Program-made: the position numbers and the translations under genes
Source of the DNA: an uncultured Prevotella sp.
GTDB lineage: Bacteria; Bacteroidota; Bacteroidia; Bacteroidales; Bacteroidaceae
Assembly: GCA_900315775.1 (NCBI GenBank)
Contig: ONAJ01000005.1
Coordinates: 21,871-85,870, forward strand
Direction of reading: 5' to 3'
DNA length: 64,000 nucleotides
The notes under the pieces: model-generated
What the model saw: only the letters and a program-made list of their open reading frames with translations
Database searches by the model: none
Told to the model about the DNA's origin: nothing
In this document: in pieces, positions 1-64,000 of the stretch
Layout: every line of letters begins with the position of its first letter
Position numbering within the stretch: the stretch's first letter is position 1

Positions 1-949
1 GTCGGTAGCCGTTTAGGAAGTCATGGGCTGCCATACGACGTTTGCCGCTTAATTGAATTTCAAGGAGTTGCAATTGTAGGTCTGTGGTGTTGACGTAGAG
101 TGCACCGGAGTCTGTGACAATAGTGCCTGCCTCGTCGTTTGAGGGTCGTGTAGTCTTTGTGGTTTTATATACTTTCAGCTCTGTCACCTTGCCGTCGGGT
201 GTCACGAGTGTTGTCCACGCTCCTGGGTAGGGACTTAATCCGCGAATGAAGTCGTTGATGCGTTTGGCGTTTTGTTGCCAGTTTATGCGACAGGTGTCTT
301 TGAATATCTTCGGTGCTGTGGGCAGTTCTGTGTCGTCAGTCATCTGTTCCTGCGACATGCTCTCTACTCTACCGTCACCGCTGATGATAAGGTCTATAGT
401 CTTCACGGCAATTTCTGCACCAAGTGTCATCAGTCCGTCATATACGTCTTCTACGTTATAGTCATCGGCTATTGGGAAGCGCTCTTGCATTATGACACGT
501 CCCGTATCAATGTCGTGATCAAGGAAGAAGGTGGTGACGCCTGTTTCCTTCTCGCCGTTGATGATTGCCCAGTTTATTGGTGCTGCGCCACGATATTTCG
601 GCAGTAGTGCTGCGTGGACATTGAAGGTGCCGTAGCGCGGCATTGCCCACACCACTTCGGGTAGCATACGGAAAGCGACAACGACTTGTAGGTCGGCACG
701 ATATTCGCGTAGCTGCTGGAGGAAAATTTCGTCCTTCATCTTCACTGGCTGCAGCACGGGGATATTGTTTTCCAAGGCATAGGTCTTTACCTGCGAGGGT
801 TGTAGTGTCTCATGATGACGTCCTACGGGTTTGTCGGGTTGTGTTACTACTGCTACAACGTTATATCCTCCTTCTACAAGTCGGCTTAGTGTTCCCACCG
901 CGAACTCGGGGGTTCCCATGAAGATTATTCTCAAGTCTTTCTTATCCAT
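1..949 (-). CDS. fmt: methionyl-tRNA formyltransferase (3' end cut by window)
   Basis: This enzyme transfers a formyl group from 10-formyl-tetrahydrofolate to Met-tRNA(fMet) for translation initiation in the cytoplasm. About 316 codons are visible, close to the family's usual full length, so only the last few residues are missing. The N-terminus reads MDKKDLRIIFMGTPEFAV, and the core has the formyltransferase signature HAALLPKYRGAAPINWAI with the catalytic Asn-x-His, followed by the DIDTG motif. The C-terminal domain keeps the KRRMAAHDFLNGY segment typical of Fmt. The ATG at 947-949 directly precedes the family's beta-strand/GTPEF motif. The ClC channel gene lies 10 bases upstream on the same strand, so the two are probably cotranscribed. 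Confidence 0.93.
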   Translation of the reverse strand, partial: MDKKDLRIIFMGTPEFAVGTLSRLVEGGYNVVAVVTQPDKPVGRHHETLQPSQVKTYALENNIPVLQPVKMKDEIFLQQLREYRADLQVVVAFRMLPEVVWAMPRYGTFNVHAALLPKYRGAAPINWAIINGEKETGVTTFFLDHDIDTGRVIMQERFPIADDYNVEDVYDGLMTLGAEIAVKTIDLIISGDGRVESMSQEQMTDDTELPTAPKIFKDTCRINWQQNAKRINDFIRGLSPYPGAWTTLVTPDGKVTELKVYKTTKTTRPSNDEAGTIVTDSGALYVNTTDLQLQLLEIQLSGKRRMAAHDFLNGYR

Positions 950-959
950 ATTTATTATA

Positions 960-2738
960 TTACTCTGCACTCATGTCTGCCACCATCTGACGATACTGCG
1001 AATAGAGTCGCGAATGCGTGATATATCCTACCAGTATGCCGTTGCTGTCTTCTACGGGCAGCATGGTGGCTTTTGTCTGTTCAAACTTATGCATGACCTC
1101 CTCGACGGAATCGTTAACACCGAGTTTCGCCTGTGGCTGACACATTAGCTGATACACCTCAAAGTGGTTGTATAGTTCTGTGCGGAACATTATGTTTCGT
1201 ATGTTATTGATATGTACTTCGCCGAGCAGTCGTCCTACTGTGTCGAGTACGGGCAGCACAGGCATCTTACTGCGGCTTATGGCGTGAACGAGACGTTGGA
1301 GCGACATGTCTGGCTGTACGTAAGTAAACTCCGTATCAACGATGCTCTCAAGACTCATCAGCGTCAGTGCTGCGTGATCCGTATGGTGAGTTATCAGTTT
1401 TCCTTCACGAGCAAGACGCATGCCGTAGATGCTGTGCGGCTCGAAAATGTTTATGGTAAGGAAGGCGAAAATGCTTACCACCATAAGAGGTATGAACATA
1501 GCATAGCCTCCCGTGAGTTCCGCGATGAGGAATACTCCCGTTAGCGGGGCATGCATAACACCAGCCATCACCGCCGCCATTCCCAGCATAGCGAAGTTCT
1601 TCTCTGGAATGTAAATACCTATCTGTTCCATATTCCACACTCGGGCAAAGAAGAAACCTCCGACGGCACCGATGAACAGCGATGGTGCGAAAGTACCGCC
1701 GCAGCCACCGCCACCGTTTGTAGCCGACGTTGCGAACACCTTAGTGGCGAGGACGAAGAAGATGTAGAGCACCAGCCACCTGCCGTCACCGGCAAAGATA
1801 GAGTTGTTCATCACCTGAGCCCAGTCAGCCTCGGTCTTTCCATTAAGAAGGATGTTTATGCTGGAGTAGCCCTCGCCGTAGAGCGCAGGAAAAAGGAATA
1901 TCAGCATGCTGAGGACTATGCCGCCCAGGAGCAGTCGCTGGTAAGAATGGCGCAGTCGCGAGAAGATGCCCTCGCAGAAGTTCATGGTGCGTATGAAGTA
2001 CAAACTTATCAATCCACCAAAAACGCCCAACAGTATGTATGCCGGCACACGTTCTATCATCCACCCGTCGCTCATAGTGTATTGGAACAGCGAGTCGGAG
2101 CCGTTGAAGAGATAGTTAAAGAGTACCGCAGTGACGGCGCTGACGAGGATAGGTAGCAGCGACGCCATAGTAAGGTCAATCATTAGCACCTCGAGGGTGA
2201 ACACCAATCCTGCTATCGGGGCCTTGAAGATGCCCGCAATGGCGGCGGCAGCACCACAGCCCACGAGGAGCATCAGTGTACGGTTGTCCATCTTGAACGC
2301 CTTACCCAAATTGCTGCCTATGGCGGAGCCGGTGAGCACGATAGGCGCCTCGGCACCCACAGAACCACCGAACCCGATAGTTATTGCCGATGCTATTACA
2401 GAACTCCACATATTGTGTGCTTTCAGTCGGCTACGTTTTGAGGATATGGCATAGAGGATGCGTGTAATACCGTGAGAAATGTTGTCCTTGACAATGTGTT
2501 TTATAAATAGCGATGTGAGATAGATACCTATGACTGGATAAACCAAATAGAGCCAGTTGACGTCGTTAGCAACAAAGCCCGACGTCAGGAGGAGCTGTAT
2601 CTGACGTATTATCCAGTGGAGCACAAAGGCAGCAACGGCGGCGAAGAAACCCACAAAGACAGCTAGCAACAAGACGAACTGCTTGTCGCTGACGTGACTT
2701 TCGCGCCACTCTACTATTCTTCGTATAAAGGTTATCAA
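960..2738 (-). CDS. ClC-family chloride channel/antiporter with CBS domains
   Basis: This is an inner-membrane chloride transporter of 592 aa. About ten hydrophobic helices span residues 20-430. The selectivity-filter and gating motif is GSVGAEAP (about 125-132), a variant of GxEGP with the gating glutamate at E130, and GTFAPSLF (about 348-355) matches the GxFxP motif. Residues about 465-585 form a pair of CBS domains, which in this family bind nucleotides and regulate transport. The start codon is TTG: no in-frame ATG lies nearby, and a GAGAG ribosome-binding sequence precedes it. It begins 4 bases after the stop of the YrdC-type gene. Whether it is a channel or an H+/Cl- exchanger cannot be decided from sequence alone. 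Confidence 0.9.
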   Translation of the reverse strand: MITFIRRIVEWRESHVSDKQFVLLLAVFVGFFAAVAAFVLHWIIRQIQLLLTSGFVANDVNWLYLVYPVIGIYLTSLFIKHIVKDNISHGITRILYAISSKRSRLKAHNMWSSVIASAITIGFGGSVGAEAPIVLTGSAIGSNLGKAFKMDNRTLMLLVGCGAAAAIAGIFKAPIAGLVFTLEVLMIDLTMASLLPILVSAVTAVLFNYLFNGSDSLFQYTMSDGWMIERVPAYILLGVFGGLISLYFIRTMNFCEGIFSRLRHSYQRLLLGGIVLSMLIFLFPALYGEGYSSINILLNGKTEADWAQVMNNSIFAGDGRWLVLYIFFVLATKVFATSATNGGGGCGGTFAPSLFIGAVGGFFFARVWNMEQIGIYIPEKNFAMLGMAAVMAGVMHAPLTGVFLIAELTGGYAMFIPLMVVSIFAFLTINIFEPHSIYGMRLAREGKLITHHTDHAALTLMSLESIVDTEFTYVQPDMSLQRLVHAISRSKMPVLPVLDTVGRLLGEVHINNIRNIMFRTELYNHFEVYQLMCQPQAKLGVNDSVEEVMHKFEQTKATMLPVEDSNGILVGYITHSRLYSQYRQMVADMSAE

Positions 2739-2742
2739 ACTA

Positions 2743-3312
2743 TTACTCTCTGATTATTGTTACTTCGCCATTTTTAGTGAGGCGTATTATACTTGACGGT
2801 TTATGAGGTTTATGTTCCTGACGACGCGACCAACACACATAATCTACGGCATCGATTATCTCCTGCGAGATATCGCAGTAGTTTTGTGCCGCAGGCTGTC
2901 CGCTGATGTTGGCACTCGTCGAGACCACAGGTTTCTGGAAGCGGTAGCACAGTTCCTTAGAGAATGGTTCGCGAGTGATGCGCATAGCTATGCTGCCGTC
3001 TTCGGCAACGAGGTTGTTGGCAAGATTCGTGGCGTTGTCGAGAATTACCGTAGTAGGTTTCACCGCCAGTTCCATAAGGTCCCACGCAACACCCGGCACG
3101 TCGCGGACATAGCGTTGCAGTCGTACGTCGCTGTCCACAAGACAAATCATAGCCTTTGAGTCGTCGCGCTGTTTTATCTTATATATACGTGCCACAGCCT
3201 CAGCATTTGTGGCATCGCATCCTATTCCCCAGACAGTATCGGTGGGGTAAAGAATCACCCCACCCTTACGCATTGTCTCTACTGCCTGTCTTATATCGTC
3301 TTCCTGTTTCAT
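2743..3312 (-). CDS. tsaC: YrdC/Sua5-family L-threonylcarbamoyladenylate synthase
   Basis: This protein of 189 aa probably makes threonylcarbamoyl-AMP from threonine, bicarbonate and ATP, the first step of t6A modification at position 37 of ANN-decoding tRNAs. It carries the YrdC signature GGVILYPTDTVWGIGCDATN near the N-terminus and the KxR/SxxN-type nucleotide pocket (KQRDDSKAMICLV, then STSANISGQPA). It lacks the extra C-terminal Sua5 domain. The start is fixed by a TAATG overlap with the stop of the upstream ROK gene; the in-frame TTG further upstream lies inside that gene. The close paralogue YciO cannot be excluded without an alignment. Confidence 0.85.
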   Translation of the reverse strand: MKQEDDIRQAVETMRKGGVILYPTDTVWGIGCDATNAEAVARIYKIKQRDDSKAMICLVDSDVRLQRYVRDVPGVAWDLMELAVKPTTVILDNATNLANNLVAEDGSIAMRITREPFSKELCYRFQKPVVSTSANISGQPAAQNYCDISQEIIDAVDYVCWSRRQEHKPHKPSSIIRLTKNGEVTIIRE

Positions 3313-4292
3313 TATATTTCCCAACCAATAGCACTTGCACCAAGGACAGCGGCACTTGAGCCGTCGAGTCCAGAAACGAGGAACTGTGCCTTACCCTTGA
3401 AAATAGGCATTACGTGCTCGTCGTAGCTCTTCTTTATAGGCTCCATGATAAGGTCGCCTGCCTTTGTCATTCCACCGAAGAAGATGAATGCCTCGGGACT
3501 TGCGAAGGCAGCGAAGTCGGCACATGCCTCACCGAGCATCTTTCCTGTGAAGTCGTAGATTTTCTTTGCCAGAGCATCACCCTTGCTGGCGGCTATAGAA
3601 ACGTCGAGAGAGGTTATCTTCTGTGGGTCGAGTTCGCGGAGTAGTGAAGGCTCTGTACTCTTCTCGAGGAACTCCACAGCAGAACGTGCCACACCCGTTG
3701 CCGAGCAGTATGCCTCAAGACAGCCCTTTCTGCCACATCCGCAGAGACGTCCGTTCTCACGACACATCGTTACGTGTCCCAGCTCGCCAGCGAAACCATC
3801 GCAGCCATATACCAGCTGTCCGTTGATGACGATGCCCGAGCCCACTCCAGTACCGAGGGTAAGGACGATGAAGTTCTTCATACCGCGTGCTACACCATAG
3901 GTCATCTCGCCCACAGCAGCAGCATTAGCGTCGTTGGTAAGTCCAACGGGAATGTTGTTGAGACGCTCGCTGAAGAGCTTTGCCAGAGGCACCACGCAGT
4001 CATGTGCCCACGGCAGATTCGGAGCATACTCTATTGTTCCGTTGTAGTAGTTTCCGTTAGGAGCACCAATACCCATAGCCTTGATAAGGTCTATGCCGCC
4101 AACCTCATCGATGATGACCTGAAGGGCATCAATACAGGCATCGACATAATCTTCTACCTTAGCGTAACCTTGTGTCTTAATGGCTGTAGTAGCCTTGATT
4201 TCACCGCGTGCGTCAACGATGCCAAACACTGAATTTGTACCTCCTAAGTCTAAACCTATAACGTAGGGCTTTGTTGTTGATTGAGTATTCAT
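3312..4292 (-). CDS. ROK-family sugar kinase, probable glucokinase
   Basis: This cytoplasmic kinase of 326 aa phosphorylates a hexose, most likely glucose, with ATP. The phosphate-binding motif GLDLGGTN lies at residues 13-20, the catalytic aspartate sits in NDANAAA (about D121), the second phosphate loop is LTLGTGVGSG, and the ROK zinc site CGCGRKGC spans about 184-191. The motif set is complete, so it should be a kinase and not a ROK repressor; there is no N-terminal helix-turn-helix. It is the first gene of a minus-strand operon running through the YrdC-type gene, the ClC channel and fmt. A TAnnTTTG promoter box lies at 4333-4340. Confidence 0.9.
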   Translation of the reverse strand: MNTQSTTKPYVIGLDLGGTNSVFGIVDARGEIKATTAIKTQGYAKVEDYVDACIDALQVIIDEVGGIDLIKAMGIGAPNGNYYNGTIEYAPNLPWAHDCVVPLAKLFSERLNNIPVGLTNDANAAAVGEMTYGVARGMKNFIVLTLGTGVGSGIVINGQLVYGCDGFAGELGHVTMCRENGRLCGCGRKGCLEAYCSATGVARSAVEFLEKSTEPSLLRELDPQKITSLDVSIAASKGDALAKKIYDFTGKMLGEACADFAAFASPEAFIFFGGMTKAGDLIMEPIKKSYDEHVMPIFKGKAQFLVSGLDGSSAAVLGASAIGWEI

Positions 4293-4332
4293 AATTGTAC
4301 TTATTATTTTTGTTAAACTTTTTCTTGATGGG

Positions 4333-4340
4333 CAAAGTTA
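4333..4340 (-). promoter_or_regulatory. -7 box of the ROK-tsaC-clc-fmt operon
   Basis: On the minus strand this reads TAACTTTG, a match to the Bacteroidota -7 consensus TAnnTTTG. It lies 40 bases before the ROK start codon in the divergent spacer shared with the LysE gene. Confidence 0.55.
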
Positions 4341-4404
4341 AGGATTTTATACAACATAAACAAAACTTTTAGGCTCATTTTTTGCGAGATAATAAAATAA
4401 TTAC

Positions 4405-4412
4405 TATTTTTG
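4405..4412 (+). promoter_or_regulatory. -7 box of the LysE gene, near-leaderless
   Basis: The box reads TATTTTTG and only 8 bases separate it from the ATG at 4421. Transcription in Bacteroidota usually starts about 7 bases past this box, so the transcript would begin almost at the start codon. This supports the ATG over the upstream in-frame TTG at 4382, which lies before the box. Confidence 0.5.
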
Positions 4413-4420
4413 CAGACGAT

Positions 4421-5083
4421 ATGCCATTCCATGTACCAATAAACATCCTTGATTTTATATTCAAGGGAATACTCATCGGAATGATAGCATCAGCACCGAT
4501 GGGGCCTGTTGGAGTTCTGTGTGTTCAGAGAACGCTCAACAAGGGCAGATGGTATGGTTTAGTAACAGGAATAGGAGCAGCAATAAGCGATATTTTCTAT
4601 GCGGGAGTGACGGGCTTCGGAATGGCATTCGTCATGGATTTTATTAACGACGACCGCAACCGTTTCTACCTACAGATCATTGGTTCGCTGATGCTTCTGG
4701 GCTTCGGGTGGTTCACCTATAGGAGTGACCCCACGAAGAATATGCACAAGTCGGGACAGAAGAAGGGAACGCTGTTGCACAACTGCTTTACGGCCTTCCT
4801 CGTGACGTTCTCGAACCCACTTATTATCTTCCTTTTTATGGCGCTGTTCGCACAGTTTGCCTTCGTGCTGCCCAACCACCCTTTCGAGATGTTCGTTGGA
4901 TTTTTGAGCATCGTGGCGGGAGCGTTAGCATGGTGGTACGGACTGACGTGGCTCGTGGATAAGATTAAGGTGAAGTTCGACGACTTAGGAATACGACTCA
5001 TTAACCAAGTTATAGGTGTTATCGTCATATTCTGTTCCATAATCATGCTGCTCGGAACAGTAACAAACCTCTACAGATTCTAA
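4421..5083 (+). CDS. LysE-family exporter
   Basis: This inner-membrane protein of 220 aa has about six hydrophobic segments and the N-terminal LysE/RhtB-like motif SAPMGPVGVLCVQRTLNKG in the first helix and loop. The family exports amino acids and related small molecules; the substrate here is unknown. The ATG at 4421 is chosen because the in-frame TTG at 4382 lies upstream of the predicted promoter box. A DUF4924 gene follows 3 bases downstream and rfbD comes next, so the three are probably one transcript. Confidence 0.83.
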   Translation: MPFHVPINILDFIFKGILIGMIASAPMGPVGVLCVQRTLNKGRWYGLVTGIGAAISDIFYAGVTGFGMAFVMDFINDDRNRFYLQIIGSLMLLGFGWFTYRSDPTKNMHKSGQKKGTLLHNCFTAFLVTFSNPLIIFLFMALFAQFAFVLPNHPFEMFVGFLSIVAGALAWWYGLTWLVDKIKVKFDDLGIRLINQVIGVIVIFCSIIMLLGTVTNLYRF

Positions 5084-5086
5084 AAG

Positions 5087-5638
5087 ATGTACGTATCACA
5101 GCAACTCAGAAAGAACAACATAGCAGAGTTCCTGCTCTACATGTGGCAGGTGGAGGACATCATACGCGCCTATGACTGCTCACTAACACGCATCAGAAGA
5201 GAGTATATAAACCAGTTTGAATACACCGATGAACAGAAAGAAGAGATGACCGACTGGTATGGTAATCTGGTAAAGATGATGAACCAGGAAGGTGTGAGAG
5301 CCGGAGGCCATCTGCAGATAAACCGTATCGTACTACAACAGCTCGAGGAACTGCACAACCAACTGCTCGACAGCGGAAAGTTCCCTTTCTACAATAGCGA
5401 ATACTACAGGGTGCTGCCCTACATCGTGGAGCTGAGAAACAAAGAAAAATCAGAACAGGAAAAGACATCGGAGATAGAGACGTGTTTCAATGCGCTCTAT
5501 GGCACCATGATGCTGAAACTGCAGAAGAAAGAGATATCGCCAGACACACAACACGCTATAAAGGAAATATCCACGTTGCTCGGTATGTTGTCTGACTACT
5601 ATAAAAAAGATAAAAACGGAGAACTTAAATTCGAATAG
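5087..5638 (+). CDS. DUF4924 family protein
   Basis: This is a 183-aa soluble, mostly helical protein. It begins MYVSQQLRKNNIAEFLLYMWQ and continues with IIRAYDC and a charged helical C-terminus, which matches my recollection of the Bacteroidota family DUF4924. No catalytic motif, signal peptide or membrane segment is visible, and the function is unknown. It lies between the LysE exporter and rfbD with spacings of 3 and 4 bases, so cotranscription is likely, but the neighbours do not point to a shared pathway. Confidence 0.8.
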   Translation: MYVSQQLRKNNIAEFLLYMWQVEDIIRAYDCSLTRIRREYINQFEYTDEQKEEMTDWYGNLVKMMNQEGVRAGGHLQINRIVLQQLEELHNQLLDSGKFPFYNSEYYRVLPYIVELRNKEKSEQEKTSEIETCFNALYGTMMLKLQKKEISPDTQHAIKEISTLLGMLSDYYKKDKNGELKFE

Positions 5639-5642
5639 TACT

Positions 5643-6488
5643 ATGAACATTTTAGTAACAGGCTGTAACGGTCAACTTGGAAATGAGATAAGACTGCTCG
5701 AGAATGAGCATAGTGAGTGGAAGTTTTTCAACACCGACGTTGAGGAGCTCGACATAACAAACCAACTCGCCGTAGAACAGTATGTGGCGCAAAACGCCAT
5801 CGACGGCATAATAAACTGTGCCGCATATACCGCTGTTGACAAGGCTGAAGAGGACAAGGAGAAGGCTACGACGCTGAACATGGTAGCACCGGCATTCCTG
5901 GCAGCTGCCGTAGAGAAACGCGACGGATGGATAATACAGATATCCACAGACTACGTCTTCGATGGCAAGGCACACACTCCGTATAAAGAGGACGACACAC
6001 CCTGTCCCGACTCTGTCTATGGTTCTACGAAGCTGGCAGGAGAACTCGGAGCACAGAAGTTCTGCAGAAAAGCTGTGATAATACGTACCGCATGGCTCTA
6101 CTCGTCGTTTGGCAACAACTTCGTAAAGACAATGCAAAGGTTAGGTCGTGAGCGCGAGGAGCTGGGTGTCATTTTCGACCAGATAGGCACGCCGACATAT
6201 GCAGCCGACTTGGCAAAGGCTATCCTTACTATTATAAAAGAAGGTATAAAGCCCGGCACATATCACTACTCTAACGAGGGGGTCTGCTCATGGTACGACT
6301 TCGCAATAGCCATCCACCGCATGAGTGGCATAAAGTGTAACGTGAAGCCCCTGCACACACAGGAGTACCCCACCCCTGCAAATCGTCCTGCGTACTCTGT
6401 TCTTGACAAGACAAAAATCAAACATACTTATAATATAGCTATTCCACATTGGGAAACATCACTAAAAGAGTGTATAGATAAAATCTAA
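5643..6488 (+). CDS. rfbD: dTDP-4-dehydrorhamnose reductase
   Basis: This enzyme reduces dTDP-4-dehydro-L-rhamnose to dTDP-L-rhamnose with NAD(P)H, the last step in making the rhamnose donor for surface glycans. The 281-aa length is normal. It has the Rossmann motif TGCNGQLG at the N-terminus, the STDYVFDG segment, and the short-chain dehydrogenase YxxxK catalytic pair in VYGSTKLAGE. The other rml genes are not in the window. It ends 13 bases before the large secreted protein gene. Confidence 0.93.
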   Translation: MNILVTGCNGQLGNEIRLLENEHSEWKFFNTDVEELDITNQLAVEQYVAQNAIDGIINCAAYTAVDKAEEDKEKATTLNMVAPAFLAAAVEKRDGWIIQISTDYVFDGKAHTPYKEDDTPCPDSVYGSTKLAGELGAQKFCRKAVIIRTAWLYSSFGNNFVKTMQRLGREREELGVIFDQIGTPTYAADLAKAILTIIKEGIKPGTYHYSNEGVCSWYDFAIAIHRMSGIKCNVKPLHTQEYPTPANRPAYSVLDKTKIKHTYNIAIPHWETSLKECIDKI

Positions 6489-6501
6489 AACAAATTAATT
6501 T

Positions 6502-9500
6502 ATGAACAAACGAAGTTTTATTATGCTGGTATTCGCCATACTGATGGCTATAATACCAGCAACGGCACAAAATGTGAGTGCCCTGAAAAAGCTGCCTAAG
6601 GCTAACACTTCGACAAAGCAAGTTGCGACGCTGAAGGAGGCTAAGGGCACAACACAAAAGAAACTTTCTGCAACAGAACTGCAAAAGGGCGTCATCAAAG
6701 CCCTGCACGAAAAGAAGCAGAAAGCAGCACGTAAAAAGGTAAAGGCAGAAAAGATGCCTAAGAGAGTTGTTAAAGAAGCAGTATCAGCTACTCCTGTTTC
6801 TGTTCCTTACGAAGCAAATTTCCTGTACTCTTCAGAAGCGTTCGAGGAAGATTTCATCGTCATCAACAACAACGACGACTTATCGGACGGAGAGCCATGT
6901 ACGTGGAAGTGGAGCGGAAGTGGCGGTGCTTACTACTCGTATAACATGGATGGAGAAACACCTGCCGATGACTACCTGGTATTGCCAGTAAGTCTGGAGG
7001 GCGGAGTAACCTACGAGGTTACTGTAAATGCCGCTACATGGAACTACCCAGAAGTGTTCGAGGTTGTAGCTGGTACAGAGTGTTCTGCAGCAGGACTTAC
7101 CACGACAATTATCGGAAGCACTACTCCTGATGACGAGCCTGCCAACTATAGCGGCACCTTCACACCGGAGACAACTGGCACATATTATGTTGCTGTACAC
7201 TGTACCTCTGAGGCTGACAAGAACATGCTCAGCATATATAAATTTGTTATCGACGTGGCTCCAGCACCCGGATCACCCGCTGCCATCACAGAGTTCTCTG
7301 TTGAACAGACTCCCGGCGAACTTAAAAACACTATAACGTTCACTGCTCCTACGCAGGATGTCAGCGGCAACGATTTGACAGGCGACATGACTGTTACCGT
7401 AATCCGTAACGGCGAGGTGGCTGGTACTGTAAGCGACGTACTTCCTGGTTCGGAAAAAAGTTTCGTCGATGAGGTTACTAAAACGGGAAGATACAACTAT
7501 CTGCTGTATGCAACGAACACAGCCGGCAAGGGACGTACAAGCGAAGGAAAGTCGGTAATAGATGTCATGCCGAAGGACGTTCCGTACATCGTAAACTTCG
7601 AAGATGAAGATGAATTCAACGAGTTCACTATCATCGATAACAACGAAGACGATTACACTTGGGAATACTCCAGCTATGACAGCGCGGCAAAGTATCACTA
7701 TTCTTGGGACTTTGATGGCGACGACTACCTCATATCAAATCCTCTTAACCTGGAGGCAGGAAAGAGCTACAATGTAACTATCCTCGCAGCTACCGAGGGA
7801 GAGTCATACACCGAGAAATTTGATATTGTGGCAGGTATGAGTCCTACAGTAGAAGGTCTTAACATCAGCGTTATCGGAGAGACAGAGGTTACATCACCGG
7901 AATACAGCGAATACACAGGAACATTTACTGCTGCAGAAACAGGAGTGTATTATGTTGCTGTACACGCCACTTCTGCTCCAAACAACTTCTATCTTAAGGT
8001 TTCTGAATTCAAGGTAGAAAAGGGTGCAGAACCTACTGCTCCTGCTGCTCCCGAGGTAGAAGCCGTCGCAGCCGAGATGGGTGAACTGAAAGCTTACATA
8101 ACAGTTACAGCTCCTACAAAGACTGTTGAAGGCAACGAGCTTGCCTCTATCAGCAAGATGGAACTTTATCGCGACGATGTGCTTGTTTCTGAAACAAACA
8201 GTGTTACTCCTGGCGGAGTCATGAAATACGAGGATCAGACATTTGAGAATCCAGGTCTCTACAAATACCACGCTGTAGCATACAACGAAAGTGGTAATGG
8301 TCTTAAGAGCGAAAAGACAAATACATGGGTTGGTACCGACGAGCCTGCAGCTCCTGAAACAATGACTGCTGTTGACAACGGTACATCTATCGACTTCGTC
8401 TGGAGTCCTGTTACTAATGTAGGTATGCACGGAGGATACGTTAATCCGGACAATGTTACATACAACATCTGGAGTCTTTACGTTTCACCATATATGGTAT
8501 TCTTCATGGACAAGTTGGGTAGCGTGGATGCACCACAGACATCTCTTAACGTGGAGATGAACACCGACGAAGGCGAACAGGGATACTCTTACTTCGCTGT
8601 TAAACCAACAAACGAAGCTACACAGGATGAGGATAAGTCTGACTGGAACGCTGTCGCAGTGTTTACAGGTAAACCTTACGAGAATGTAGCAGAAAGCTAC
8701 ACAGGTGGTGAGTTACACTACTTCTGGGAGACAAATGGTCTGCAGCTTATTACTTCATACGCAGCTGATATGGACAACGCTGCACTCGCACTCCTTACGA
8801 GAGAGACAGGAACGATTTCCCTCGTATCAGGTAAGATAGACACCAAGGATGCAAAATCGCCAATGCTGGTATTCAGCGCTCTAAGCCCTAACATCGACAA
8901 GCTCTATATTATGGACCGTGCCGACGGAAACGGTTCGTGGAATCTCATTGCTACGTTAAATCTCACTGACGATTACAACACATATCAGGTTGCTCTTCCT
9001 GATCTTATTGGTAGTAAACGTTACGGACAGATTGCTTTCGCAGCACAATATAATAATGCTGCTGTAATTGAAGATGGCGAAATAACTAATCCTGGTGACT
9101 TTATTTACTTAGACAACATCCGTATAGGAGACTTCGCAGATAACGACCTCAGAGTAAACGTTTCTGCTCCTGAGAAAGTATTTGCAGGACAGCCTATCAG
9201 CCTCTACATAAAGGTTGAGAACGCAGGTTTGAAAGATGCTTCAAGCTATACCCTTAAGGTTACAACTAAGGGCACAGATGTCATCAACGAGACAATAACA
9301 GAACCTCTGACTGCCTTCGACTATGCTCTGTTCAGAATAGACGTAATGACATCAGTTTATGACGAGGCTGGTGACCTGCCTATCACAGTATCTATAGAAA
9401 ATGATGCAGAGCAGAGACCTGAGGACAACACCATAAGCGGTATCGTTGCCGTTATGGAACCTGACGTCGTAGCACCAACAAATCTCCTCGCCGAGAGCAA

Positions 9501-10353
9501 GGGTAAGGACGGCGTTGACCTCGCATGGACAGCTCCTGTAACAACAGCTATGGATGTTACCGAGGACTTCGAAAACGGTCCTGGATTCTTCACGCAGATT
9601 GACGGTAACAACGACGGCTTGGGATGGGATTATGTCTATGACGACGAGAATCAAGAGCTGCACTGTCATAGCGGTTACGGTGGCATGCAGTCGAACAGCT
9701 ATATTAATGGTATAGGAGCTATACAAGTTGACAACTGGCTGGTAACTCCTAAGGCTATTCTCGACGGAACATTCAGCTTCTGGGCTGCTGGTCAGGACCC
9801 TAACTACCCACAAGAGCACTTCGCCGTATTTGTTTCTACAAATGGTAACAAAGACGTAGCCGACTTCACACAGGTTTCTGAGGAGTTCGAGGCTACCTCA
9901 TACCCACAAGAGTACAGCGTTGACCTCAGCAGCTATGCAGGACAGGAGGGCTACATCGCTATTCGTCACTTCAACTGCTATGATATGTATGCACTTGTTC
10001 TTGACGACATCACTTACAAGCAGGCTCCATTAACTCCTGAGGCATACAATGTTTACTTCGAAAAGACCCTTATTGCTACTGTTGAGGGCGACAAAACTAC
10101 CTACACCGCAGCAGCAAAGGATATTGAGGATGGCACACACACCTTTGGTGTAACCGCTGTTTATACAAACGACAAGGAGTCAAGACCAGCTACTGCTACT
10201 GTAGTAGTAACTGACGGTATCAGTAAGGTGATAACAGACGGCAATCCTGTTGACGTTTATACTATCGACGGTAAGATTGTTCGCCGTCAGACAACAAACC
10301 TTGAAGGACTCAAGGGTATATTCGTCGTTGGAGGACGCCTGATAATGTTCTAA
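6502..10353 (+). CDS. large secreted multidomain protein (choice-of-anchor J, Fn3-like, CARDB-like repeats)
   Basis: This is a 1283-aa secreted surface or extracellular protein. A signal peptide covers about residues 1-22 (MNKRSFIMLVFAILMAIIPA, then TAQ), followed by a lysine-rich linker to about 98. Three jelly-roll segments of the choice-of-anchor J type begin near 100, 358 and 1015; they are recognisable by repeated VPY...NF, DDYLV/IS and YYVAVHxTS motifs. Fn3-like blocks separate them and a CARDB-like block lies near 880-985. The last 40 residues (VDVYTIDGKIV ... LKGIFVVGG) resemble a type IX secretion tail. The architecture suggests adhesion or glycan binding; no catalytic motif was seen. 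The substrate is unknown. Confidence 0.8.
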   Translation: MNKRSFIMLVFAILMAIIPATAQNVSALKKLPKANTSTKQVATLKEAKGTTQKKLSATELQKGVIKALHEKKQKAARKKVKAEKMPKRVVKEAVSATPVSVPYEANFLYSSEAFEEDFIVINNNDDLSDGEPCTWKWSGSGGAYYSYNMDGETPADDYLVLPVSLEGGVTYEVTVNAATWNYPEVFEVVAGTECSAAGLTTTIIGSTTPDDEPANYSGTFTPETTGTYYVAVHCTSEADKNMLSIYKFVIDVAPAPGSPAAITEFSVEQTPGELKNTITFTAPTQDVSGNDLTGDMTVTVIRNGEVAGTVSDVLPGSEKSFVDEVTKTGRYNYLLYATNTAGKGRTSEGKSVIDVMPKDVPYIVNFEDEDEFNEFTIIDNNEDDYTWEYSSYDSAAKYHYSWDFDGDDYLISNPLNLEAGKSYNVTILAATEGESYTEKFDIVAGMSPTVEGLNISVIGETEVTSPEYSEYTGTFTAAETGVYYVAVHATSAPNNFYLKVSEFKVEKGAEPTAPAAPEVEAVAAEMGELKAYITVTAPTKTVEGNELASISKMELYRDDVLVSETNSVTPGGVMKYEDQTFENPGLYKYHAVAYNESGNGLKSEKTNTWVGTDEPAAPETMTAVDNGTSIDFVWSPVTNVGMHGGYVNPDNVTYNIWSLYVSPYMVFFMDKLGSVDAPQTSLNVEMNTDEGEQGYSYFAVKPTNEATQDEDKSDWNAVAVFTGKPYENVAESYTGGELHYFWETNGLQLITSYAADMDNAALALLTRETGTISLVSGKIDTKDAKSPMLVFSALSPNIDKLYIMDRADGNGSWNLIATLNLTDDYNTYQVALPDLIGSKRYGQIAFAAQYNNAAVIEDGEITNPGDFIYLDNIRIGDFADNDLRVNVSAPEKVFAGQPISLYIKVENAGLKDASSYTLKVTTKGTDVINETITEPLTAFDYALFRIDVMTSVYDEAGDLPITVSIENDAEQRPEDNTISGIVAVMEPDVVAPTNLLAESKGKDGVDLAWTAPVTTAMDVTEDFENGPGFFTQIDGNNDGLGWDYVYDDENQELHCHSGYGGMQSNSYINGIGAIQVDNWLVTPKAILDGTFSFWAAGQDPNYPQEHFAVFVSTNGNKDVADFTQVSEEFEATSYPQEYSVDLSSYAGQEGYIAIRHFNCYDMYALVLDDITYKQAPLTPEAYNVYFEKTLIATVEGDKTTYTAAAKDIEDGTHTFGVTAVYTNDKESRPATATVVVTDGISKVITDGNPVDVYTIDGKIVRRQTTNLEGLKGIFVVGGRLIMF

Positions 10354-10358
10354 TAGGG

Positions 10359-12434
<2,076 letters not shown>

Positions 12435-12435
12435 T

Positions 12436-12443
12436 TATTTTTG
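12436..12443 (+). promoter_or_regulatory. -7 box of the ptb-buk operon
   Basis: The box reads TATTTTTG (consensus TAnnTTTG) and lies 17 bases before the ptb ATG at 12461. It is back to back with the ligA promoter box (12385-12392, minus strand) in a spacer of about 95 bases. Confidence 0.5.
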
Positions 12444-12460
12444 CGAAAAATCTAATAACC

Positions 12461-13300
12461 ATGAAAACCATAAAGGATTTCAGTCAACTTTCCGAGGTGC
12501 TTATATCAAGCAAAAGGACCATACGTGTTGTTGCCGTTGAAGCTAACGACAGCCATTGTCATGAGGCGATAGAACGCGCCACAAAAGAGGGATGGGCCGA
12601 AGTGACAAACATTCATTTGGACACACCAGAAGAGTCTGCCCGAAGAGCCGTAGAGATGGTTCGCAGCGGGGATGCCGACGTTATTATGAAGGGAATAGTT
12701 ACTTCCGACGTCCTGCTGCGTGCTATTATCAATAAGGAGACAGGCATCCTGCCACAAGGCAACGTCCTCTCCCACGTCAGCGTTATGCACATCCCCGGAA
12801 TGGACAGACTGCTTTTTATGAGTGATGCCGCCGTCATTCCCTACCCGACTCTTACCCAGCGAATAGCTATGATAAACTACGCCATAATGCTTTGCGGTAA
12901 GTACGGCATAGACCATCCTCGCGTAGCACTAATCCACTGTAACGAGAAGGTGTCGGAGAAGTTTCCCGTCACCCTTGACTATAAGGAACTGAAGACGATG
13001 GATTTCGGAAATGCCGTCGTTGACGGTCCGCTCGACGTGATGTGTGCAATCAACGAAGAGGCGTTGAAGACAAAACATATCGTCAGTCCTCTTGAAGGAA
13101 AGGCCGACGTACTCATAATGCCCGACATAGAGGCAGGAAACGTATTCTACAAGACGCTGACAGCATTCACCAAGACACACCTTGCCGTGGGACTGTTCGG
13201 CGCACAATGTCCTGTGTCGCTGACATCACGAGGTGACACCAGCGAAACAAAGTATAACAGTCTTGCTATGGCATGTTTACAGGTAATAAAAAGGAAATAA
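12461..13300 (+). CDS. ptb: phosphate butyryltransferase
   Basis: This enzyme of 279 aa exchanges the CoA of butyryl-CoA (or a branched acyl-CoA) for phosphate. It belongs to the Ptb/Pta acyltransferase fold, recognisable by DADVIMKGIVTSDVLLRA, the SHVSVMHIPG and MSDAAVIPYPTL segments, and the C-terminal SRGDTSETKYNSLAMA. The ATG at 12461 is downstream of the promoter box; the in-frame start at 12416 is upstream of it. The butyrate kinase gene starts one base after the stop, so the two form a classic ptb-buk operon that yields ATP by substrate-level phosphorylation. Whether the acyl group is butyrate or a branched chain cannot be told. Confidence 0.9.
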   Translation: MKTIKDFSQLSEVLISSKRTIRVVAVEANDSHCHEAIERATKEGWAEVTNIHLDTPEESARRAVEMVRSGDADVIMKGIVTSDVLLRAIINKETGILPQGNVLSHVSVMHIPGMDRLLFMSDAAVIPYPTLTQRIAMINYAIMLCGKYGIDHPRVALIHCNEKVSEKFPVTLDYKELKTMDFGNAVVDGPLDVMCAINEEALKTKHIVSPLEGKADVLIMPDIEAGNVFYKTLTAFTKTHLAVGLFGAQCPVSLTSRGDTSETKYNSLAMACLQVIKRK

Positions 13301-13301
13301 A

Positions 13302-14363
13302 ATGAGAATATTAGCTATAAATCCAGGAATGATATCTACCAAGGTGGGTATCTTTATCGACGAAGAAATTGTTATGCACGCATGCATAAACCACCCCTTT
13401 GAGGAGCTTTGTCGCTATCCAAATATCATGGATGAGTTCGACTACAGAAAAGAGAAACTCATTGAAGAAGTGAAACGACAAGGGTTCGGAATGGATTTCG
13501 ACGTCGTAGTGGGTCGCGGAGGATTGCTGAAACCGATAGAAAGTGGTGTCTATGAACTTAACGACAAGGTTATCGAAGACACAAGACACCCGCGCTTGCA
13601 TCATGCCTGTAACCTGGGCTCGCTGATAGCTCTCAGCATAGCAAAGGACATTCCGGGATGTAAGGCTTTCACCGTTGACCCGGGCGTTGTAGATGAACTG
13701 GACGACGTGGCACGCATAACGGGTATTCCTGAACTGCCACACGAAACGATATGGCACGCCCTGAACCAACGCGAGATAGCTAAACGATATTGTCACGAAC
13801 ATGGTGTGAGCTACGAGAGCCAGGACCTCATAGTGTGTCACTTGGGTAGCGGCATCTCGTTCGCTATGCACCATAACGGCAGAGCTATAGAATGTAGCAA
13901 CGCCCTTGAAGGCGACGGACCGTTCACACCGTCAAGGGCTGGTGCACTACCGACGGTAGCTCTCGTAAAGATGTGTTTTAGCGGGAAATATACCTGCGAC
14001 GAGATGATTCGTAAGATTAACGGACATAGCGGACTGACAGCCCACCTGGGCACCAACGACTGCAGGGAGGTGGAACAACGTATTGCCGAAGGTGACGAAC
14101 ACGCAAAGCTTGTACTCGACGCAATGATATACCAGACAGCACGGCACCTGTGTTCTCTGGCACCAGCGACAAACGGTAAGGTGGATGCTATAATACTTAC
14201 CGGAGCAATGGCTAACAGCAAGTATATCACAGAGGGAATACGCAAACGCATAGAGTTCCTTGCACCCGTATTTATATACGCAGGCGAGGACGAACTAACC
14301 GCCCTCGCCCACAATGCGTATCGCGCTATGACAGGAAAACAGGAAATAAAGATTTATTCCTAA
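13302..14363 (+). CDS. buk: butyrate kinase
   Basis: This acetokinase-family enzyme of 353 aa converts acyl-phosphate and ADP to the acid and ATP. The N-terminal phosphate loop [16 protein letters not shown], the central CHLGSGIS motif and the C-terminal [16 protein letters not shown] follow the Buk pattern and not the acetate kinase pattern. It is the partner of ptb directly upstream. Its stop overlaps the stop of the convergent SIMPL-domain gene by a few bases. Confidence 0.92.
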
Positions 14364-15064
14364 TCCTTCAGCGAGTATGTTACCGTCGTAACTACGCGTA
14401 CCTTTTTAATATATGGTGTATTCTCGTCACGATTGTCTATAGAGAACTGTCCCTGGTCGGCAGAAACAATCTTGTTAAGAGTGCTGTGCGAGTTCTCGGC
14501 AAATTGCTGTGCCGTCTTCTCGGCATTCTCTATAGCCTCGGTCATCATCTTTGGCTTCATCTCCTTGAATGCCACAAACTCGTACTTTATAGGATTATCG
14601 TAACCTCCATCAACGATGGCTATTCCCTGCTGGAGCAGTTCGCCCTGCTTTGCCATTATAGCCCTTACAAGCTTGACATTCTGCGAAGTAACGATAATCG
14701 TTGAAGTAATATTGTAACGCTGTGGCACAGGCTGAGTATTGTAACGCTCAGCAGAGAGGTCTATAACCGTAGGAGCATTAACATTCATCTCGGAGTCCTT
14801 GATGCCGTTAGCCTTCAGGAACTTCTTCACGGCGTCGTTCGTAGCGTTGATTTTCTTATACAGCGCAGGCAGGTCGTTACCTATTTCCTTTGTCTGTATA
14901 GGCCAAATCACTTTGTCGGCATCCACTTCACGCTCCGCCAGACCCTTTACTGTCACTCGACGGTCCTTGTTGGTGAAATTGTCTATGCCCGCCTTAAGTG
15001 AGAAACCCAGGATAACAATACCCAAAGCTGTTATAGCAGCAGCAATAATTCTGTTTTCTTTCAT
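14360..15064 (-). CDS. SIMPL-domain (DUF541) envelope protein
   Basis: This is a 234-aa protein with a hydrophobic N-terminal helix (residues about 7-25) that is either a membrane anchor or an uncleaved signal. The rest is a SIMPL/DUF541 domain, with [19 protein letters not shown] near the start and a conserved region around [13 protein letters not shown]. The family's biochemical role is not settled; the protein probably sits in the periplasm facing the inner membrane. A TACCTTTG box on the minus strand near 15093 is a candidate promoter. Confidence 0.82.
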
Positions 15065-15191
15065 GATAATAATAGTTTTAAATCACGATGCAAAGGTAAT
15101 CAATAATTGGATTTAGCAATACAAAAATCAAAAAAAACAACCTTAAAGGTAAAAAAAAGTCATAGAATCCCGCATTTTTGAATTATTTTAT

Positions 15192-15199
15192 TACTTTTG
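15192..15199 (+). promoter_or_regulatory. -7 box of trmD, near-leaderless
   Basis: The box reads TACTTTTG and lies 11 bases before the trmD ATG at 15211. An out-of-frame ATG at 15201 sits between the two. The transcript would carry only a few untranslated bases. Confidence 0.5.
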
Positions 15200-15210
15200 C
15201 ATGCGTAATT

Positions 15211-15894
15211 ATGAGAATAGACATTATAACAGTATTGCCGGAAATGATCGAGGGCTTCGTCCACGAGTCTATCCTGGCGCGTGCAGAGAAGAAGAATTTA
15301 GCACAGATTCGTTTGCATAATCTACGCGATTACACCTTGGACAAATGGCGTCGGGTGGACGACTATCCCTACGGTGGTTTCGCGGGGATGGTGATGCAGA
15401 TAGAGCCTATCGACAGATGTATCTCTGCACTTAAAGAGGAACGCAACTACGACGAGGTAATCTTCGTCACACCCGATGGCGAGCAGTTCAACCAGCACAT
15501 TGCCAACGAGCTGTCGCTGAAGGAGAATATCATCATCCTTTGCGGACATTATAAAGGTATAGACCAACGAGTACGCGACCACCTTATCACTCGCGAGATA
15601 AGCATTGGCGACTATGTACTAACGGGCGGAGAACTGGCTGCGGCAATAATGGCTGACGCCATAGTTCGCGTGGTGCCAGGAGTCATCGGCGACGAGCAGA
15701 GCGCACTCTCCGACTGCTTTCAGGACGACCTCCTCGCAGCACCTATATACACCCGTCCCGCAGACTATAAAGGATGGAAAGTGCCCGAGATTCTTCTCTC
15801 TGGCAACGAGGCAAAGATTAAAGAATGGGAAATGGAAAAAGCATTAGAACGAACACAATTGCTACGCCCTGACCTGTTAAAGAATAAAGAATAA
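15211..15894 (+). CDS. trmD: tRNA (guanine37-N1)-methyltransferase
   Basis: This enzyme methylates N1 of G37 in tRNAs using S-adenosylmethionine, which prevents frameshifting. The 227-aa length and motifs are typical. It begins [12 protein letters not shown] and has the trefoil-knot SAM site [12 protein letters not shown] and the catalytic [10 protein letters not shown] region. The ATG at 15211 starts the canonical N-terminus; the longer in-frame option at 15178 precedes the promoter box. It is not in the usual rpsP-rimM-trmD-rplS order; ddh follows 15 bases downstream. Confidence 0.95.
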
Positions 15895-15909
15895 CTAAAT
15901 TTTTAAGGT

Positions 15910-16809
15910 ATGAAGAAAATTAATGCAGCTGTCGTTGGATACGGTAACATAGGAAAGTACACTATCCAGGCACTCGAGGCTTCTGACGATTTCGAGATTG
16001 TTGGTGTTGTACGTCGTGCAGGTTCTGAAAACAAACCTGCAGAACTTGCAAACTACAAAGTAGTGAAAGACATTAAAGAGCTGGGAAAGGTCGATGTTGC
16101 TATCCTCGCTACCCCAACCCGTTCTTGTGAAGAGTACGCCAAGCAGATTCTTCCTCTTGGAATAAATACCGTTGACTCTTTCGATATCCACACACAGATT
16201 CGCGGCTATCGTGAGCGTCTTATGGAGATAAACAAGTCAACAGGTACCGTAAGTGTTATTGCTGCAGGATGGGACCCTGGTTCCGACAGCATTGTACGCA
16301 CCCTGATGCAGACACTTGCTCCTAAGGGCTTGTCTTACACCAACTTCGGTCCTGGAATGTCTATGGGTCACAGCGTTTGTGCACGTTCCAAGGAAGGTGT
16401 GAAGGATGCTCTTTCTATGACTATTCCTCTTGGCGAGGGAATCCATCGTCGTATGGTTTACGTGGAGTTGGAAGATGGTGCCAAGCTTGCTGACGTTACC
16501 GCTGCCATCAAGGCAGACCCGTACTTCGCCAGCGACGAGACTCACGTCTTTGCTGTTGACAGCGTTGACTCTGTTCGCGATATGGGTCACGGTGTTCACC
16601 TCGTTCGTAAGGGTGTCAGCGGCAAGACACAGAACCAGCGTTTCGAGTTCAACATGAGCATCAACAATCCTGCTCTTACTGCTCAGGTTCTTGTCAACGT
16701 GGCACGTGCCTCTATGCGTCAGCAGCCTGGCTGTTACACTATGGTAGAGTTGCCTGTCATCGACATGCTGCCTGGTGAGCGTGCCGACCTGATAGAGAAA
16801 CTGGTATAA
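15910..16809 (+). CDS. ddh: meso-diaminopimelate D-dehydrogenase
   Basis: This NADPH-dependent enzyme of 299 aa makes meso-diaminopimelate in one step from tetrahydrodipicolinate and ammonia, for peptidoglycan and lysine. The N-terminal Rossmann motif is VGYGNIGKY, followed by ATPTRSCEEYA, the substrate region AAGWDPGSDSI and FGPGMSMGHS, and the C-terminal domain VARASMRQQPG. Presence of ddh implies the dehydrogenase branch of lysine synthesis. It lies 15 bases after trmD. A hairpin with a T-run downstream (16834-16875) probably ends the transcript. Confidence 0.93.
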   Translation: MKKINAAVVGYGNIGKYTIQALEASDDFEIVGVVRRAGSENKPAELANYKVVKDIKELGKVDVAILATPTRSCEEYAKQILPLGINTVDSFDIHTQIRGYRERLMEINKSTGTVSVIAAGWDPGSDSIVRTLMQTLAPKGLSYTNFGPGMSMGHSVCARSKEGVKDALSMTIPLGEGIHRRMVYVELEDGAKLADVTAAIKADPYFASDETHVFAVDSVDSVRDMGHGVHLVRKGVSGKTQNQRFEFNMSINNPALTAQVLVNVARASMRQQPGCYTMVELPVIDMLPGERADLIEKLV

Positions 16810-16818
16810 GGAAATTGT

Positions 16819-17583
16819 TTAAAAGAATATCTCCTGCCCGTCGAATGCTAACTGTATTTCTGCGGGCAGTTTTTTGTTTACTTCGGCGTGAAGTCCTATG
16901 TCGTGACACGAGTGTATCAGCCAGGTCTGCTCCGCTCCCACCCGCTTCGCAAATTCTACGGCGTCATCGACACTCTGGTGCGAGTGGTGCAAGGGGGTAT
17001 AGCGAAGGGCATTTACAACCAGCGTTTTCGTACCACGCACAAACTCAAAGTCCTCGTCGTTTATGGTCTTCATATCCGTAATGTAGGTAAGGTCACCAAT
17101 CCTGAAACCCGTTATCGGCAGTTTCCCGTGCATTACGGTAAAGGGAATTATCTCGAGTTCGTTGACGTGCAACGGTTTATGTTCCGTCAGTGTGTGCAGA
17201 CTAATCTTCGGAGCGCCAGGATATCTGTTCTCTGCAAAACAGTAAGGTATCGTCTGCATCAGTCCGTCGCAGGTAATCTTGTCGGCATAGATATTCACCT
17301 CGCCAAACTGACAGAACGGGCGCAAGTCGTCAAGGCCTCCAACGTGGTCGTAGTGAATATGAGTAAGCAGTACGGCGTCAATCTTCTTGAATTCCAATGG
17401 CAACATTTGTTGACGGAAGTCCGGTCCCACGTCTATGAGCACTCGTGTTGTGGGGGTCTCTATCAACGCAGAACAGCGCAACCGTTTGTCGTGCTGGTCG
17501 CTGCTCCTGCACACCTCACACTGGCAGCCTATCGTAGGCACGCCAACAGAGGTTCCTGTTCCCAAGAAAGTCAGTTTATTCAT
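16819..17583 (-). CDS. MBL-fold metallo-hydrolase (PhnP-like)
   Basis: This is a 254-aa cytoplasmic metallo-beta-lactamase-fold phosphodiesterase-like protein. It has the zinc motif THIHYDHVGGLDDLRPF, a downstream YITDMK strand and a C-terminal SCHD histidine. The N-terminal FLGTGTSVGVPTIGCQCEVC with extra cysteines recalls PhnP-type cyclic phosphodiesterases. No phn genes are nearby, so the substrate is open. Its ATG overlaps the murB stop (TAATG), placing it last in a DUF4348-murB-hydrolase operon. Confidence 0.82.
   Translation of the reverse strand: MNKLTFLGTGTSVGVPTIGCQCEVCRSSDQHDKRLRCSALIETPTTRVLIDVGPDFRQQMLPLEFKKIDAVLLTHIHYDHVGGLDDLRPFCQFGEVNIYADKITCDGLMQTIPYCFAENRYPGAPKISLHTLTEHKPLHVNELEIIPFTVMHGKLPITGFRIGDLTYITDMKTINDEDFEFVRGTKTLVVNALRYTPLHHSHQSVDDAVEFAKRVGAEQTWLIHSCHDIGLHAEVNKKLPAEIQLAFDGQEIFF
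16834..16875 (+). terminator. candidate terminator of trmD-ddh
   Basis: A 7-bp GC-rich stem (CTGCCCG, 16834-16840, with CGGGCAG, 16863-16869) is followed by six T. It lies inside the 3' end of the convergent metallo-hydrolase gene, so the coding sequence and terminator would overlap. The 22-base loop is long. Confidence 0.4.
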
Positions 17584-18581
17584 TATATTATATTCACCTC
17601 CGGATGAATCTCAATATCAAAATGTTTCTTGACGTCGTCGCAGATGTTCCTGCATAGGTTCAGTATCTCCTCGCCCGAAGCCCCGCCGCGGTTTACCAGC
17701 ACCAGCGCCTGTTTCTCATAAACCCCGGCTCTTCCCAAGCTCTTTCCTTTCCATCCGCATTTCTCTATGAGCCATCCTGCGGGAATCTTCTCGTGTTCCT
17801 CGTCAATAGTATAGTGCGGCATCTCGGGGTAGTTCGTTCTCAGCTCTTCGAACTTAGCACGTCCTACTATGGGGTTTATGAAGAAGCTACCACCGTTTCC
17901 TAACACTTTGGTGTCGGGGAGTTTCGAGTTACGAATCTCTATGATGGCGTTTCTGAGTTCCTGTGCTGTAGGGTTGTTTTTTCCGTGACTCTCAAGATAA
18001 GAGAGTATGTTTCCGTATTCCAGTTTCGGACGAAACACCTTCTCGAACCTGTATGTTACGTAGGTAATGAAATAGCGTCCTTTCCACTCGTTCTTGAACT
18101 TGCTCTGACGATAGCCGTATTCGCAGTCGCTATTCTCAAAAACCACCTTCTCGCCAGTCTTCAAGTCTATAGCCTCAACGGTAGTAATAAGGTCTTTCAC
18201 CTCTACACCATAGGCTCCTATGTTCTGTACGGCACTCGCTCCCACCTCACCGGGAATTATCGAGAGGTTTTCACTACCGTAGAGTCCGTTCTCTACGGCG
18301 TACGACACCACGCTGTCCCACTCCACTCCGCTACCGAAACGTAATAAGTTGCCGTCACGATGGACATCCTTTATTGCGGAATGAAGTATTGTTCCGTTGA
18401 AATCTTTAGTAAAGAGAATGTTTGCTCCTCCTCCGAGTACAAAGAAAGGCTCTGTGAGTTCACCGCCTGTAATGAACTTTACCACCTCTTCTTCGTGGGC
18501 GAACTCCACAAACCTACTGCATTTAGCGTCTATGCCAAAGGTGTTGTGCTGCTTAAGACTATAGTTCCTGAGGTCTTTCAT
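17583..18581 (-). CDS. murB: UDP-N-acetylenolpyruvoylglucosamine reductase
   Basis: This FAD enzyme of 332 aa reduces UDP-GlcNAc-enolpyruvate to UDP-MurNAc in peptidoglycan synthesis. The FAD site is seen in FVLGGGANILF and PGEVGASAVQNIGAYG, the catalytic serine region in NGGSFFINPIV, and the C-terminal LIEKCGWKGKSLGRAG. The long form with the extra loops is consistent with type I MurB. The start is coupled to the upstream DUF4348 gene by an ATGA overlap at 18578-18581. Confidence 0.94.
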   Translation of the reverse strand: MKDLRNYSLKQHNTFGIDAKCSRFVEFAHEEEVVKFITGGELTEPFFVLGGGANILFTKDFNGTILHSAIKDVHRDGNLLRFGSGVEWDSVVSYAVENGLYGSENLSIIPGEVGASAVQNIGAYGVEVKDLITTVEAIDLKTGEKVVFENSDCEYGYRQSKFKNEWKGRYFITYVTYRFEKVFRPKLEYGNILSYLESHGKNNPTAQELRNAIIEIRNSKLPDTKVLGNGGSFFINPIVGRAKFEELRTNYPEMPHYTIDEEHEKIPAGWLIEKCGWKGKSLGRAGVYEKQALVLVNRGGASGEEILNLCRNICDDVKKHFDIEIHPEVNII

Positions 18582-19420
18582 TCAACAAGACGTATTAGTT
18601 TCCATGCTCCTCCCTTGCGTTGGAATGTCATCTCCAGTTCCTGTCCGTTGGCTATTCCGCGCAACAGGAAGACCTTGTAGTTATTCTGCACGTACTTCTG
18701 ACCATATATTATGTTATATATGGTTCCCGAGGGCAGGTCGGTAGGACCTAAGACGTCCCACTGTTCGGGGAATATCTCTCCCTGCAGCTCACTAAAGTCG
18801 TCGTCGGGGTCAGGACCCGAGAAGTCTATCGTCTCGTTCAAACTCTTATACTGGAAAGCGCTGTCGGTAGCGAAGCGCTGGTAGAACTGCAGGAACGAGG
18901 AGTTGGAGTTCTTCTGCAAAGCATGACTGTTGATGCTGGTGAGCATCCACTCGCCGCGAATCCTGTTGAAGTTATACTGCTTAACATAGTTCTTGCGGAG
19001 GAATATCTTCTCCACAGTAACGTTGTTGATGTTGGTATCCTTCGTCAGATTAAGTTGTTTTCTGGAGTCCAGGATAAGCGTGTAGTAACCCTGGCGCATG
19101 AAGAAATGCTCTATCTGCCAGTTCTGCTTCTTTATGAAACTTGTATCTCCGTTGTTCACGTTCAGCAACGGGAACTTTATTCTTGCCTGTTGCAGTTTGT
19201 TGTTGCCTGCGAAGTTAAAGATGAAGTCGTCGAACAACTCGTCGGCAGCCTTAGGCATAGGTTGCGACTCCAAGAGTGCATCCAGCGAGTCAACCTTTGC
19301 TGTGTCAACGCTATCGGTAGATAGTGAGTCCGCTCTCGATTGTGCCTTGTTGGTACAACCTGCTGTCCAGAACATCATCGTCACAAGGATAAGAATAACG
19401 AAGATAGCACACTTTCTCAT
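18578..19420 (-). CDS. DUF4348 lipoprotein
   Basis: This is a 280-aa predicted lipoprotein. The signal peptide ends in a lipobox WTAGC (cysteine about residue 21), followed by a serine- and aspartate-rich linker and a mixed alpha/beta domain. I recall this domain (FFMRQGYYTLILDSRKQL ... IRGEWML) as DUF4348. The function is unknown. It is the first gene of the operon with murB and the metallo-hydrolase, which would fit a cell-envelope role. A TACCTTTG box on the minus strand at 19443-19450 is the likely promoter. Confidence 0.78.
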   Translation of the reverse strand: MRKCAIFVILILVTMMFWTAGCTNKAQSRADSLSTDSVDTAKVDSLDALLESQPMPKAADELFDDFIFNFAGNNKLQQARIKFPLLNVNNGDTSFIKKQNWQIEHFFMRQGYYTLILDSRKQLNLTKDTNINNVTVEKIFLRKNYVKQYNFNRIRGEWMLTSINSHALQKNSNSSFLQFYQRFATDSAFQYKSLNETIDFSGPDPDDDFSELQGEIFPEQWDVLGPTDLPSGTIYNIIYGQKYVQNNYKVFLLRGIANGQELEMTFQRKGGAWKLIRLVE

Positions 19421-19543
19421 TTTCTTTTTTCTTTATCGGGCGCAAAGGTAATGAAAATTAACATAAAGAAGAAAAGAAATGAAAAAAATTTTGTATTACC
19501 CCTATTTATTCGTACCTTTGCCGTCAAATTTTTAAATACGATT

Positions 19544-20581
19544 ATGATTTTAGAAAGAATAGAACAACTTCTTAAGGAAGTTAACGAATTACACGCATCA
19601 AATGCAGAAGAGATAGAGGCACTACGTTTGAAATACCTTAGCAAGAAGGGTGAGATTAACGCCCTGATGGCTGATTTCCGTAATGTCGCAGCAGAACAGA
19701 AGAAGGAAGTGGGTATCAAAATCAACGAGCTCAAACAGGCTGCCTTTGACAATATCAACGCCCTGCGCGACAAGTTGGCAACAAGTGACGACAGCAGTTC
19801 GGAACTCGACCTCACACGTTCTCCCTACCCTATAGAACTGGGAACACGCCACCCGCTGACCATTGTGCGCAACGAGATTATCGACATCTTCCAGCGCATG
19901 GGCTTTGTACTTGCCGACGGTCCCGAGGTTGAGGACGACCTGCACGTATTCACAAAGATGAACTTCGCTGCCGACCACCCTGCTCGCGATATGCAAGACA
20001 CCTTCTTCGTGGAGCAGAATCCTAACGACGTCACAAAGAACATCCTTCTTCGTAGTCACACCTCATCGGTTCAGGCTCGCGTTATGGAGCACTCACAGCC
20101 ACCTATCCGCATCATCTGCCCGGGACGTGTATATCGTAACGAGGCTATCACCTCGCGTGCACACTGTTTCTTCCACCAGATAGAAGGTCTTTACATCGAC
20201 AAGAACGTATCGTTCACCGACCTCAAGCAGGTTCTTCTCACCTTTGCCCGCGAGCTCTTCGGTCCCGATACAAAGATTCGTCTGCGTCCTTCTTACTTCC
20301 CGTTCACAGAGCCTTCTGCCGAGATGGACATTTCTTGTCATATCTGTGGCGGCGTAGGTTGCGGCTTCTGTAAGCACACTGGATGGGTAGAGATTTTAGG
20401 TTGCGGAATGGTTGACCCCAACGTTCTCGAGGCTTGCGGCATCGACAGTAAGGTATATAGCGGCTACGCTTTCGGTCTTGGTGTTGAACGTATTACCAAC
20501 CTCAAGTACCAGGTTAGCGATCTCCGTCTGTTCTCCGAGAACGACACCCGCTTCCTCAAGGAGTTCGAATCAGCTCATTAA
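19544..20581 (+). CDS. pheS: phenylalanyl-tRNA synthetase alpha subunit
   Basis: This is the catalytic subunit (345 aa) of the alpha2-beta2 enzyme that charges tRNA-Phe. An N-terminal coiled coil (about 1-90) precedes the class II core, with HPLTIV, HPARDMQDTFFV, motif 2 around CFFHQIEGLYIDKN and motif 3 GYAFGLGVERI. A cysteine-rich insertion (CHICGGVGCGFC) sits near 270. The ATG at 19544 starts the canonical MILERIEQLL; the longer in-frame extension would run over the promoter (TACCTTTG near 19513). pheT is not nearby. Confidence 0.95.
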   Translation: MILERIEQLLKEVNELHASNAEEIEALRLKYLSKKGEINALMADFRNVAAEQKKEVGIKINELKQAAFDNINALRDKLATSDDSSSELDLTRSPYPIELGTRHPLTIVRNEIIDIFQRMGFVLADGPEVEDDLHVFTKMNFAADHPARDMQDTFFVEQNPNDVTKNILLRSHTSSVQARVMEHSQPPIRIICPGRVYRNEAITSRAHCFFHQIEGLYIDKNVSFTDLKQVLLTFARELFGPDTKIRLRPSYFPFTEPSAEMDISCHICGGVGCGFCKHTGWVEILGCGMVDPNVLEACGIDSKVYSGYAFGLGVERITNLKYQVSDLRLFSENDTRFLKEFESAH

Positions 20582-20592
20582 CGCTTCCGCCT

Positions 20593-21810
20593 ATGATTGA
20601 ACTGTTGTTTTTCGTCATCGGAGCAGCCATAGGAGCGGCTTGCCTTTGGATGTTTATCAATCCAAAGCTGGTCTCTTCTGAAACGGAGTTGCGAATGGAG
20701 AAAGAACGTAACGCCGCCATCAAGGAGGACTCCGAGAAAATGCTCCGACAACAGATGGAGCTCTCCGAAAAGCAACTCCAGGCACAGACGGCGGCACTAC
20801 AGGAAAAAATAACAAACATCACCAACGAGCTCCTAAAAAACCGTTCTAAAGACCTCGAGGAGCAGAATGCACGACAGATGAAACCTCTCGAGGAACAACT
20901 CGAAAGACTTCAGAAACTTATGAACGAGACACGTGTCAGCAACGCCAAGGATACCGAGAGCGTGAAGACACAGATTGCCGACATGATGCGTCGCTCTAAG
21001 GAGATGAGCGACGAGACATCGCGCCTTGCCAACGCCCTCACCCACCGTTCTAAGTTCCAGGGCGACCTCGGCGAGAGCATCCTCGACAATGTCCTCACCA
21101 ATGCTGGACTGCGCGAGGGACGCGACTACGAAATACAGGAATTCATCCGCGACGATGCCGGAAATACCGTCGTCGATCAGGAGTCAGGACGTAAGATGCA
21201 GCCCGACGTCATACTGCACTTCCCCGACAACAAAGATGCAATCATCGACTCGAAAGTCTCGCTCACGGCATACACCAAGTATGTCAATGCCGAGACAGAA
21301 CAGGAAAAAGAAATCTACTTAAAACAACATCTCGACAGCGTCCGCAAACACGTCAAGGAACTTGCACGCAAGGACTATAGCAAGTTCATTGAGAAGCCAC
21401 GCGCCACCTTCGACTTCGTCATTATGTTCATGCCTTTCGAGGGTGCCTTCCAGTCGGCAATAAATGCTGACCCGCAGCTGTGGTCGGATGCTTTTAACAT
21501 GGGAGTTTGTATTGCTGGCGAACTGAACATCTCCGTAATCCTCAGGATGATAAAGATGTCGTGGACGCAGTACGAACAGACACAGAACCAACAACAGGTG
21601 TTCAAGGTGGCAAGCGACCTGGTACAACGTATCGGACTACTCCGCGAGAGGATGCTCGTCGCCAAGAAAACTCTCGAATCGACAAACGTTAAGTTCGAGG
21701 AGGTAATGACCTCCGTAGAGGGACGTCTCGGTGTGCTTAACAGCGCACAGAACATCATTAAACTTGGTGCTAAGTCTGACAAACGCATTCCCAACGACGA
21801 ACAAGTATGA
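20593..21810 (+). CDS. rmuC: DNA recombination protein RmuC homologue
   Basis: This is a 405-aa protein with an N-terminal membrane helix (about 3-22), a long coiled coil (about 30-150) and an RmuC domain from about 160 (LGESILDNVLTNAGLREGRDY ... MQPDVILHFPD ... AIIDSKVSL). The DxxLHFP...DSKV pattern is consistent with the nuclease-like fold proposed for RmuC. It is linked genetically to suppression of inversions between repeats in other bacteria. Its stop overlaps the feoB start (ATGA), so translation may be coupled, although no functional link is known. Confidence 0.88.
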   Translation: MIELLFFVIGAAIGAACLWMFINPKLVSSETELRMEKERNAAIKEDSEKMLRQQMELSEKQLQAQTAALQEKITNITNELLKNRSKDLEEQNARQMKPLEEQLERLQKLMNETRVSNAKDTESVKTQIADMMRRSKEMSDETSRLANALTHRSKFQGDLGESILDNVLTNAGLREGRDYEIQEFIRDDAGNTVVDQESGRKMQPDVILHFPDNKDAIIDSKVSLTAYTKYVNAETEQEKEIYLKQHLDSVRKHVKELARKDYSKFIEKPRATFDFVIMFMPFEGAFQSAINADPQLWSDAFNMGVCIAGELNISVILRMIKMSWTQYEQTQNQQQVFKVASDLVQRIGLLRERMLVAKKTLESTNVKFEEVMTSVEGRLGVLNSAQNIIKLGAKSDKRIPNDEQV

Positions 21811-24134
21811 AACTATCCGAACTAAAGACAGGAGAAAAGGCTGTTATCGTAAAGGTCTCTGGACACGGAGGCTTTCGTAAACGTATCATAGAGATGGGCT
21901 TCGTAAAGGGAAAGACCGTCGAAGTGCTTCTCAACGCACCTCTTCATGACCCCGTGAAATATCGCATCATGGGCTACGAAGTTTCGCTGCGCCATAGCGA
22001 GGCAGAACGTATTGAGGTTGTTGCCGAACAGACCGTCAGAGAAGACAATGCCAACGAGAACGAGGAACTCACCTTGAACATTCCCGAGACAAAACTCTAT
22101 TCCGAAGCTCTCAAGAAACGTCGTACCATAAACGTTGCACTCGTCGGCAACCCTAACTGCGGAAAGACGTCACTCTTTAACTTCGTCAGCGGAGCCCACG
22201 AACGCGTAGGCAACTACAGCGGTGTTACCGTCGATGCAAAGGAGGGTACTGCCAACTTCAAGGGCTACACCTTCAACATTGTAGATCTCCCCGGAACATA
22301 TAGTCTCTCGGCATACTCTCCCGAGGAACTCTATGTGCGTCAGCACATCATCGACAACACCCCCGATATTATTATAAATGTCATCGACTCCAGCAATCTG
22401 GAGCGCAACCTCTACCTCACCACACAGCTCATCGACATGAACCTCCGCATCGTGGGAGCACTAAACATGTACGACGAACTTCAAGGACGAGGCGACAAGT
22501 TGGACATCCGTAACCTTGGCGAACTGCTGGGCTTCCCTCTCGTGCCTACCGTCTTCAGGGACGGACGCGGAGTGGACGACCTCTTCACCACTATTATTCA
22601 GGTTTACGAGGGGACATACAAGAAGCACCCGCTGCGACATATCCACATAAACTACGGACACGAGATAGAGAACGGCATTAGCGACATGCAGGAACACCTG
22701 AAGAGCTATAGCGACATCCGCGAACGTTTCTCTACCCGCTATCTCGCCATAAAACTCCTGGAACACGATCAGGACATCGAGAAAACGCTGTCGTCGCTAC
22801 CCGACTACAACGAGATAATTCTCCACCGTAACGACGCAGCACGACGTATCGAGGAAGAGCTGAAGACCGACTCCGAGACCGCCATCATGGATGCCAAATA
22901 CGGATTCATTCGTGGTGCGCTGCAGGAGACGGGCTATAAGGAGGGCAACGAGAAAGACACCTACGAGACGACGCACCGTCTGGACAGAATAATAACCCAC
23001 AAGTGGCTCGGCTTCCCGCTGTTCTTCGTCTTCCTGTTCGTAATGTTCGAAGCTACCTTCGCCCTCGGACAATACCCTATGGACCTCATAGACTATGGTG
23101 TGGAGTTGCTTTCCGAATGGCTTAACACCATACTCCCCGACGGACCCATAAAGGCGATGATTGTCGATGGAGCAATAGCTGGCGTGGGAGCCGTCATCGT
23201 CTTCCTGCCCCAGATACTCATCCTCTACACCTTCATCTCGTTTATGGAGGACACGGGCTACATGGCACGTGCTGCCTTCATCATGGACAAGCTGATGCAC
23301 CGCATGGGTATTCACGGCAAGTCGTTCATCCCCCTCATCATGGGTTTCGGATGTAACGTCCCCGCTGTTATGGCTACGCGAACCATCGAGAGCAAACGCT
23401 CCCGACTAATCACTATGCTTGTGCTGCCGCTGATGAGCTGCTCCGCGCGCATGCCTATATATATAATGATTATAGGAACGTTCTTTGCGGCACGCTATCA
23501 GTCGCTCATCATGATTTCCCTCTATGCTATCGGCATCATCCTGGCAGTCATCCTGAGTCGCGTGTTTAGCAAGTTCGTCGTCAAGGGCGAGGACACTCCC
23601 TTCGTTATGGAGCTGCCACCCTACCGCCTGCCCACAGCGAAGGCTATACTTCGTCACACATGGGAGAAGGGCAAACAGTACCTCAAGAAGATGGGAGGCA
23701 TCATACTCGTGGCAAGTATCATAGTGTGGGCATTGGGCTACTTCCCCCACGACGACAGCCTCACCGAACAGCAACAGCAGGAGCAGAGCTACATAGGCAT
23801 CATGGGAAAAGCCATAGAGCCTATCTTCGCGGCTCAGGGCTTCGACTGGCGTCTCGACGTGTCGCTGATAGCCGGTGTCGGAGCAAAGGAAATCGTCGCC
23901 TCTACCATCGGCGTGCTCTATCCTAACAACGACGAACTGGCAAACAGCATCACCCCGCTCATAGCCTTCTCGTACCTACTCTTCGTACTCATCTACTTCC
24001 CCTGCATAGCAACGATAGCAGCAATAAAATCCGAAACGGGCTCGTGGCGCTGGGCACTCTTTGCCGCCATCTATACCACCTGTCTCGCGTGGGTTGTCTC
24101 TGCACTCGTTTACAGAATAGGAATTATGCTTTAA
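21807..24134 (+). CDS. feoB: FeoA-FeoB fusion ferrous iron transporter
   Basis: This inner-membrane Fe(II) uptake protein of 775 aa joins both Feo parts. Residues 1-75 are an SH3-like FeoA domain (MKLSELKTGEKAVIVKVSG). The G-protein domain follows, with G1 GNPNCGKTS (114-122), G3 DLPGTYSLS and a helical GDI-like region. The C-terminal half has about ten membrane helices with two Gate domains (LPQILILYTFISFMEDTGY; GFGCNVPAVMATR) and the GVGAKEIV motif. G4 appears as NMYDE in place of NKxD, a deviation seen in some Bacteroidota FeoB. No feoC is adjacent. Confidence 0.94.
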   Translation: MKLSELKTGEKAVIVKVSGHGGFRKRIIEMGFVKGKTVEVLLNAPLHDPVKYRIMGYEVSLRHSEAERIEVVAEQTVREDNANENEELTLNIPETKLYSEALKKRRTINVALVGNPNCGKTSLFNFVSGAHERVGNYSGVTVDAKEGTANFKGYTFNIVDLPGTYSLSAYSPEELYVRQHIIDNTPDIIINVIDSSNLERNLYLTTQLIDMNLRIVGALNMYDELQGRGDKLDIRNLGELLGFPLVPTVFRDGRGVDDLFTTIIQVYEGTYKKHPLRHIHINYGHEIENGISDMQEHLKSYSDIRERFSTRYLAIKLLEHDQDIEKTLSSLPDYNEIILHRNDAARRIEEELKTDSETAIMDAKYGFIRGALQETGYKEGNEKDTYETTHRLDRIITHKWLGFPLFFVFLFVMFEATFALGQYPMDLIDYGVELLSEWLNTILPDGPIKAMIVDGAIAGVGAVIVFLPQILILYTFISFMEDTGYMARAAFIMDKLMHRMGIHGKSFIPLIMGFGCNVPAVMATRTIESKRSRLITMLVLPLMSCSARMPIYIMIIGTFFAARYQSLIMISLYAIGIILAVILSRVFSKFVVKGEDTPFVMELPPYRLPTAKAILRHTWEKGKQYLKKMGGIILVASIIVWALGYFPHDDSLTEQQQQEQSYIGIMGKAIEPIFAAQGFDWRLDVSLIAGVGAKEIVASTIGVLYPNNDELANSITPLIAFSYLLFVLIYFPCIATIAAIKSETGSWRWALFAAIYTTCLAWVVSALVYRIGIML

Positions 24135-24150
24135 CAAAACTATAAACACA

Positions 24151-26445
24151 ATGGTAAAGATTACAAAAGAAGCAGCATTGGAATACCACGAGAGTGGGAA
24201 ACCTGGCAAAATTGAAGTAAAGCCTACCAAGGCGTATCGTACCCAAACCGACCTAAGCTTGGCTTATTCTCCAGGCGTCGCTTATCCTTGTCTTGAGATT
24301 CAGGATAACCCCGACAATGCCTACCGTTATACCGACAAAGGTAATCTTGTTGCCGTCATAAGCAACGGTACCGCTGTACTCGGTCTTGGCGACATCGGAG
24401 CTATGAGTGGTAAACCCGTTATGGAAGGTAAAGGACTGCTGTTCAAGATATATGGTGGCATCGACGTCTTCGACATCGAAGTAGCCGAGAAAGACCCCGA
24501 GAAGTTCTGCGAGGCAGTAGAAAAGATTGCCCCAACCTTCGGAGGTATCAACCTCGAGGACATCAAAGCCCCCGAATGCTTCTACATCGAGGAACGTCTG
24601 AAACGAACACTCGACATCCCCGTGATGCACGACGACCAGCACGGCACTGCCATCATCTCTGCCGCAGGACTGAAAAACGCCCTCGAGGTAGCTGGTAAGG
24701 ACATCAAGAAGGTACGCATCGTAGTAAATGGTGCCGGCGCTGCTGCCATCTCTTGTACAAAACTGTATATGGCTCTCGGTGCCAGGAAAGAGAATATCCT
24801 CATGCTCGACTCAAAGGGTGTTATCTCCATGGAGCGCACCGACCTCAACGAGCAGAAGAAGTTCTTCGCCACATCACGTACCGACGTACACACTCTCGAA
24901 GAGGCTATCAACGGTGCCGACGTCTTCGTAGGACTCTCCAAGGGTAACGTCCTCTCGCAGGACATGGTACGTTCTATGGCGAAAGACCCTATCATTTTTG
25001 CCCTTGCTAACCCTACTCCCGAAATCACCTACGAGGAGGCTATGGAGGCACGTCCCGACGTACTTATGTCAACAGGACGCACCGACTATCCTAACCAGAT
25101 AAACAACGTCATCGGCTTCCCCTACATCTTCCGTGGAGCCCTCGACGTTCACGCTACGGCTATCAACGAGGAGATGAAGATGGCAGCGGTCCACGCTATT
25201 GCCGACCTCGCCAAGCAGCCTGTTCCCGATGTTGTCAACGACGTTTATAAGGTTAACAACCTGCGCTTCGGACGCAACTACTTCATTCCGAAACCCGTTG
25301 ACCCACGACTCATCTCCGAGGTCAGCGCCGCCGTTGCTAAGGCAGCCATAAAGAGTGGCGTAGCACGTCGTACCATAAGCAACTGGGACGAGTACAAACA
25401 CTCACTGAGCGTCCTCCTCGGTCAGGAGACAAAACTCACACAGAAACTCTACGCCACAGCAAGTGCTCACCCACAGCGCATCGTCTTCGCCGAAGGCATG
25501 AACCCCACAATGCTACGCGCCGCAGTACAGGCAAAGTCGGAGGGCATCTGCGAGCCTATCCTCCTCGGCAACGACGAACGCATAAAGAAACTCGCCAAGG
25601 AACTCGACCTCTCGCTGAAAGGCATCAAGGTGGTTAACCTGCGTAGCGACAAGGAGAGCAGCCGTCGCGAGAAGTACGCACGAATCCTCACCGAGAAACG
25701 CCAGCGTGACGGCTACACCTTCGAGGAGGCCAACGACAAGATGTTCGAGCGTAACTACTTCGGAATGATGATGGTTGAGACGGGCGATGCCGACGCCTTC
25801 ATCACTGGTCTCTACACCAAGTACTCCAACACCATCAAGGTAGCCAAGGAGGTTATCGGTATCCGCGACGAGCTGAAACACTTCGGCACCATGCACATCA
25901 TCAACTCGCCAAAGGGAATCCTCTACATCGGCGATACCCTTATCAACCAGAACCCCGACACTTCCACCCTCGTCGATATAGCTCAGCTCTGCAGCACCAC
26001 CGTTCGCTGGTTCAACGAGAAGCCCCGCATAGCAATGATAAGTCACTCGAACTTCGGTTCCGACACCTCCGAGGGCTCTCAGAAAGTACGCGACGCCGTG
26101 AAGATACTCCAGAAGAACTATCCCGACATGATTGTCGATGGCGAGATGCAGATTAGCTTTGCACTCAACAAACAGCTGCGCGACGAGAAGTACCCCTTCA
26201 CACGTCTCTATGGCGAGAACGTCAACACCCTGGTGTTCCCTAACCTCACCAGCGCACGCTCAAGCTACAAGATGCTCCAGGCACTCGATACCGACGTGGA
26301 AATCATCGGTCCTATCCAGATGGGACTCAACAAAGCCATCCACTTCGTTGACTTCGGCAGCAACGTGCGCGACATCGTCAACATCGCCGCCATCGCCGGC
26401 ATCGACGCCTACGTCTGGAAGATTCAACATAGAATAAAGAAATAA
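24151..26445 (+). CDS. maeB: NADP-dependent malic enzyme with phosphotransacetylase-like domain
   Basis: This enzyme of 764 aa decarboxylates malate to pyruvate with NADP+. The malic domain (residues about 15-160: [34 protein letters not shown]) and NAD-binding domain ([11 protein letters not shown]) fill the first 430 residues. The remaining part is a phosphate acetyl/butyryltransferase-like domain ([30 protein letters not shown]), which in MaeB proteins is regulatory and not catalytic. It stands alone, 16 bases after feoB, and ends at a strong terminator. Confidence 0.94.
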
Positions 26446-26451
26446 CCACAA

Positions 26452-26485
26452 AAAAGAAGCGGAGCCCTAAAGCTCCGCTTCTTTT
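26452..26485 (+). terminator. terminator after maeB
   Basis: A perfect 14-bp stem (26452-26465 with 26472-26485) has the GC-rich core GAAGCGGAGC, a 6-base loop (CCTAAA) and a T-rich right arm. It begins 7 bases after the maeB stop. Confidence 0.85.
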
Positions 26486-26514
26486 CTTCTTACTTCATCC
26501 TTCCTACTTGCCCT

Positions 26515-26556
26515 TTAGTAAGCCCCTCCCTTTGGAGGGGTTGGGGGAGGCTTTTA
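26515..26556. repeat. dispersed G-rich intergenic repeat, copy 1
   Basis: The segment contains CCCCTCC, TTGGAGGGG and TTGGGGGAGGC. Closely similar blocks occur at 26850-26893 and 54168-54208, each in a gene-free gap. The type is common between genes in Bacteroidota; no coding potential is assigned. Confidence 0.6.
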
Positions 26557-26742
26557 AGGCTCCTCCGGCTCCGGATTCGCCAGGTCAGCATCCTCATGAC
26601 TGTCATCCGTCGTCTTGTAGATCGCGGCAACACAGTAATACTGGAAAATCCGCCTCAAGGGGTGTAAGGGTGTTAAAGTCCGATAAATAAAGGTTTTAAG
26701 CGCAACACCCCAGGGTGTGAGGGTGTGGTGAGGGTGTTGTGC

Positions 26743-26774
26743 TGTCGGGAAATTCTCTAGAGAATTTCCCGACA
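26743..26774. repeat. perfect 32-bp palindrome
   Basis: The half-site is TGTCGGGAAATTCTCT followed by its exact complement. Its core AAATTCTCTAGAGAATTT recurs as an 18-bp palindrome at 26815-26832. It could form a cruciform, a hairpin in RNA or a protein-binding site; it is not followed by a T-run. Confidence 0.75.
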
Positions 26775-26814
26775 AACCAACCCCCTAATCCGACAAAAAA
26801 CACGCTTTCACAAC

Positions 26815-26832
26815 AAATTCTCTAGAGAATTT
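26815..26832. repeat. 18-bp palindrome, second copy of the core
   Basis: This repeats the centre of the palindrome at 26743-26774 exactly, 40-odd bases downstream, inside the nested inverted-repeat block. Confidence 0.7.
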
Positions 26833-26849
26833 TCCACCAAACCACCGCT

Positions 26850-26893
26850 TTAGTAAAGCCCCACCCTACTTGGGGAGGGGTTGGGGAGAGGCT
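26850..26893. repeat. dispersed G-rich intergenic repeat, copy 2
   Basis: The block reads TTAGTAAAGCCCC, then CTTGGGGAGGGGTTGGGGAG. It is similar to 26515-26556 and most similar to 54168-54208. Confidence 0.6.
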
Positions 26894-26982
26894 TCCACCA
26901 CACCCTTACCACACCCTTACACCCTGGGGTGTGCACCTCAAACCCCGATAAACACTGGGGTTTAACACCCTTACACCCTTAA

Positions 26983-27328
26983 ACGTCAAAATTACAAGTA
27001 CAGTAAAATCGCCATAATACACAACCAACAACGGTTCTTTTCTCTTTTCTTTGCTTGTTCACCCGCACTCGTATTGGTTAACCCTTGCGTGCAGGGCGTA
27101 AGGATGAGCAGGGAACCCTGTCACACGTGAAGGCACTAAAGTTTATGCTATTACCCCAGAGTGTAGCTGCTCTATTGGAAATCTTATCTTTTTTCCCTTA
27201 AAGTAAATATCAACCTTAAGGGAAAAGAAAGTTTAGTTTGTATTGCGTATATATAGCAAAGAGACGTACAAAACTCATTATATTTATATTATTCTTGGTA
27301 AAAGCATTGTCGATTCAGAAAAATATCG
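26983..27328. other. gene-free stretch with one hairpin
   Basis: No credible coding region was found here. The only structure seen is an 11-bp stem (TTTTCCCTTAA, 27191-27201, with its complement 27216-27226) around a 14-base loop, before the promoter at 27329. The part from about 27030 to 27180 has a more balanced base composition than the flanking AT-rich DNA, and I cannot explain it. Confidence 0.5.
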
Positions 27329-27336
27329 TAACTTTG
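27329..27336 (+). promoter_or_regulatory. promoter of the 58-aa gene and acetyltransferase remnant
   Basis: The -7 box reads TAACTTTG, with TTG 19 bases upstream at 27307-27309 in the -33 position. It precedes a leader of about 60 bases to the ATG at 27403. Confidence 0.6.
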
Positions 27337-27402
27337 CACATGAAAAGTGCGAGTACGGTTTGCACCGTCCTTGCGCCAAGAACAAGAATAGGAGATACAA
27401 CA

Positions 27403-27579
27403 ATGGCATTAGCAATCAAAGCAATTCCCACACTCTACGGTGACGAAGCTCGTCGTTTCCGTGAGATGGCAGACGAAACGGAACGCAAGTATGACATGTG
27501 TCCGAAGCGAGATCTGAAGGCAGATCCTCGCTATCAAGCTATGCGCACGATTCTTGAGAGGTCGAACATCAACTACTGA
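27403..27579 (+). CDS. small protein upstream of an acetyltransferase (antitoxin-like position)
   Basis: This is a 58-aa protein beginning MALAIKAIPTLYGDEARRF. It is soluble and charged, with a helical middle (REMADETERKYDM) and a basic C-terminus. I do not recognise a named family. The position, 7 bases before a GNAT-type gene under one promoter, resembles that of the small partner gene in GNAT toxin-antitoxin pairs, but there is no ribbon-helix-helix motif that I can see. The ATG is chosen because it is the first after the promoter box in a frame giving a compact protein. The longer frame from 27238 crosses the promoter. Confidence 0.6.
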   Translation: MALAIKAIPTLYGDEARRFREMADETERKYDMCPKRDLKADPRYQAMRTILERSNINY

Positions 27580-27586
27580 TTCCACA

Positions 27587-27943
27587 ATGGCATTTCTCGA
27601 AGAAAACTGCGTACTCAACATACTGACTGATGACATTCTTGAAGAGTGTCATCCTTTTGTGTGTGGCGATGACGATATGGATGAGTTCTTCCGAAAGGAT
27701 GCGCTGGACTATACCCGTTACCGTATGGGAAAGTCATATTGCTTCCGTATGAATGATGCCAAGAATGAACCTGACGTGTTACGCTTCTATGAACATAATG
27801 GTTTCAAGCCCCTTTTCCCTCGTGAGATAGACGAAGATTTCTACACGAAGCCACCTAAGGATGATGAGGAACGTGAAGAGCGAATGAAGAATCCTCGAAA
27901 GCTCAGGACTCGATTGATGTTTAGTGACTTACTTGATGAATAA
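27587..27943 (+). pseudogene. GNAT acetyltransferase with its acetyl-CoA-binding core deleted
   Basis: The 118-aa product starts MAFLEENCVLNILTDDILEE and continues to MGKSYCFRMND, like the N-terminal part of a Bacteroidota GNAT protein. It then jumps directly to EPDVLRFYEHNGFKPLF, which belongs to the last strand and helix of the fold, and finishes TRLMFSDLL. Roughly 70-80 residues containing the V/I-x-x-x-x-RGxGxG acetyl-CoA loop are absent, yet the frame is kept. An in-frame internal deletion is the simplest reading. The product could not acetylate, although it might still bind its partner. Confidence 0.65.
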
Positions 27944-28040
27944 CAGAGGTATACGGGGAAAAGTATGGCAGCCTGATCACCTGCAACTTGTCCGCATAGA
28001 CAGAAAGTACGAACCTCTATAAAAACCCCGTCCTAATACG

Positions 28041-28075
28041 AACAGGACTTGCATTCTTGATGTGCAAGTCCTGTT
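28041..28075 (+). terminator. hairpin, probable terminator
   Basis: A perfect 13-bp stem (28041-28053 with 28063-28075, arm AACAGGACTTGCA) has a 9-base loop. Only a short AT-rich tail follows, so termination is likely but not certain. It lies about 100 bases after the acetyltransferase remnant. Confidence 0.6.
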
Positions 28076-28137
28076 TATTAGTAAGCGGGAGAATTGGCAG
28101 TGACTTTTAACCTTGATGTCAGGGGACTGTCCCCTGG

Positions 28138-28293
28138 TCACACGTTGTAATTCTTGCCATCGGCGGCAGTAGTTAAATATTGTTTGACAACTGAATCTGC
28201 GTACAAATCTCTTTCTTTCAGTATGTTAGATATGTGCATACTGATGTTTAACTTCGAGGTGGCAAAAAGTTCTGCCATCTGTTGCTGGTTCAG
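28138..28293 (-). pseudogene. remnant of a RhuM-family gene
   Basis: Read on the minus strand, 51 open codons give LNQQQMAELFATSKLNIS, then MHISNILKERDLY, then DSVVKQYLTTAADGKNYNV before a stop. This matches the helix-turn-helix-containing core of RhuM (virulence RhuM family) proteins as I know them, typically TQxQMAELF...NISxHIxNI...GEL...SVVKxYLTTASDGKxY. The fragment has no start codon region and stops where the family continues for about 200 more residues. It is therefore debris of a mobile-element-associated gene. Confidence 0.65.
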
Positions 28294-28448
28294 TCATATC
28301 TTACTACCCCAAGCCCCCATTCTTCGACTAGCGAAGCGAATTCATCGATTACCCGAGCAAGGCTCGCCACCCCGTAGCATTCCCCTAAAAGGAGGGGTTT
28401 TCCTATAAAAAATAGGGGAAATTCTTTTGCTTTATTCATATTTGTTGA

Positions 28449-28456
28449 TATATTTG
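28449..28456 (+). promoter_or_regulatory. promoter of the Sel1-repeat gene
   Basis: The -7 box reads TATATTTG, with TTG at 28427-28429 at the right distance for the -33 element. Confidence 0.55.
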
Positions 28457-28491
28457 CAGCGTGAATCAGAAAAAAAATAAACCTAAAACCG

Positions 28492-28992
28492 ATGATTATG
28501 AAAAGAATAATGACAATGATCGTTTCAATGTTGCTGTGTATGGCAACATTTGCACAGACCTCCCAACCTTCGTTTGATCAACAGCTGACGAAAGCCCGTA
28601 TTCGCGGTGATGTTGAGGCCATGTACAATGTCGGATTAAGATATTACAATGGTGACGGTGTGGCTAAGAACGAACGCGAGTCATTCATCTGGATGCTGAG
28701 GGCGGCTCTGAAAGGCCATGTGGATGCGATGGAACAGGTTGCCTATGATTATATGAACGGCATCGGTGTTGAAAAAGACCTTGTCATAGGATTCGAATGG
28801 ATGCAGGCTGCCGCTGAAGCGGGTCAAGTAGATGCAATGGAAAACGTTGCCATTAACAAATATCTCGATGGGAATTATTGGGATGCCTATAAATGGTGTT
28901 CAAAGGCTGCTGCGAAAGGAAGCAAGACGGCTGCGGAATGGCTGAAGGATTTGGATGAACAACTATATAATGACCAGGACACTACTCGGTAA
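28492..28992 (+). CDS. secreted Sel1-repeat protein
   Basis: This is a 166-aa protein with a cleavable signal peptide (hydrophobic stretch about 8-22, ending MATFAQ) and three Sel1-like repeats: AMYNVGLRYYNGDGVAKNE, then AMEQVAYDYMNGIGVEKD, then a more divergent AMENVAINKYLDGNYWDA. Sel1 repeats form alpha/alpha superhelices that bind proteins; the partner is unknown. A second in-frame ATG at 28498 would also fit. The gene stands alone between repeats and ends at a hairpin (29034-29061). Confidence 0.85.
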   Translation: MIMKRIMTMIVSMLLCMATFAQTSQPSFDQQLTKARIRGDVEAMYNVGLRYYNGDGVAKNERESFIWMLRAALKGHVDAMEQVAYDYMNGIGVEKDLVIGFEWMQAAAEAGQVDAMENVAINKYLDGNYWDAYKWCSKAAAKGSKTAAEWLKDLDEQLYNDQDTTR

Positions 28993-29033
28993 GAGTTGTA
29001 TTCACTGCTTAACGTGAAAGAACAAATTGTGAC

Positions 29034-29061
29034 AAGGGACGTCCCAATCAGGACGTCCCTT
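29034..29061 (+). terminator. hairpin after the Sel1 gene
   Basis: A perfect 11-bp stem (AAGGGACGTCC, 29034-29044, with 29051-29061) has a 6-base loop and is followed by a T-rich tract. It probably ends the Sel1 transcript, and may serve the convergent amidohydrolase as well. Confidence 0.7.
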
Positions 29062-29127
29062 CTTATTCCCCTTCCTTAGAAAGTAAAGGCTACGGGTAGA
29101 TCTCTAATCAATCACACCATCATCTGA

Positions 29128-30138
29128 CTAACTCAAAATGTACTTCTCGGCATTCAGGTGGAAGAGTTTTTCTTTTTCCTCTTCCGTCAGATCGAGCGTT
29201 TTCACGAATTTCATCATGTTTGCCAGACACTCGTAGGGGTAGTCTGAGGCGAAGATGATGCTGTCGATGCCGAAAGCCTGTTTGGTACACTCAAAGGTGA
29301 TTTTAGACATAATGCCGCTGGTGGTCATCACCACATTCTTGTTCTTGAAGTAGTAAGCAACGGTGTGCTTCATCTTCACCTCGTCGTCCTTGATCCATGC
29401 AAAACGGTTGTCAACCCTGTCGATGATGAACGGGAAGTATTCACCACAATGGCCGAGAATCATTCTCAGCTTGGGGAACTTGTCGAAGGTGCCGTTGAGA
29501 ATCAGTCGCAACGACGTCTTCATGGCATCCAGTCCGAATCCAAGACCTGGCGAAGAATACACATAACCCATATCCTTCATATCCTTGTCGTCGGAAGCCT
29601 GCGGATGAACGTAAACGGCACAACCCAACTCTTCTGCCTTTGCCAGCAAGGGAAGGTATTTCTCATCATACAGATGCTCATGCATGTAGTTGGAATGTGT
29701 GTGCCAGTATTTGAATCCCAGTTCTTTGACGCAACGCTCCAACTCTTTGATGGCCTCATCGACGTATGGTGTTGGCAACACGGCAGCACCATAGAAGCGA
29801 CCGGGGAATTTCTTGATGAGTTCTGCAACAGCGTCATTGGATTTCTTAGCGAAATACACGCACTCCTTCTCGGGCAATTCCTCCAACGCAGGCGAACTGG
29901 ACATCACAGCGGCGTCAATGCCGCAACGGTCCATTTCCGCCACGCGCTCCGCTCCGAAATTCATCAACTCGTCAATAACTGGGTAGGTGTTCGTCACGCC
30001 ACTGAAATGGGCATAGATCTTATCCCTCACTTCCAGAACTTTTGTTTCCGGATAATACCTCATGGCCTGATCTCTCGTAGCGAGATAGTCCATCAACTCA
30101 GGTAAATAATAATGAAATTCGCAATCAATGATTTTCAT
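29128..30138 (-). CDS. amidohydrolase-superfamily protein, decarboxylase-like
   Basis: This is a 336-aa TIM-barrel metal enzyme of the family that includes ACMSD and gamma-resorcylate decarboxylase. The first metal motif is DCEFH (E7, H9) instead of the usual HxH. Further candidate ligands are H178 in VYVHPQ, H230 in ILGHCGE and D299 in FASDYP. A Glu-x-His first motif is known from resorcylate-type decarboxylases, so decarboxylation of an aromatic or enol acid is more likely than hydrolysis. The substrate is unknown. A TAACTTTG box at 30189-30196 (minus strand) is the likely promoter. The gene is monocistronic in an accessory stretch. Confidence 0.8.
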   Translation of the reverse strand: MKIIDCEFHYYLPELMDYLATRDQAMRYYPETKVLEVRDKIYAHFSGVTNTYPVIDELMNFGAERVAEMDRCGIDAAVMSSSPALEELPEKECVYFAKKSNDAVAELIKKFPGRFYGAAVLPTPYVDEAIKELERCVKELGFKYWHTHSNYMHEHLYDEKYLPLLAKAEELGCAVYVHPQASDDKDMKDMGYVYSSPGLGFGLDAMKTSLRLILNGTFDKFPKLRMILGHCGEYFPFIIDRVDNRFAWIKDDEVKMKHTVAYYFKNKNVVMTTSGIMSKITFECTKQAFGIDSIIFASDYPYECLANMMKFVKTLDLTEEEKEKLFHLNAEKYILS

Positions 30139-30337
30139 GTCGTAATATTTATTTAGTATCAGATTCCATATAACATAGCTTTGTCTTGCAAAGTTATAAA
30201 ATAATGTAATCTTTTTGTTGGTTTGGCATTACCTCTCCCTATTTTTAACGCAGTTTAACTGTTTGCAGGTCGTGGGGACAGTTTTAATTAGGTTCAAAAT
30301 AAAACTGCTTTTATTTGCATAAAAAAGGAATATTGTG

Positions 30338-30345
30338 TACATTTG
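30338..30345 (+). promoter_or_regulatory. promoter of the 458-aa surface protein gene
   Basis: The -7 box reads TACATTTG, with a TTG about 20 bases upstream. It lies 44 bases before the ATG at 30390. Confidence 0.55.
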
Positions 30346-30389
30346 CAACCCTAAAAAAGGAATTATCAAACTAATTAATTTATTAAGAT

Positions 30390-31766
30390 ATGATCAAAAA
30401 ACTAAGATTATTGCTGCTTACGGTGCTTTTTACGGTATGTGGGACAGCTTTTGCAGACGGATGGTCGGAGGATTTCTCAGGACTGTCACTGGTTAATGAC
30501 AATGGAGACCCTGTTGGCACTTATCAATTTGGCACTGGACTCTCTAATGGTTGGAAGGTTGTTGGTGGTACTATTTATAGAGGAGAAGGTTCTACCAACT
30601 ATGGTTATATTTCTACTGGCGGTCACACCAGCAACAACGGTTACCTGGAGGCTTCGTATGGCGCCTCAAACAGCGCGTCTGTCTGGGTTTCAGCAGCTAT
30701 GCCTGGCGACGAACTGACGTTCTGGATAAAGTGTACCAGCGGAAGTAGCTCAACAACGGGATACTACAAAATCTACGAGGCTAATGCTGACGGAAGCATA
30801 ACGGCTACGGTATTAGGCGAAGGTAGTCTGAAGGGTGGTAGCGCCTGGACACAGAAGACTGTTGAGGGTGTTAACGGCAAGTATATAGCCATAAACCTCA
30901 TCCGTATGCAAATAGACGATATGGAGTGTAATACAGCTGTTGTTGAGCAGAAGGCTGACCTGAACATCTTGCAAAAGAATATTATGAGTCCTGTAGCTCT
31001 TGACGAGACGAGCAACCAGGTATGGATTCAGTACGAGAACAAGGGTAATGCCGCAGCTAAAAATGCTGTTGCTACTCTCTATGTTAACAATGTTGCCAAC
31101 GCGACAAAGGAGATTGGCACTATTGATGTAAACGGCAACGGATATGCTTATCTGACTTATGACAAGACAACTATCAGCGCTGGAACATATCCTGTTTATA
31201 TCAGTATTACAGCAGACAACGACGACACGGAGAGCACTTCGACAAAGCAGTCGGAGGCTGTGGATGTTACCTTCGAAGTGCCTGTTGTCGAGGTTAAGGA
31301 CCTTGCTATTTCTCAGGTTTCATGCAACGACATTGACCTGGCTGAACAGAGTCACTTCGTTACTGTTGTTGTGGTGAACAACGGAAATGTGGATATAGAG
31401 AATGCTCCTGTCAGCATAAAGGCTACCATCGGTGGCGAGGAGAAGGTTATCGGTACTGACGTCATCAGCGCGAAGGCTGGCACCGAGGGCAACACGGGTA
31501 GCGTTAATGTAAGCATCAATACAGAGGGCATGACGGTAGGTTCGCTTACAATGACTATCAGCGTTGAGGTTGAGGGCGACGCCACTCCTGACGACAACAC
31601 GATGCCTACAGAGGTTAACGTGGTGGACAACACTGACGGCATAGCAACTGTAAATGCTGAAATGAAGAAGGACGCTCAGATTTACACCATCGGCGGCACA
31701 AAGGTCGGTAAGGTAAACGAAGGTGGTATTTACATCGTTAACGGCAGAAAGGTCGTGGTGAAGTAA
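30390..31766 (+). CDS. secreted protein with jelly-roll and CARDB-like domains
   Basis: This is a 458-aa protein with a signal peptide (about 1-22, ending CGTAFA). A first domain (about 23-180) resembles a choice-of-anchor jelly roll (DGWSEDFSG, GDELTFWIKCTSGSS). Two CARDB-like domains follow (about 185-290 and 300-410), and the C-terminal 40 residues (AQIYTIGGTKVG ... GGIYIVNGRKVVVK) resemble a type IX secretion tail. The domain kit and tail resemble those of the 1283-aa protein at 6502, so the two may share a secretion route. No enzyme motif is visible. Confidence 0.78.
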   Translation: MIKKLRLLLLTVLFTVCGTAFADGWSEDFSGLSLVNDNGDPVGTYQFGTGLSNGWKVVGGTIYRGEGSTNYGYISTGGHTSNNGYLEASYGASNSASVWVSAAMPGDELTFWIKCTSGSSSTTGYYKIYEANADGSITATVLGEGSLKGGSAWTQKTVEGVNGKYIAINLIRMQIDDMECNTAVVEQKADLNILQKNIMSPVALDETSNQVWIQYENKGNAAAKNAVATLYVNNVANATKEIGTIDVNGNGYAYLTYDKTTISAGTYPVYISITADNDDTESTSTKQSEAVDVTFEVPVVEVKDLAISQVSCNDIDLAEQSHFVTVVVVNNGNVDIENAPVSIKATIGGEEKVIGTDVISAKAGTEGNTGSVNVSINTEGMTVGSLTMTISVEVEGDATPDDNTMPTEVNVVDNTDGIATVNAEMKKDAQIYTIGGTKVGKVNEGGIYIVNGRKVVVK

Positions 31767-31778
31767 ACGGTTTTTTTG

Positions 31779-32702
31779 TTATCTTACTCGTAGCAGGTCG
31801 CCAGCTTGTATCTGGTAGTCGGGCGACATGTGATTGAGTTTGTAGAGGCTCTTCAGGCGAATGCCGTAATGCTGAGCGATGTCGTACATACTCTCGCCGG
31901 CACGAACGCGGTGGGGATGTCCCTTGAACTGTTTCTCGGCGCGCGACTGTTTCTTCTTGAGGAAGATGTAGTCGCCAGGATACAGCTGGTCGTGCTTGTT
32001 GAGCTCGTTGTAGCGAACCAGTTTACGCCACGAGATGTTGAGCTCTTTGCCGAGCGACTTAAAGGTGTCGCCGCTGCGTACTACGACGTAATAGTTCTTG
32101 TTGAGCTGATATATCTGGTGGAGATTGCCTCCAGCAGCGTTGGAAGGTCTGTCTAATCCGTTATGCTTCGCAAGGAACTTGTCGTACTTGGTGGCTCTGT
32201 CATACTGGTCGAGATTATATACTTCAATGATTCCGATGAGTTGCTCGGCATAAGTCGGCGAGGTGGCATAACCACAGCGTTTCAGTCCCTTTGCCCATCC
32301 TTTGTAGTCGGTGGTGCTGAGGGAGAAGAGCACACTGTAGCGCTGCGATGTGGTGAGGAACTTACAATGGTCCTCGTAGCTTTCGTAGGCATTGTCGTAA
32401 GCACGAAAACACTCGCCGCGTTCGTCGTCATCGTGATAGGCGGTGCGTCCCGTCCATCCGTGACATTTTATTCCGAAGTGGTTGTTTGCCTTCTGCGTCA
32501 GCTCGCTATACCCCGCCCCACTCTCAAGGAGTCCCTGGGCAAGTGTGATGCTGGCGGGAATGCGGTATTTCAGCATTTCCTCGATGGCAAGGTCTTTATA
32601 CTTGTCGATATACGACTGATAACGCTGATTCCATTTGGGCTGTGCCATTGTAGTCAGCACAGCCCAAAAGGTTAAGAGGATTATAGATAATATTCTATTC
32701 AT
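31779..32702 (-). CDS. glucosaminidase with two LysM domains
   Basis: This is a 307-aa periplasmic or secreted peptidoglycan hydrolase. A signal peptide (about 1-20) is followed by a family 73-type N-acetylglucosaminidase domain (about 30-180) with the catalytic glutamate in LLESGAG (about E60) and NHFGIKCHGWTG. Two LysM peptidoglycan-binding domains lie at about 205-255 and 262-307. It starts one base after the atpG stop, so it is probably cotranscribed with the ATP synthase genes. The ATG at 32702 is used; the in-frame TTG upstream lies within atpG. Confidence 0.88.
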   Translation of the reverse strand: MNRILSIILLTFWAVLTTMAQPKWNQRYQSYIDKYKDLAIEEMLKYRIPASITLAQGLLESGAGYSELTQKANNHFGIKCHGWTGRTAYHDDDERGECFRAYDNAYESYEDHCKFLTTSQRYSVLFSLSTTDYKGWAKGLKRCGYATSPTYAEQLIGIIEVYNLDQYDRATKYDKFLAKHNGLDRPSNAAGGNLHQIYQLNKNYYVVVRSGDTFKSLGKELNISWRKLVRYNELNKHDQLYPGDYIFLKKKQSRAEKQFKGHPHRVRAGESMYDIAQHYGIRLKSLYKLNHMSPDYQIQAGDLLRVR

Positions 32703-32703
32703 A

Positions 32704-33675
32704 CTAATTATTTGCGGAGCCTCCGACAATGTCGAGCAACTCGTTAGTAATAGCTGCCTGACGACCCTTGTTGTACTGGAGGTTTAGCTCGCGTAACAAC
32801 TCGTCGGCGTTGTCGGTAGCCGTCTGCATAGCAACCATACGGGCAGCATGCTCTGAGGCTATGCTGTCGAGGAGAGCCGTGTACAACATAAGGTGGGCAA
32901 GTTTAGGAATGAGCGTCGTGAGGACGGTCTGCATGTCGGGCTCAACGATGAAGTTATCGTTGAGGGGCTTTGCAGCCACCTGCTGACGCTTCTCTGCCTG
33001 TTCCTTGTCGCGCTGACGCAGATACTCCACAGCCTCGCGTGTAGCAACGTTTGAGGTGAGGTCGCGCTCCTTGTCGGCATTAAGCTCGCTCTCGATGTCT
33101 ATTGGCAGGAAGGTTTTGCGTGTCAGAATCTGACTGCCGGCACTCTTGAAGTGGTGGTAAATCATCTCGACGCGGTCTATCTCGCCGGAGAGGAACTTCT
33201 CACCAAGTTCTTGTGCCAGACTGATGCAGGTCTGAACGTTGGGCTTGTCTGCCAGCGCCACAAAGTCACCGCCTGAGGGCAGTCCGAGTTTATTGACTTT
33301 CTCTGCCACCTTGCGTCCGATAGGATAAACAACAACGTTTCCCTTGCCCAGGTGGGCGTACTCATCGACGACGTGCTGCATCATCTTTATGACATTGCCG
33401 TTGAAACCTCCGCAGAGCGAAGAGTTGCTGCTGTAAACGATGAGGGCGATGCGCTTTACAGGACGTGCCTCGGAGAGGACGGTCTGGGCATCAGCCTCGC
33501 TCGCTAAGAATGTCTTTAAGATGTGCTCAAGCATCGACTCATAGGGAAGCATGTTCTCAATCATTACCTGTGCATGGTGGAGCTTACTCGAGGCTACCAT
33601 CTTCATGGCACTCGTAATCTTACGGGTGCTGTTGACTGATGCTATGCGACCTTTTATTTCTTTCAGACTTGGCAT
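32704..33675 (-). CDS. atpG: ATP synthase gamma subunit
   Basis: This is the central rotor stalk of F1 (323 aa). The N-terminal helix reads MPSLKEIKGRIASVNSTRKITSAMKMVA, the middle has SNSSLCGGFNGNVIK, and the C-terminal helix ends RELNLQYNKGRQAAITNELLDIVGGSAN. It is somewhat longer than enterobacterial gamma, with additional residues in the middle, as in other Bacteroidota. The atpA stop lies 12 bases upstream. Confidence 0.95.
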   Translation of the reverse strand: MPSLKEIKGRIASVNSTRKITSAMKMVASSKLHHAQVMIENMLPYESMLEHILKTFLASEADAQTVLSEARPVKRIALIVYSSNSSLCGGFNGNVIKMMQHVVDEYAHLGKGNVVVYPIGRKVAEKVNKLGLPSGGDFVALADKPNVQTCISLAQELGEKFLSGEIDRVEMIYHHFKSAGSQILTRKTFLPIDIESELNADKERDLTSNVATREAVEYLRQRDKEQAEKRQQVAAKPLNDNFIVEPDMQTVLTTLIPKLAHLMLYTALLDSIASEHAARMVAMQTATDNADELLRELNLQYNKGRQAAITNELLDIVGGSANN

Positions 33676-33687
33676 AACTTCTTCCTT

Positions 33688-35271
33688 TTACTTATACTGT
33701 CCTGCGATATCAGCCATTACAGCCTCAATCTTCTTCGTGCAGTCGTCGTCAATCTTTCCGCTGCCGAGAGTTTCAATAACATCGGGATTGGAAGAACGGA
33801 GCTTGTCGAGGAACGCATCCTGACACTCACGAATCTTATCGACGGGAACAGAGTGCATCAATCCGTGAACACCACAGTAGAGGATAGCTATCTGCTCGCC
33901 AACGGGCATTGGGCTATACTGTGGCTGGATGAGCAACTGTGTGTTCTTACGACCACGGTCGAGGGTCATCGCTGTTACGGCATCCATGTCGCTTGAGAAC
34001 TTCGAGAATGCCTCGAGCTCACGATACTGAGCCTGGTCAATCTTCAAAGTACCGGCAACTTTCTTCATTGACTTAACCTGAGCAGAACCACCGACACGAC
34101 TCACGGAGATACCTACGTTGATAGCCGGACGGAAACCCTGGTTGAAGAGGTCGCTCTCCAGATATATCTGACCGTCGGTAATTGAGATTACGTTGGTTGG
34201 GATGTACGCAGAAACGTCGCCTGCCTGGGTCTCGATGATTGGTAATGCCGTGAGAGAACCACCTCCACGAACGTGACCCTTCATACACTCCGGAAGGTCG
34301 TTCATCTGCTCTGCTACCTCCTGCTGCTCGTTGATCTTTGCGGCACGCTCCAACAGACGGCTGTGCAGGTAGAACACGTCACCAGGATAAGCCTCACGTC
34401 CTGAAGGACGACGAAGAATAAGTGACACCTCACGGTAAGCAACAGCCTGCTTTGACAGGTCGTCATAAACGACGAGGGCTGGAAGACCGCGGTCACGGAA
34501 ATACTCTCCGATGGCAGCACCGGCGAAAGGTGCGTAGTACTGCATAGCTGCTGGGTCGGCAGCAGTAGCACTTACAATGATAGTGTAAGGCATTGCTCCG
34601 TGCTCCTTGAGGGTAGCAACGAGAGATGCTACTGTAGATGCTTTCTGACCGATAGCAACGTAGATACAATAAACAGGCTTGCCTGCATCATAGAAACTCT
34701 TCTGGTTGATGATGGTATCAACGGCAATAGCTGTCTTACCGGTCTGACGGTCGCCGATAATCAGCTCGCGCTGACCACGACCGATAGGTATCATTGAATC
34801 GACAGCCTTAAGACCCGTCTGTAGCGGTTCCTTCACTGGCTGACGATAGATAACACCAGGAGCCTTGCGGTCGAGTGGCATCTCGAAAGAATCGGTGAGG
34901 TCAATGTCGCCCTTACCGTCGATAGCCTGTCCAAGAGGATTGATAACACGACCCAGCATATTATCGTTGACGCGGATAGAAGCAATGCGCTTTGTACGCT
35001 TAACAACCATTCCCTCCTTTACACCAGAGGTGGTACCGAGAAGCACACAACCGACATTGTCTTCCTCCAAGTTCATCACAATAGCCATAGTGCCGTTCTC
35101 AAACTCAAGAAGTTCGCTGGCTTCCGCATTGCGAAGACCATAGATACGTGCCACACCATCGCTGACGGTGAGGACGGTACCTACTTCGTTGAAGTCTTCG
35201 CTGTTTGAAATGCCCTGCAACTGTTTGAGCAGCACTTCACTGACTTCGCTTGGTTTTATTTTATCACTCAT
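33688..35271 (-). CDS. atpA: ATP synthase alpha subunit
   Basis: This is the non-catalytic nucleotide-binding subunit of F1 (527 aa). The P-loop is GDRQTGKT, the signature [17 protein letters not shown] is complete, and the N-terminal [18 protein letters not shown] contacts the delta subunit. A tandem repeat of six 10-base units and a four-helix-bundle gene separate it from atpH, an arrangement that is unusual within this operon. Confidence 0.96.
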
Positions 35272-35290
35272 TTGTTTTAATTTTATTTGG

Positions 35291-35350
35291 TAGTTAACGG
35301 GAGTTAGCGGGAGTTAGCGGGAGTTAACGGGAGTTAACGGGAGTTAGCGG
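35291..35350. repeat. six tandem 10-base repeats before atpA
   Basis: The unit is GAGTTA(A/G)CGG, present six times with only A/G variation and one T at the first base. It lies between the atpA start (35271) and the stop of the four-helix-bundle gene (35354), in the transcribed spacer of the atp operon. Confidence 0.9.
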
Positions 35351-35353
35351 ACA

Positions 35354-35728
35354 TTAGTCTTCTACTCCACTATTATTTTTTATACCCTTACAATAGGCAT
35401 TGAGGAACCAACTTACCTTTTCAATCTTTTCATTTAGAGAATTATGAGTTTCTGTTGTAAAATAATCTAAATCTTTCGATAAAAGAATATAATAGCGACA
35501 TTCCTCCACACTCCCTTGAGAAATATTCATGAAACGCAATTTTTCCTGTTTACTCAGCCTCTTATAGCCTTCTGCTATGTTTGCAGGAATAGACACTGCA
35601 GCACGGAGGAACTGCGAAGACAATGCAAAGCGTTCCTCTGCAGGAAACTGCCTTACTGCCTTATATACATCAAGAACGAACTGATGCGCGTATTGCCATG
35701 CCTTTATGTCTTTAAAGCTATTTGTCAT
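35354..35728 (-). CDS. four-helix-bundle protein (S23/IVS family) inserted in the atp operon
   Basis: This is a 124-aa helical protein beginning MTNSFKDIKAWQYAHQFVLDVY, with the family signature AAVSIPANIAEGYKR and SLGSLxE-like SQGSVEECRYYILLSKDL. These proteins were first seen inside intervening sequences of 23S rRNA genes and also occur as scattered single genes; the function is unknown, with nucleic-acid binding suspected. Here it sits between atpH and atpA, on the same strand and followed by tandem repeats. It is not part of the standard operon, so it is probably a late arrival. Confidence 0.88.
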   Translation of the reverse strand: MTNSFKDIKAWQYAHQFVLDVYKAVRQFPAEERFALSSQFLRAAVSIPANIAEGYKRLSKQEKLRFMNISQGSVEECRYYILLSKDLDYFTTETHNSLNEKIEKVSWFLNAYCKGIKNNSGVED

Positions 35729-35813
35729 TTTCTCGCCAATTAGAGTATTGTCCGTTTACTCCACCGACAAAGTCGGTTAACTTCTGATAAATACTGTTAA
35801 CTACTATAAATTA

Positions 35814-36350
35814 CTATTTCTTTAGTGTTTGTAGAATATTGTTGAGTTTCGACTTAACACTGGCATCCATGCGATAAGTGTCGTATTCAAGGATAAAGCC
35901 ACCGACGATGTCGGGATTTACCTCCGTCTGGAACTCCACATTTCCGTTAGTTCTGCTCTCCACCATCTTGCGCATCTTCTGCTCGGTAGCAGCGTTGACG
36001 GCGGTGGCGGTGATGAGTCGTCCGCGGATGATGTTCTTCTGTTGCCTGTACAGCGTGATGTACGAGTTAGCCATGAACTGCGCTATAGCCTCACGACCTT
36101 CTTTAACGACGAGTTGTATGAACTTCTTGCTCAGCTCTGTGGGCTTGCTGCCGAGCGCTGTAAGAAGGAGGTCTTCCTTCTTCTGCGCGGCGAGCATAGG
36201 GTTGTTTACTGTCGTCCTCAGCTGTGGCACCTGGACATAGCTCTCGGCGAGCGTCTGCATGTCCTTATAGACTGCATCCTCTTGTTTCTGCTCTGTGGCA
36301 CTCTTCAAGAGCGCACGGGCATAACGTACCGATATTACTCCTATATCCAT
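35814..36350 (-). CDS. atpH: ATP synthase delta subunit
   Basis: This is the peripheral stalk subunit that joins F1 alpha to the b subunits (178 aa). The N-terminal ISVRYARALLKSATEQ and the C-terminal GGFILEYDTYRMDASVKSKLNNI are typical. A small hairpin (35763-35768 with 35772-35777) follows the gene in the gap before the four-helix-bundle gene. Confidence 0.93.
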   Translation of the reverse strand: MDIGVISVRYARALLKSATEQKQEDAVYKDMQTLAESYVQVPQLRTTVNNPMLAAQKKEDLLLTALGSKPTELSKKFIQLVVKEGREAIAQFMANSYITLYRQQKNIIRGRLITATAVNAATEQKMRKMVESRTNGNVEFQTEVNPDIVGGFILEYDTYRMDASVKSKLNNILQTLKK

Positions 36351-36356
36351 GGTTAA

Positions 36357-36872
36357 TTATTTTTTGGCGGTCACATCATCCAGCAGTCTTTCAATGAGCT
36401 TCATCTGCTCGGCATCAGAGGAAAGTTTCTCGCGGAGAACCTTTCCGGCAATCTCTACGGAGAGTTCAGCCACCTGCGCACGGATGTCGCTGATAGCCTG
36501 CTGCTTCTCACTCTCTATCTCGGCCTTAGCCTCGGAGAGCAGTCGAGCACCTTCCGTCTTTGCCTTTTCCTGTGCCTTCTCAACGATGTCGTCGCGAGTC
36601 TGGGCAGCCTCTTTGAGTATCTGAGCCTGCTTTTCGCGAGCCTCCTGAAGCATGGCCTCTCCTTCCTGGCGAATGTTCTCAAGACGCTCTGAAGCCTCGT
36701 GAGCCTTCTGAAGGCTCTCGTCGATGTAGCGCTTACGCTCCGACACCATATTGACTATGGCGGGGAAGCCGAACTTCGCTAACACGAAGAAGACTACCAG
36801 AAACGCCAGAAGCATCCAGAACAAGAGTCCGAGATCAGGCGTGAGGATTGCTGGCAATTTTGTGAAATCCAT
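36357..36872 (-). CDS. atpF: ATP synthase b subunit
   Basis: This is the peripheral stalk subunit of Fo (171 aa): a single N-terminal membrane helix (PDLGLLFWMLLAFLVVFFVL, about 13-32) followed by a long charged coiled coil that reaches F1. It lies 6 bases before atpH and 19 bases after atpE. Confidence 0.93.
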   Translation of the reverse strand: MDFTKLPAILTPDLGLLFWMLLAFLVVFFVLAKFGFPAIVNMVSERKRYIDESLQKAHEASERLENIRQEGEAMLQEAREKQAQILKEAAQTRDDIVEKAQEKAKTEGARLLSEAKAEIESEKQQAISDIRAQVAELSVEIAGKVLREKLSSDAEQMKLIERLLDDVTAKK

Positions 36873-36891
36873 TAGTTACAGAATTACTTAC

Positions 36892-37134
36892 TTATTTAAT
36901 CAAGAATGCACAAGCAGCGATTGCGAAGAGGGCACAACCCTCAACGAATGCAGATGTCAGAATCATGTTTGTCTGAATCTTACCTGTTGCCTCGGGCTGA
37001 CGAGCAATAGCGTCCATAGCGCTACCACCAATTTTACCAATACCCAAACCTGCACCAATTGTTGCAATACCTGCTCCGATACCGCAGCCCAGCTGTGCCA
37101 GACCTTCAGCGGCTAATAACATAGATGTAATCAT
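36892..37134 (-). CDS. atpE: ATP synthase c subunit
   Basis: This is the rotor-ring subunit of Fo (80 aa): two membrane helices joined by the polar loop RQPEATGKIQTN. The ion-carrying glutamate is in SAFVEGCALF of helix 2. It is followed by glycine and not the serine or threonine of sodium-type rings, and helix 1 lacks the extra glutamine ligand, so proton coupling is more likely. An internal ATG four codons in could be the true start. Confidence 0.94.
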   Translation of the reverse strand: MITSMLLAAEGLAQLGCGIGAGIATIGAGLGIGKIGGSAMDAIARQPEATGKIQTNMILTSAFVEGCALFAIAACAFLIK

Positions 37135-37200
37135 AGTTTTAAAATTTTTATTAGTTAATATTATTAATGTTTGTTTATACCTTAATTATAATATATAAGA

Positions 37201-38244
37201 TTATTCTTCGTGCTCTTTGTGTGCCAAACCGATGAAGACAGCACTAAGCATTGTAAATACGTAAGCCTGCACAAACGCTACCAGCACCTCAAGCATGTTC
37301 ATAAACAGAAGCATGATGATGCTGAAGGCGTTAAGACCAAGACCGAAGCCTACTCCCATTGACCAACCGAGGAAGATGACGCAGGTGAAACTCAGTATCA
37401 CCGCGTGACCTGCCATCATGTTGGCAAAGAGACGGATCATAAGTGCGAAAGGCTTTGTGAATACTCCGAAAAGCTCTATCACAGGCATGATAGGCACGGG
37501 ATAAGCCTTAAGGAAGAGAGGAACTTCGGGCCAGAAGATATCTTTCCAGTACTCCTTGTTGCCAAAGAGGTTTATGGCAAGCATGGTGCACAGAGCCAGG
37601 AAGAACGTGATGTTGATGTTTCCCGTTACGTTGGCTCCGCCAGGGAAGATAGGTATCAGTCCGATGATATTCGTTGTGAAGATAAAGAAGAATACTGTCA
37701 GCAGGTAAGGAGCATAGGGTTTATAATGCTTCTCGCCAATAGACGACTTTATGAGATCGTCGTGAATCATCATGACAAACATCTCCATAAATCCCACAAA
37801 GCCACCTGGTGCCTCGCTCTTCTCGTCGTGTTTCTTGTACCACTGGGCACAAGAGAGGAACACCACAATAAGGACGATTACCACAATCCATATCTGCGCT
37901 ACCGACTTCGTAATACTCAGGTCGAGTGGACGTACTGCTGTGCCGTCGGGCATCTTCTCATATATCTTTCCGTGATGCTCCTGGTCGAAGTAGAAGCTCT
38001 CGGGAAGACTGTGAGCCGTACAGAAATGCCACTCCCCGGTATTCTCGCTGCGGACAATGATGGGCAGAGGAATACTTAGGTGTTTCCCCTGATATGACGC
38101 GATATGCCACTCGTAAGCGTCTGCCAGGTGTTCAAGGACTATCTCAGGGATGTCGAGTTCCTTGCTCTCCTCTTCGGCAGCGATGCTCTGCAGCGGCACT
38201 ATAGCCATCAGCATCAGAAGGAATATGGACTTTAGTTTTCTCAT
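37201..38244 (-). CDS. atpB: ATP synthase a subunit
   Basis: This membrane subunit of Fo forms the ion half-channels (347 aa). A signal-like N-terminus (MRKLKSIFLLMLMAIVPLQS) and a long periplasmic region precede the five to six membrane helices, as is common in Bacteroidota. The essential arginine is in KPFALMIRLFANMMAGH. The ATG at 38244 is chosen; an in-frame start at 38307 would overlap the upstream gene. Confidence 0.94.
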   Translation of the reverse strand: MRKLKSIFLLMLMAIVPLQSIAAEEESKELDIPEIVLEHLADAYEWHIASYQGKHLSIPLPIIVRSENTGEWHFCTAHSLPESFYFDQEHHGKIYEKMPDGTAVRPLDLSITKSVAQIWIVVIVLIVVFLSCAQWYKKHDEKSEAPGGFVGFMEMFVMMIHDDLIKSSIGEKHYKPYAPYLLTVFFFIFTTNIIGLIPIFPGGANVTGNINITFFLALCTMLAINLFGNKEYWKDIFWPEVPLFLKAYPVPIMPVIELFGVFTKPFALMIRLFANMMAGHAVILSFTCVIFLGWSMGVGFGLGLNAFSIIMLLFMNMLEVLVAFVQAYVFTMLSAVFIGLAHKEHEE

Positions 38245-38260
38245 TTTTTCTCGTTGTTTT

Positions 38261-38656
38261 TTAAGAACGATTAGTAAGACGTGCAAAGAATATCGTGTGG
38301 TGAGCAAGGCATATCATGTAGAATGCCATAAACACCAGGACGAACACCAGCATCGTGCCGCGACCCGGGATGAGGTAATACACTCCCATCGTCATTAGGG
38401 CGAGGAGCATACGGAATCCTGAGGTTGCCGAATAGAACGTCGTGAGGTTGTCGGGCGACTTCGTAGCCACCACGCTCCACAACTTTCCATACACGCCGCT
38501 GACGACTAACATAAAGACAGCACTCACTACGACGGGCACCAGAATAGTGTCAAGGTGCCACACCTGCATAACGAGGAGTCCTACAAGCGACAGCGCAACA
38601 ACTATCTGCAGCTGCTGACGAATGTATCGGAAACTCTGTCTTTTAATGTCGTCCAT
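38261..38656 (-). CDS. AtpI-like membrane protein of the atp operon
   Basis: This is a 131-aa protein with four predicted membrane helices (about 18-36, 40-60, 80-100 and 103-122) between atpC and atpB. The position and topology match the AtpI/UncI-like proteins that assist c-ring assembly or ion supply, but I see no diagnostic motif. The ATG at 38656 fits the spacing after atpC; the in-frame upstream start at 38689 overlaps atpC. Confidence 0.65.
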   Translation of the reverse strand: MDDIKRQSFRYIRQQLQIVVALSLVGLLVMQVWHLDTILVPVVVSAVFMLVVSGVYGKLWSVVATKSPDNLTTFYSATSGFRMLLALMTMGVYYLIPGRGTMLVFVLVFMAFYMICLAHHTIFFARLTNRS

Positions 38657-38672
38657 CTTTGCTATACTTACT

Positions 38673-38915
38673 TTAGTTAAGTTCCACACAGAGACTCACC
38701 TGATTCTTCTGAACCTCAACGAAACCACCCTTTATGGGGAGCTGTTTCTTCTCTGAGGCGGTAGCATACTCTACGATGCCGCTGTCAAGTGAGGAAATGA
38801 TTGGCGCGTGGTCGTTGAGAATCTCGAAACTGCCGGAAGAACCCGGTACAGTAACGCTAACGACTTCGCCGTCATATTCTATTCTCTCTGGAGACACTAT
38901 CTTTAATTTAAGCAT
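38673..38915 (-). CDS. atpC: ATP synthase epsilon subunit
   Basis: This is the F1 regulatory and stalk subunit (80 aa), reduced to the N-terminal beta-sandwich (MLKLKIVSPERIEYDGEVVSVTVPG ... FEILNDHAPIISSL). The C-terminal helical hairpin that inhibits ATPase in longer homologues is missing, so that control is probably absent. Such short forms are usual in Bacteroidota. The ATG at 38915 is preferred over the TTG three codons upstream. Confidence 0.92.
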   Translation of the reverse strand: MLKLKIVSPERIEYDGEVVSVTVPGSSGSFEILNDHAPIISSLDSGIVEYATASEKKQLPIKGGFVEVQKNQVSLCVELN

Positions 38916-38944
38916 AATTGTCAACTTTCAATTGTCAATTTCAA

Positions 38945-40477
<1,533 letters not shown>

Positions 40478-40523
40478 TTATAGTTTTTATAGTTTTAAGA
40501 TTAGTATAATCAAAATGTTGTCG

Positions 40524-40531
40524 CAAAGATA
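40524..40531 (-). promoter_or_regulatory. promoter of the ATP synthase operon
   Basis: On the minus strand the -7 box reads TATCTTTG, with TTG 19 bases upstream (40551-40553). It lies 52 bases before the atpD start codon. Confidence 0.65.
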
Positions 40532-40587
40532 GTAACTTTTTTCTTTCCGACAAACTTTTTCCTCATAAAATTGGTTATTTTTCTTCT

Positions 40588-41928
40588 TTACGCCACAATT
40601 AGCGCCATTCCGAGCACCCACGCAACAAGCGATACCCAGCCCACATTTTTAAAGAACCACGCTATGGAGATGCGCTCCATCTTCATGATTACTATACCGC
40701 TGACGCTGCTGAAAAGAAGAATGTTGCCGCCCATAGCTGTACTGTAGGAGACGAGTTTCCAGTAGATGTCGTTCTGGGGAGCGTCGGGATACAGCGAGAA
40801 GAAGCTCAGTGCCGACGCAAACGAGTCGAGCACCATACTGAGGAGTCCCGACAACGCCGCCATAACCCACACATTACCTATGTGAGCATCGCAAAGGTCT
40901 GCCAGCCACGCCACAGCTCCCGTCTCTATCGTAACACCTATGGCAAGCATTATTCCCATAACGAAGAGTATGCGTTGAATGACGGCATACTGCATTGTCC
41001 TCGGGGTGCGACGATGTATCATCTTATCTACATCGACAAGCTTTCTGTTCATCACCTCGTTGACAATCCACAATACCGACAGTACGCACAGCGCTCCGAG
41101 GAACGGACTAAGCTGGGTAATGTCGTGGAACGTAGGTATGAACCACAGTCCGCCGATGCCTACGAAGAGCATCACGAGTCGTTGCCATTTCTTCAGATTA
41201 GTATCGTCGCCGCGATAAGGCATCGTGCTCCACTGGGAGTCTATATTTTCGGGCAACTGACGCGACAGCCACCATGTGGGCAACAGCCACGAAAGCATAC
41301 AAGGTAGCGCCAGCGACATCGAGAAATTCGTTGCCGTAACGTGTCCGTTAGTCCAAAGTACCAGTCCTATAGGGTCACCAATAACGGTAAGTGCACCGCC
41401 ACAGGCTACGGCTATGACTATAGCTGCTCCGTATATCTGTCGGTGTTTTCGTCCTGGCACTATGCTGTTCATCATCACCGCCATCATCATCGCCGTAGTG
41501 ATGTTGTCCAGATTGGCAGAGAGCACGAAAGTAACTACTGATATTATCCACAGCAGCCGTTTGCTGCGACGCGTGCGCATCATCTGTTTAAGGAAGTCGA
41601 AACAGCCGTTGTTCTCAAGTATCTCCACTATTGTCATCGTAGCCAACAGGAACAGGGCTATCTCGGCACCGTGTCCCACGTACTTCAGGTATATGTTCTG
41701 GGCTATGTACTGCTTTACCGCCAGACTTGTGGCGCTGGCGCCGCTGAGCCAGTCGAAATACTCGCGGGAGTGCATCATCATTACGAAGTCTGCTCCGTAG
41801 CATATATACAGCACCCATCCTACCGTTCCCGCAAAGACGGCAACGGCGGCTTTGTTTATCTTCGTCAGCTCTGATGTGGCTATCAGAACATAACCTAAAA
41901 GCAATATGGTAACAATTACAAGTGTCAT
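40588..41928 (-). CDS. nhaD: NhaD-type sodium/proton antiporter
   Basis: This is an inner-membrane ion transporter-superfamily protein of 446 aa with about 11-12 helices. NhaD-like landmarks include SANLDNITTAMMMAVMMNSIV, the GALTVIGDPIGLVLWTNG segment and the C-terminal MVLDSFASALSFFSLYP. It would expel Na+ or Li+ in exchange for protons. It follows the atp promoter in the opposite order (transcribed separately). Its own TATCTTTG box sits 9 bases before the ATG. Confidence 0.9.
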   Translation of the reverse strand: MTLVIVTILLLGYVLIATSELTKINKAAVAVFAGTVGWVLYICYGADFVMMMHSREYFDWLSGASATSLAVKQYIAQNIYLKYVGHGAEIALFLLATMTIVEILENNGCFDFLKQMMRTRRSKRLLWIISVVTFVLSANLDNITTAMMMAVMMNSIVPGRKHRQIYGAAIVIAVACGGALTVIGDPIGLVLWTNGHVTATNFSMSLALPCMLSWLLPTWWLSRQLPENIDSQWSTMPYRGDDTNLKKWQRLVMLFVGIGGLWFIPTFHDITQLSPFLGALCVLSVLWIVNEVMNRKLVDVDKMIHRRTPRTMQYAVIQRILFVMGIMLAIGVTIETGAVAWLADLCDAHIGNVWVMAALSGLLSMVLDSFASALSFFSLYPDAPQNDIYWKLVSYSTAMGGNILLFSSVSGIVIMKMERISIAWFFKNVGWVSLVAWVLGMALIVA

Positions 41929-41937
41929 TTCAAGCTA

Positions 41938-41945
41938 CAAAGATA
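41938..41945 (-). promoter_or_regulatory. -7 box of nhaD, near-leaderless
   Basis: On the minus strand the box reads TATCTTTG, with 9 bases to the nhaD ATG. The glycosyltransferase stop is directly next to it at 41946. Confidence 0.5.
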
Positions 41946-42980
41946 CTAACTTTTGACTTTCTCCCAAACGTTTTTACATTTTTTTAGTGTGAAATACATC
42001 TCTTCCTGGAGTCTGAAGAGCACCCAAGGGCGCAAAGGCGCGTATCCGAACTTACGGGTGGTGTGCCTGTCGAGCCTGTCTGTCTCCACCTCGCGCCAAG
42101 CTGTTTTTATCTCTTCCAAACCAAAGCGGAGGTCGTCCCCGGAAAGCTCTCCACGATGGGTGTAATAGAAGAAGTATGAGTCTATGGTCTTTAGCCAAAT
42201 GACATTTTCCAGACTATCTATAACTTCCTTATCGCCAGTCATTTGCACTACGTCGTTCTTTAAATTCTTCAAGGCTCTCATCACCAGAAAACGTCGTGCT
42301 CCCACAGCATGAGTCATCGATGAAGAGTGTTGCAAATAGAAGTACTTTCCGCTACAGAAACGCACCTCTCGGGAGAAGAAGAAATGTATGCGTGTGGTAT
42401 TGTCGTCGCTATACAACATCGACGTTTCGTCGTAGGGATAACGACGGTGCAACTCCGTACGAATCATATATACTCCGTGAATACCGTCCCACTCAAGACT
42501 CTTGCGAAAAGCCTCCTTTCCTGATAGCACGGAAGGTCCTGTAAGTTTGAAGCGTTCCTCATTCTTCGTAGCCTCATCAACAAGGATAAGGTCGAACAGC
42601 ACGCTGTCGGTATCAGCATTAGCCTCAAAGACCTCCACCGCCGACGCAAGGGCATCGTCAGACATCCAGTCGTCGCAGTCCAGCATACAGACATATTCTC
42701 CGCGTGCCTTCTCCAGTCCACGATTGCGTGCATGGGCCTGTCCCTTGTTTTCGTCGAGGTGCATCACCACTACCCTCTCGTCCTTCTCTGCATATTCTCG
42801 CAGAATCCCAAGACTACCATCGGTGGAAGCATCGTCGATACATATCACCTCTATGTCACGTAGCGTCTGGCGCAGTAGCGAGTCCAGGCACTTCCTAAGG
42901 AAGCGTTCTCCGTTATATACAGCAACGAGCACCGACACCTTTACTTGTCTTTCCTGAACCTCGACGTTAGTTTGTTCCAT
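41946..42980 (-). CDS. family 2 glycosyltransferase
   Basis: This is a 344-aa GT-A-fold glycosyltransferase that transfers a sugar from a nucleotide donor to a glycan acceptor at the cytoplasmic side of the membrane. It shows VSVLVAVYNGERFLRKCLDSLLRQ, IDDASTDGS, ARNRGLEKARGEYVCMLDCDDW (the acidic DxD-like motif) and a C-terminal helical region. It overlaps the flippase gene by 40 bases, so the two are translated as a unit. Sugar specificity is unknown. Confidence 0.9.
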   Translation of the reverse strand: MEQTNVEVQERQVKVSVLVAVYNGERFLRKCLDSLLRQTLRDIEVICIDDASTDGSLGILREYAEKDERVVVMHLDENKGQAHARNRGLEKARGEYVCMLDCDDWMSDDALASAVEVFEANADTDSVLFDLILVDEATKNEERFKLTGPSVLSGKEAFRKSLEWDGIHGVYMIRTELHRRYPYDETSMLYSDDNTTRIHFFFSREVRFCSGKYFYLQHSSSMTHAVGARRFLVMRALKNLKNDVVQMTGDKEVIDSLENVIWLKTIDSYFFYYTHRGELSGDDLRFGLEEIKTAWREVETDRLDRHTTRKFGYAPLRPWVLFRLQEEMYFTLKKCKNVWEKVKS

Positions 42981-44431
42981 AACGATGTCTTTTGTTTTAG
43001 AATGATAAACGAGAATGCCATACTGGTTATCATGAGGAGTATTCCCGACATCCAGTATGCTACGCCCTGCAGACTTAGTGTCATCAGGTACGCCATTATT
43101 CCTATTGGTATCTGTGCGACGGAATAGCTTACCACCTCACGCGAAATAACGTAACCGTAGCGAATGTAGTTAAAGACGAAGATAATGATAGCCTCCACAA
43201 TTCCTATTCCCACAATAGCGATACCTGTACCAATGAGTCCCCAGGCGTTGAAACACAATATCACGGCAGGGACTATCATTACAGCGTAAGTAGCCTCGAG
43301 CAACATATAAGCGAAGGAGTCGCCCTTGGAGATGGTAAGATAGGAAACGGGCAGTTTTATAGCACGAAAATAGAGCGCCAGCATCATAAGCTGTATCAGT
43401 CCTACTACCGGCAGGAACTTGTCGCTGAAAAGCAACGGTATTATTATCGGAAGAAAAATAATTATCGCCACGAGCATCGGCGACACTATGAGCAGCGACA
43501 CCTCTATCTGGCGGTTTATGGTGAGGTTACACGCCTCTCTGTCTTTATTCACTGCCGACAGTCGGGGGAAGAAATCGGTCTCCATAGCCGTGAATATCAT
43601 TCCTCCGTAGATTATCGTCATCATGTAGCCGCTATTGTAGAAACCCACCATATCAAGACCCGCCACATTATTTATATATGAGCGGATGATGAAGTCGGCA
43701 CCGCTACCGAATATTCCTGCTACCACGAAGGCTATTCCGAGCCACACTATTCCCAGACCTTCACGAAGCACGCTGCTACGGAACGAGAAACTCAGCGGGA
43801 AGTGACGATAGGAATAGCTCACCGTTGCCACCATCTGCGCAAACGTCGTCAATACTAAGGTGGGCACAATACCCTTCATGCCGAAGAAGAAGTATATTGG
43901 TACTGCGATGAACAGCGACGAGAGCATCGTGTACATCGTTATTACGGCTATGTTACGCAACTTCCCCGTACTCTTCAGTATAGCCATTTCCACACCGGTT
44001 ATCGCCATCATGGCAACAACGGGCGAAAGGAAGATATAATGAAGGGTGTGGTTTCCCCAGCTGAAGGTCTGACTGCTGAGCAGCGGACCCGCCACCATCA
44101 ACAGGAACATTCCGAGAAGGGCTGTCAACAGTCCCCAGGAACGCACAATAAGCATCAACCGCTGAAGCTCTTCCTCGTCGCCTTTCTCGTAGGCTTCGGA
44201 GAGGTTCTTTATGGCACTTACGGAGATTCCGAAACTGGTGGAGTCGGAAACAAACTTTATCGATGAGTTGAAAAGGGAGATAAGTCCCATACCGTCAGGA
44301 CCAAGGAGTACGGCAACAAGTTTGTTGCGCAGCAAGGAAATAGCAATACCCATTCCCTGTATGCCACCAAAGAGTCCCATGTATTTCAGGACATGTTCGT
44401 AACTTCCGCGCTTTTTCTTGTTTTGTTCCAT
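42941..44431 (-). CDS. Wzx-like O-antigen/polysaccharide flippase
   Basis: This is a 496-aa inner-membrane protein with about 12-14 helices and the MOP-exporter N-terminus (KLVAVLLGPDGMGLISLFNSS). It should move lipid-linked oligosaccharide units to the periplasm for surface glycan assembly. A TACCTTTG box (minus strand, 44469-44476) is its likely promoter. The divergent glycosyltransferase operon on the other side suggests one glycan locus. A polymerase (Wzy) was not found in the window. Confidence 0.88.
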   Translation of the reverse strand: MEQNKKKRGSYEHVLKYMGLFGGIQGMGIAISLLRNKLVAVLLGPDGMGLISLFNSSIKFVSDSTSFGISVSAIKNLSEAYEKGDEEELQRLMLIVRSWGLLTALLGMFLLMVAGPLLSSQTFSWGNHTLHYIFLSPVVAMMAITGVEMAILKSTGKLRNIAVITMYTMLSSLFIAVPIYFFFGMKGIVPTLVLTTFAQMVATVSYSYRHFPLSFSFRSSVLREGLGIVWLGIAFVVAGIFGSGADFIIRSYINNVAGLDMVGFYNSGYMMTIIYGGMIFTAMETDFFPRLSAVNKDREACNLTINRQIEVSLLIVSPMLVAIIIFLPIIIPLLFSDKFLPVVGLIQLMMLALYFRAIKLPVSYLTISKGDSFAYMLLEATYAVMIVPAVILCFNAWGLIGTGIAIVGIGIVEAIIIFVFNYIRYGYVISREVVSYSVAQIPIGIMAYLMTLSLQGVAYWMSGILLMITSMAFSFIILKQKTSLWNKLTSRFRKDK

Positions 44432-44540
44432 GATTGATTGTTGACGTCACCTTGTGACTTTCAACCTGCAAAGGTAAACATTTTTCACGAAGCAAAGAAC
44501 AAAAAAGAAGATATCTTTTGGTTTTACATTATTATTTTTG

Positions 44541-44548
44541 TACTTTTG
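44541..44548 (+). promoter_or_regulatory. -7 box of the three-glycosyltransferase operon, near-leaderless
   Basis: The box reads TACTTTTG, with 9 bases to the ATG at 44558. It supports that start over the in-frame option at 44438. Confidence 0.5.
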
Positions 44549-44557
44549 TCCCAAATT

Positions 44558-45442
44558 ATGAAACTCACTATTATCATACCTGTCTATAAAACGGAGAAAA
44601 CACTCGACCGCTGCGTTGAGAGTATTCTCTCGCAGGATTATAGTGATTACGAAATAATCCTCGTCGATGACGGCTCGCCCGACCTGTGTCCTGAGAAGTG
44701 CGACGCGTGGGCAGAACACGATAGCCGCATCCGGGTTATCCACAAGAAGAACGGCGGACTCAGCGAGGCACGTAATGCCGGCATCAATGTGGCACAGGGC
44801 GACTTCCTCACCTTTGTCGATAGCGACGACATGATAGCGCCAAACACTCTCGCCGCACTGATGAACAAGATAGCGCACGACGAGAGAATACAAATCCTGG
44901 AATATCCCGTTTCCATCAAGGGGAAGAATATGTTTATTCCGCACAACCTGCATTACGACAACATACAGAAGTACTGGACGGAGTGCGAGGGCTATCGTCA
45001 CACCTACGTGTGGAACAAGATTTTCAGGCGCCCTCTCTTCGACGACATCCGCTTCCCTGTAGGCAAAGTCTTCGAGGATGCGTGGATCTACCCCCTACTC
45101 CTTCAGAAAGCGCAGTCGGTAACGACAACGTCCGAGGGCTGCTATGTCTATACCGACAATCCGCAAGGCATAACGGCGAAGGCTGGTGCCGACGACCTCA
45201 TCATGCTTCTCGAGTCGAACATAGACCGAGGGATGACCGTTGACGACGCGTACTATCTTTATATCCTGAACATCCAGCTTGACGTTTACCGCCTGTCGGG
45301 AAAGATTCTTCTTCAGGAGCGCAAGGACATATCAATATCCAACATCCGTTCGCTCTCTGACAAAATAAAAGTTATAACCTTAAAACTCTTTGGAATAAAA
45401 GGACTATGCAGAATTCACAAAGCACTAAGACACCTCTTGTAA
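44558..45442 (+). CDS. family 2 glycosyltransferase
   Basis: This is a 294-aa GT-A-fold enzyme beginning MKLTIIIPVYKTEKTLDRCV, with LVDDGSPD, GGLSEARNAGI and FVDSDDMI (the DxD motif). The remainder is helical, without membrane segments. It is first of three overlapping glycosyltransferase genes; the next starts 37 bases before its stop. The start is fixed by the promoter box directly upstream. Donor and acceptor are unknown. Confidence 0.9.
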   Translation: MKLTIIIPVYKTEKTLDRCVESILSQDYSDYEIILVDDGSPDLCPEKCDAWAEHDSRIRVIHKKNGGLSEARNAGINVAQGDFLTFVDSDDMIAPNTLAALMNKIAHDERIQILEYPVSIKGKNMFIPHNLHYDNIQKYWTECEGYRHTYVWNKIFRRPLFDDIRFPVGKVFEDAWIYPLLLQKAQSVTTTSEGCYVYTDNPQGITAKAGADDLIMLLESNIDRGMTVDDAYYLYILNIQLDVYRLSGKILLQERKDISISNIRSLSDKIKVITLKLFGIKGLCRIHKALRHLL

Positions 45443-46386
45443 GTTTTATCGTCACCTATCACAACGAGGAAATCGATATGTTGAAAGAATGTCTTGAAAG
45501 CATTCTGACCCTTAGTACTCCCAACGAGGAACGTGAGGTTATTGTTATTGATGATGGTTCTGATAAGAGTCCTCTTGATGCGCTGTTAAGTTACGGCGAC
45601 AACGTAATTTACCTACGAAAGAACAATGAGGGTATCAGCACAGCCCGCAATCTGGGACTACGCACCGCCACAGGCACATTCGTTCAGTTTATAGACGGGG
45701 ACGACACACTCATTTCTTCCACTTACGAGCACTGTCTCGATATAGCGATACACGGTAATGCCGATGTTGTAGCATTCGACTTCACACGCCGGAAGGAGAC
45801 CGACCTGAACTTCAAAGACTCCGAACCACAGAGCGGGTGTAACCTGATGCGGCAAAGCAACATTCAGGGAGCCTCGTGGCTCTATCTCTTCCGCCGCTCC
45901 ATCTTAGGCAATCTCACCTTTACTCCCGGCATCAGCTATGGTGAGGACGAAGAGTTTACACCTCAACTGCTGCTTAGGGCTGAAAAAGTAGTGTGTACCT
46001 CAGCGAAGGCATATTTTTACAGGCAACATGAAAATTCCGCCATTACAGACAAGTCGCAAAAGGGTATCACCAAACGACTTGACGACAATCTCATTGTCAT
46101 CAAGAGTCTGAAGCAGAAGGCTGACACCTTACCCGTTGCAGAACGCTCTGCCCTTATGCGCCGTGTTGCTCAACTTGCTATGGACCATATATATAATGTA
46201 ATAACGCTAAGTCGTTCCGACAGCAGGTTGAAAGAATGCCTGAAAGAACTCCAGCGTTGTGGACTCTTCCCTCTGCCCCGTCGTAACTACACCCTAAAGT
46301 ACAATCTGTTCCGTCGCATGACGAACAGTCCTGTAGGCAGAAAGGCGCTGCTGCATACACTTCCTTACCTAAAACGCGAAAGATGA
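45406..46386 (+). CDS. family 2 glycosyltransferase
   Basis: This is a 326-aa GT-A-fold enzyme with VSFIVTYHNEEIDMLKECL, VIDDGSDKS, NEGISTARNLGL and FIDGDDTL (DxD). Later FTPGISYGEDEEFTPQLLL matches the C-terminal acidic region common in polysaccharide GT2s. It overlaps both neighbours (37 bases upstream, ATGA downstream), so the three are translationally coupled. Confidence 0.9.
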   Translation: MQNSQSTKTPLVSFIVTYHNEEIDMLKECLESILTLSTPNEEREVIVIDDGSDKSPLDALLSYGDNVIYLRKNNEGISTARNLGLRTATGTFVQFIDGDDTLISSTYEHCLDIAIHGNADVVAFDFTRRKETDLNFKDSEPQSGCNLMRQSNIQGASWLYLFRRSILGNLTFTPGISYGEDEEFTPQLLLRAEKVVCTSAKAYFYRQHENSAITDKSQKGITKRLDDNLIVIKSLKQKADTLPVAERSALMRRVAQLAMDHIYNVITLSRSDSRLKECLKELQRCGLFPLPRRNYTLKYNLFRRMTNSPVGRKALLHTLPYLKRER

Positions 46387-47492
46387 AAGTACTTCTAATA
46401 GGCGAATACAGCACCCTCCATACTAACCTCGCTCTTGGTCTGAGGACCTTAGGTCACAAGGTTACAGTAGTGTCTAACGGTAATGTATGGCGCAACTACC
46501 CGCGTGACATCGACCTTCGCAGAGAAGGCACCGGAAAATGGGCCGCCGTAAAATATGTGGCAAAGCTGCTCACCATACTGCCCCGACTCAGGGGCTACGA
46601 CGTCGTACAGCTTATAAACCCCGACTTCCTGGAACTTAAGGCGGAACGCGAATTTGCCATCTTCCGCTACCTTCGTCGCAACAACAGGAGCATCTTCGTC
46701 GGTGCCTACGGGTGCGACTGGTACTGGGTTCACTCGGGAATAACGATGAAACTGTTCCGATATGGCGACTTCTATATCGGCGACAAGATGCGCGACGACA
46801 TCTTCACCCGTCGCTATATCAACGAGTTTATAGGCACAGCAAAGGGTGAGCTCTCACAATATATCGACTCCAACTGCGACGGAATACCTACGTGTCTCTA
46901 TGAATATCAGAAGTGCTACGAACAGTTCTTCCCCCACAAGACTCGTTTTATTCCTCTCCCCATACAAATTCCCGAGGGCGACTTCTCCACAGAACTTAAA
47001 GAGCCGGGAAAGGTACGTTTCTTCATCGGTATGGACAGCGAACGCGACGTTTACAAAGGTACCGACGTAATGAACGAGGCTCTAAAGGTTGTAGAGCGGA
47101 AATACCCCGACCGCTGTGTGGTGGTACGTACCAGCCGCGTGCCTTTTGCTCAGTACAAGACTATGATGGACGGCTGCGACTGCATCTTGGACCAGCTGTA
47201 CTCTTACACCCCTGCCGTCAACGCCCTGCAAGCTATGGCCAAGGGTATCGTGTGCATCGGTGGCGGCGAGCCCGAGAACTACGAGATTATCAACGAAACG
47301 GAACTGCGACCCATAATAAATGTTCTTCCCTCGAAGGAGGATGTCGCTAAGGAACTGGAAAAGATCATTCTTCACCCCGAACAGCTCAAGGAACTGAAAC
47401 GCCAGAGCATAGAGTATGTGCGTCGTCATCACGACAACGTCAAGGTGGCTCAGCAGTACGTTGACTTCTGGACGGAGTTTATGAAAAAATAA
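46383..47492 (+). CDS. glycosyltransferase, GT-B-like
   Basis: This is a 369-aa protein beginning MKVLLIGEYSTLHTNLALGL, typical of the N-terminal Rossmann half of GT-B enzymes. The C-terminal half has KVRFFIGMDSERDVYKGTDV and a donor-site-like stretch YTPAVNALQAMAKGIVCIGGGEPE. It lacks the exact EPFG motif of standard family 4 enzymes, so the family number is uncertain. It completes the plus-strand glycan operon. Confidence 0.8.
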   Translation: MKVLLIGEYSTLHTNLALGLRTLGHKVTVVSNGNVWRNYPRDIDLRREGTGKWAAVKYVAKLLTILPRLRGYDVVQLINPDFLELKAEREFAIFRYLRRNNRSIFVGAYGCDWYWVHSGITMKLFRYGDFYIGDKMRDDIFTRRYINEFIGTAKGELSQYIDSNCDGIPTCLYEYQKCYEQFFPHKTRFIPLPIQIPEGDFSTELKEPGKVRFFIGMDSERDVYKGTDVMNEALKVVERKYPDRCVVVRTSRVPFAQYKTMMDGCDCILDQLYSYTPAVNALQAMAKGIVCIGGGEPENYEIINETELRPIINVLPSKEDVAKELEKIILHPEQLKELKRQSIEYVRRHHDNVKVAQQYVDFWTEFMKK

Positions 47493-47501
47493 GAGAGAAT
47501 C

Positions 47502-48173
47502 TTAATAGACTCTCTCTCCGAATATCTTACTTCCCACACGAACCATAGTGCTGTTACACTCGCAGGCTATCGGGTAGTCGTGACTCATTCCCCAGCTGCG
47601 TTCACAGAAACTGTCGTCGTCAGCGAAATAGTCGCGCTTCACCTCGTCGAAGAAGTCCGACGCCGTCATCATCTCCCGCCGTATCTGTTCCGCGTCGTCG
47701 GTGTATGACGCCATCATCATCAGTCCGCAGATGCGCACATTCTCCAGCGTCTTCCACTCTCCTGCCGCAAGCAACTCACGACAGTCGTCAACACTCAGTC
47801 CGTACTTCGTCTCCTCCTCGGCAATGTGCAACTCCAACAATACTTTTATCGTCCTGTTGTTACGCTGCGCCTGACGGTTTATCTCGCTGAGGAGCTTCAT
47901 GGAATCTACCGCCTCCACCATAGATATATAAGGTGCTATGTACTTCACCTTATTTGTCTGCAGATGCCCTATGAAGTGCCACTCTATGTCCTTCGGGAGC
48001 TCCTCTACTTTCCTTCGCAGCTCCTGCTCATGACTCTCGCCGAAAATCCGCTGCCCCTCCTCGTATGCCGCACGGATATACTCCGAGGGGTGGAACTTAC
48101 TCACCGCCACAAGTCTTACGCCCTGCGGCAGGTCGTCGAGCACTTCGTGTAGATTCTTTTTTACGTCGTACAT
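47502..48173 (-). CDS. yggS: YggS-family PLP homeostasis protein
   Basis: This is a 223-aa PLP-binding TIM-barrel protein with no known catalytic activity that buffers pyridoxal phosphate. The PLP lysine is in LVAVSKFHPSE, followed by IFGESHEQEL, IEWHFIGHLQTNKVK and the C-terminal MSHDYPIACECNSTMVRVGSKIFG. It starts one base after the stop of the DUF4494 gene, so they share a transcript. Confidence 0.93.
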   Translation of the reverse strand: MYDVKKNLHEVLDDLPQGVRLVAVSKFHPSEYIRAAYEEGQRIFGESHEQELRRKVEELPKDIEWHFIGHLQTNKVKYIAPYISMVEAVDSMKLLSEINRQAQRNNRTIKVLLELHIAEEETKYGLSVDDCRELLAAGEWKTLENVRICGLMMMASYTDDAEQIRREMMTASDFFDEVKRDYFADDDSFCERSWGMSHDYPIACECNSTMVRVGSKIFGERVY

Positions 48174-48174
48174 C

Positions 48175-48654
48175 TTACTCCTCGTATTCTGGTTTGCTGT
48201 CCTTTGCTGGTGCGTTAGCCTCGAAGACGTCCATGATAGCTGTCTCTGTAATACTTGCTATTACATAGTCTATCATCGTTCCGCCCATCACCTCTTTTAT
48301 GTTTGCTACTGCCTGCTGAAAGTTGGCGGCGTGCACCAGGTAAAAGACGTTGGAACGCTTCTCCTTCTCGGTCTTCTCGTCAATGGTTATAAACTGTAGC
48401 TTTGCCTTGTACCAGCGGTCTGCACTTGCGTCTTCACTGAAGAATATCTCCTTGTACGTTGCCTTCCTAATGTCAACGACGTCGAAGGCTCCGCTGATGT
48501 ACGACGACATCTCCTCGCATATACGTTTCTCTGCCTCGGTAAAACTCAGCGCGTCAACGACATACAATTCTTTAACCCTTTTAGGCATACCGTCTTCCAT
48601 AGTCTTCTCGTAGCCTATCTTGGTTTCAAACCACTCTGTTACTCTACTTCTCAT
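48175..48654 (-). CDS. DUF4494 family protein
   Basis: This is a 159-aa soluble alpha/beta protein (VTEWFETKIGYEKTMEDG ... VKELYVVDALSFTEAE ... YWVHAANFQQA-like FYLVHAANFQQAVANIKE). I recognise it as DUF4494, a Bacteroidota family of unknown function often found with yggS. No signal or membrane segment is seen. A TACTTTTG box on the minus strand at 48690-48697 is the likely promoter, back to back with that of the HD gene. Confidence 0.82.
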   Translation of the reverse strand: MRSRVTEWFETKIGYEKTMEDGMPKRVKELYVVDALSFTEAEKRICEEMSSYISGAFDVVDIRKATYKEIFFSEDASADRWYKAKLQFITIDEKTEKEKRSNVFYLVHAANFQQAVANIKEVMGGTMIDYVIASITETAIMDVFEANAPAKDSKPEYEE

Positions 48655-48740
48655 ATATACTATTTATTTAATCTTTCAAAAAATCCTTGCAAAAGTAAAC
48701 ATAATATCGTACATTTGCAAATAATTTTCAAACGAATTGA

Positions 48741-49379
48741 ATGGAAAATAACGTTAGTCTTGACCTTATGGAATTTGTGGAGCGCGAGATTCTCCCGCAG
48801 TACTCCGCCTTCGACAGGGCTCACAACATGAGTCACGTGACGGGTGTGATACGTCGTAGCATAGCTATCGCCAGGAAGGCTGGCGCCGACCTCAATATGG
48901 CGTACATCATCGCGGCATATCACGACCTCGGACTTAGCGGTCCGCGTGCCATTCATCACATCACCAGCGGAAAGATTCTTGTCGCCGATGCTCGTTTGAA
49001 GAAGTGGTTCTCTGCCGACCAGCTGAAGATTATGAAGGAAGCCGTCGAGGACCATCGCGCTTCAGCAAGTCACGCCCCACGAAGCATCTACGGAAAAATC
49101 GTTGCTGAGGCTGACCGCGACCTCGACCCCGATACGGTGTTCCGTCGCACCATACAGTACGGACTCTCCAACTACCCCGAGAAGAGCGACGTAGAACAGT
49201 GGGAGAGATTTGTGGAACACATGCACAACAAATACTCGGAACACGGATATATCCGTCTGTGGATGCAGGGATCACCAAACGAGGAGAACCTGCGCAAAAT
49301 ACGTAACCTCATTCATAACGAGAAGGAGCTACGAAAAATCTTCAACACCATATACGAAGAAGAAAACGCCAGCAAGTAA
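48741..49379 (+). CDS. HD-domain phosphohydrolase
   Basis: This is a 212-aa protein with a metal-binding HD domain: first histidine in NMSHV (about H32), HD doublet in AAYHDLGLSG (about H61/D62), and a later IVAEADRDLD aspartate. HD proteins of this size hydrolyse nucleotides or phosphomonoesters; the substrate is unknown. Its promoter is TACATTTG at 48710-48717. It converges on a 51-aa membrane protein gene with the stops adjacent. Confidence 0.83.
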   Translation: MENNVSLDLMEFVEREILPQYSAFDRAHNMSHVTGVIRRSIAIARKAGADLNMAYIIAAYHDLGLSGPRAIHHITSGKILVADARLKKWFSADQLKIMKEAVEDHRASASHAPRSIYGKIVAEADRDLDPDTVFRRTIQYGLSNYPEKSDVEQWERFVEHMHNKYSEHGYIRLWMQGSPNEENLRKIRNLIHNEKELRKIFNTIYEEENASK

Positions 49380-49535
49380 CTACTTGGCGAAATATAGGAA
49401 ATAGATAGCCACAAGTGCTGCCGCAATGACGAACAACAGGATACTCTTCAGGAAGCATCCCGCTATCTTCTTCACTATCAGGAACGCCACTACCACAGCA
49501 ACTATAAGGAAAATATAATAATAGAATTGAGACAT
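49380..49535 (-). CDS. 51-aa membrane protein
   Basis: This short gene encodes 51 residues with two hydrophobic helices (about 6-21 and 31-49) separated by a basic turn, KKIAGCFLK. It begins with ATG at 49535 (MSQFYYYIFL) and stops one base after the HD gene on the opposite strand. Small two-span proteins of this kind are common in Bacteroidota; no function is known. The absence of any stop across a hydrophobic, well-formed frame is the main evidence. Confidence 0.6.
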   Translation of the reverse strand: MSQFYYYIFLIVAVVVAFLIVKKIAGCFLKSILLFVIAAALVAIYFLYFAK

Positions 49536-49596
49536 CTTTTTTATTTACTATTTGACTATTTACTATCTACTATTTATTTACTATTTAACTATTCTC

Positions 49597-49637
49597 GCAC
49601 CCACGCACCCACGCACCCACGCACCCACGCACCCACG
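49597..49637. repeat. five tandem 8-base repeats
   Basis: The unit GCACCCAC occurs five times without change, just before the stop of the pseudouridine synthase gene. Directly before it is an AT-rich tract with repeated TTACTATTT. It is a simple sequence array and not a CRISPR. Confidence 0.9.
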
Positions 49638-49642
49638 AAAAA

Positions 49643-50521
49643 CTACACCCCAAACGGCACCTTCGTCGAGAACTCCATTCTCTCTCCCGTTACAGGATGC
49701 GTAAAACACAACACATAAGCATGAAGACACAGTCGCCCTAAGGGATTGTCACCATTACCGTACTTCACGTCGCCACATACGGGGTGCCCCATATCGGCAG
49801 AGTGAACACGTATCTGGTTCTTCCTGCCCGTCTCCAACTTGAACTCCACCAGCGAATAGCCGTTCCTCACCGCCATAGTGCGGAAGTGGGTTACGGCATA
49901 CTTCCCGCCGTTGTCCACAGGACTGCTGTAGGTAACGTAAGCCTTGTTGTCGCGCAACCAGTTGGCTATGGTACCGCTTTCCTGCTCCATCTCGCCCGAC
50001 AGCAGAGCCACGTAGCGACGGTCATATACTATGTCGTGCCACGAGTGTTCCAACCGCTGCTCCGTATCCATATCTTTGGCATATATCATCAGTCCGCTGG
50101 TGTCGCGGTCCAGCCTGTGCACCACGTGTGCCGTACACTGTTGTCTCGACTTCCTGAAATAGTCGTCGAGCAGCGTCTTCACGTTGAGCGACGAGTGTCC
50201 CGCCGCCATCGACAGTATGCCGGGCTTCTTCTCTACTACCACCAGCCAGCGGTCCTCATAGACTATCTTCAGATAACGACTTTTCAGCGTGTCGTTGTTG
50301 CGCTTCGTCTTGCTGACGGCAACAACCATTCCGGGCTTCAGGGGGAAGTCAAACTGCGTGACGACCTTCCTGTCAACCATGATGCCGCGACCCTGCAGAG
50401 TAGCCTTCACCTTAGTACGACTCTTCTCTACGTGCTGCATGAGAAAGGCCAGCAGCTGCGACTCCTCCTGCACCTTGTATTCGGCGAATTCTCGTTGTTT
50501 GTCGTTATAGATATATTTCAT
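49643..50521 (-). CDS. RluA-family 23S rRNA pseudouridine synthase
   Basis: This is a 292-aa protein with a short N-terminal S4-like region (HVEKSRTKVKATLQGRGIMVDRKVV) and a pseudouridine synthase domain with the catalytic aspartate in HRLDRDTSGLMIYAKD. It isomerises specific uridines in rRNA or tRNA. The ATG at 50521 is chosen because a TACTTTTG promoter box lies only 8 bases before it; the longer in-frame reading from 50686 crosses that promoter. The exact target (RluC, RluD or RluA type) is not clear. Confidence 0.9.
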   Translation of the reverse strand: MKYIYNDKQREFAEYKVQEESQLLAFLMQHVEKSRTKVKATLQGRGIMVDRKVVTQFDFPLKPGMVVAVSKTKRNNDTLKSRYLKIVYEDRWLVVVEKKPGILSMAAGHSSLNVKTLLDDYFRKSRQQCTAHVVHRLDRDTSGLMIYAKDMDTEQRLEHSWHDIVYDRRYVALLSGEMEQESGTIANWLRDNKAYVTYSSPVDNGGKYAVTHFRTMAVRNGYSLVEFKLETGRKNQIRVHSADMGHPVCGDVKYGNGDNPLGRLCLHAYVLCFTHPVTGERMEFSTKVPFGV

Positions 50522-50529
50522 ACTGACTG

Positions 50530-50537
50530 CAAAAGTA
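50530..50537 (-). promoter_or_regulatory. -7 box of the pseudouridine synthase gene, near-leaderless
   Basis: On the minus strand the box reads TACTTTTG, with 8 bases to the ATG at 50521. It decides the start of the gene. Confidence 0.5.
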
Positions 50538-50623
50538 CAAATATTTTTGGAAAATATGCAATCCGATATAATAAAACGTATATTTATTTCGTTATACAAG
50601 TGTAATTTAATCCATTTTTGCCT

Positions 50624-50749
50624 ATGACATATTTTACACCTGAAGAATTGAATCCCTCTGAGCAAGTTCTCAACACCATCCGTCAAATTGCTTATTCCTA
50701 TCAGGCATATAAGTCAGGCGGCGAGGAAGCAGAGCTATTGTTAAACTAA
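50624..50749 (+). CDS. 41-aa conserved small protein
   Basis: This short gene encodes MTYFTPEELNPSEQVLNTIR and then QIAYSYQAYKSGGEEAELLL plus a final Asn. The TLxxIRQIAYxY pattern matches tiny proteins I remember from Prevotella and Bacteroides genomes. It is soluble with one amphipathic helix. It lies 19 bases before rpe on the same strand and is probably cotranscribed. The function is unknown. Confidence 0.6.
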   Translation: MTYFTPEELNPSEQVLNTIRQIAYSYQAYKSGGEEAELLLN

Positions 50750-50768
50750 ATTCATTACGAAACAGTTT

Positions 50769-51425
50769 ATGAGCATATTAGTATCTCCGTCATTGTTGTC
50801 GGCAGACTTCCTGCACTTAGAGAGGGATATCGAGATGATCAACAACAGCGATGCCGACTGGCTTCATCTTGATATCATGGACGGCGTCTTCGTTCCTAAC
50901 ATCTCGTTCGGCTTCCCCGTTATGGAAGCGGTAGCAAAGGTTTGTAAGAAACCTCTCGACGTACACTTTATGATTGTTCACCCCGAACAGTACATAGAAC
51001 GTACAGCACGTCTTGGCGCTATGCTTATGAATGTGCATCTCGAGGCGTGCACCCATCTGCACCGTACCATTCAGGAAATTCACCAGGCAGGCATGAAGGC
51101 TGGCGTCACGCTGAACCCTTCCACCCCTGTCAGCGCCCTCGAAGACATCATTGGCGACGTGGAGTTAGTACTGCTGATGAGTGTTAACCCGGGCTTCGGC
51201 GGTCAGAAGTTTATTGCCAACACCATAAAGAAGGTCCAGGAACTTCGTGAGCTCATAGCCCGTAGCGGCAGCAAGGCACTTATCGAAGTTGACGGCGGCG
51301 TACAAAACGAGACGGCACCTCGTCTTGTTAAGGCTGGTGCCGACGTATTGGTAAGTGGCAGCTATATCTTCGGAGCCGAGAACCCCACAGAGGTCATCAA
51401 GTCGCTGAAGAACACAGCTCTTTAG
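50769..51425 (+). CDS. rpe: ribulose-phosphate 3-epimerase
   Basis: This enzyme interconverts ribulose-5-phosphate and xylulose-5-phosphate in the pentose phosphate pathway (218 aa). It is a TIM barrel with SPSLLSADF, LHLDIMDGVFVPNISFG, the PLDVHFMI strand, LMSVNPGFGGQKF and IEVDGGVQNETAP. All metal ligands and catalytic aspartates are in place. The stop overlaps that of the convergent sigma factor gene by four bases. Confidence 0.96.
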   Translation: MSILVSPSLLSADFLHLERDIEMINNSDADWLHLDIMDGVFVPNISFGFPVMEAVAKVCKKPLDVHFMIVHPEQYIERTARLGAMLMNVHLEACTHLHRTIQEIHQAGMKAGVTLNPSTPVSALEDIIGDVELVLLMSVNPGFGGQKFIANTIKKVQELRELIARSGSKALIEVDGGVQNETAPRLVKAGADVLVSGSYIFGAENPTEVIKSLKNTAL

Positions 51426-52021
51426 TCCATCATCTCGAGCGAAAGCTTATTGTCGCGTGCCATCCTTCTCATGTTAAGAAGGGCGTAGCGCATACGACCT
51501 AAAGAGGTATTTATGCTTACTCCCGTCACCTCGGCTATCTCCTTGAAAGCCATGTTCTGGTAGTAGCGCATAAAGACTACCTCACGCTGTGCTGTGGGCA
51601 GCATATTCATCATCTTCTTCACGTCGCTCAACACCTGGGTGTTCACATACTCGCTCTCTATGTTCGAGTCCAAAAGACTTTCCGAAGAGATGTTCGACAG
51701 GTCGTTGTCGCCAGCAACGTCAACGGTACCCTTTGAGCGGTTCTCGCGATAGTTGTCCATAATAACATTATGGGCTATGCGCATCAGCCACGCCAGGAAC
51801 TTTCCCGATGTGGTGTATCTTCCTTCATGGAGCTTTGCTATAGCCTTAACAAATGTTTCCTGGAACACGTCGTCAGCCCTGTCGCGGTCACGAACCACGA
51901 AAAGGATGTACGAGAATAGTTTCGACTGTGTACGCGAGAGTAACAAATCGAAAGCCTTGTTATTGCCGTTTACATAAGATAATGCCAACTCTTCGTCGGT
52001 CATTCCTTGCAATTTATCCAT
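51422..52021 (-). CDS. ECF-type RNA polymerase sigma factor
   Basis: This is a 199-aa sigma-70-family factor with region 2 (SYILFVVRDRDRADDVFQETFVKAIA) and region 4 (LPTAQREVVFMRYYQNMAFKEIAEVTGVSINT) linked by an acidic spacer. No anti-sigma gene is adjacent, so it may be controlled at a distance. A TACCTTTG box (minus strand, 52110-52117) lies about 90 bases upstream. The regulon is unknown. Confidence 0.9.
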   Translation of the reverse strand: MDKLQGMTDEELALSYVNGNNKAFDLLLSRTQSKLFSYILFVVRDRDRADDVFQETFVKAIAKLHEGRYTTSGKFLAWLMRIAHNVIMDNYRENRSKGTVDVAGDNDLSNISSESLLDSNIESEYVNTQVLSDVKKMMNMLPTAQREVVFMRYYQNMAFKEIAEVTGVSINTSLGRMRYALLNMRRMARDNKLSLEMMD

Positions 52022-52185
52022 TTTTACGTCTTTTTGGTTATAAGAGTAATAATGTTTCGATAGGCTTTCTTTTTAGTTTATTGGTTACAAATTTTTAAAA
52101 TATCGGCGACAAAGGTATGCAAAATATTTTTATCTTCCAAATTTTTCTTTACTTTGTTTACTTTTTTGCTCGTATTTGTTACATT

Positions 52186-53034
52186 TTATGGTCTGCAAAC
52201 CCTTATTCCGGTCATCGTTTTGTGCTTGCCGAGGTACTGTCGCAACGTCATCGGCTCCTCCACAACTTTCTTGTGAATACTCGATGCGTTGAGCAGGTGC
52301 AGACCGTCTTTGTGCCACACGGCAAATCCTATGTGCTGCGTGTCCAGTCCCTTTATGTTTGTCAGTATGCTTATTATGTCGCCGTCGTGCACACATTGTC
52401 GCAGCAGCTTGGTGTTCTTTATCTGCGACTTGGGAATATATCGGTATTTCTTTCCGTTTATCTTCTGCTCTAACGCTCTTATCGCGGGCTTCCACGCGGG
52501 GTGTGCCTTCAGCATCTTATAGCTGTTCACGTGGGTCGTCATGTAATCTACGTTGACCTTCTGCACGGCGGTATATGGCGGGTTCGGCGTACTCACGTGC
52601 TTCACCACACCCATCGCCTCGTTGTCGTCCATCCACAGCGTGAAGTAGTGCAGCCGCTTGCGGTAGTCGGGCGCTGCCCCACCCTCGTATCTTATCTTCT
52701 GCAGCTCCTTGCAGTAGTCGTCGAAGGTCTTCTGCTTCGCCTCTATGCAACGCTTCAGCGCAAGCACGGTCTCCACGAATGTGGTGCAGTCCAGCTCGTG
52801 GAGGTTCACCACCAGCTGCTCCTCTTTGTTCACCTCTAACGTGTGCGCCACGTAGGGCACCTTGAGGAACCTGCGTGCTATGCTCAGCGTCGAGGCGTCG
52901 CTGCTACGTAGTATATCTACTACGGCGGCGGAGTCCTGACGGGTGTACGTCACCTGGGCTATCGCCATCACACTTGTCAGCAGCATACAGCCCGCTGCTA
53001 TCAGTCTCTTAAAGCTCCTGCTACTCATCGTCAT
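52186..53034 (-). CDS. DUF1460 amidase-like protein
   Basis: This is a 282-aa secreted protein with a signal peptide (about 1-27, ending SVMAIAQ) and a DUF1460 domain. The family includes NlpC/P60-like N-acetylmuramoyl-L-alanine amidases; the candidate nucleophile is the cysteine in ELDCTTFVETVLAL, with a histidine in LDTQHIGFAVWH. It probably trims or recycles peptidoglycan. The start lies three bases after the stop of the Gfo/Idh gene. Confidence 0.85.
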   Translation of the reverse strand: MTMSSRSFKRLIAAGCMLLTSVMAIAQVTYTRQDSAAVVDILRSSDASTLSIARRFLKVPYVAHTLEVNKEEQLVVNLHELDCTTFVETVLALKRCIEAKQKTFDDYCKELQKIRYEGGAAPDYRKRLHYFTLWMDDNEAMGVVKHVSTPNPPYTAVQKVNVDYMTTHVNSYKMLKAHPAWKPAIRALEQKINGKKYRYIPKSQIKNTKLLRQCVHDGDIISILTNIKGLDTQHIGFAVWHKDGLHLLNASSIHKKVVEEPMTLRQYLGKHKTMTGIRVCRP

Positions 53035-53037
53035 TTT

Positions 53038-54018
53038 TTAGAATTTTCCAAGTATCTTGTCCAATACCCAGTTTACAGGCGTAGCGCTGACACTCGTGGC
53101 ATTACATACCGACAGCCCCTGAAGGTCCTCTATCACGGAACGTATTATCGGCAGCTGTACGTACGGCGGATTGGGAACATCCATCTTCGTCGTTCCCTCA
53201 CTCGTTATCAACTCTATCGGTGCGTAGTCGAATACCGAGAACGACAACATTCCCTTCTCGCCTACAACTTCTATGCGGTCCTTCGTAGCCGACTTATGTC
53301 CTACGAAACACCACGAGCCGCTACCCGTCAGCCCGTTCTCAAACTGGAAACAGGCACTCACACTGTCCTCTGCCTTGTAAAGACCGGCTCTGTTGGCGGC
53401 AATACCCTCGGCCTTCGTTATCACTCCGAAGATGTCCTGCAGCGTGTCCAACTGGTGCGGAGCAAGGTCGTAGAAGTAACCGCCGCCCGCAATCTCGGGC
53501 TGCAGACGCCAAGGGAGCTTCTCGGGCGAATAGTCCATCTCGCGCGGAGGCACCGAGAAGTGCACCTGCACATCGACTATCGTTCCCAACTGACCACTCT
53601 GTATTATCTTCTTCACCTTCTCGAAATACGGAAGATACCTGCGGTAATACGCCACAAAACAGGGAACTCCCGTCTGCTGACTAACGTAGTTTATGCGGGC
53701 ACAGTCGTCGTAGTTCGACGCCAGAGGCTTCTCCACATAAACGGGCTTACCTGCCTTCATCGCCATAATGGCAAAGGTGGCGTGCGACGACGGCGGCGTA
53801 GCCACATAGATAGCATTAACATCGGGGTCGTTGATAATCTTCTGCGGGTCTGTGTACCACTTTGGTACATGATGTCGCTCGGCATACGAACGCGCATTCT
53901 CCTCACGACGACTCATCACGGCAACAATACGAGAGCCTGGCACCTCGTTAAAGGCAGGTCCCGACTTAATCTCCGTAACCTCCCCACATCCTATAAATCC
54001 CCAGTTAATCTGTTTCAT
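53038..54018 (-). CDS. Gfo/Idh/MocA-family oxidoreductase
   Basis: This is a 326-aa NAD(P)-dependent sugar or inositol dehydrogenase-like protein. The N-terminal Rossmann motif is NWGFIGCGEVTE, followed by YVATPPSSHA, the family EKP motif (VEKPLASNYDDC) and the C-terminal region with DLAPHQLDTLQDIFG. The substrate is unknown. A TATTTTTG box at 54024-54031 sits only five bases before the ATG, so the transcript may be leaderless. It is first in an operon with the DUF1460 gene. Confidence 0.9.
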   Translation of the reverse strand: MKQINWGFIGCGEVTEIKSGPAFNEVPGSRIVAVMSRREENARSYAERHHVPKWYTDPQKIINDPDVNAIYVATPPSSHATFAIMAMKAGKPVYVEKPLASNYDDCARINYVSQQTGVPCFVAYYRRYLPYFEKVKKIIQSGQLGTIVDVQVHFSVPPREMDYSPEKLPWRLQPEIAGGGYFYDLAPHQLDTLQDIFGVITKAEGIAANRAGLYKAEDSVSACFQFENGLTGSGSWCFVGHKSATKDRIEVVGEKGMLSFSVFDYAPIELITSEGTTKMDVPNPPYVQLPIIRSVIEDLQGLSVCNATSVSATPVNWVLDKILGKF

Positions 54019-54023
54019 AGGTG

Positions 54024-54031
54024 CAAAAATA
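54024..54031 (-). promoter_or_regulatory. -7 box of the Gfo/Idh gene, leaderless candidate
   Basis: On the minus strand the box reads TATTTTTG, with just 5 bases to the ATG at 54018. It is the closest spacing in the window. Confidence 0.45.
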
Positions 54032-54076
54032 ATAATAATGTGGCAATCCGCAAAATTTTATAAAAAAAACCTCATC

Positions 54077-54115
54077 CCTCTCTCCTCTCTCCTCTCTCCT
54101 CTCTCCTCTCTCCTC
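54077..54115. repeat. 7-base simple repeat tract
   Basis: CTCTCCT is repeated about five times. The complementary unit AGGAGAG appears in the leader of the HU-like gene (63783-63816). Confidence 0.8.
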
Positions 54116-54167
54116 CCACCTCGAAAAATAAGCGGAGCCGAAGCCCCGCTGTTTTGTGCGCTTACGA

Positions 54168-54208
54168 GCTCCCTTCCCTTTTGGGGAGGGCTGGGGAGAG
54201 GCTTTTTC
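54168..54208. repeat. dispersed G-rich intergenic repeat, copy 3
   Basis: It contains CTCCCTTCCCTTTTGGGGAG and GGCTGGGGAGAGGCTTTTTC. It is close to the copy at 26850-26893. It lies in the gap between the Gfo/Idh and lipoprotein genes. Confidence 0.6.
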
Positions 54209-54240
54209 CCTTCACTCACCTGTTCCTGTGGCATCTATCA

Positions 54241-54609
54241 CTAGTGTTCAATAACTTGTTTTAATTCAATATCGTAGTTTGAAGATGATGATAAATAAAG
54301 AATACGGATTTTCTCCCTCCTGTTAGTCTCTCCATTAACTATTGAATCAATGGAGTATTTCCATTGCTTAAAATTAGTACCTTGAGTGAAATCAATAAAC
54401 AAAGAATCATTTCGCACACTCCAATTTAAATCAAATTCTCCCAACGGTTCAAAACTATTACCTGTACCATTTTCGTTTAATGTATATTTCGACGTCATTG
54501 CATCATACCAAGTTCCAACAAGATCACTTTTACTAAATCCTCTTTCTTTATTTTGGCATGAACATAATAAAGACAGGAAAACTAAAACTATAATAATATT
54601 CTTTTTCAT
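54241..54609 (-). CDS. small lipoprotein, lipocalin-like
   Basis: This is a 122-aa protein with a lipoprotein signal (MKKNIIIVLVFLSLLCSCQN; lipobox ending at C16 or C18) and a short beta-rich domain. LVGTWYDAMTSKYTLNENGT and LNWSVRNDSLFIDF recall the lipocalin-like DUF families of Bacteroidota. The function is unknown. The ATG at 54609 is preferred over 54690 because the signal peptide starts there. The gene is AT-rich relative to its upstream neighbour and stands alone after the Nudix gene. Confidence 0.65.
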   Translation of the reverse strand: MKKNIIIVLVFLSLLCSCQNKERGFSKSDLVGTWYDAMTSKYTLNENGTGNSFEPLGEFDLNWSVRNDSLFIDFTQGTNFKQWKYSIDSIVNGETNRREKIRILYLSSSSNYDIELKQVIEH

Positions 54610-54767
54610 ATGTTTTAAATTTGTTAATTCTCTTGTTTTTGATTGTGACGGGGACTGGTACCTGTCAAAATAATCTGTATTGTCTGGCATATAAACAATT
54701 ATTCAATTTCTGCTGCAAAGATAAAAAAATTCCCGATACGTTGTATTCCTACAGGGAAATTTTATTT

Positions 54768-55148
54768 CTATTCTTTCATTCTCTCCACCACTTCCAAGTC
54801 TGCTGGCAGCCACTTAACGCTTCGGAGTTCGGCTTTTGAGAGCCACCTTGCTGCCTCGTGTTCGTTCAGGTGCATAGCTTCGTCGAGTAATGTGCAGAGG
54901 TAGCAATGCATAGTGAGGTGGAAGGCTGGATAGTCGTACTCTACGGTGGTGAGGAATTCTTCCACGCTGATGTCGGCAGAGAGCTCTTCCTTTATCTCTC
55001 GTTTGAGGGCTTCTTCAGGGGTCTCGCCTGGTTCCATCTTACCGCCAGGAAACTCCCACCAGTCCTTCCAGTCGCCATATCCTCGCTGTGTGGCGAATAT
55101 CTTATCTTCCTTGCGGATTATCGCTGCTACTACTTCTATGTGTTTCAT
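54768..55148 (-). CDS. MutT-type Nudix hydrolase
   Basis: This is a 126-aa nucleotide pyrophosphatase-like protein. The Nudix box runs from G36 to about residue 58 (GKMEPGETPEEALKREIKEE) with the catalytic glutamates present; the box glycine near the end is replaced by serine. EVVAAIIRKEDKIFATQRG and WEFPGGKMEPGE are typical of MutT proteins that clean oxidised dNTPs, although other nucleotides are possible. It is the last gene of the five-gene nuclease-helicase operon, and its ATG overlaps the stop of the 105-aa gene (TAATG). Confidence 0.9.
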   Translation of the reverse strand: MKHIEVVAAIIRKEDKIFATQRGYGDWKDWWEFPGGKMEPGETPEEALKREIKEELSADISVEEFLTTVEYDYPAFHLTMHCYLCTLLDEAMHLNEHEAARWLSKAELRSVKWLPADLEVVERMKE

Positions 55149-55465
55149 TAGATTTCTTCCAATCCTAACGATTTCAGATAGTTATATTTGCCAACCTTAC
55201 AACTCATAAGTTCAGAGAGTTTGACAGCTACTGCCCCCTTATCGTGTCCGGCATTATCCTTGCCATATCGGTTAATCAGGGCTTCTACCTTATTCTTGTC
55301 AAATTCTATCTCGGCAAGGGCTCCCTCCTTTACTTGTTCCTCCGAGGAATCTTCCCATCGAATCAATCCTGTTACCCAAAGCAAACCTATCAAAAGTGCA
55401 ATACACAGAAGTACAATATACATCTTTGTATTTCCACTTTTTCTTTCATCCATAAATTCTTTCAT
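55148..55465 (-). CDS. 105-aa single-span membrane protein with DUF2075-like tail
   Basis: This is a 105-aa protein with a charged N-terminus, one membrane helix (about 15-35) and an acidic soluble domain. I do not recognise a family. Its last 12 residues, YNYLKSLGLEEI, almost repeat the last 12 of the DUF2075 protein encoded at the head of the operon (YNYLKSLGIKEI), and 23 bp are identical at DNA level (55164-55186 and 61241-61263). It starts 16 bases after the PIWI-like gene and overlaps the Nudix gene. It may tether the system to the membrane, but that is inference. Confidence 0.6.
   Translation of the reverse strand: MKEFMDERKSGNTKMYIVLLCIALLIGLLWVTGLIRWEDSSEEQVKEGALAEIEFDKNKVEALINRYGKDNAGHDKGAVAVKLSELMSCKVGKYNYLKSLGLEEI
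55164..55186. repeat. 23-bp direct repeat, left copy
   Basis: It is identical to 61241-61263. Each copy encodes the shared C-terminal YNYLKSLG of two different genes. An 11-base subset (AACGATTTCAG) also occurs at 63436-63446 upstream of the operon. Confidence 0.9.
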
Positions 55466-55481
55466 AAAACTACGTTTTTAA

Positions 55482-57449
55482 TTATATTTCACTCCAATGT
55501 TTACTAAATGCTGTTTCACTAACATCATCTAGGTACTCTTGCAGAAACTTGAAAGGGAACGGATATGTCATCATTTCGTTCCATCGTCCAAATCCAAACC
55601 TCAACATATCCATAATCTCATAAATATCCTTCTCCACATTAGCTTCATTTTCTTTATGAAGAATGAAAATACACCGTACTCTTGGCATACGGTCCATCTT
55701 GGTGCTCTTCATTATTTGCATATTTTCACTATTGGTTCCTGAGAGATAAGCATATGCACCATCAGGTTCTCCATTTAATCCTTCAGTTTTCCATAAATGC
55801 AGCCCAATATAACCTCTCAAATATTTATGCGATTCAGCTTTCCTCTTAAATAAAGACAATGGTCTTCCTTCATTCACAATATCACTGTAAGCCTCATCTA
55901 TAAGACTTACATCCAATATTGGAATTTCGTCTGTATCAATTATTAGATAGACATTATTATTCTTTTTCAGTGCCATATAGTCTCTTGCTCCACGAATAAT
56001 ATCAGGTTTGTTATAGTTTAAATGACTATAAGCAAATTCGTCGAAAAACACAGGCAACTGCTCTGAAGAGAAACCGAATTCTGCAATGTTCATCTTTCCG
56101 CCATCTGTCATCTTTAGTGAAGCGCCAATGACACATCCATCATGAATCTTATATCTGTAAAACTCCCATTTCTCAGAAAGATTGCATAATTGTTGCGGCA
56201 TTTGCCTGTTTATCAAACAGTCTTTCACTAACAGCTCTATCAGAATTCTACGAGCTTCATGAATAGAAAGTTTATCCTCTTTCTCACTATTGTAGAAAAT
56301 CTTATGTTGCAATGCTGTACTAGAATGTGCCAACCTATACAACGATTTCGTGTAATATGTTTGAAGAAGCAACTCATCTTTAGGCTCACATAATTTAATT
56401 ATCAAATCATTTGCTGTTCTCTTTCGGTTGAATATGAGGGAGCCTTGCATGATTTCCTGGAATTGCACTTCAATCTGAGAAATCAAACCATTTGCAGATT
56501 CGCCAAAAGGATTATCAATATAAATAGACTTTCCATTAAGATACTCCGTAATAAATTTAAGCATGTCCCTACTAGGCTTATACTCATCATAATATAGAAC
56601 AGCAGAGTCAACAAATTGGATGGACAACTGTCCTCTATACTTCTCATTTACAGAAGCTATTACCTGATATATAGCAAACAATCTACCATGAGAGTAATCT
56701 TCTGGATTATATGGCCAATATGGTACGATGTTATGCTTGTCAGGGAATCTTTTCTTTTGAACGTAAAAACTTTCAAGTTCTGGCTTAATCCCTCTCATCT
56801 TCCTTAACACAACAGGTTTTACCGCTAAGCCAGACCACCACTGCCCATAAATATCCTTGCTAACTTGGAATACACAAGTTTGTTTCTTTCTAAGTTCATC
56901 AATACTCTTCGGATTTGAGAATGATGTTGTTTTTGCTGTTAGGTTCATGTATTCGTTTACTTCAACCTTCAAACAAACCAACTCTTTCCGACTATGAGGA
57001 ATCAAAAAGTTCTTATCATCACACAGCAACAGGACTCCATTATTATACATCATCCTATCAGGCTTCGTTTTGCCAAGAGAATTGATTGCGAGGGATGCGA
57101 TGATTCGTTGCTGCAATTTATAATCATAGTCTGTCAAATCATCAATACGAGCTCTAATTTGCTCATAGTCCCTGAGGCTCTTCAAGACATCTTGAAGTTC
57201 CTCCTTCTTCATCATTATGAAAAAGCGAACACATGGATATTGAACATCATGCCATTTTGCTCTTATGCCACATACGGATATAAATGGAACATCTGCTAAT
57301 TGTTCGTAAGCTAAGTTCTTGTATTCTTTATCGAGGCTGTAGTAAGAGACAATTGCATATTGAGAGAAAAATGTTTCTCTATCATATTTCACCTCAATTT
57401 TGTTGGTTGTAAGTGGCCAAGCTTTTATTTCTTCCAAGTTCAACTTCAT
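55482..57449 (-). CDS. candidate pPIWI-RE/Argonaute-like protein
   Basis: This is a 655-aa soluble protein without signal or membrane segments. I read it as a shortened pPIWI-RE protein. The N-terminal region (1-200) has LTAKTTSFSNP. A MID-like region follows (about 345-420), with DLIIKLCEP and YTKSLYRLAHSSTALQHKI. A possible RNase H fold starts at CVIGASLKM (439-447) with VYLIIDTDE (500-508). The C-terminus LRFGFGRWNEMMTYPFPF (616-633) resembles the LR...W...t..P.P ending of the family. The first catalytic aspartate is Ala or Ser here, so it is probably a non-cleaving binder. It starts five bases after the helicase-nuclease gene and is AT-rich. An unrelated fold remains possible. Confidence 0.45.
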   Translation of the reverse strand: MKLNLEEIKAWPLTTNKIEVKYDRETFFSQYAIVSYYSLDKEYKNLAYEQLADVPFISVCGIRAKWHDVQYPCVRFFIMMKKEELQDVLKSLRDYEQIRARIDDLTDYDYKLQQRIIASLAINSLGKTKPDRMMYNNGVLLLCDDKNFLIPHSRKELVCLKVEVNEYMNLTAKTTSFSNPKSIDELRKKQTCVFQVSKDIYGQWWSGLAVKPVVLRKMRGIKPELESFYVQKKRFPDKHNIVPYWPYNPEDYSHGRLFAIYQVIASVNEKYRGQLSIQFVDSAVLYYDEYKPSRDMLKFITEYLNGKSIYIDNPFGESANGLISQIEVQFQEIMQGSLIFNRKRTANDLIIKLCEPKDELLLQTYYTKSLYRLAHSSTALQHKIFYNSEKEDKLSIHEARRILIELLVKDCLINRQMPQQLCNLSEKWEFYRYKIHDGCVIGASLKMTDGGKMNIAEFGFSSEQLPVFFDEFAYSHLNYNKPDIIRGARDYMALKKNNNVYLIIDTDEIPILDVSLIDEAYSDIVNEGRPLSLFKRKAESHKYLRGYIGLHLWKTEGLNGEPDGAYAYLSGTNSENMQIMKSTKMDRMPRVRCIFILHKENEANVEKDIYEIMDMLRFGFGRWNEMMTYPFPFKFLQEYLDDVSETAFSKHWSEI

Positions 57450-57454
57450 CTTCC

Positions 57455-60400
57455 TTACTGTACATTTACTAGTTTCCGTAATGTTTCAATCCCTTTGGGA
57501 ATAATGACACCATTCTCATCAATCAGTCCGCCAATTTCATTAATCTCATCCATAAGTGGATCATTGATTTGAAGGATGTTCACCGTTATTAATCTACAAT
57601 TAAGTCGAGCTATTTTCCTTTGACGTTTTTCTTTTGTTTGCATATCATTGGGATTGTCATTGTGAGCTACTTTAGGATTCATATTTTTTACATCGAAGGC
57701 AATTTTATAACTTCCGTCAGGATTACAAACAACAAAGTCGGCTAATTCATAATCTTTACCTTCTAAATGTTTAAAGTCTTTCTCTTTACATTCTGTATAT
57801 TCAAATAGCAATGCCTTAAATGCCTCTTCTCCTATTTCACCAGCATAATCGGAACGTAATATCTGTGGATGTAGAATCAATCCATCTCCTTTCCAATTTG
57901 TAGCAAAACCATTTTTCTCAAAATGATTTCTTATCACTTCATTCTTCATCAACACATCTAGACGCACATCGGATGGAGATACATAGTAGGGATTAATCCC
58001 ATTTCTGATAGGACAAATCTTATTCTTCTCATAAAAGAAATAATAGCCTCCTTTTTCGTCACGTTGCCAATTGCCATAACACTTAGTTATGAACGTAAGG
58101 TTTCGGTCCTCTTCGTCCAAATCATCCCATCCTGATATTACAGGCTTCGTAATAATAGCACGCTTATAACTTTGATTCATCCTTTGACTTGCCAAAATAT
58201 TATATGGAATATCTCCATTATTATCTTCATCTTCAAAGTCTTCATCTAAATCTTCCTTGTGAGGTGTGAAATAAAGAGCTTGTCTACGCATACTGTCAAG
58301 CATATATTGAGCTTGATTAGCTGTATTGCAAAGAATTGTTTCTTCTGTGGATGCTATTGTATCATTGTTTGTAAGGTGTTCTAAGATATGGTTCACTAAT
58401 TCTCGATATTCTTTTGTGAGAGATTTCTGATAAATCGAAGGTTCAAAAAAGGGAGCCATAGACTCGTCGTACAGCAAATATGTTGTATGCGGCTTATTTC
58501 GGGTGCGACATAAACGTCCAACAGCTTGTTCTATAATTGTTTGAGCCCATGCTGCCTTATCCTTTGCAATACCAGGATCTCTTTTTTCACTAAAATAAAA
58601 AGTATTTGTTAATGCTTGATAAAGCCATCTAGCGACATCATTTCTTGAAAGGCATCCTCTTTCAAATAACATCATCAAAACTAACATGGCATTATAGAAA
58701 CTCTTTTCAAATGTAGATTCATAGCCATCCTCGTTCATCATAAGATAGTTGGTGGGAGATTGAAGATATAATGCATCCCAGTCTTTCTTTAATTTCTTGC
58801 CATCTTCTACCCAATTATCACCTGAGATATAGTCAAGTCCTTCTGGAATTTCATATTGCATATTCGTTCCGGCTTTGAAACTTCCATATGCGGAAACTAA
58901 CATAATCTTGGCATCTTTGTCTTGACTTAACTCTACCAATATATTGTTTTCCACTTCCTCTAGCTCTTTGGTAATTCTTATATGGTTATTTTCCCAATCT
59001 GTTGGAATTTCACCATCAAGTTTAGATGGCATTTCTTCATATGTGCCATCAATTAGACAACTTAGTGTCATTATTTGATCACTATCCTTTTCTCCTGTAC
59101 GATTTTGGAAGAATATCATACTTCGAATACCATCATGAGTGATGAACCAATAATATGCTTCTATGAATTGGAAAAGCCTGTATAAATGGAAAAAGGTGTT
59201 TTTTATTTCCTTATCATATTTCCTTAGATTACGTACAGTAATACGGAACCATTCTTCATCAAGACCTTCTTCTTTGGCTTTTGAAGAAAACATCTCTTTG
59301 TATTTTTGTGGCAATACAAGATGGTTTTCACGTTTATCCTTGTATTCGTAATGTTCAACAGGAATAACTTCAATTTTATGTTCTTGGGGATATGTCGCTG
59401 CAACTAAATCATCAAATTTGATTTTGTCTTCAGTCGATAATATATGAAATCTATCACCCAATATTTCCTTTAGATAGACGAGGTCAAAGTTACTTACTAC
59501 AGATTTATTTGAAGCAGTTGCTGAACATAAAACAACAGTATTATCATCAAAATGGGTTAGATTAAGTAATATCTTCTCTGGTGTGTTTGATATTTCACGA
59601 CTTGATAATCTCACTCTATGTTGATTGTCTCTTTCGTCAATTTCTTCTTGGAAGAATTGAACTCCTTGTGAGTAAACAGAATAGTCTGGGAGTTTTATCG
59701 GATTGGCATCTTTGGTGACAATATGGTTTTTCCGGTTTGTCATAAACTCCGTTTGTTGTTGCTCGAAATGGAATTCGGACGCAGACTCAAACCTTGAAAA
59801 GAACGTGTGTATTTCTCGCTCTAATGTGGGGTATCCGAGAAATGTCTTTTCTCCATTGTTGTTTATTTGGCGTATTTCCTCATCAAACTTAATACGACTA
59901 TCTTCTAATGCTTCTTTAATAACACTTCTAAATTGGGATTTTACGGAGGTAATATTCCTTGTAATAAGAGTTAGGAACTCATCCAAAGGTACAACAACAG
60001 AGTAATCTGAGATTAATGAGTCTTTGTCATTGCTGTGTACCAAACTAAGGTGCCTATTCCCTTTCTTATAACAAACAAAAGAATTTGTCTTATCGTCACG
60101 TTGTGAGATACTCAACTTTACTGGACCAGAGAAAAAGACACCTCTTCTAAATTCTTCTATTTCTTCAGGTGTATCTAAAAAAATACTATTAAAGGATTTT
60201 GTTTCTCCAAATACTTTCTCCCAATTAGTATTTATAATCGACTTTGCTTTATGGACACAGTCTTCCAAACGAGTTCCATAATACGAATTAGAAGTATATT
60301 CTGGACTTTCAAGCAAGGATTTGTACTGCAAGAAACCATTATAACCTTTTGCAAATCTCTTATTTCCAAAGGTAGTATCTATAGCTTGATCTATGATAGC

Positions 60401-61207
60401 GTTTCTCATGGCAATAGCAGCCTGATCCGACTCATCAAATAGGATAAGAGTCTTTTTCCCCTTTTTTGAAAAGTCTGAAATGCTAAATTTCTCATCTATG
60501 ATAGGATCTATACCATACATCGCCTTATGAACAGTCATAAGAAGTACTTTCTTATTTTTATAGTCAACTTGAGGGTATACTTCTCTTAGATGTGGGAAAA
60601 GTATATTTAATCTTGAAACAGATACATGCTTATATTGTTTTGTGCTTTCCAAGTGTTTTTTAAAGTTCTCAAAAAACACGCGTACTGCTTTACGCAAATT
60701 GGCTTCGTTTTCATCTATCTGCTGACGAAGATATTCATTGTTATTAGACTCATACGTCTTAACTAACCCTGATAAACCCTCATATGTCTTCTTTACCCAA
60801 TTAAAACTATATCTTAAATCCGTTACCTTTGTATCTTTTCTTTTTTGGTCATCGATCTGCAATTCCATTTCTTCAAGCAAAGAAGAAAAACTTGAGTTCT
60901 TGATTGCTTTCATGATAACCTCAGGATTATTCTCTATTACCAACTTGTCCTTTGGTTTTATCTTGCTTTCAGGAGTTGATATAAACCTTTCTATTTCACG
61001 GTCCATCCCATTCACAAGTTTGTTTTGTACACATAGAATGATAATCCTATCAAAATGGAGTGGATAATACTCACACGTTAGTTTTCCAATAGTATATGAT
61101 TTTCCACCACCAGTTGCTATATCACAGATATGAAGACCTGGAGTCACATAATTCTTGAAAATTTTTTCAACGTGAGCACTTAATTTCTCTTTATTCCCTA
61201 ATTCCAT
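57455..61207 (-). CDS. superfamily 2 helicase with C-terminal PD-(D/E)XK-like nuclease
   Basis: This is a 1250-aa predicted DNA helicase-nuclease. Walker A is ATGGGKS (31-37), Walker B LILFDESD (254-261), motif III CSATA (561-565), a motif V-like SAYGSFKAGTN (772-782) and motif VI QAVGRLCRTRNKP (894-906). The long insertions and motif VI recall DinG-type and type III restriction helicases. The end of the protein has GEIGEEAF (about 1123-1130), ELADFVV (D1157) and FDVKN (D1172, K1174), a good PD-(D/E)XK pattern. It lies 17 bases after the DUF2075 gene and five before the PIWI-like gene. Codon use is AT-rich compared with both flanks, which suggests acquisition by transfer. Confidence 0.72.
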   Translation of the reverse strand: MELGNKEKLSAHVEKIFKNYVTPGLHICDIATGGGKSYTIGKLTCEYYPLHFDRIIILCVQNKLVNGMDREIERFISTPESKIKPKDKLVIENNPEVIMKAIKNSSFSSLLEEMELQIDDQKRKDTKVTDLRYSFNWVKKTYEGLSGLVKTYESNNNEYLRQQIDENEANLRKAVRVFFENFKKHLESTKQYKHVSVSRLNILFPHLREVYPQVDYKNKKVLLMTVHKAMYGIDPIIDEKFSISDFSKKGKKTLILFDESDQAAIAMRNAIIDQAIDTTFGNKRFAKGYNGFLQYKSLLESPEYTSNSYYGTRLEDCVHKAKSIINTNWEKVFGETKSFNSIFLDTPEEIEEFRRGVFFSGPVKLSISQRDDKTNSFVCYKKGNRHLSLVHSNDKDSLISDYSVVVPLDEFLTLITRNITSVKSQFRSVIKEALEDSRIKFDEEIRQINNNGEKTFLGYPTLEREIHTFFSRFESASEFHFEQQQTEFMTNRKNHIVTKDANPIKLPDYSVYSQGVQFFQEEIDERDNQHRVRLSSREISNTPEKILLNLTHFDDNTVVLCSATASNKSVVSNFDLVYLKEILGDRFHILSTEDKIKFDDLVAATYPQEHKIEVIPVEHYEYKDKRENHLVLPQKYKEMFSSKAKEEGLDEEWFRITVRNLRKYDKEIKNTFFHLYRLFQFIEAYYWFITHDGIRSMIFFQNRTGEKDSDQIMTLSCLIDGTYEEMPSKLDGEIPTDWENNHIRITKELEEVENNILVELSQDKDAKIMLVSAYGSFKAGTNMQYEIPEGLDYISGDNWVEDGKKLKKDWDALYLQSPTNYLMMNEDGYESTFEKSFYNAMLVLMMLFERGCLSRNDVARWLYQALTNTFYFSEKRDPGIAKDKAAWAQTIIEQAVGRLCRTRNKPHTTYLLYDESMAPFFEPSIYQKSLTKEYRELVNHILEHLTNNDTIASTEETILCNTANQAQYMLDSMRRQALYFTPHKEDLDEDFEDEDNNGDIPYNILASQRMNQSYKRAIITKPVISGWDDLDEEDRNLTFITKCYGNWQRDEKGGYYFFYEKNKICPIRNGINPYYVSPSDVRLDVLMKNEVIRNHFEKNGFATNWKGDGLILHPQILRSDYAGEIGEEAFKALLFEYTECKEKDFKHLEGKDYELADFVVCNPDGSYKIAFDVKNMNPKVAHNDNPNDMQTKEKRQRKIARLNCRLITVNILQINDPLMDEINEIGGLIDENGVIIPKGIETLRKLVNVQ

Positions 61208-61224
61208 AAGACCATTATAGATTC

Positions 61225-63345
61225 CTATATCTCTTTAATCCCTAACGATTTCAGATAGTTATACGTGCCATCATAGAACTCGGGCAGACGTGTGGGGTCT
61301 TCAGGGAAGCCTTCTTGGGTAAGGCGGTTGTTGCCCTTGGGGATACATATGATTATTCCCTGACGGGCACGAGTGAGTAGTACTCGATAGGCGTTGAGCA
61401 TGTACTTTCTATTTTCCTTGTTGTTTTCCGGATTCCACTTGTTCTTGCCGTTGAATTTATAGAAGTTCCATGTACCATTTTCGTAACGCATATCTGCATC
61501 CCAGAGTACACAAGCATAGTCGAGTTCGAGTCCTTGGACTTGTATTTCTGTGGCGGCGTCCTCAAGATAGTTTGATGAGCGAATGTCGGTCTTGTCTTCA
61601 AGGAACCAATGGACGGCGTTATCTTCATCTTGTGCAAGAATATGAACTGCTAAGGGCTTAAAGCGAGCAGCCACTTTGGTTACGAGGACTCCTGTTTGCT
61701 GGGTACCACGAGCCTGCTTCCTTAACCAGGCTCGTGCCGTATCCATGTCGCGTGTCAACATTATTGGGTAGTTTCTGCTTGCTACGTCTTTGTAAAGTTC
61801 TGCAGCGTCGGAACGGAATGCGAGCATAGACTGCACAAATGCCGAGAGGGTTTCTGCACGGAAGGAACGTAGGCTAACGGCAAGGTGAAGATCTTCTGCG
61901 AAGGTCACCTTGTTGTTGTCTTTAAGTAACTCGTTTACACGTCCTTCTGCATATTCGGCATCGGTAAGTTTATCGGAGATATAGACGTCCCAATGTTTGA
62001 ACATTGAGTTTAAGGCTTTTATCCATTCTGTGATTCCTGCCTCGCCGGTATTTATTTCCTGACCTCCTCCGACAAGACAAACTATTACTGCCCAATCTTC
62101 ACGCTGGTCGAGTGACCAAATGAGGAATTCTGCTTCTGACAAGGGGAAGTTTGGCACTTTTAGTTTGTTGCCGTAAGTACCGCCTCGCTTCAAATAATTA
62201 GCTATACGGTCGTGCGTCCAACTGCGTTGTGCTTCGTCGAAGATAGCTACGTGTTCTACTTCGCCGTAACCAGTATGTTCCAAATGAATGGCTTTTTCGG
62301 GGTCTATCTCTACTACTCCATTCTCAACTGGGTTCTTTATCTTTGCCAGCATATTGTCACGATAGCGATGGATAATTTGAATGAATTCGCTAACTTCACG
62401 ACGTGAATCGGAGAGATTTTTTCGTTCTCCTCTGGCTGCACATTTCTTCTGGTTGTCGCGTGCCAAAGCTTCTGTCAATACGGCTACGAGTGGTCCATTT
62501 CCAGACAGATAAACGGCGCCGTTTTCTTTGTCCATTTCGCCATCTCGATAGGTCTGCTTGATAGCTACATCAAGTCCTACCAACGTCTTACCAGCTCCAG
62601 GAACTCCTGTCACGAAACATATACTTTTCTTCTTCTCCTTCTTACTCTTATCTATAACTTGAAGAATGTAGTTGATGGTTCTATCTGTTGAAACCTTATC
62701 GGCCTCATGACGTGTAATGTCTTCAACAGAATGATTCTCGTAGAGGGCACGTGCTGCCTCAATAATGGTTGGCGTCGGTGTGTAGGGGCTGATAGTCCAA
62801 TTATCTATAGTTCCTTCGCTTGTTGCTTTCGCATGATTTAAGACACTCGATATCACCTCCTGCAGACGTTCTTCGCCGGCAATCAACGGATTATATATCT
62901 GGTCTTCGTAAACCGACGGCTTGAATTCTGTTGTTGCCGTAGAGTGATGTGTGGGCACCAAAATGGGCACAATCACTCTATCATGACTAAAGCGGTGAAA
63001 GTTCTTCAGGTCGAGTGCATAGTCCATCACCTGCTCTACATCGGACTGAAGGGCATCCTTCTGCCCTACCTTGAATTCAAGGCAAAAAATTATTCCACGA
63101 AGTAGCAATACAACATCTATTCGCTTGCCTAAACGTGGGATGTCGTACTCAAAAATGATCTGAGCATTTTCCTCCTTCCAGGGTTGCAATACCTGCTGTA
63201 AGATGTCTATTTCTCCCTTCCACGCTTCATCCGTAGTAGTGAGGGCATCACCATGATAGTTATTATGGAGAGTGCCGAGCACCTCAAGGGGCTTCTGTTG
63301 CAGGAACTCCTTGAATGTTGCTATGTAAAGACATCTGTTCGCCAT
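61225..63345 (-). CDS. nuclease-helicase of the DUF2075 (Schlafen group 3 helicase) family
   Basis: This is a 706-aa cytoplasmic protein. The N-terminal domain (about 40-130) has a PD-(D/E)XK pattern: E45, RIDVVL (D77), CLEFKVG (E90, K92). The helicase-like part has Walker A GVPGAGKT (247-254), Walker B HVAIFDEAQR (D370, E371), a GGGQEIN motif, and NAYRVLLTRARQG as motif VI. This is the layout of DUF2075 proteins, which occur in defence and repair settings. It heads the five-gene operon. The promoter box is at 63376-63383 and a dyad overlaps its -33 region. Base composition is closer to the chromosome average than that of the next two genes. Confidence 0.85.
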   Translation of the reverse strand: MANRCLYIATFKEFLQQKPLEVLGTLHNNYHGDALTTTDEAWKGEIDILQQVLQPWKEENAQIIFEYDIPRLGKRIDVVLLLRGIIFCLEFKVGQKDALQSDVEQVMDYALDLKNFHRFSHDRVIVPILVPTHHSTATTEFKPSVYEDQIYNPLIAGEERLQEVISSVLNHAKATSEGTIDNWTISPYTPTPTIIEAARALYENHSVEDITRHEADKVSTDRTINYILQVIDKSKKEKKKSICFVTGVPGAGKTLVGLDVAIKQTYRDGEMDKENGAVYLSGNGPLVAVLTEALARDNQKKCAARGERKNLSDSRREVSEFIQIIHRYRDNMLAKIKNPVENGVVEIDPEKAIHLEHTGYGEVEHVAIFDEAQRSWTHDRIANYLKRGGTYGNKLKVPNFPLSEAEFLIWSLDQREDWAVIVCLVGGGQEINTGEAGITEWIKALNSMFKHWDVYISDKLTDAEYAEGRVNELLKDNNKVTFAEDLHLAVSLRSFRAETLSAFVQSMLAFRSDAAELYKDVASRNYPIMLTRDMDTARAWLRKQARGTQQTGVLVTKVAARFKPLAVHILAQDEDNAVHWFLEDKTDIRSSNYLEDAATEIQVQGLELDYACVLWDADMRYENGTWNFYKFNGKNKWNPENNKENRKYMLNAYRVLLTRARQGIIICIPKGNNRLTQEGFPEDPTRLPEFYDGTYNYLKSLGIKEI
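61241..61263. repeat. 23-bp direct repeat, right copy
   Basis: It is identical to 55164-55186. It encodes the C-terminal YNYLKSLG of the DUF2075 protein. The two copies bracket the helicase-nuclease and PIWI-like genes. Confidence 0.9.
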
Positions 63346-63375
63346 TATTTTCCAGTAGTATTCTATTCAAGGGAA

Positions 63376-63383
63376 CAAAATTA
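63376..63383 (-). promoter_or_regulatory. -7 box of the DUF2075-helicase-PIWI-Nudix operon
   Basis: On the minus strand the box reads TAATTTTG and lies 30 bases before the ATG at 63345. The expected -33 position falls inside the dyad at 63392-63416. Confidence 0.6.
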
Positions 63384-63391
63384 CAAAAAAA

Positions 63392-63416
63392 TCTCTAAAG
63401 TAAATAACTTTAGAGA
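63392..63416 (-). promoter_or_regulatory. operator-like dyad over the -33 region
   Basis: A perfect 9-bp inverted repeat (TCTCTAAAG, 63392-63400, and its complement, 63408-63416) has a 7-base AT-only spacer. Its place directly behind the -7 box suggests a binding site for a dimeric regulator that blocks or recruits polymerase. It is not followed by a T-run in the transcript direction of any gene. Confidence 0.6.
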
Positions 63417-63520
63417 AAAAATCTTGGGAATTGTCAACGATTTCAGGAAATAAAGCCTACCCCCACCCCATTCCATAAAGGAAGGGAGATTCAATCTATA
63501 TCAGGTTTAAGGGCAATTCA

Positions 63521-63560
63521 TTCAACTTTTTCAGGGTGTCTTACCCTGAAAAACGTTGAA
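63521..63560. repeat. long hairpin between the operon and the HU-like gene
   Basis: A 17-bp stem with one bulged C (arms 63521-63537 and 63543-63560; core TTTTTCAGGGT) has a 5-base loop, GTCTT. The AT-rich inner part and AAAA/TTTT arms could serve as a two-way terminator. No gene ends just before it on either strand, so its role is open. Confidence 0.65.
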
Positions 63561-63633
63561 TAAAAAACAGCGTTTTAAGATGGAGACAAAAGAATGCCTT
63601 ACTTGGAATTGTACTACAGTGCGTCAATGTGAA

Positions 63634-63674
63634 TAAGTGGGCTACTTACACGCAGTAAGTAGGCTACTTACACG
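63634..63674. repeat. two 19-bp direct repeats with palindromic cores
   Basis: The copies at 63634-63652 and 63656-63674 differ at one base; the unit is TAAGT(G/A)GGCTACTTACACG. In the second copy TAAGTAG-G-CTACTTA is a perfect palindrome. The pair lies about 75 bases upstream of the promoter box of the HU-like gene and looks like a tandem binding site. Confidence 0.7.
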
Positions 63675-63746
63675 TCTGAAGAAGCAGGTTGAAAAAAGTT
63701 TTTAGTGCAGGGTATCAGAATTATACAAGTATGGGATTTTATTAGT

Positions 63747-63754
63747 AAATTTGC
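63747..63754 (+). promoter_or_regulatory. promoter of the HU-like gene
   Basis: The -7 box reads TAAATTTG. The transcript would start near 63760, right at the hairpin 63759-63782, and carry a leader of about 155 bases. Confidence 0.55.
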
Positions 63755-63758
63755 AATA

Positions 63759-63782
63759 GATTTCTCGAGCGCGAGAAATCTT
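63759..63782 (+). other. 5'-end hairpin in the HU-like leader
   Basis: A perfect 10-bp stem (AGATTTCTCG, loop AGCG, CGAGAAATCT) begins at the predicted transcript start. Hairpins at the very 5' end often protect mRNA from decay. A purine-rich AGGAGAG tract (63783-63816) follows. Confidence 0.6.
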
Positions 63783-63917
63783 AGAGGAGAGAGGAGTGAG
63801 GAGAGAGGAGAGAGATTTGTAATATGGCGCCAATACCATTCTCTAACCCCTAACCACTAACCACTAACCTCTAAAAAGTAAAAAGATTGTTTAACATTAA
63901 AAAAAAAGGGTAACATT

Positions 63918-64000
63918 ATGAAACTTAACACATTGAAGACATCAGCAGCAAGCAACGGCGGAAGCATCCGCTATCGTCTGTACAAGAACAACAACTCGAG
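63918..64000 (+). CDS. probable HU-like DNA-binding protein (start only)
   Basis: Only 27 codons are visible before the window ends: MKLNTLKTSAASNGGSIRYR followed by LYKNNNS. The IRYRLYKNNN motif after a short leader resembles the start of HU-like (HU domain-containing) proteins of Bacteroidota, which are often encoded next to mobile or defence loci. The identification is tentative. The long leader and repeat array suggest tight regulation. Confidence 0.4.
   Translation, partial: MKLNTLKTSAASNGGSIRYRLYKNNNS

Follow-up and report, generated by a model that had tools for sequence, protein, structure and literature searches.

We propose that a gene pair on the minus strand of the window (the whole stretch of 64,000 nucleotides analysed here, from an uncultured Prevotella sp.) is very probably a chromosomal defence operon of the DdmDE type whose DdmE half has strongly diverged. 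The first gene encodes a homolog of DdmD with intact motor and nuclease motifs, the second encodes a protein with the predicted fold of DdmE, and the two co-occur in other genomes; guide use, recruitment of the helicase and loss of plasmids would follow by analogy with DdmDE systems studied elsewhere. The pair would most likely be a form of the known DdmDE anti-plasmid defence, with an Argonaute half that has diverged beyond what the annotation models used in this analysis recognise. The 655-aa reading frame begins five bases (57450-57454) after the 1250-aa frame ends, as the initial annotation had stated. A 706-aa gene lies upstream of the pair on the same strand at a distance of 17 bases, and a 105-aa gene, again on the same strand, starts 16 bases downstream of it and shares a single base with the 126-aa MutT gene. 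The contig ends at the right edge of the window.

Table 1. Features of the gene pair and its neighbours (window positions)
Feature	Position	Strand	Evidence or remark
DdmD-type helicase-nuclease, 1250 aa	57455..61207	-	PADLOC DdmD model and solved DdmD chains
Walker A TGGGKSY, residues 32-38	61094..61114	-	identical in 21/21 homologs
Predicted PD-(D/E)XK nuclease core, residues 1124-1174 (E1124, D1157, D1172-x-K1174)	57686..57838	-	four residues invariant in 21/21
Predicted DdmE-like Argonaute-fold protein, 655 aa	55482..57449	-	
Candidate MID guide 5'-end pocket, residues 366-409 (Y366, R372, Q381-H382, R401, K409)	56223..56354	-	conservation; assigned by hand
Predicted PIWI/RNase H-like C-terminal domain, residues 428-655	55485..56168	-	secondary structure and DdmE/Argonaute superposition; catalytic site mapped by hand
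Schlafen group-3 helicase, 706 aa, PADLOC candidate PDC-S41	61225..63345	-	Pfam SLFN-g3 5.3e-69, PADLOC PDC-S41 7.3e-250
105-aa protein, one putative membrane helix (by eye)	55148..55465	-	membership in the system doubtful
MutT/NUDIX hydrolase, PADLOC candidate PDC-S07	54768..55148	-	NCBIfam MutT 2.3e-28, PADLOC PDC-S07 2.9e-52

Judged by its sequence, the 1250-aa protein is a DdmD-type SF2 helicase with a C-terminal PD-(D/E)XK nuclease. The PADLOC DdmD model matches its residues 540-1137 (E = 2.1e-22) and recognizes every one of the helicase homologs (21/21), while Pfam returns ResIII alone, below threshold. Compared with solved structures, the single helicase sequence finds DdmD chains at 1.6e-18, and profile A2, which comprises the 21 homologs, finds DdmD at 2.6e-30 over positions 485-997 and 1079-1141. 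Each of the six solved sequences that the helicase finds is a DdmD: five of the chains were deposited as 'Helicase/UvrB N-terminal domain-containing protein' and one as DdmD, and the titles of the complexes say DdmDE. Walker A (TGGGKS), DESDQA, SAT and QA(V/I)GR are intact in 21/21 homologs, and the C-terminus carries a PD-(D/E)XK-like array, D1157...D1172-x-K1174 plus E1124, invariant in the same set, which bears out the nuclease tail proposed in the initial annotation. Because the DdmD alignment covers only the two segments given above, Walker A, the DE box, D1157, D1172 and K1174 were assigned by motif; the N-terminal third of the helicase has no sequence match to DdmD with profile A2.

The 655-aa protein is most likely a divergent DdmE, Argonaute/PIWI-like in fold, and this reading comes from predicted structures. 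AlphaFold models of two family members (47% identical to each other, with alignments of 35 and 50 rows that have 21 rows in common) both retrieve solved DdmE as their first six matches, well above other Argonautes. The models align to solved DdmE at 12-16% identity over 450-582 residues, which is nearly the whole length, from residue 7-16 to near the C-terminal end and with the N-terminal half included; the titles of two of the matched structures, 9iw3 and 8u0j, state that guide and target DNA are bound. The superposition that had been suggested as a check of the initial annotation yields a predicted Argonaute fold with DdmE as the best match, and the fold search places the C-terminal half on Argonaute MID-PIWI, in keeping with the MID-like block and RNase H-like strand order that had been read from the sequence. 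The LR...W...P.P ending noted at the same time is also found, as LR(616-617)...W623...P630-F-P632, with P630 in 63/63 aligned homologs and W623 and P632 in 62/63 each. The same annotation had taken the protein to be about a third shorter than usual for a PIWI protein, but its size is normal for a DdmE, for which the PADLOC model has 687 positions and the Lactobacillus casei chain is numbered to 715.

The family has 393 homologs at E <= 1e-3, with 120 of them listed, and no sequence method that we tried ties it to DdmE or to other Argonautes. The PADLOC DdmE model, PDLC04131, matches 0/63 family members at E <= 1, searches against solved structures give chance matches only (best E 1.3), PHROGs yields nothing informative, and a comparison of its profile with that of nine Piwi proteins from Bacteroidota gives a probability of 0.2; this control is thin, since of the eight rows besides the first, five are at most 20% identical to it. 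Scattered matches to other families were taken as chance. Among 35 members, Pfam gave RecO_N_2 in four (best 0.016) and a further 13 models that each hit a single member; among 63 members, PADLOC gave six models with one or two hits apiece (best 2.8e-4) and NCBIfam 17 models with one to four (best 0.0056).

Within the MID region, Y366, Q381, H382, R401 and K409 are invariant in 63/63 aligned members and R372 is present in 62/63, a degree of conservation that suggests a binding pocket. The Y-Q-K spacing, read by hand, is one that we take to resemble the classical MID motif for the 5' end of the guide. AlphaFold confidence is below 50 at residues 369-375, the loop that carries part of this candidate pocket. 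In a hand alignment of the RNase H site, the first Asp position falls on Y433/K434 (K in 62/63) and the last catalytic position on Q637 (44/63), while the third, D505, is kept in 61/63. With Y433/K434 and Q637 at catalytic positions the PIWI domain would be inactive, and the protein would then probably be an Argonaute-fold partner without slicing activity; DdmE is described as catalytically inactive in the available text of PMC12409362.

We scanned a collection of species genomes with two peptide patterns and obtained 25 loci in other genomes, all of them in records titled as Bacteroidota of Bacteroidales type, a taxonomic range that leans to close relatives because of the way the scan was made. 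A DdmD homolog lies directly upstream of the 655-aa homolog in 20/25 loci, that is, in every full-length locus (20/20), which together with the 393 homologs speaks against a chance observation. Among the five others, L004 and L022 run into the end of a contig, and L024, L025 and L026 look like C-terminal remnants; we considered whether these three might be working half-proteins and rejected the idea, since they begin at irregular points and have no helicase nearby. In a table of 19 loci, the spacing between the two genes runs from -17 to +15 bases, and in L020, outside that table, the genes overlap by 4. Shared strand and adjacency, in the window as in the 20 full-length loci, argue that the two genes form an operon. 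The pairwise identities of the two proteins show a strong correlation (r = 0.89; 20 pairs, from the window and 19 loci), a value reached in 0/2000 permutations, though shared ancestry alone could also give such a correlation. Named carriers among the matches are Xylanibacter brevis ATCC 19188, Prevotella lacticifex JCM 34664 and Segatella copri strain Indica.

The pair resembles the DdmDE systems of Vibrio cholerae and Lactobacillus casei in its two-gene operon, in the sequence homology to DdmD, in the plan of an SF2 helicase with a C-terminal PD-(D/E)XK domain, and in a partner of similar size with the DdmE fold predicted over nearly its full length. It differs in that this partner is 12-16% identical to solved DdmE and is missed by the PADLOC DdmE model, which is a criterion of annotation only, in that the N-terminal third of the helicase is not matched by sequence, and in that it is found in Bacteroidota. 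DdmDE systems are further characterized by a short ssDNA guide bound by DdmE, by an autoinhibited DdmD dimer that DdmE releases, and by the elimination of plasmids in vivo. The mechanism of DdmDE is set out in the available text of PMC12409362, whose use of the names DdmD and DdmE we follow; in that of PMC12904381 the two names are swapped. By analogy, the DdmE-like sensor would carry a short guide strand, gripped at the 5' end by the MID pocket; the guide would pair with invading DNA, most likely that of plasmids or other mobile elements. The opened DNA would then be passed to the DdmD-type partner, which would load on the non-target strand, translocate by means of its SF2 motor and cut the DNA with its C-terminal PD-(D/E)XK domain.

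The initial annotation had interpreted the locus as a compact pPIWI-RE system. In a system of that kind, an R/E-type PIWI protein and a DinG helicase-restriction nuclease fusion would act on R-loops. The part of this claim that pairs a PIWI-like protein with a helicase-nuclease fusion stands, by fold and motifs; the part that makes it a compact pPIWI-RE is not supported, as the helicase is DdmD and the predicted fold is that of DdmE, and we regard this reading as extremely improbable. The PIWI-like C-terminal ending and the presence of helicase and nuclease in one operon agree with it, and the PADLOC typeIV_DinG model does match 2/21 helicases weakly (best 4.6e-4), but the DdmD model matches all 21, which goes against the DinG-type assignment. 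C45 and C59 are the only cysteines that all 21 share in the segment from Walker A to the DE box, where the iron-binding region of DinG would lie, whereas four cysteines are expected for a DinG-type iron-sulphur cluster. The available text of PMC3702460 describes pPIWI-RE by a conserved R and E, a DinG helicase with an iron-binding cysteine-rich region, and a separate REase. Such three-gene systems share with the present pair a PIWI-type protein, a helicase and a restriction-fold nuclease in one operon, but here the nuclease is fused to the helicase tail, the gene order departs from REase-DinG-PIWI, and the helicase is without the DinG-type cysteine region. No third gene family is common to more than three loci in the neighbourhoods of the pair, and the pPIWI-RE Pfam models have no match at E <= 1 in 35 members, a search without positive control, PF13032 and PF18157 being silent in the own genome and in 14 controls. 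The main grounds for rejecting membership are that the helicase and the gene order do not fit.

The ApsAB system of Escherichia coli is also an operon of a helicase-nuclease and an Argonaute-like partner. ApsA carries the motifs GFGKS, DELH, SAT, QAVGRVER and D...DVK according to the available text of PMC11096173, a set much like that of the helicase here; the comparison is with this published description. The same text treats ApsA and DdmD as one broad family with two types of Argonaute-like partner, and ApsAB is therefore related to the present pair. ApsB is said there to have the MID motif Y-x3-K...QG...K and to be without a PIWI RNase H fold. The protein here has, in contrast, Y366-x5-R372...Q381-H382...K409 and a predicted PIWI half; K/R stands at +6 from Y366 and not at +4, and H follows Q381 in 63/63 members. 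Two other conserved spacings, Y252/R256 and Y303/K307, fall outside the MID region of the 655-aa protein. An Argonaute-fold protein that uses no guide, serving as a protein adaptor that directs the helicase-nuclease to some DNA structure or to an intermediate of replication, might account for the great distance in sequence from the guide-binding Argonautes compared and for the poorly modelled loop in the candidate pocket, and the MID motifs of ApsB and DdmE themselves differ in the account of PMC11096173. We consider such an adaptor unlikely, however, in view of the near-complete invariance of the candidate pocket residues, R372 included, and of the guide and target DNA held by the closest solved relatives.

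More tentatively, DdmD/ApsA helicase-nucleases could have a third type of Argonaute partner that is distinct from both DdmE and ApsB, and the family could represent this type. On this possible but doubtful proposal, exchangeable defence islands would have carried it across Bacteroidales of the rumen and gut, it would have its own MID pocket (Y...R...QH...R...K) with possibly a different guide or target, and present defence-finding models would miss it and list no more than an orphan DdmD. The long Argonautes (Thermus type, eukaryotic Ago2 and PIWI) also count among the closest known systems. In the short pAgo systems SPARTA and SPARDA, an Argonaute of MID and PIWI only has a TIR, Sir2 or nuclease-APAZ partner. 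We did not assign the pair to the short pAgos: the alignment to SPARDA/SPARTA starts at residue 287-288, the N-terminal half aligns to DdmE, and the partner is a helicase-nuclease.

Few systems are known that clear plasmids, DdmDE and ApsAB among them. A divergent branch in the Bacteroidales would extend guided defence against plasmids to major bacteria of the gut and rumen, and it would show that such systems can escape surveys because the Argonaute half diverges past sequence recognition. Profile A1 matched 1/251 genomes of the family and the PADLOC DdmD model 1/296 genomes of the phylum, in each case the own genome. The PADLOC DdmE model matched 0/198 genomes of the phylum, which is no proof of absence because the model gave no match in the controls either. 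A tblastn search of plasmid and phage records found no relatives of the helicase, and of 15 stretches in viral contigs that matched a pattern, none proved by profile to be a relative. We found no paper on DdmDE in Prevotella in a literature whose coverage of DdmDE was partial, and make no claim of absence from print; PMC11411939, retrieved with DdmDE and Bacteroid-, is in its available text not about such a system.

In the window, the pair and the 105-aa gene sit between the Schlafen gene, whose product has a putative N-terminal nuclease motif (by eye), and MutT, all on one strand with small gaps, an arrangement that might be taken for a four-part system of Schlafen-type helicase, DdmD, DdmE and MutT. 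Indeed, the Schlafen gene adjoins the pair in two further loci, with the order DdmD-DdmE-Schlafen-MutT in L006 and Schlafen-DdmD-DdmE in L015. The pair nevertheless occurs without it in 18/20 full-length loci (fetched flanks, some short). In a search of 151 genomes of the family, 19 matched the Schlafen gene. Other genomes than the own one have it at full length in 11 places, a count that leaves out the split gene L042 and partial, weak matches; there it is without the pair in 11/11 (fetched 4-13 kb) and has MutT directly behind it in 5/11. Since the parts occur apart, we reject a fixed four-part machine as very improbable and prefer two stacked defence cassettes, with the Schlafen one probably separate from the DdmDE genes. 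The 105-aa protein has no family match above cut-off in Pfam, PADLOC or NCBIfam and is present in 1/101 genomes of the family, the own genome. Of ten chosen flanking genes, four match no PADLOC model and six do, some weakly: an HNH nuclease (weak), a methyltransferase-HIT fusion, RmrA-like and GmrSD-like proteins, a WYL protein and the candidate PDC-S22.

Three of the related loci in other Bacteroidales-type genomes (L024, L025 and L026) carry the DdmE-like gene as a C-terminal remnant alone, and because these remnants have ragged starts and stand without the helicase, they suggest that the gene has been lost there. Assembly JAKSUA01 contains both the L026 remnant and the intact pair of locus L016. 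Naming of DdmD and DdmE here follows PMC12409362; in the review PMC12904381 the two names are interchanged.

Immediately 5' of the DdmDE pair, loci L007, L020 and L023 share two conserved genes, matched in L007 to an HNH endonuclease (weakly) and a methyltransferase-HIT fusion, which possibly represent an accessory cassette.

Features at the DdmDE-related loci and in the window
Feature	Location	Remark
Two-gene upstream stretch	L007 4150-6188	
Two-gene upstream stretch	L020 4040-6051	
Two-gene upstream stretch	L023 4225-6191	
C-terminal remnant of DdmE-like gene	L024 10037-10687	
C-terminal remnant of DdmE-like gene	L025 9986-10633	
C-terminal remnant of DdmE-like gene	L026 9869-10411	
105-aa protein	window 55148-55465	probable membrane helix

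No counterpart of the 105-aa protein was found in any other genome among 101 family genomes, nor at any of the 25 related loci. In the window, the DdmDE pair sits between a Schlafen group-3 helicase gene (61225-63345) and a MutT gene (54768-55148); MutT directly adjoins the Schlafen gene in 5 of the 11 other places where the latter is full-length.
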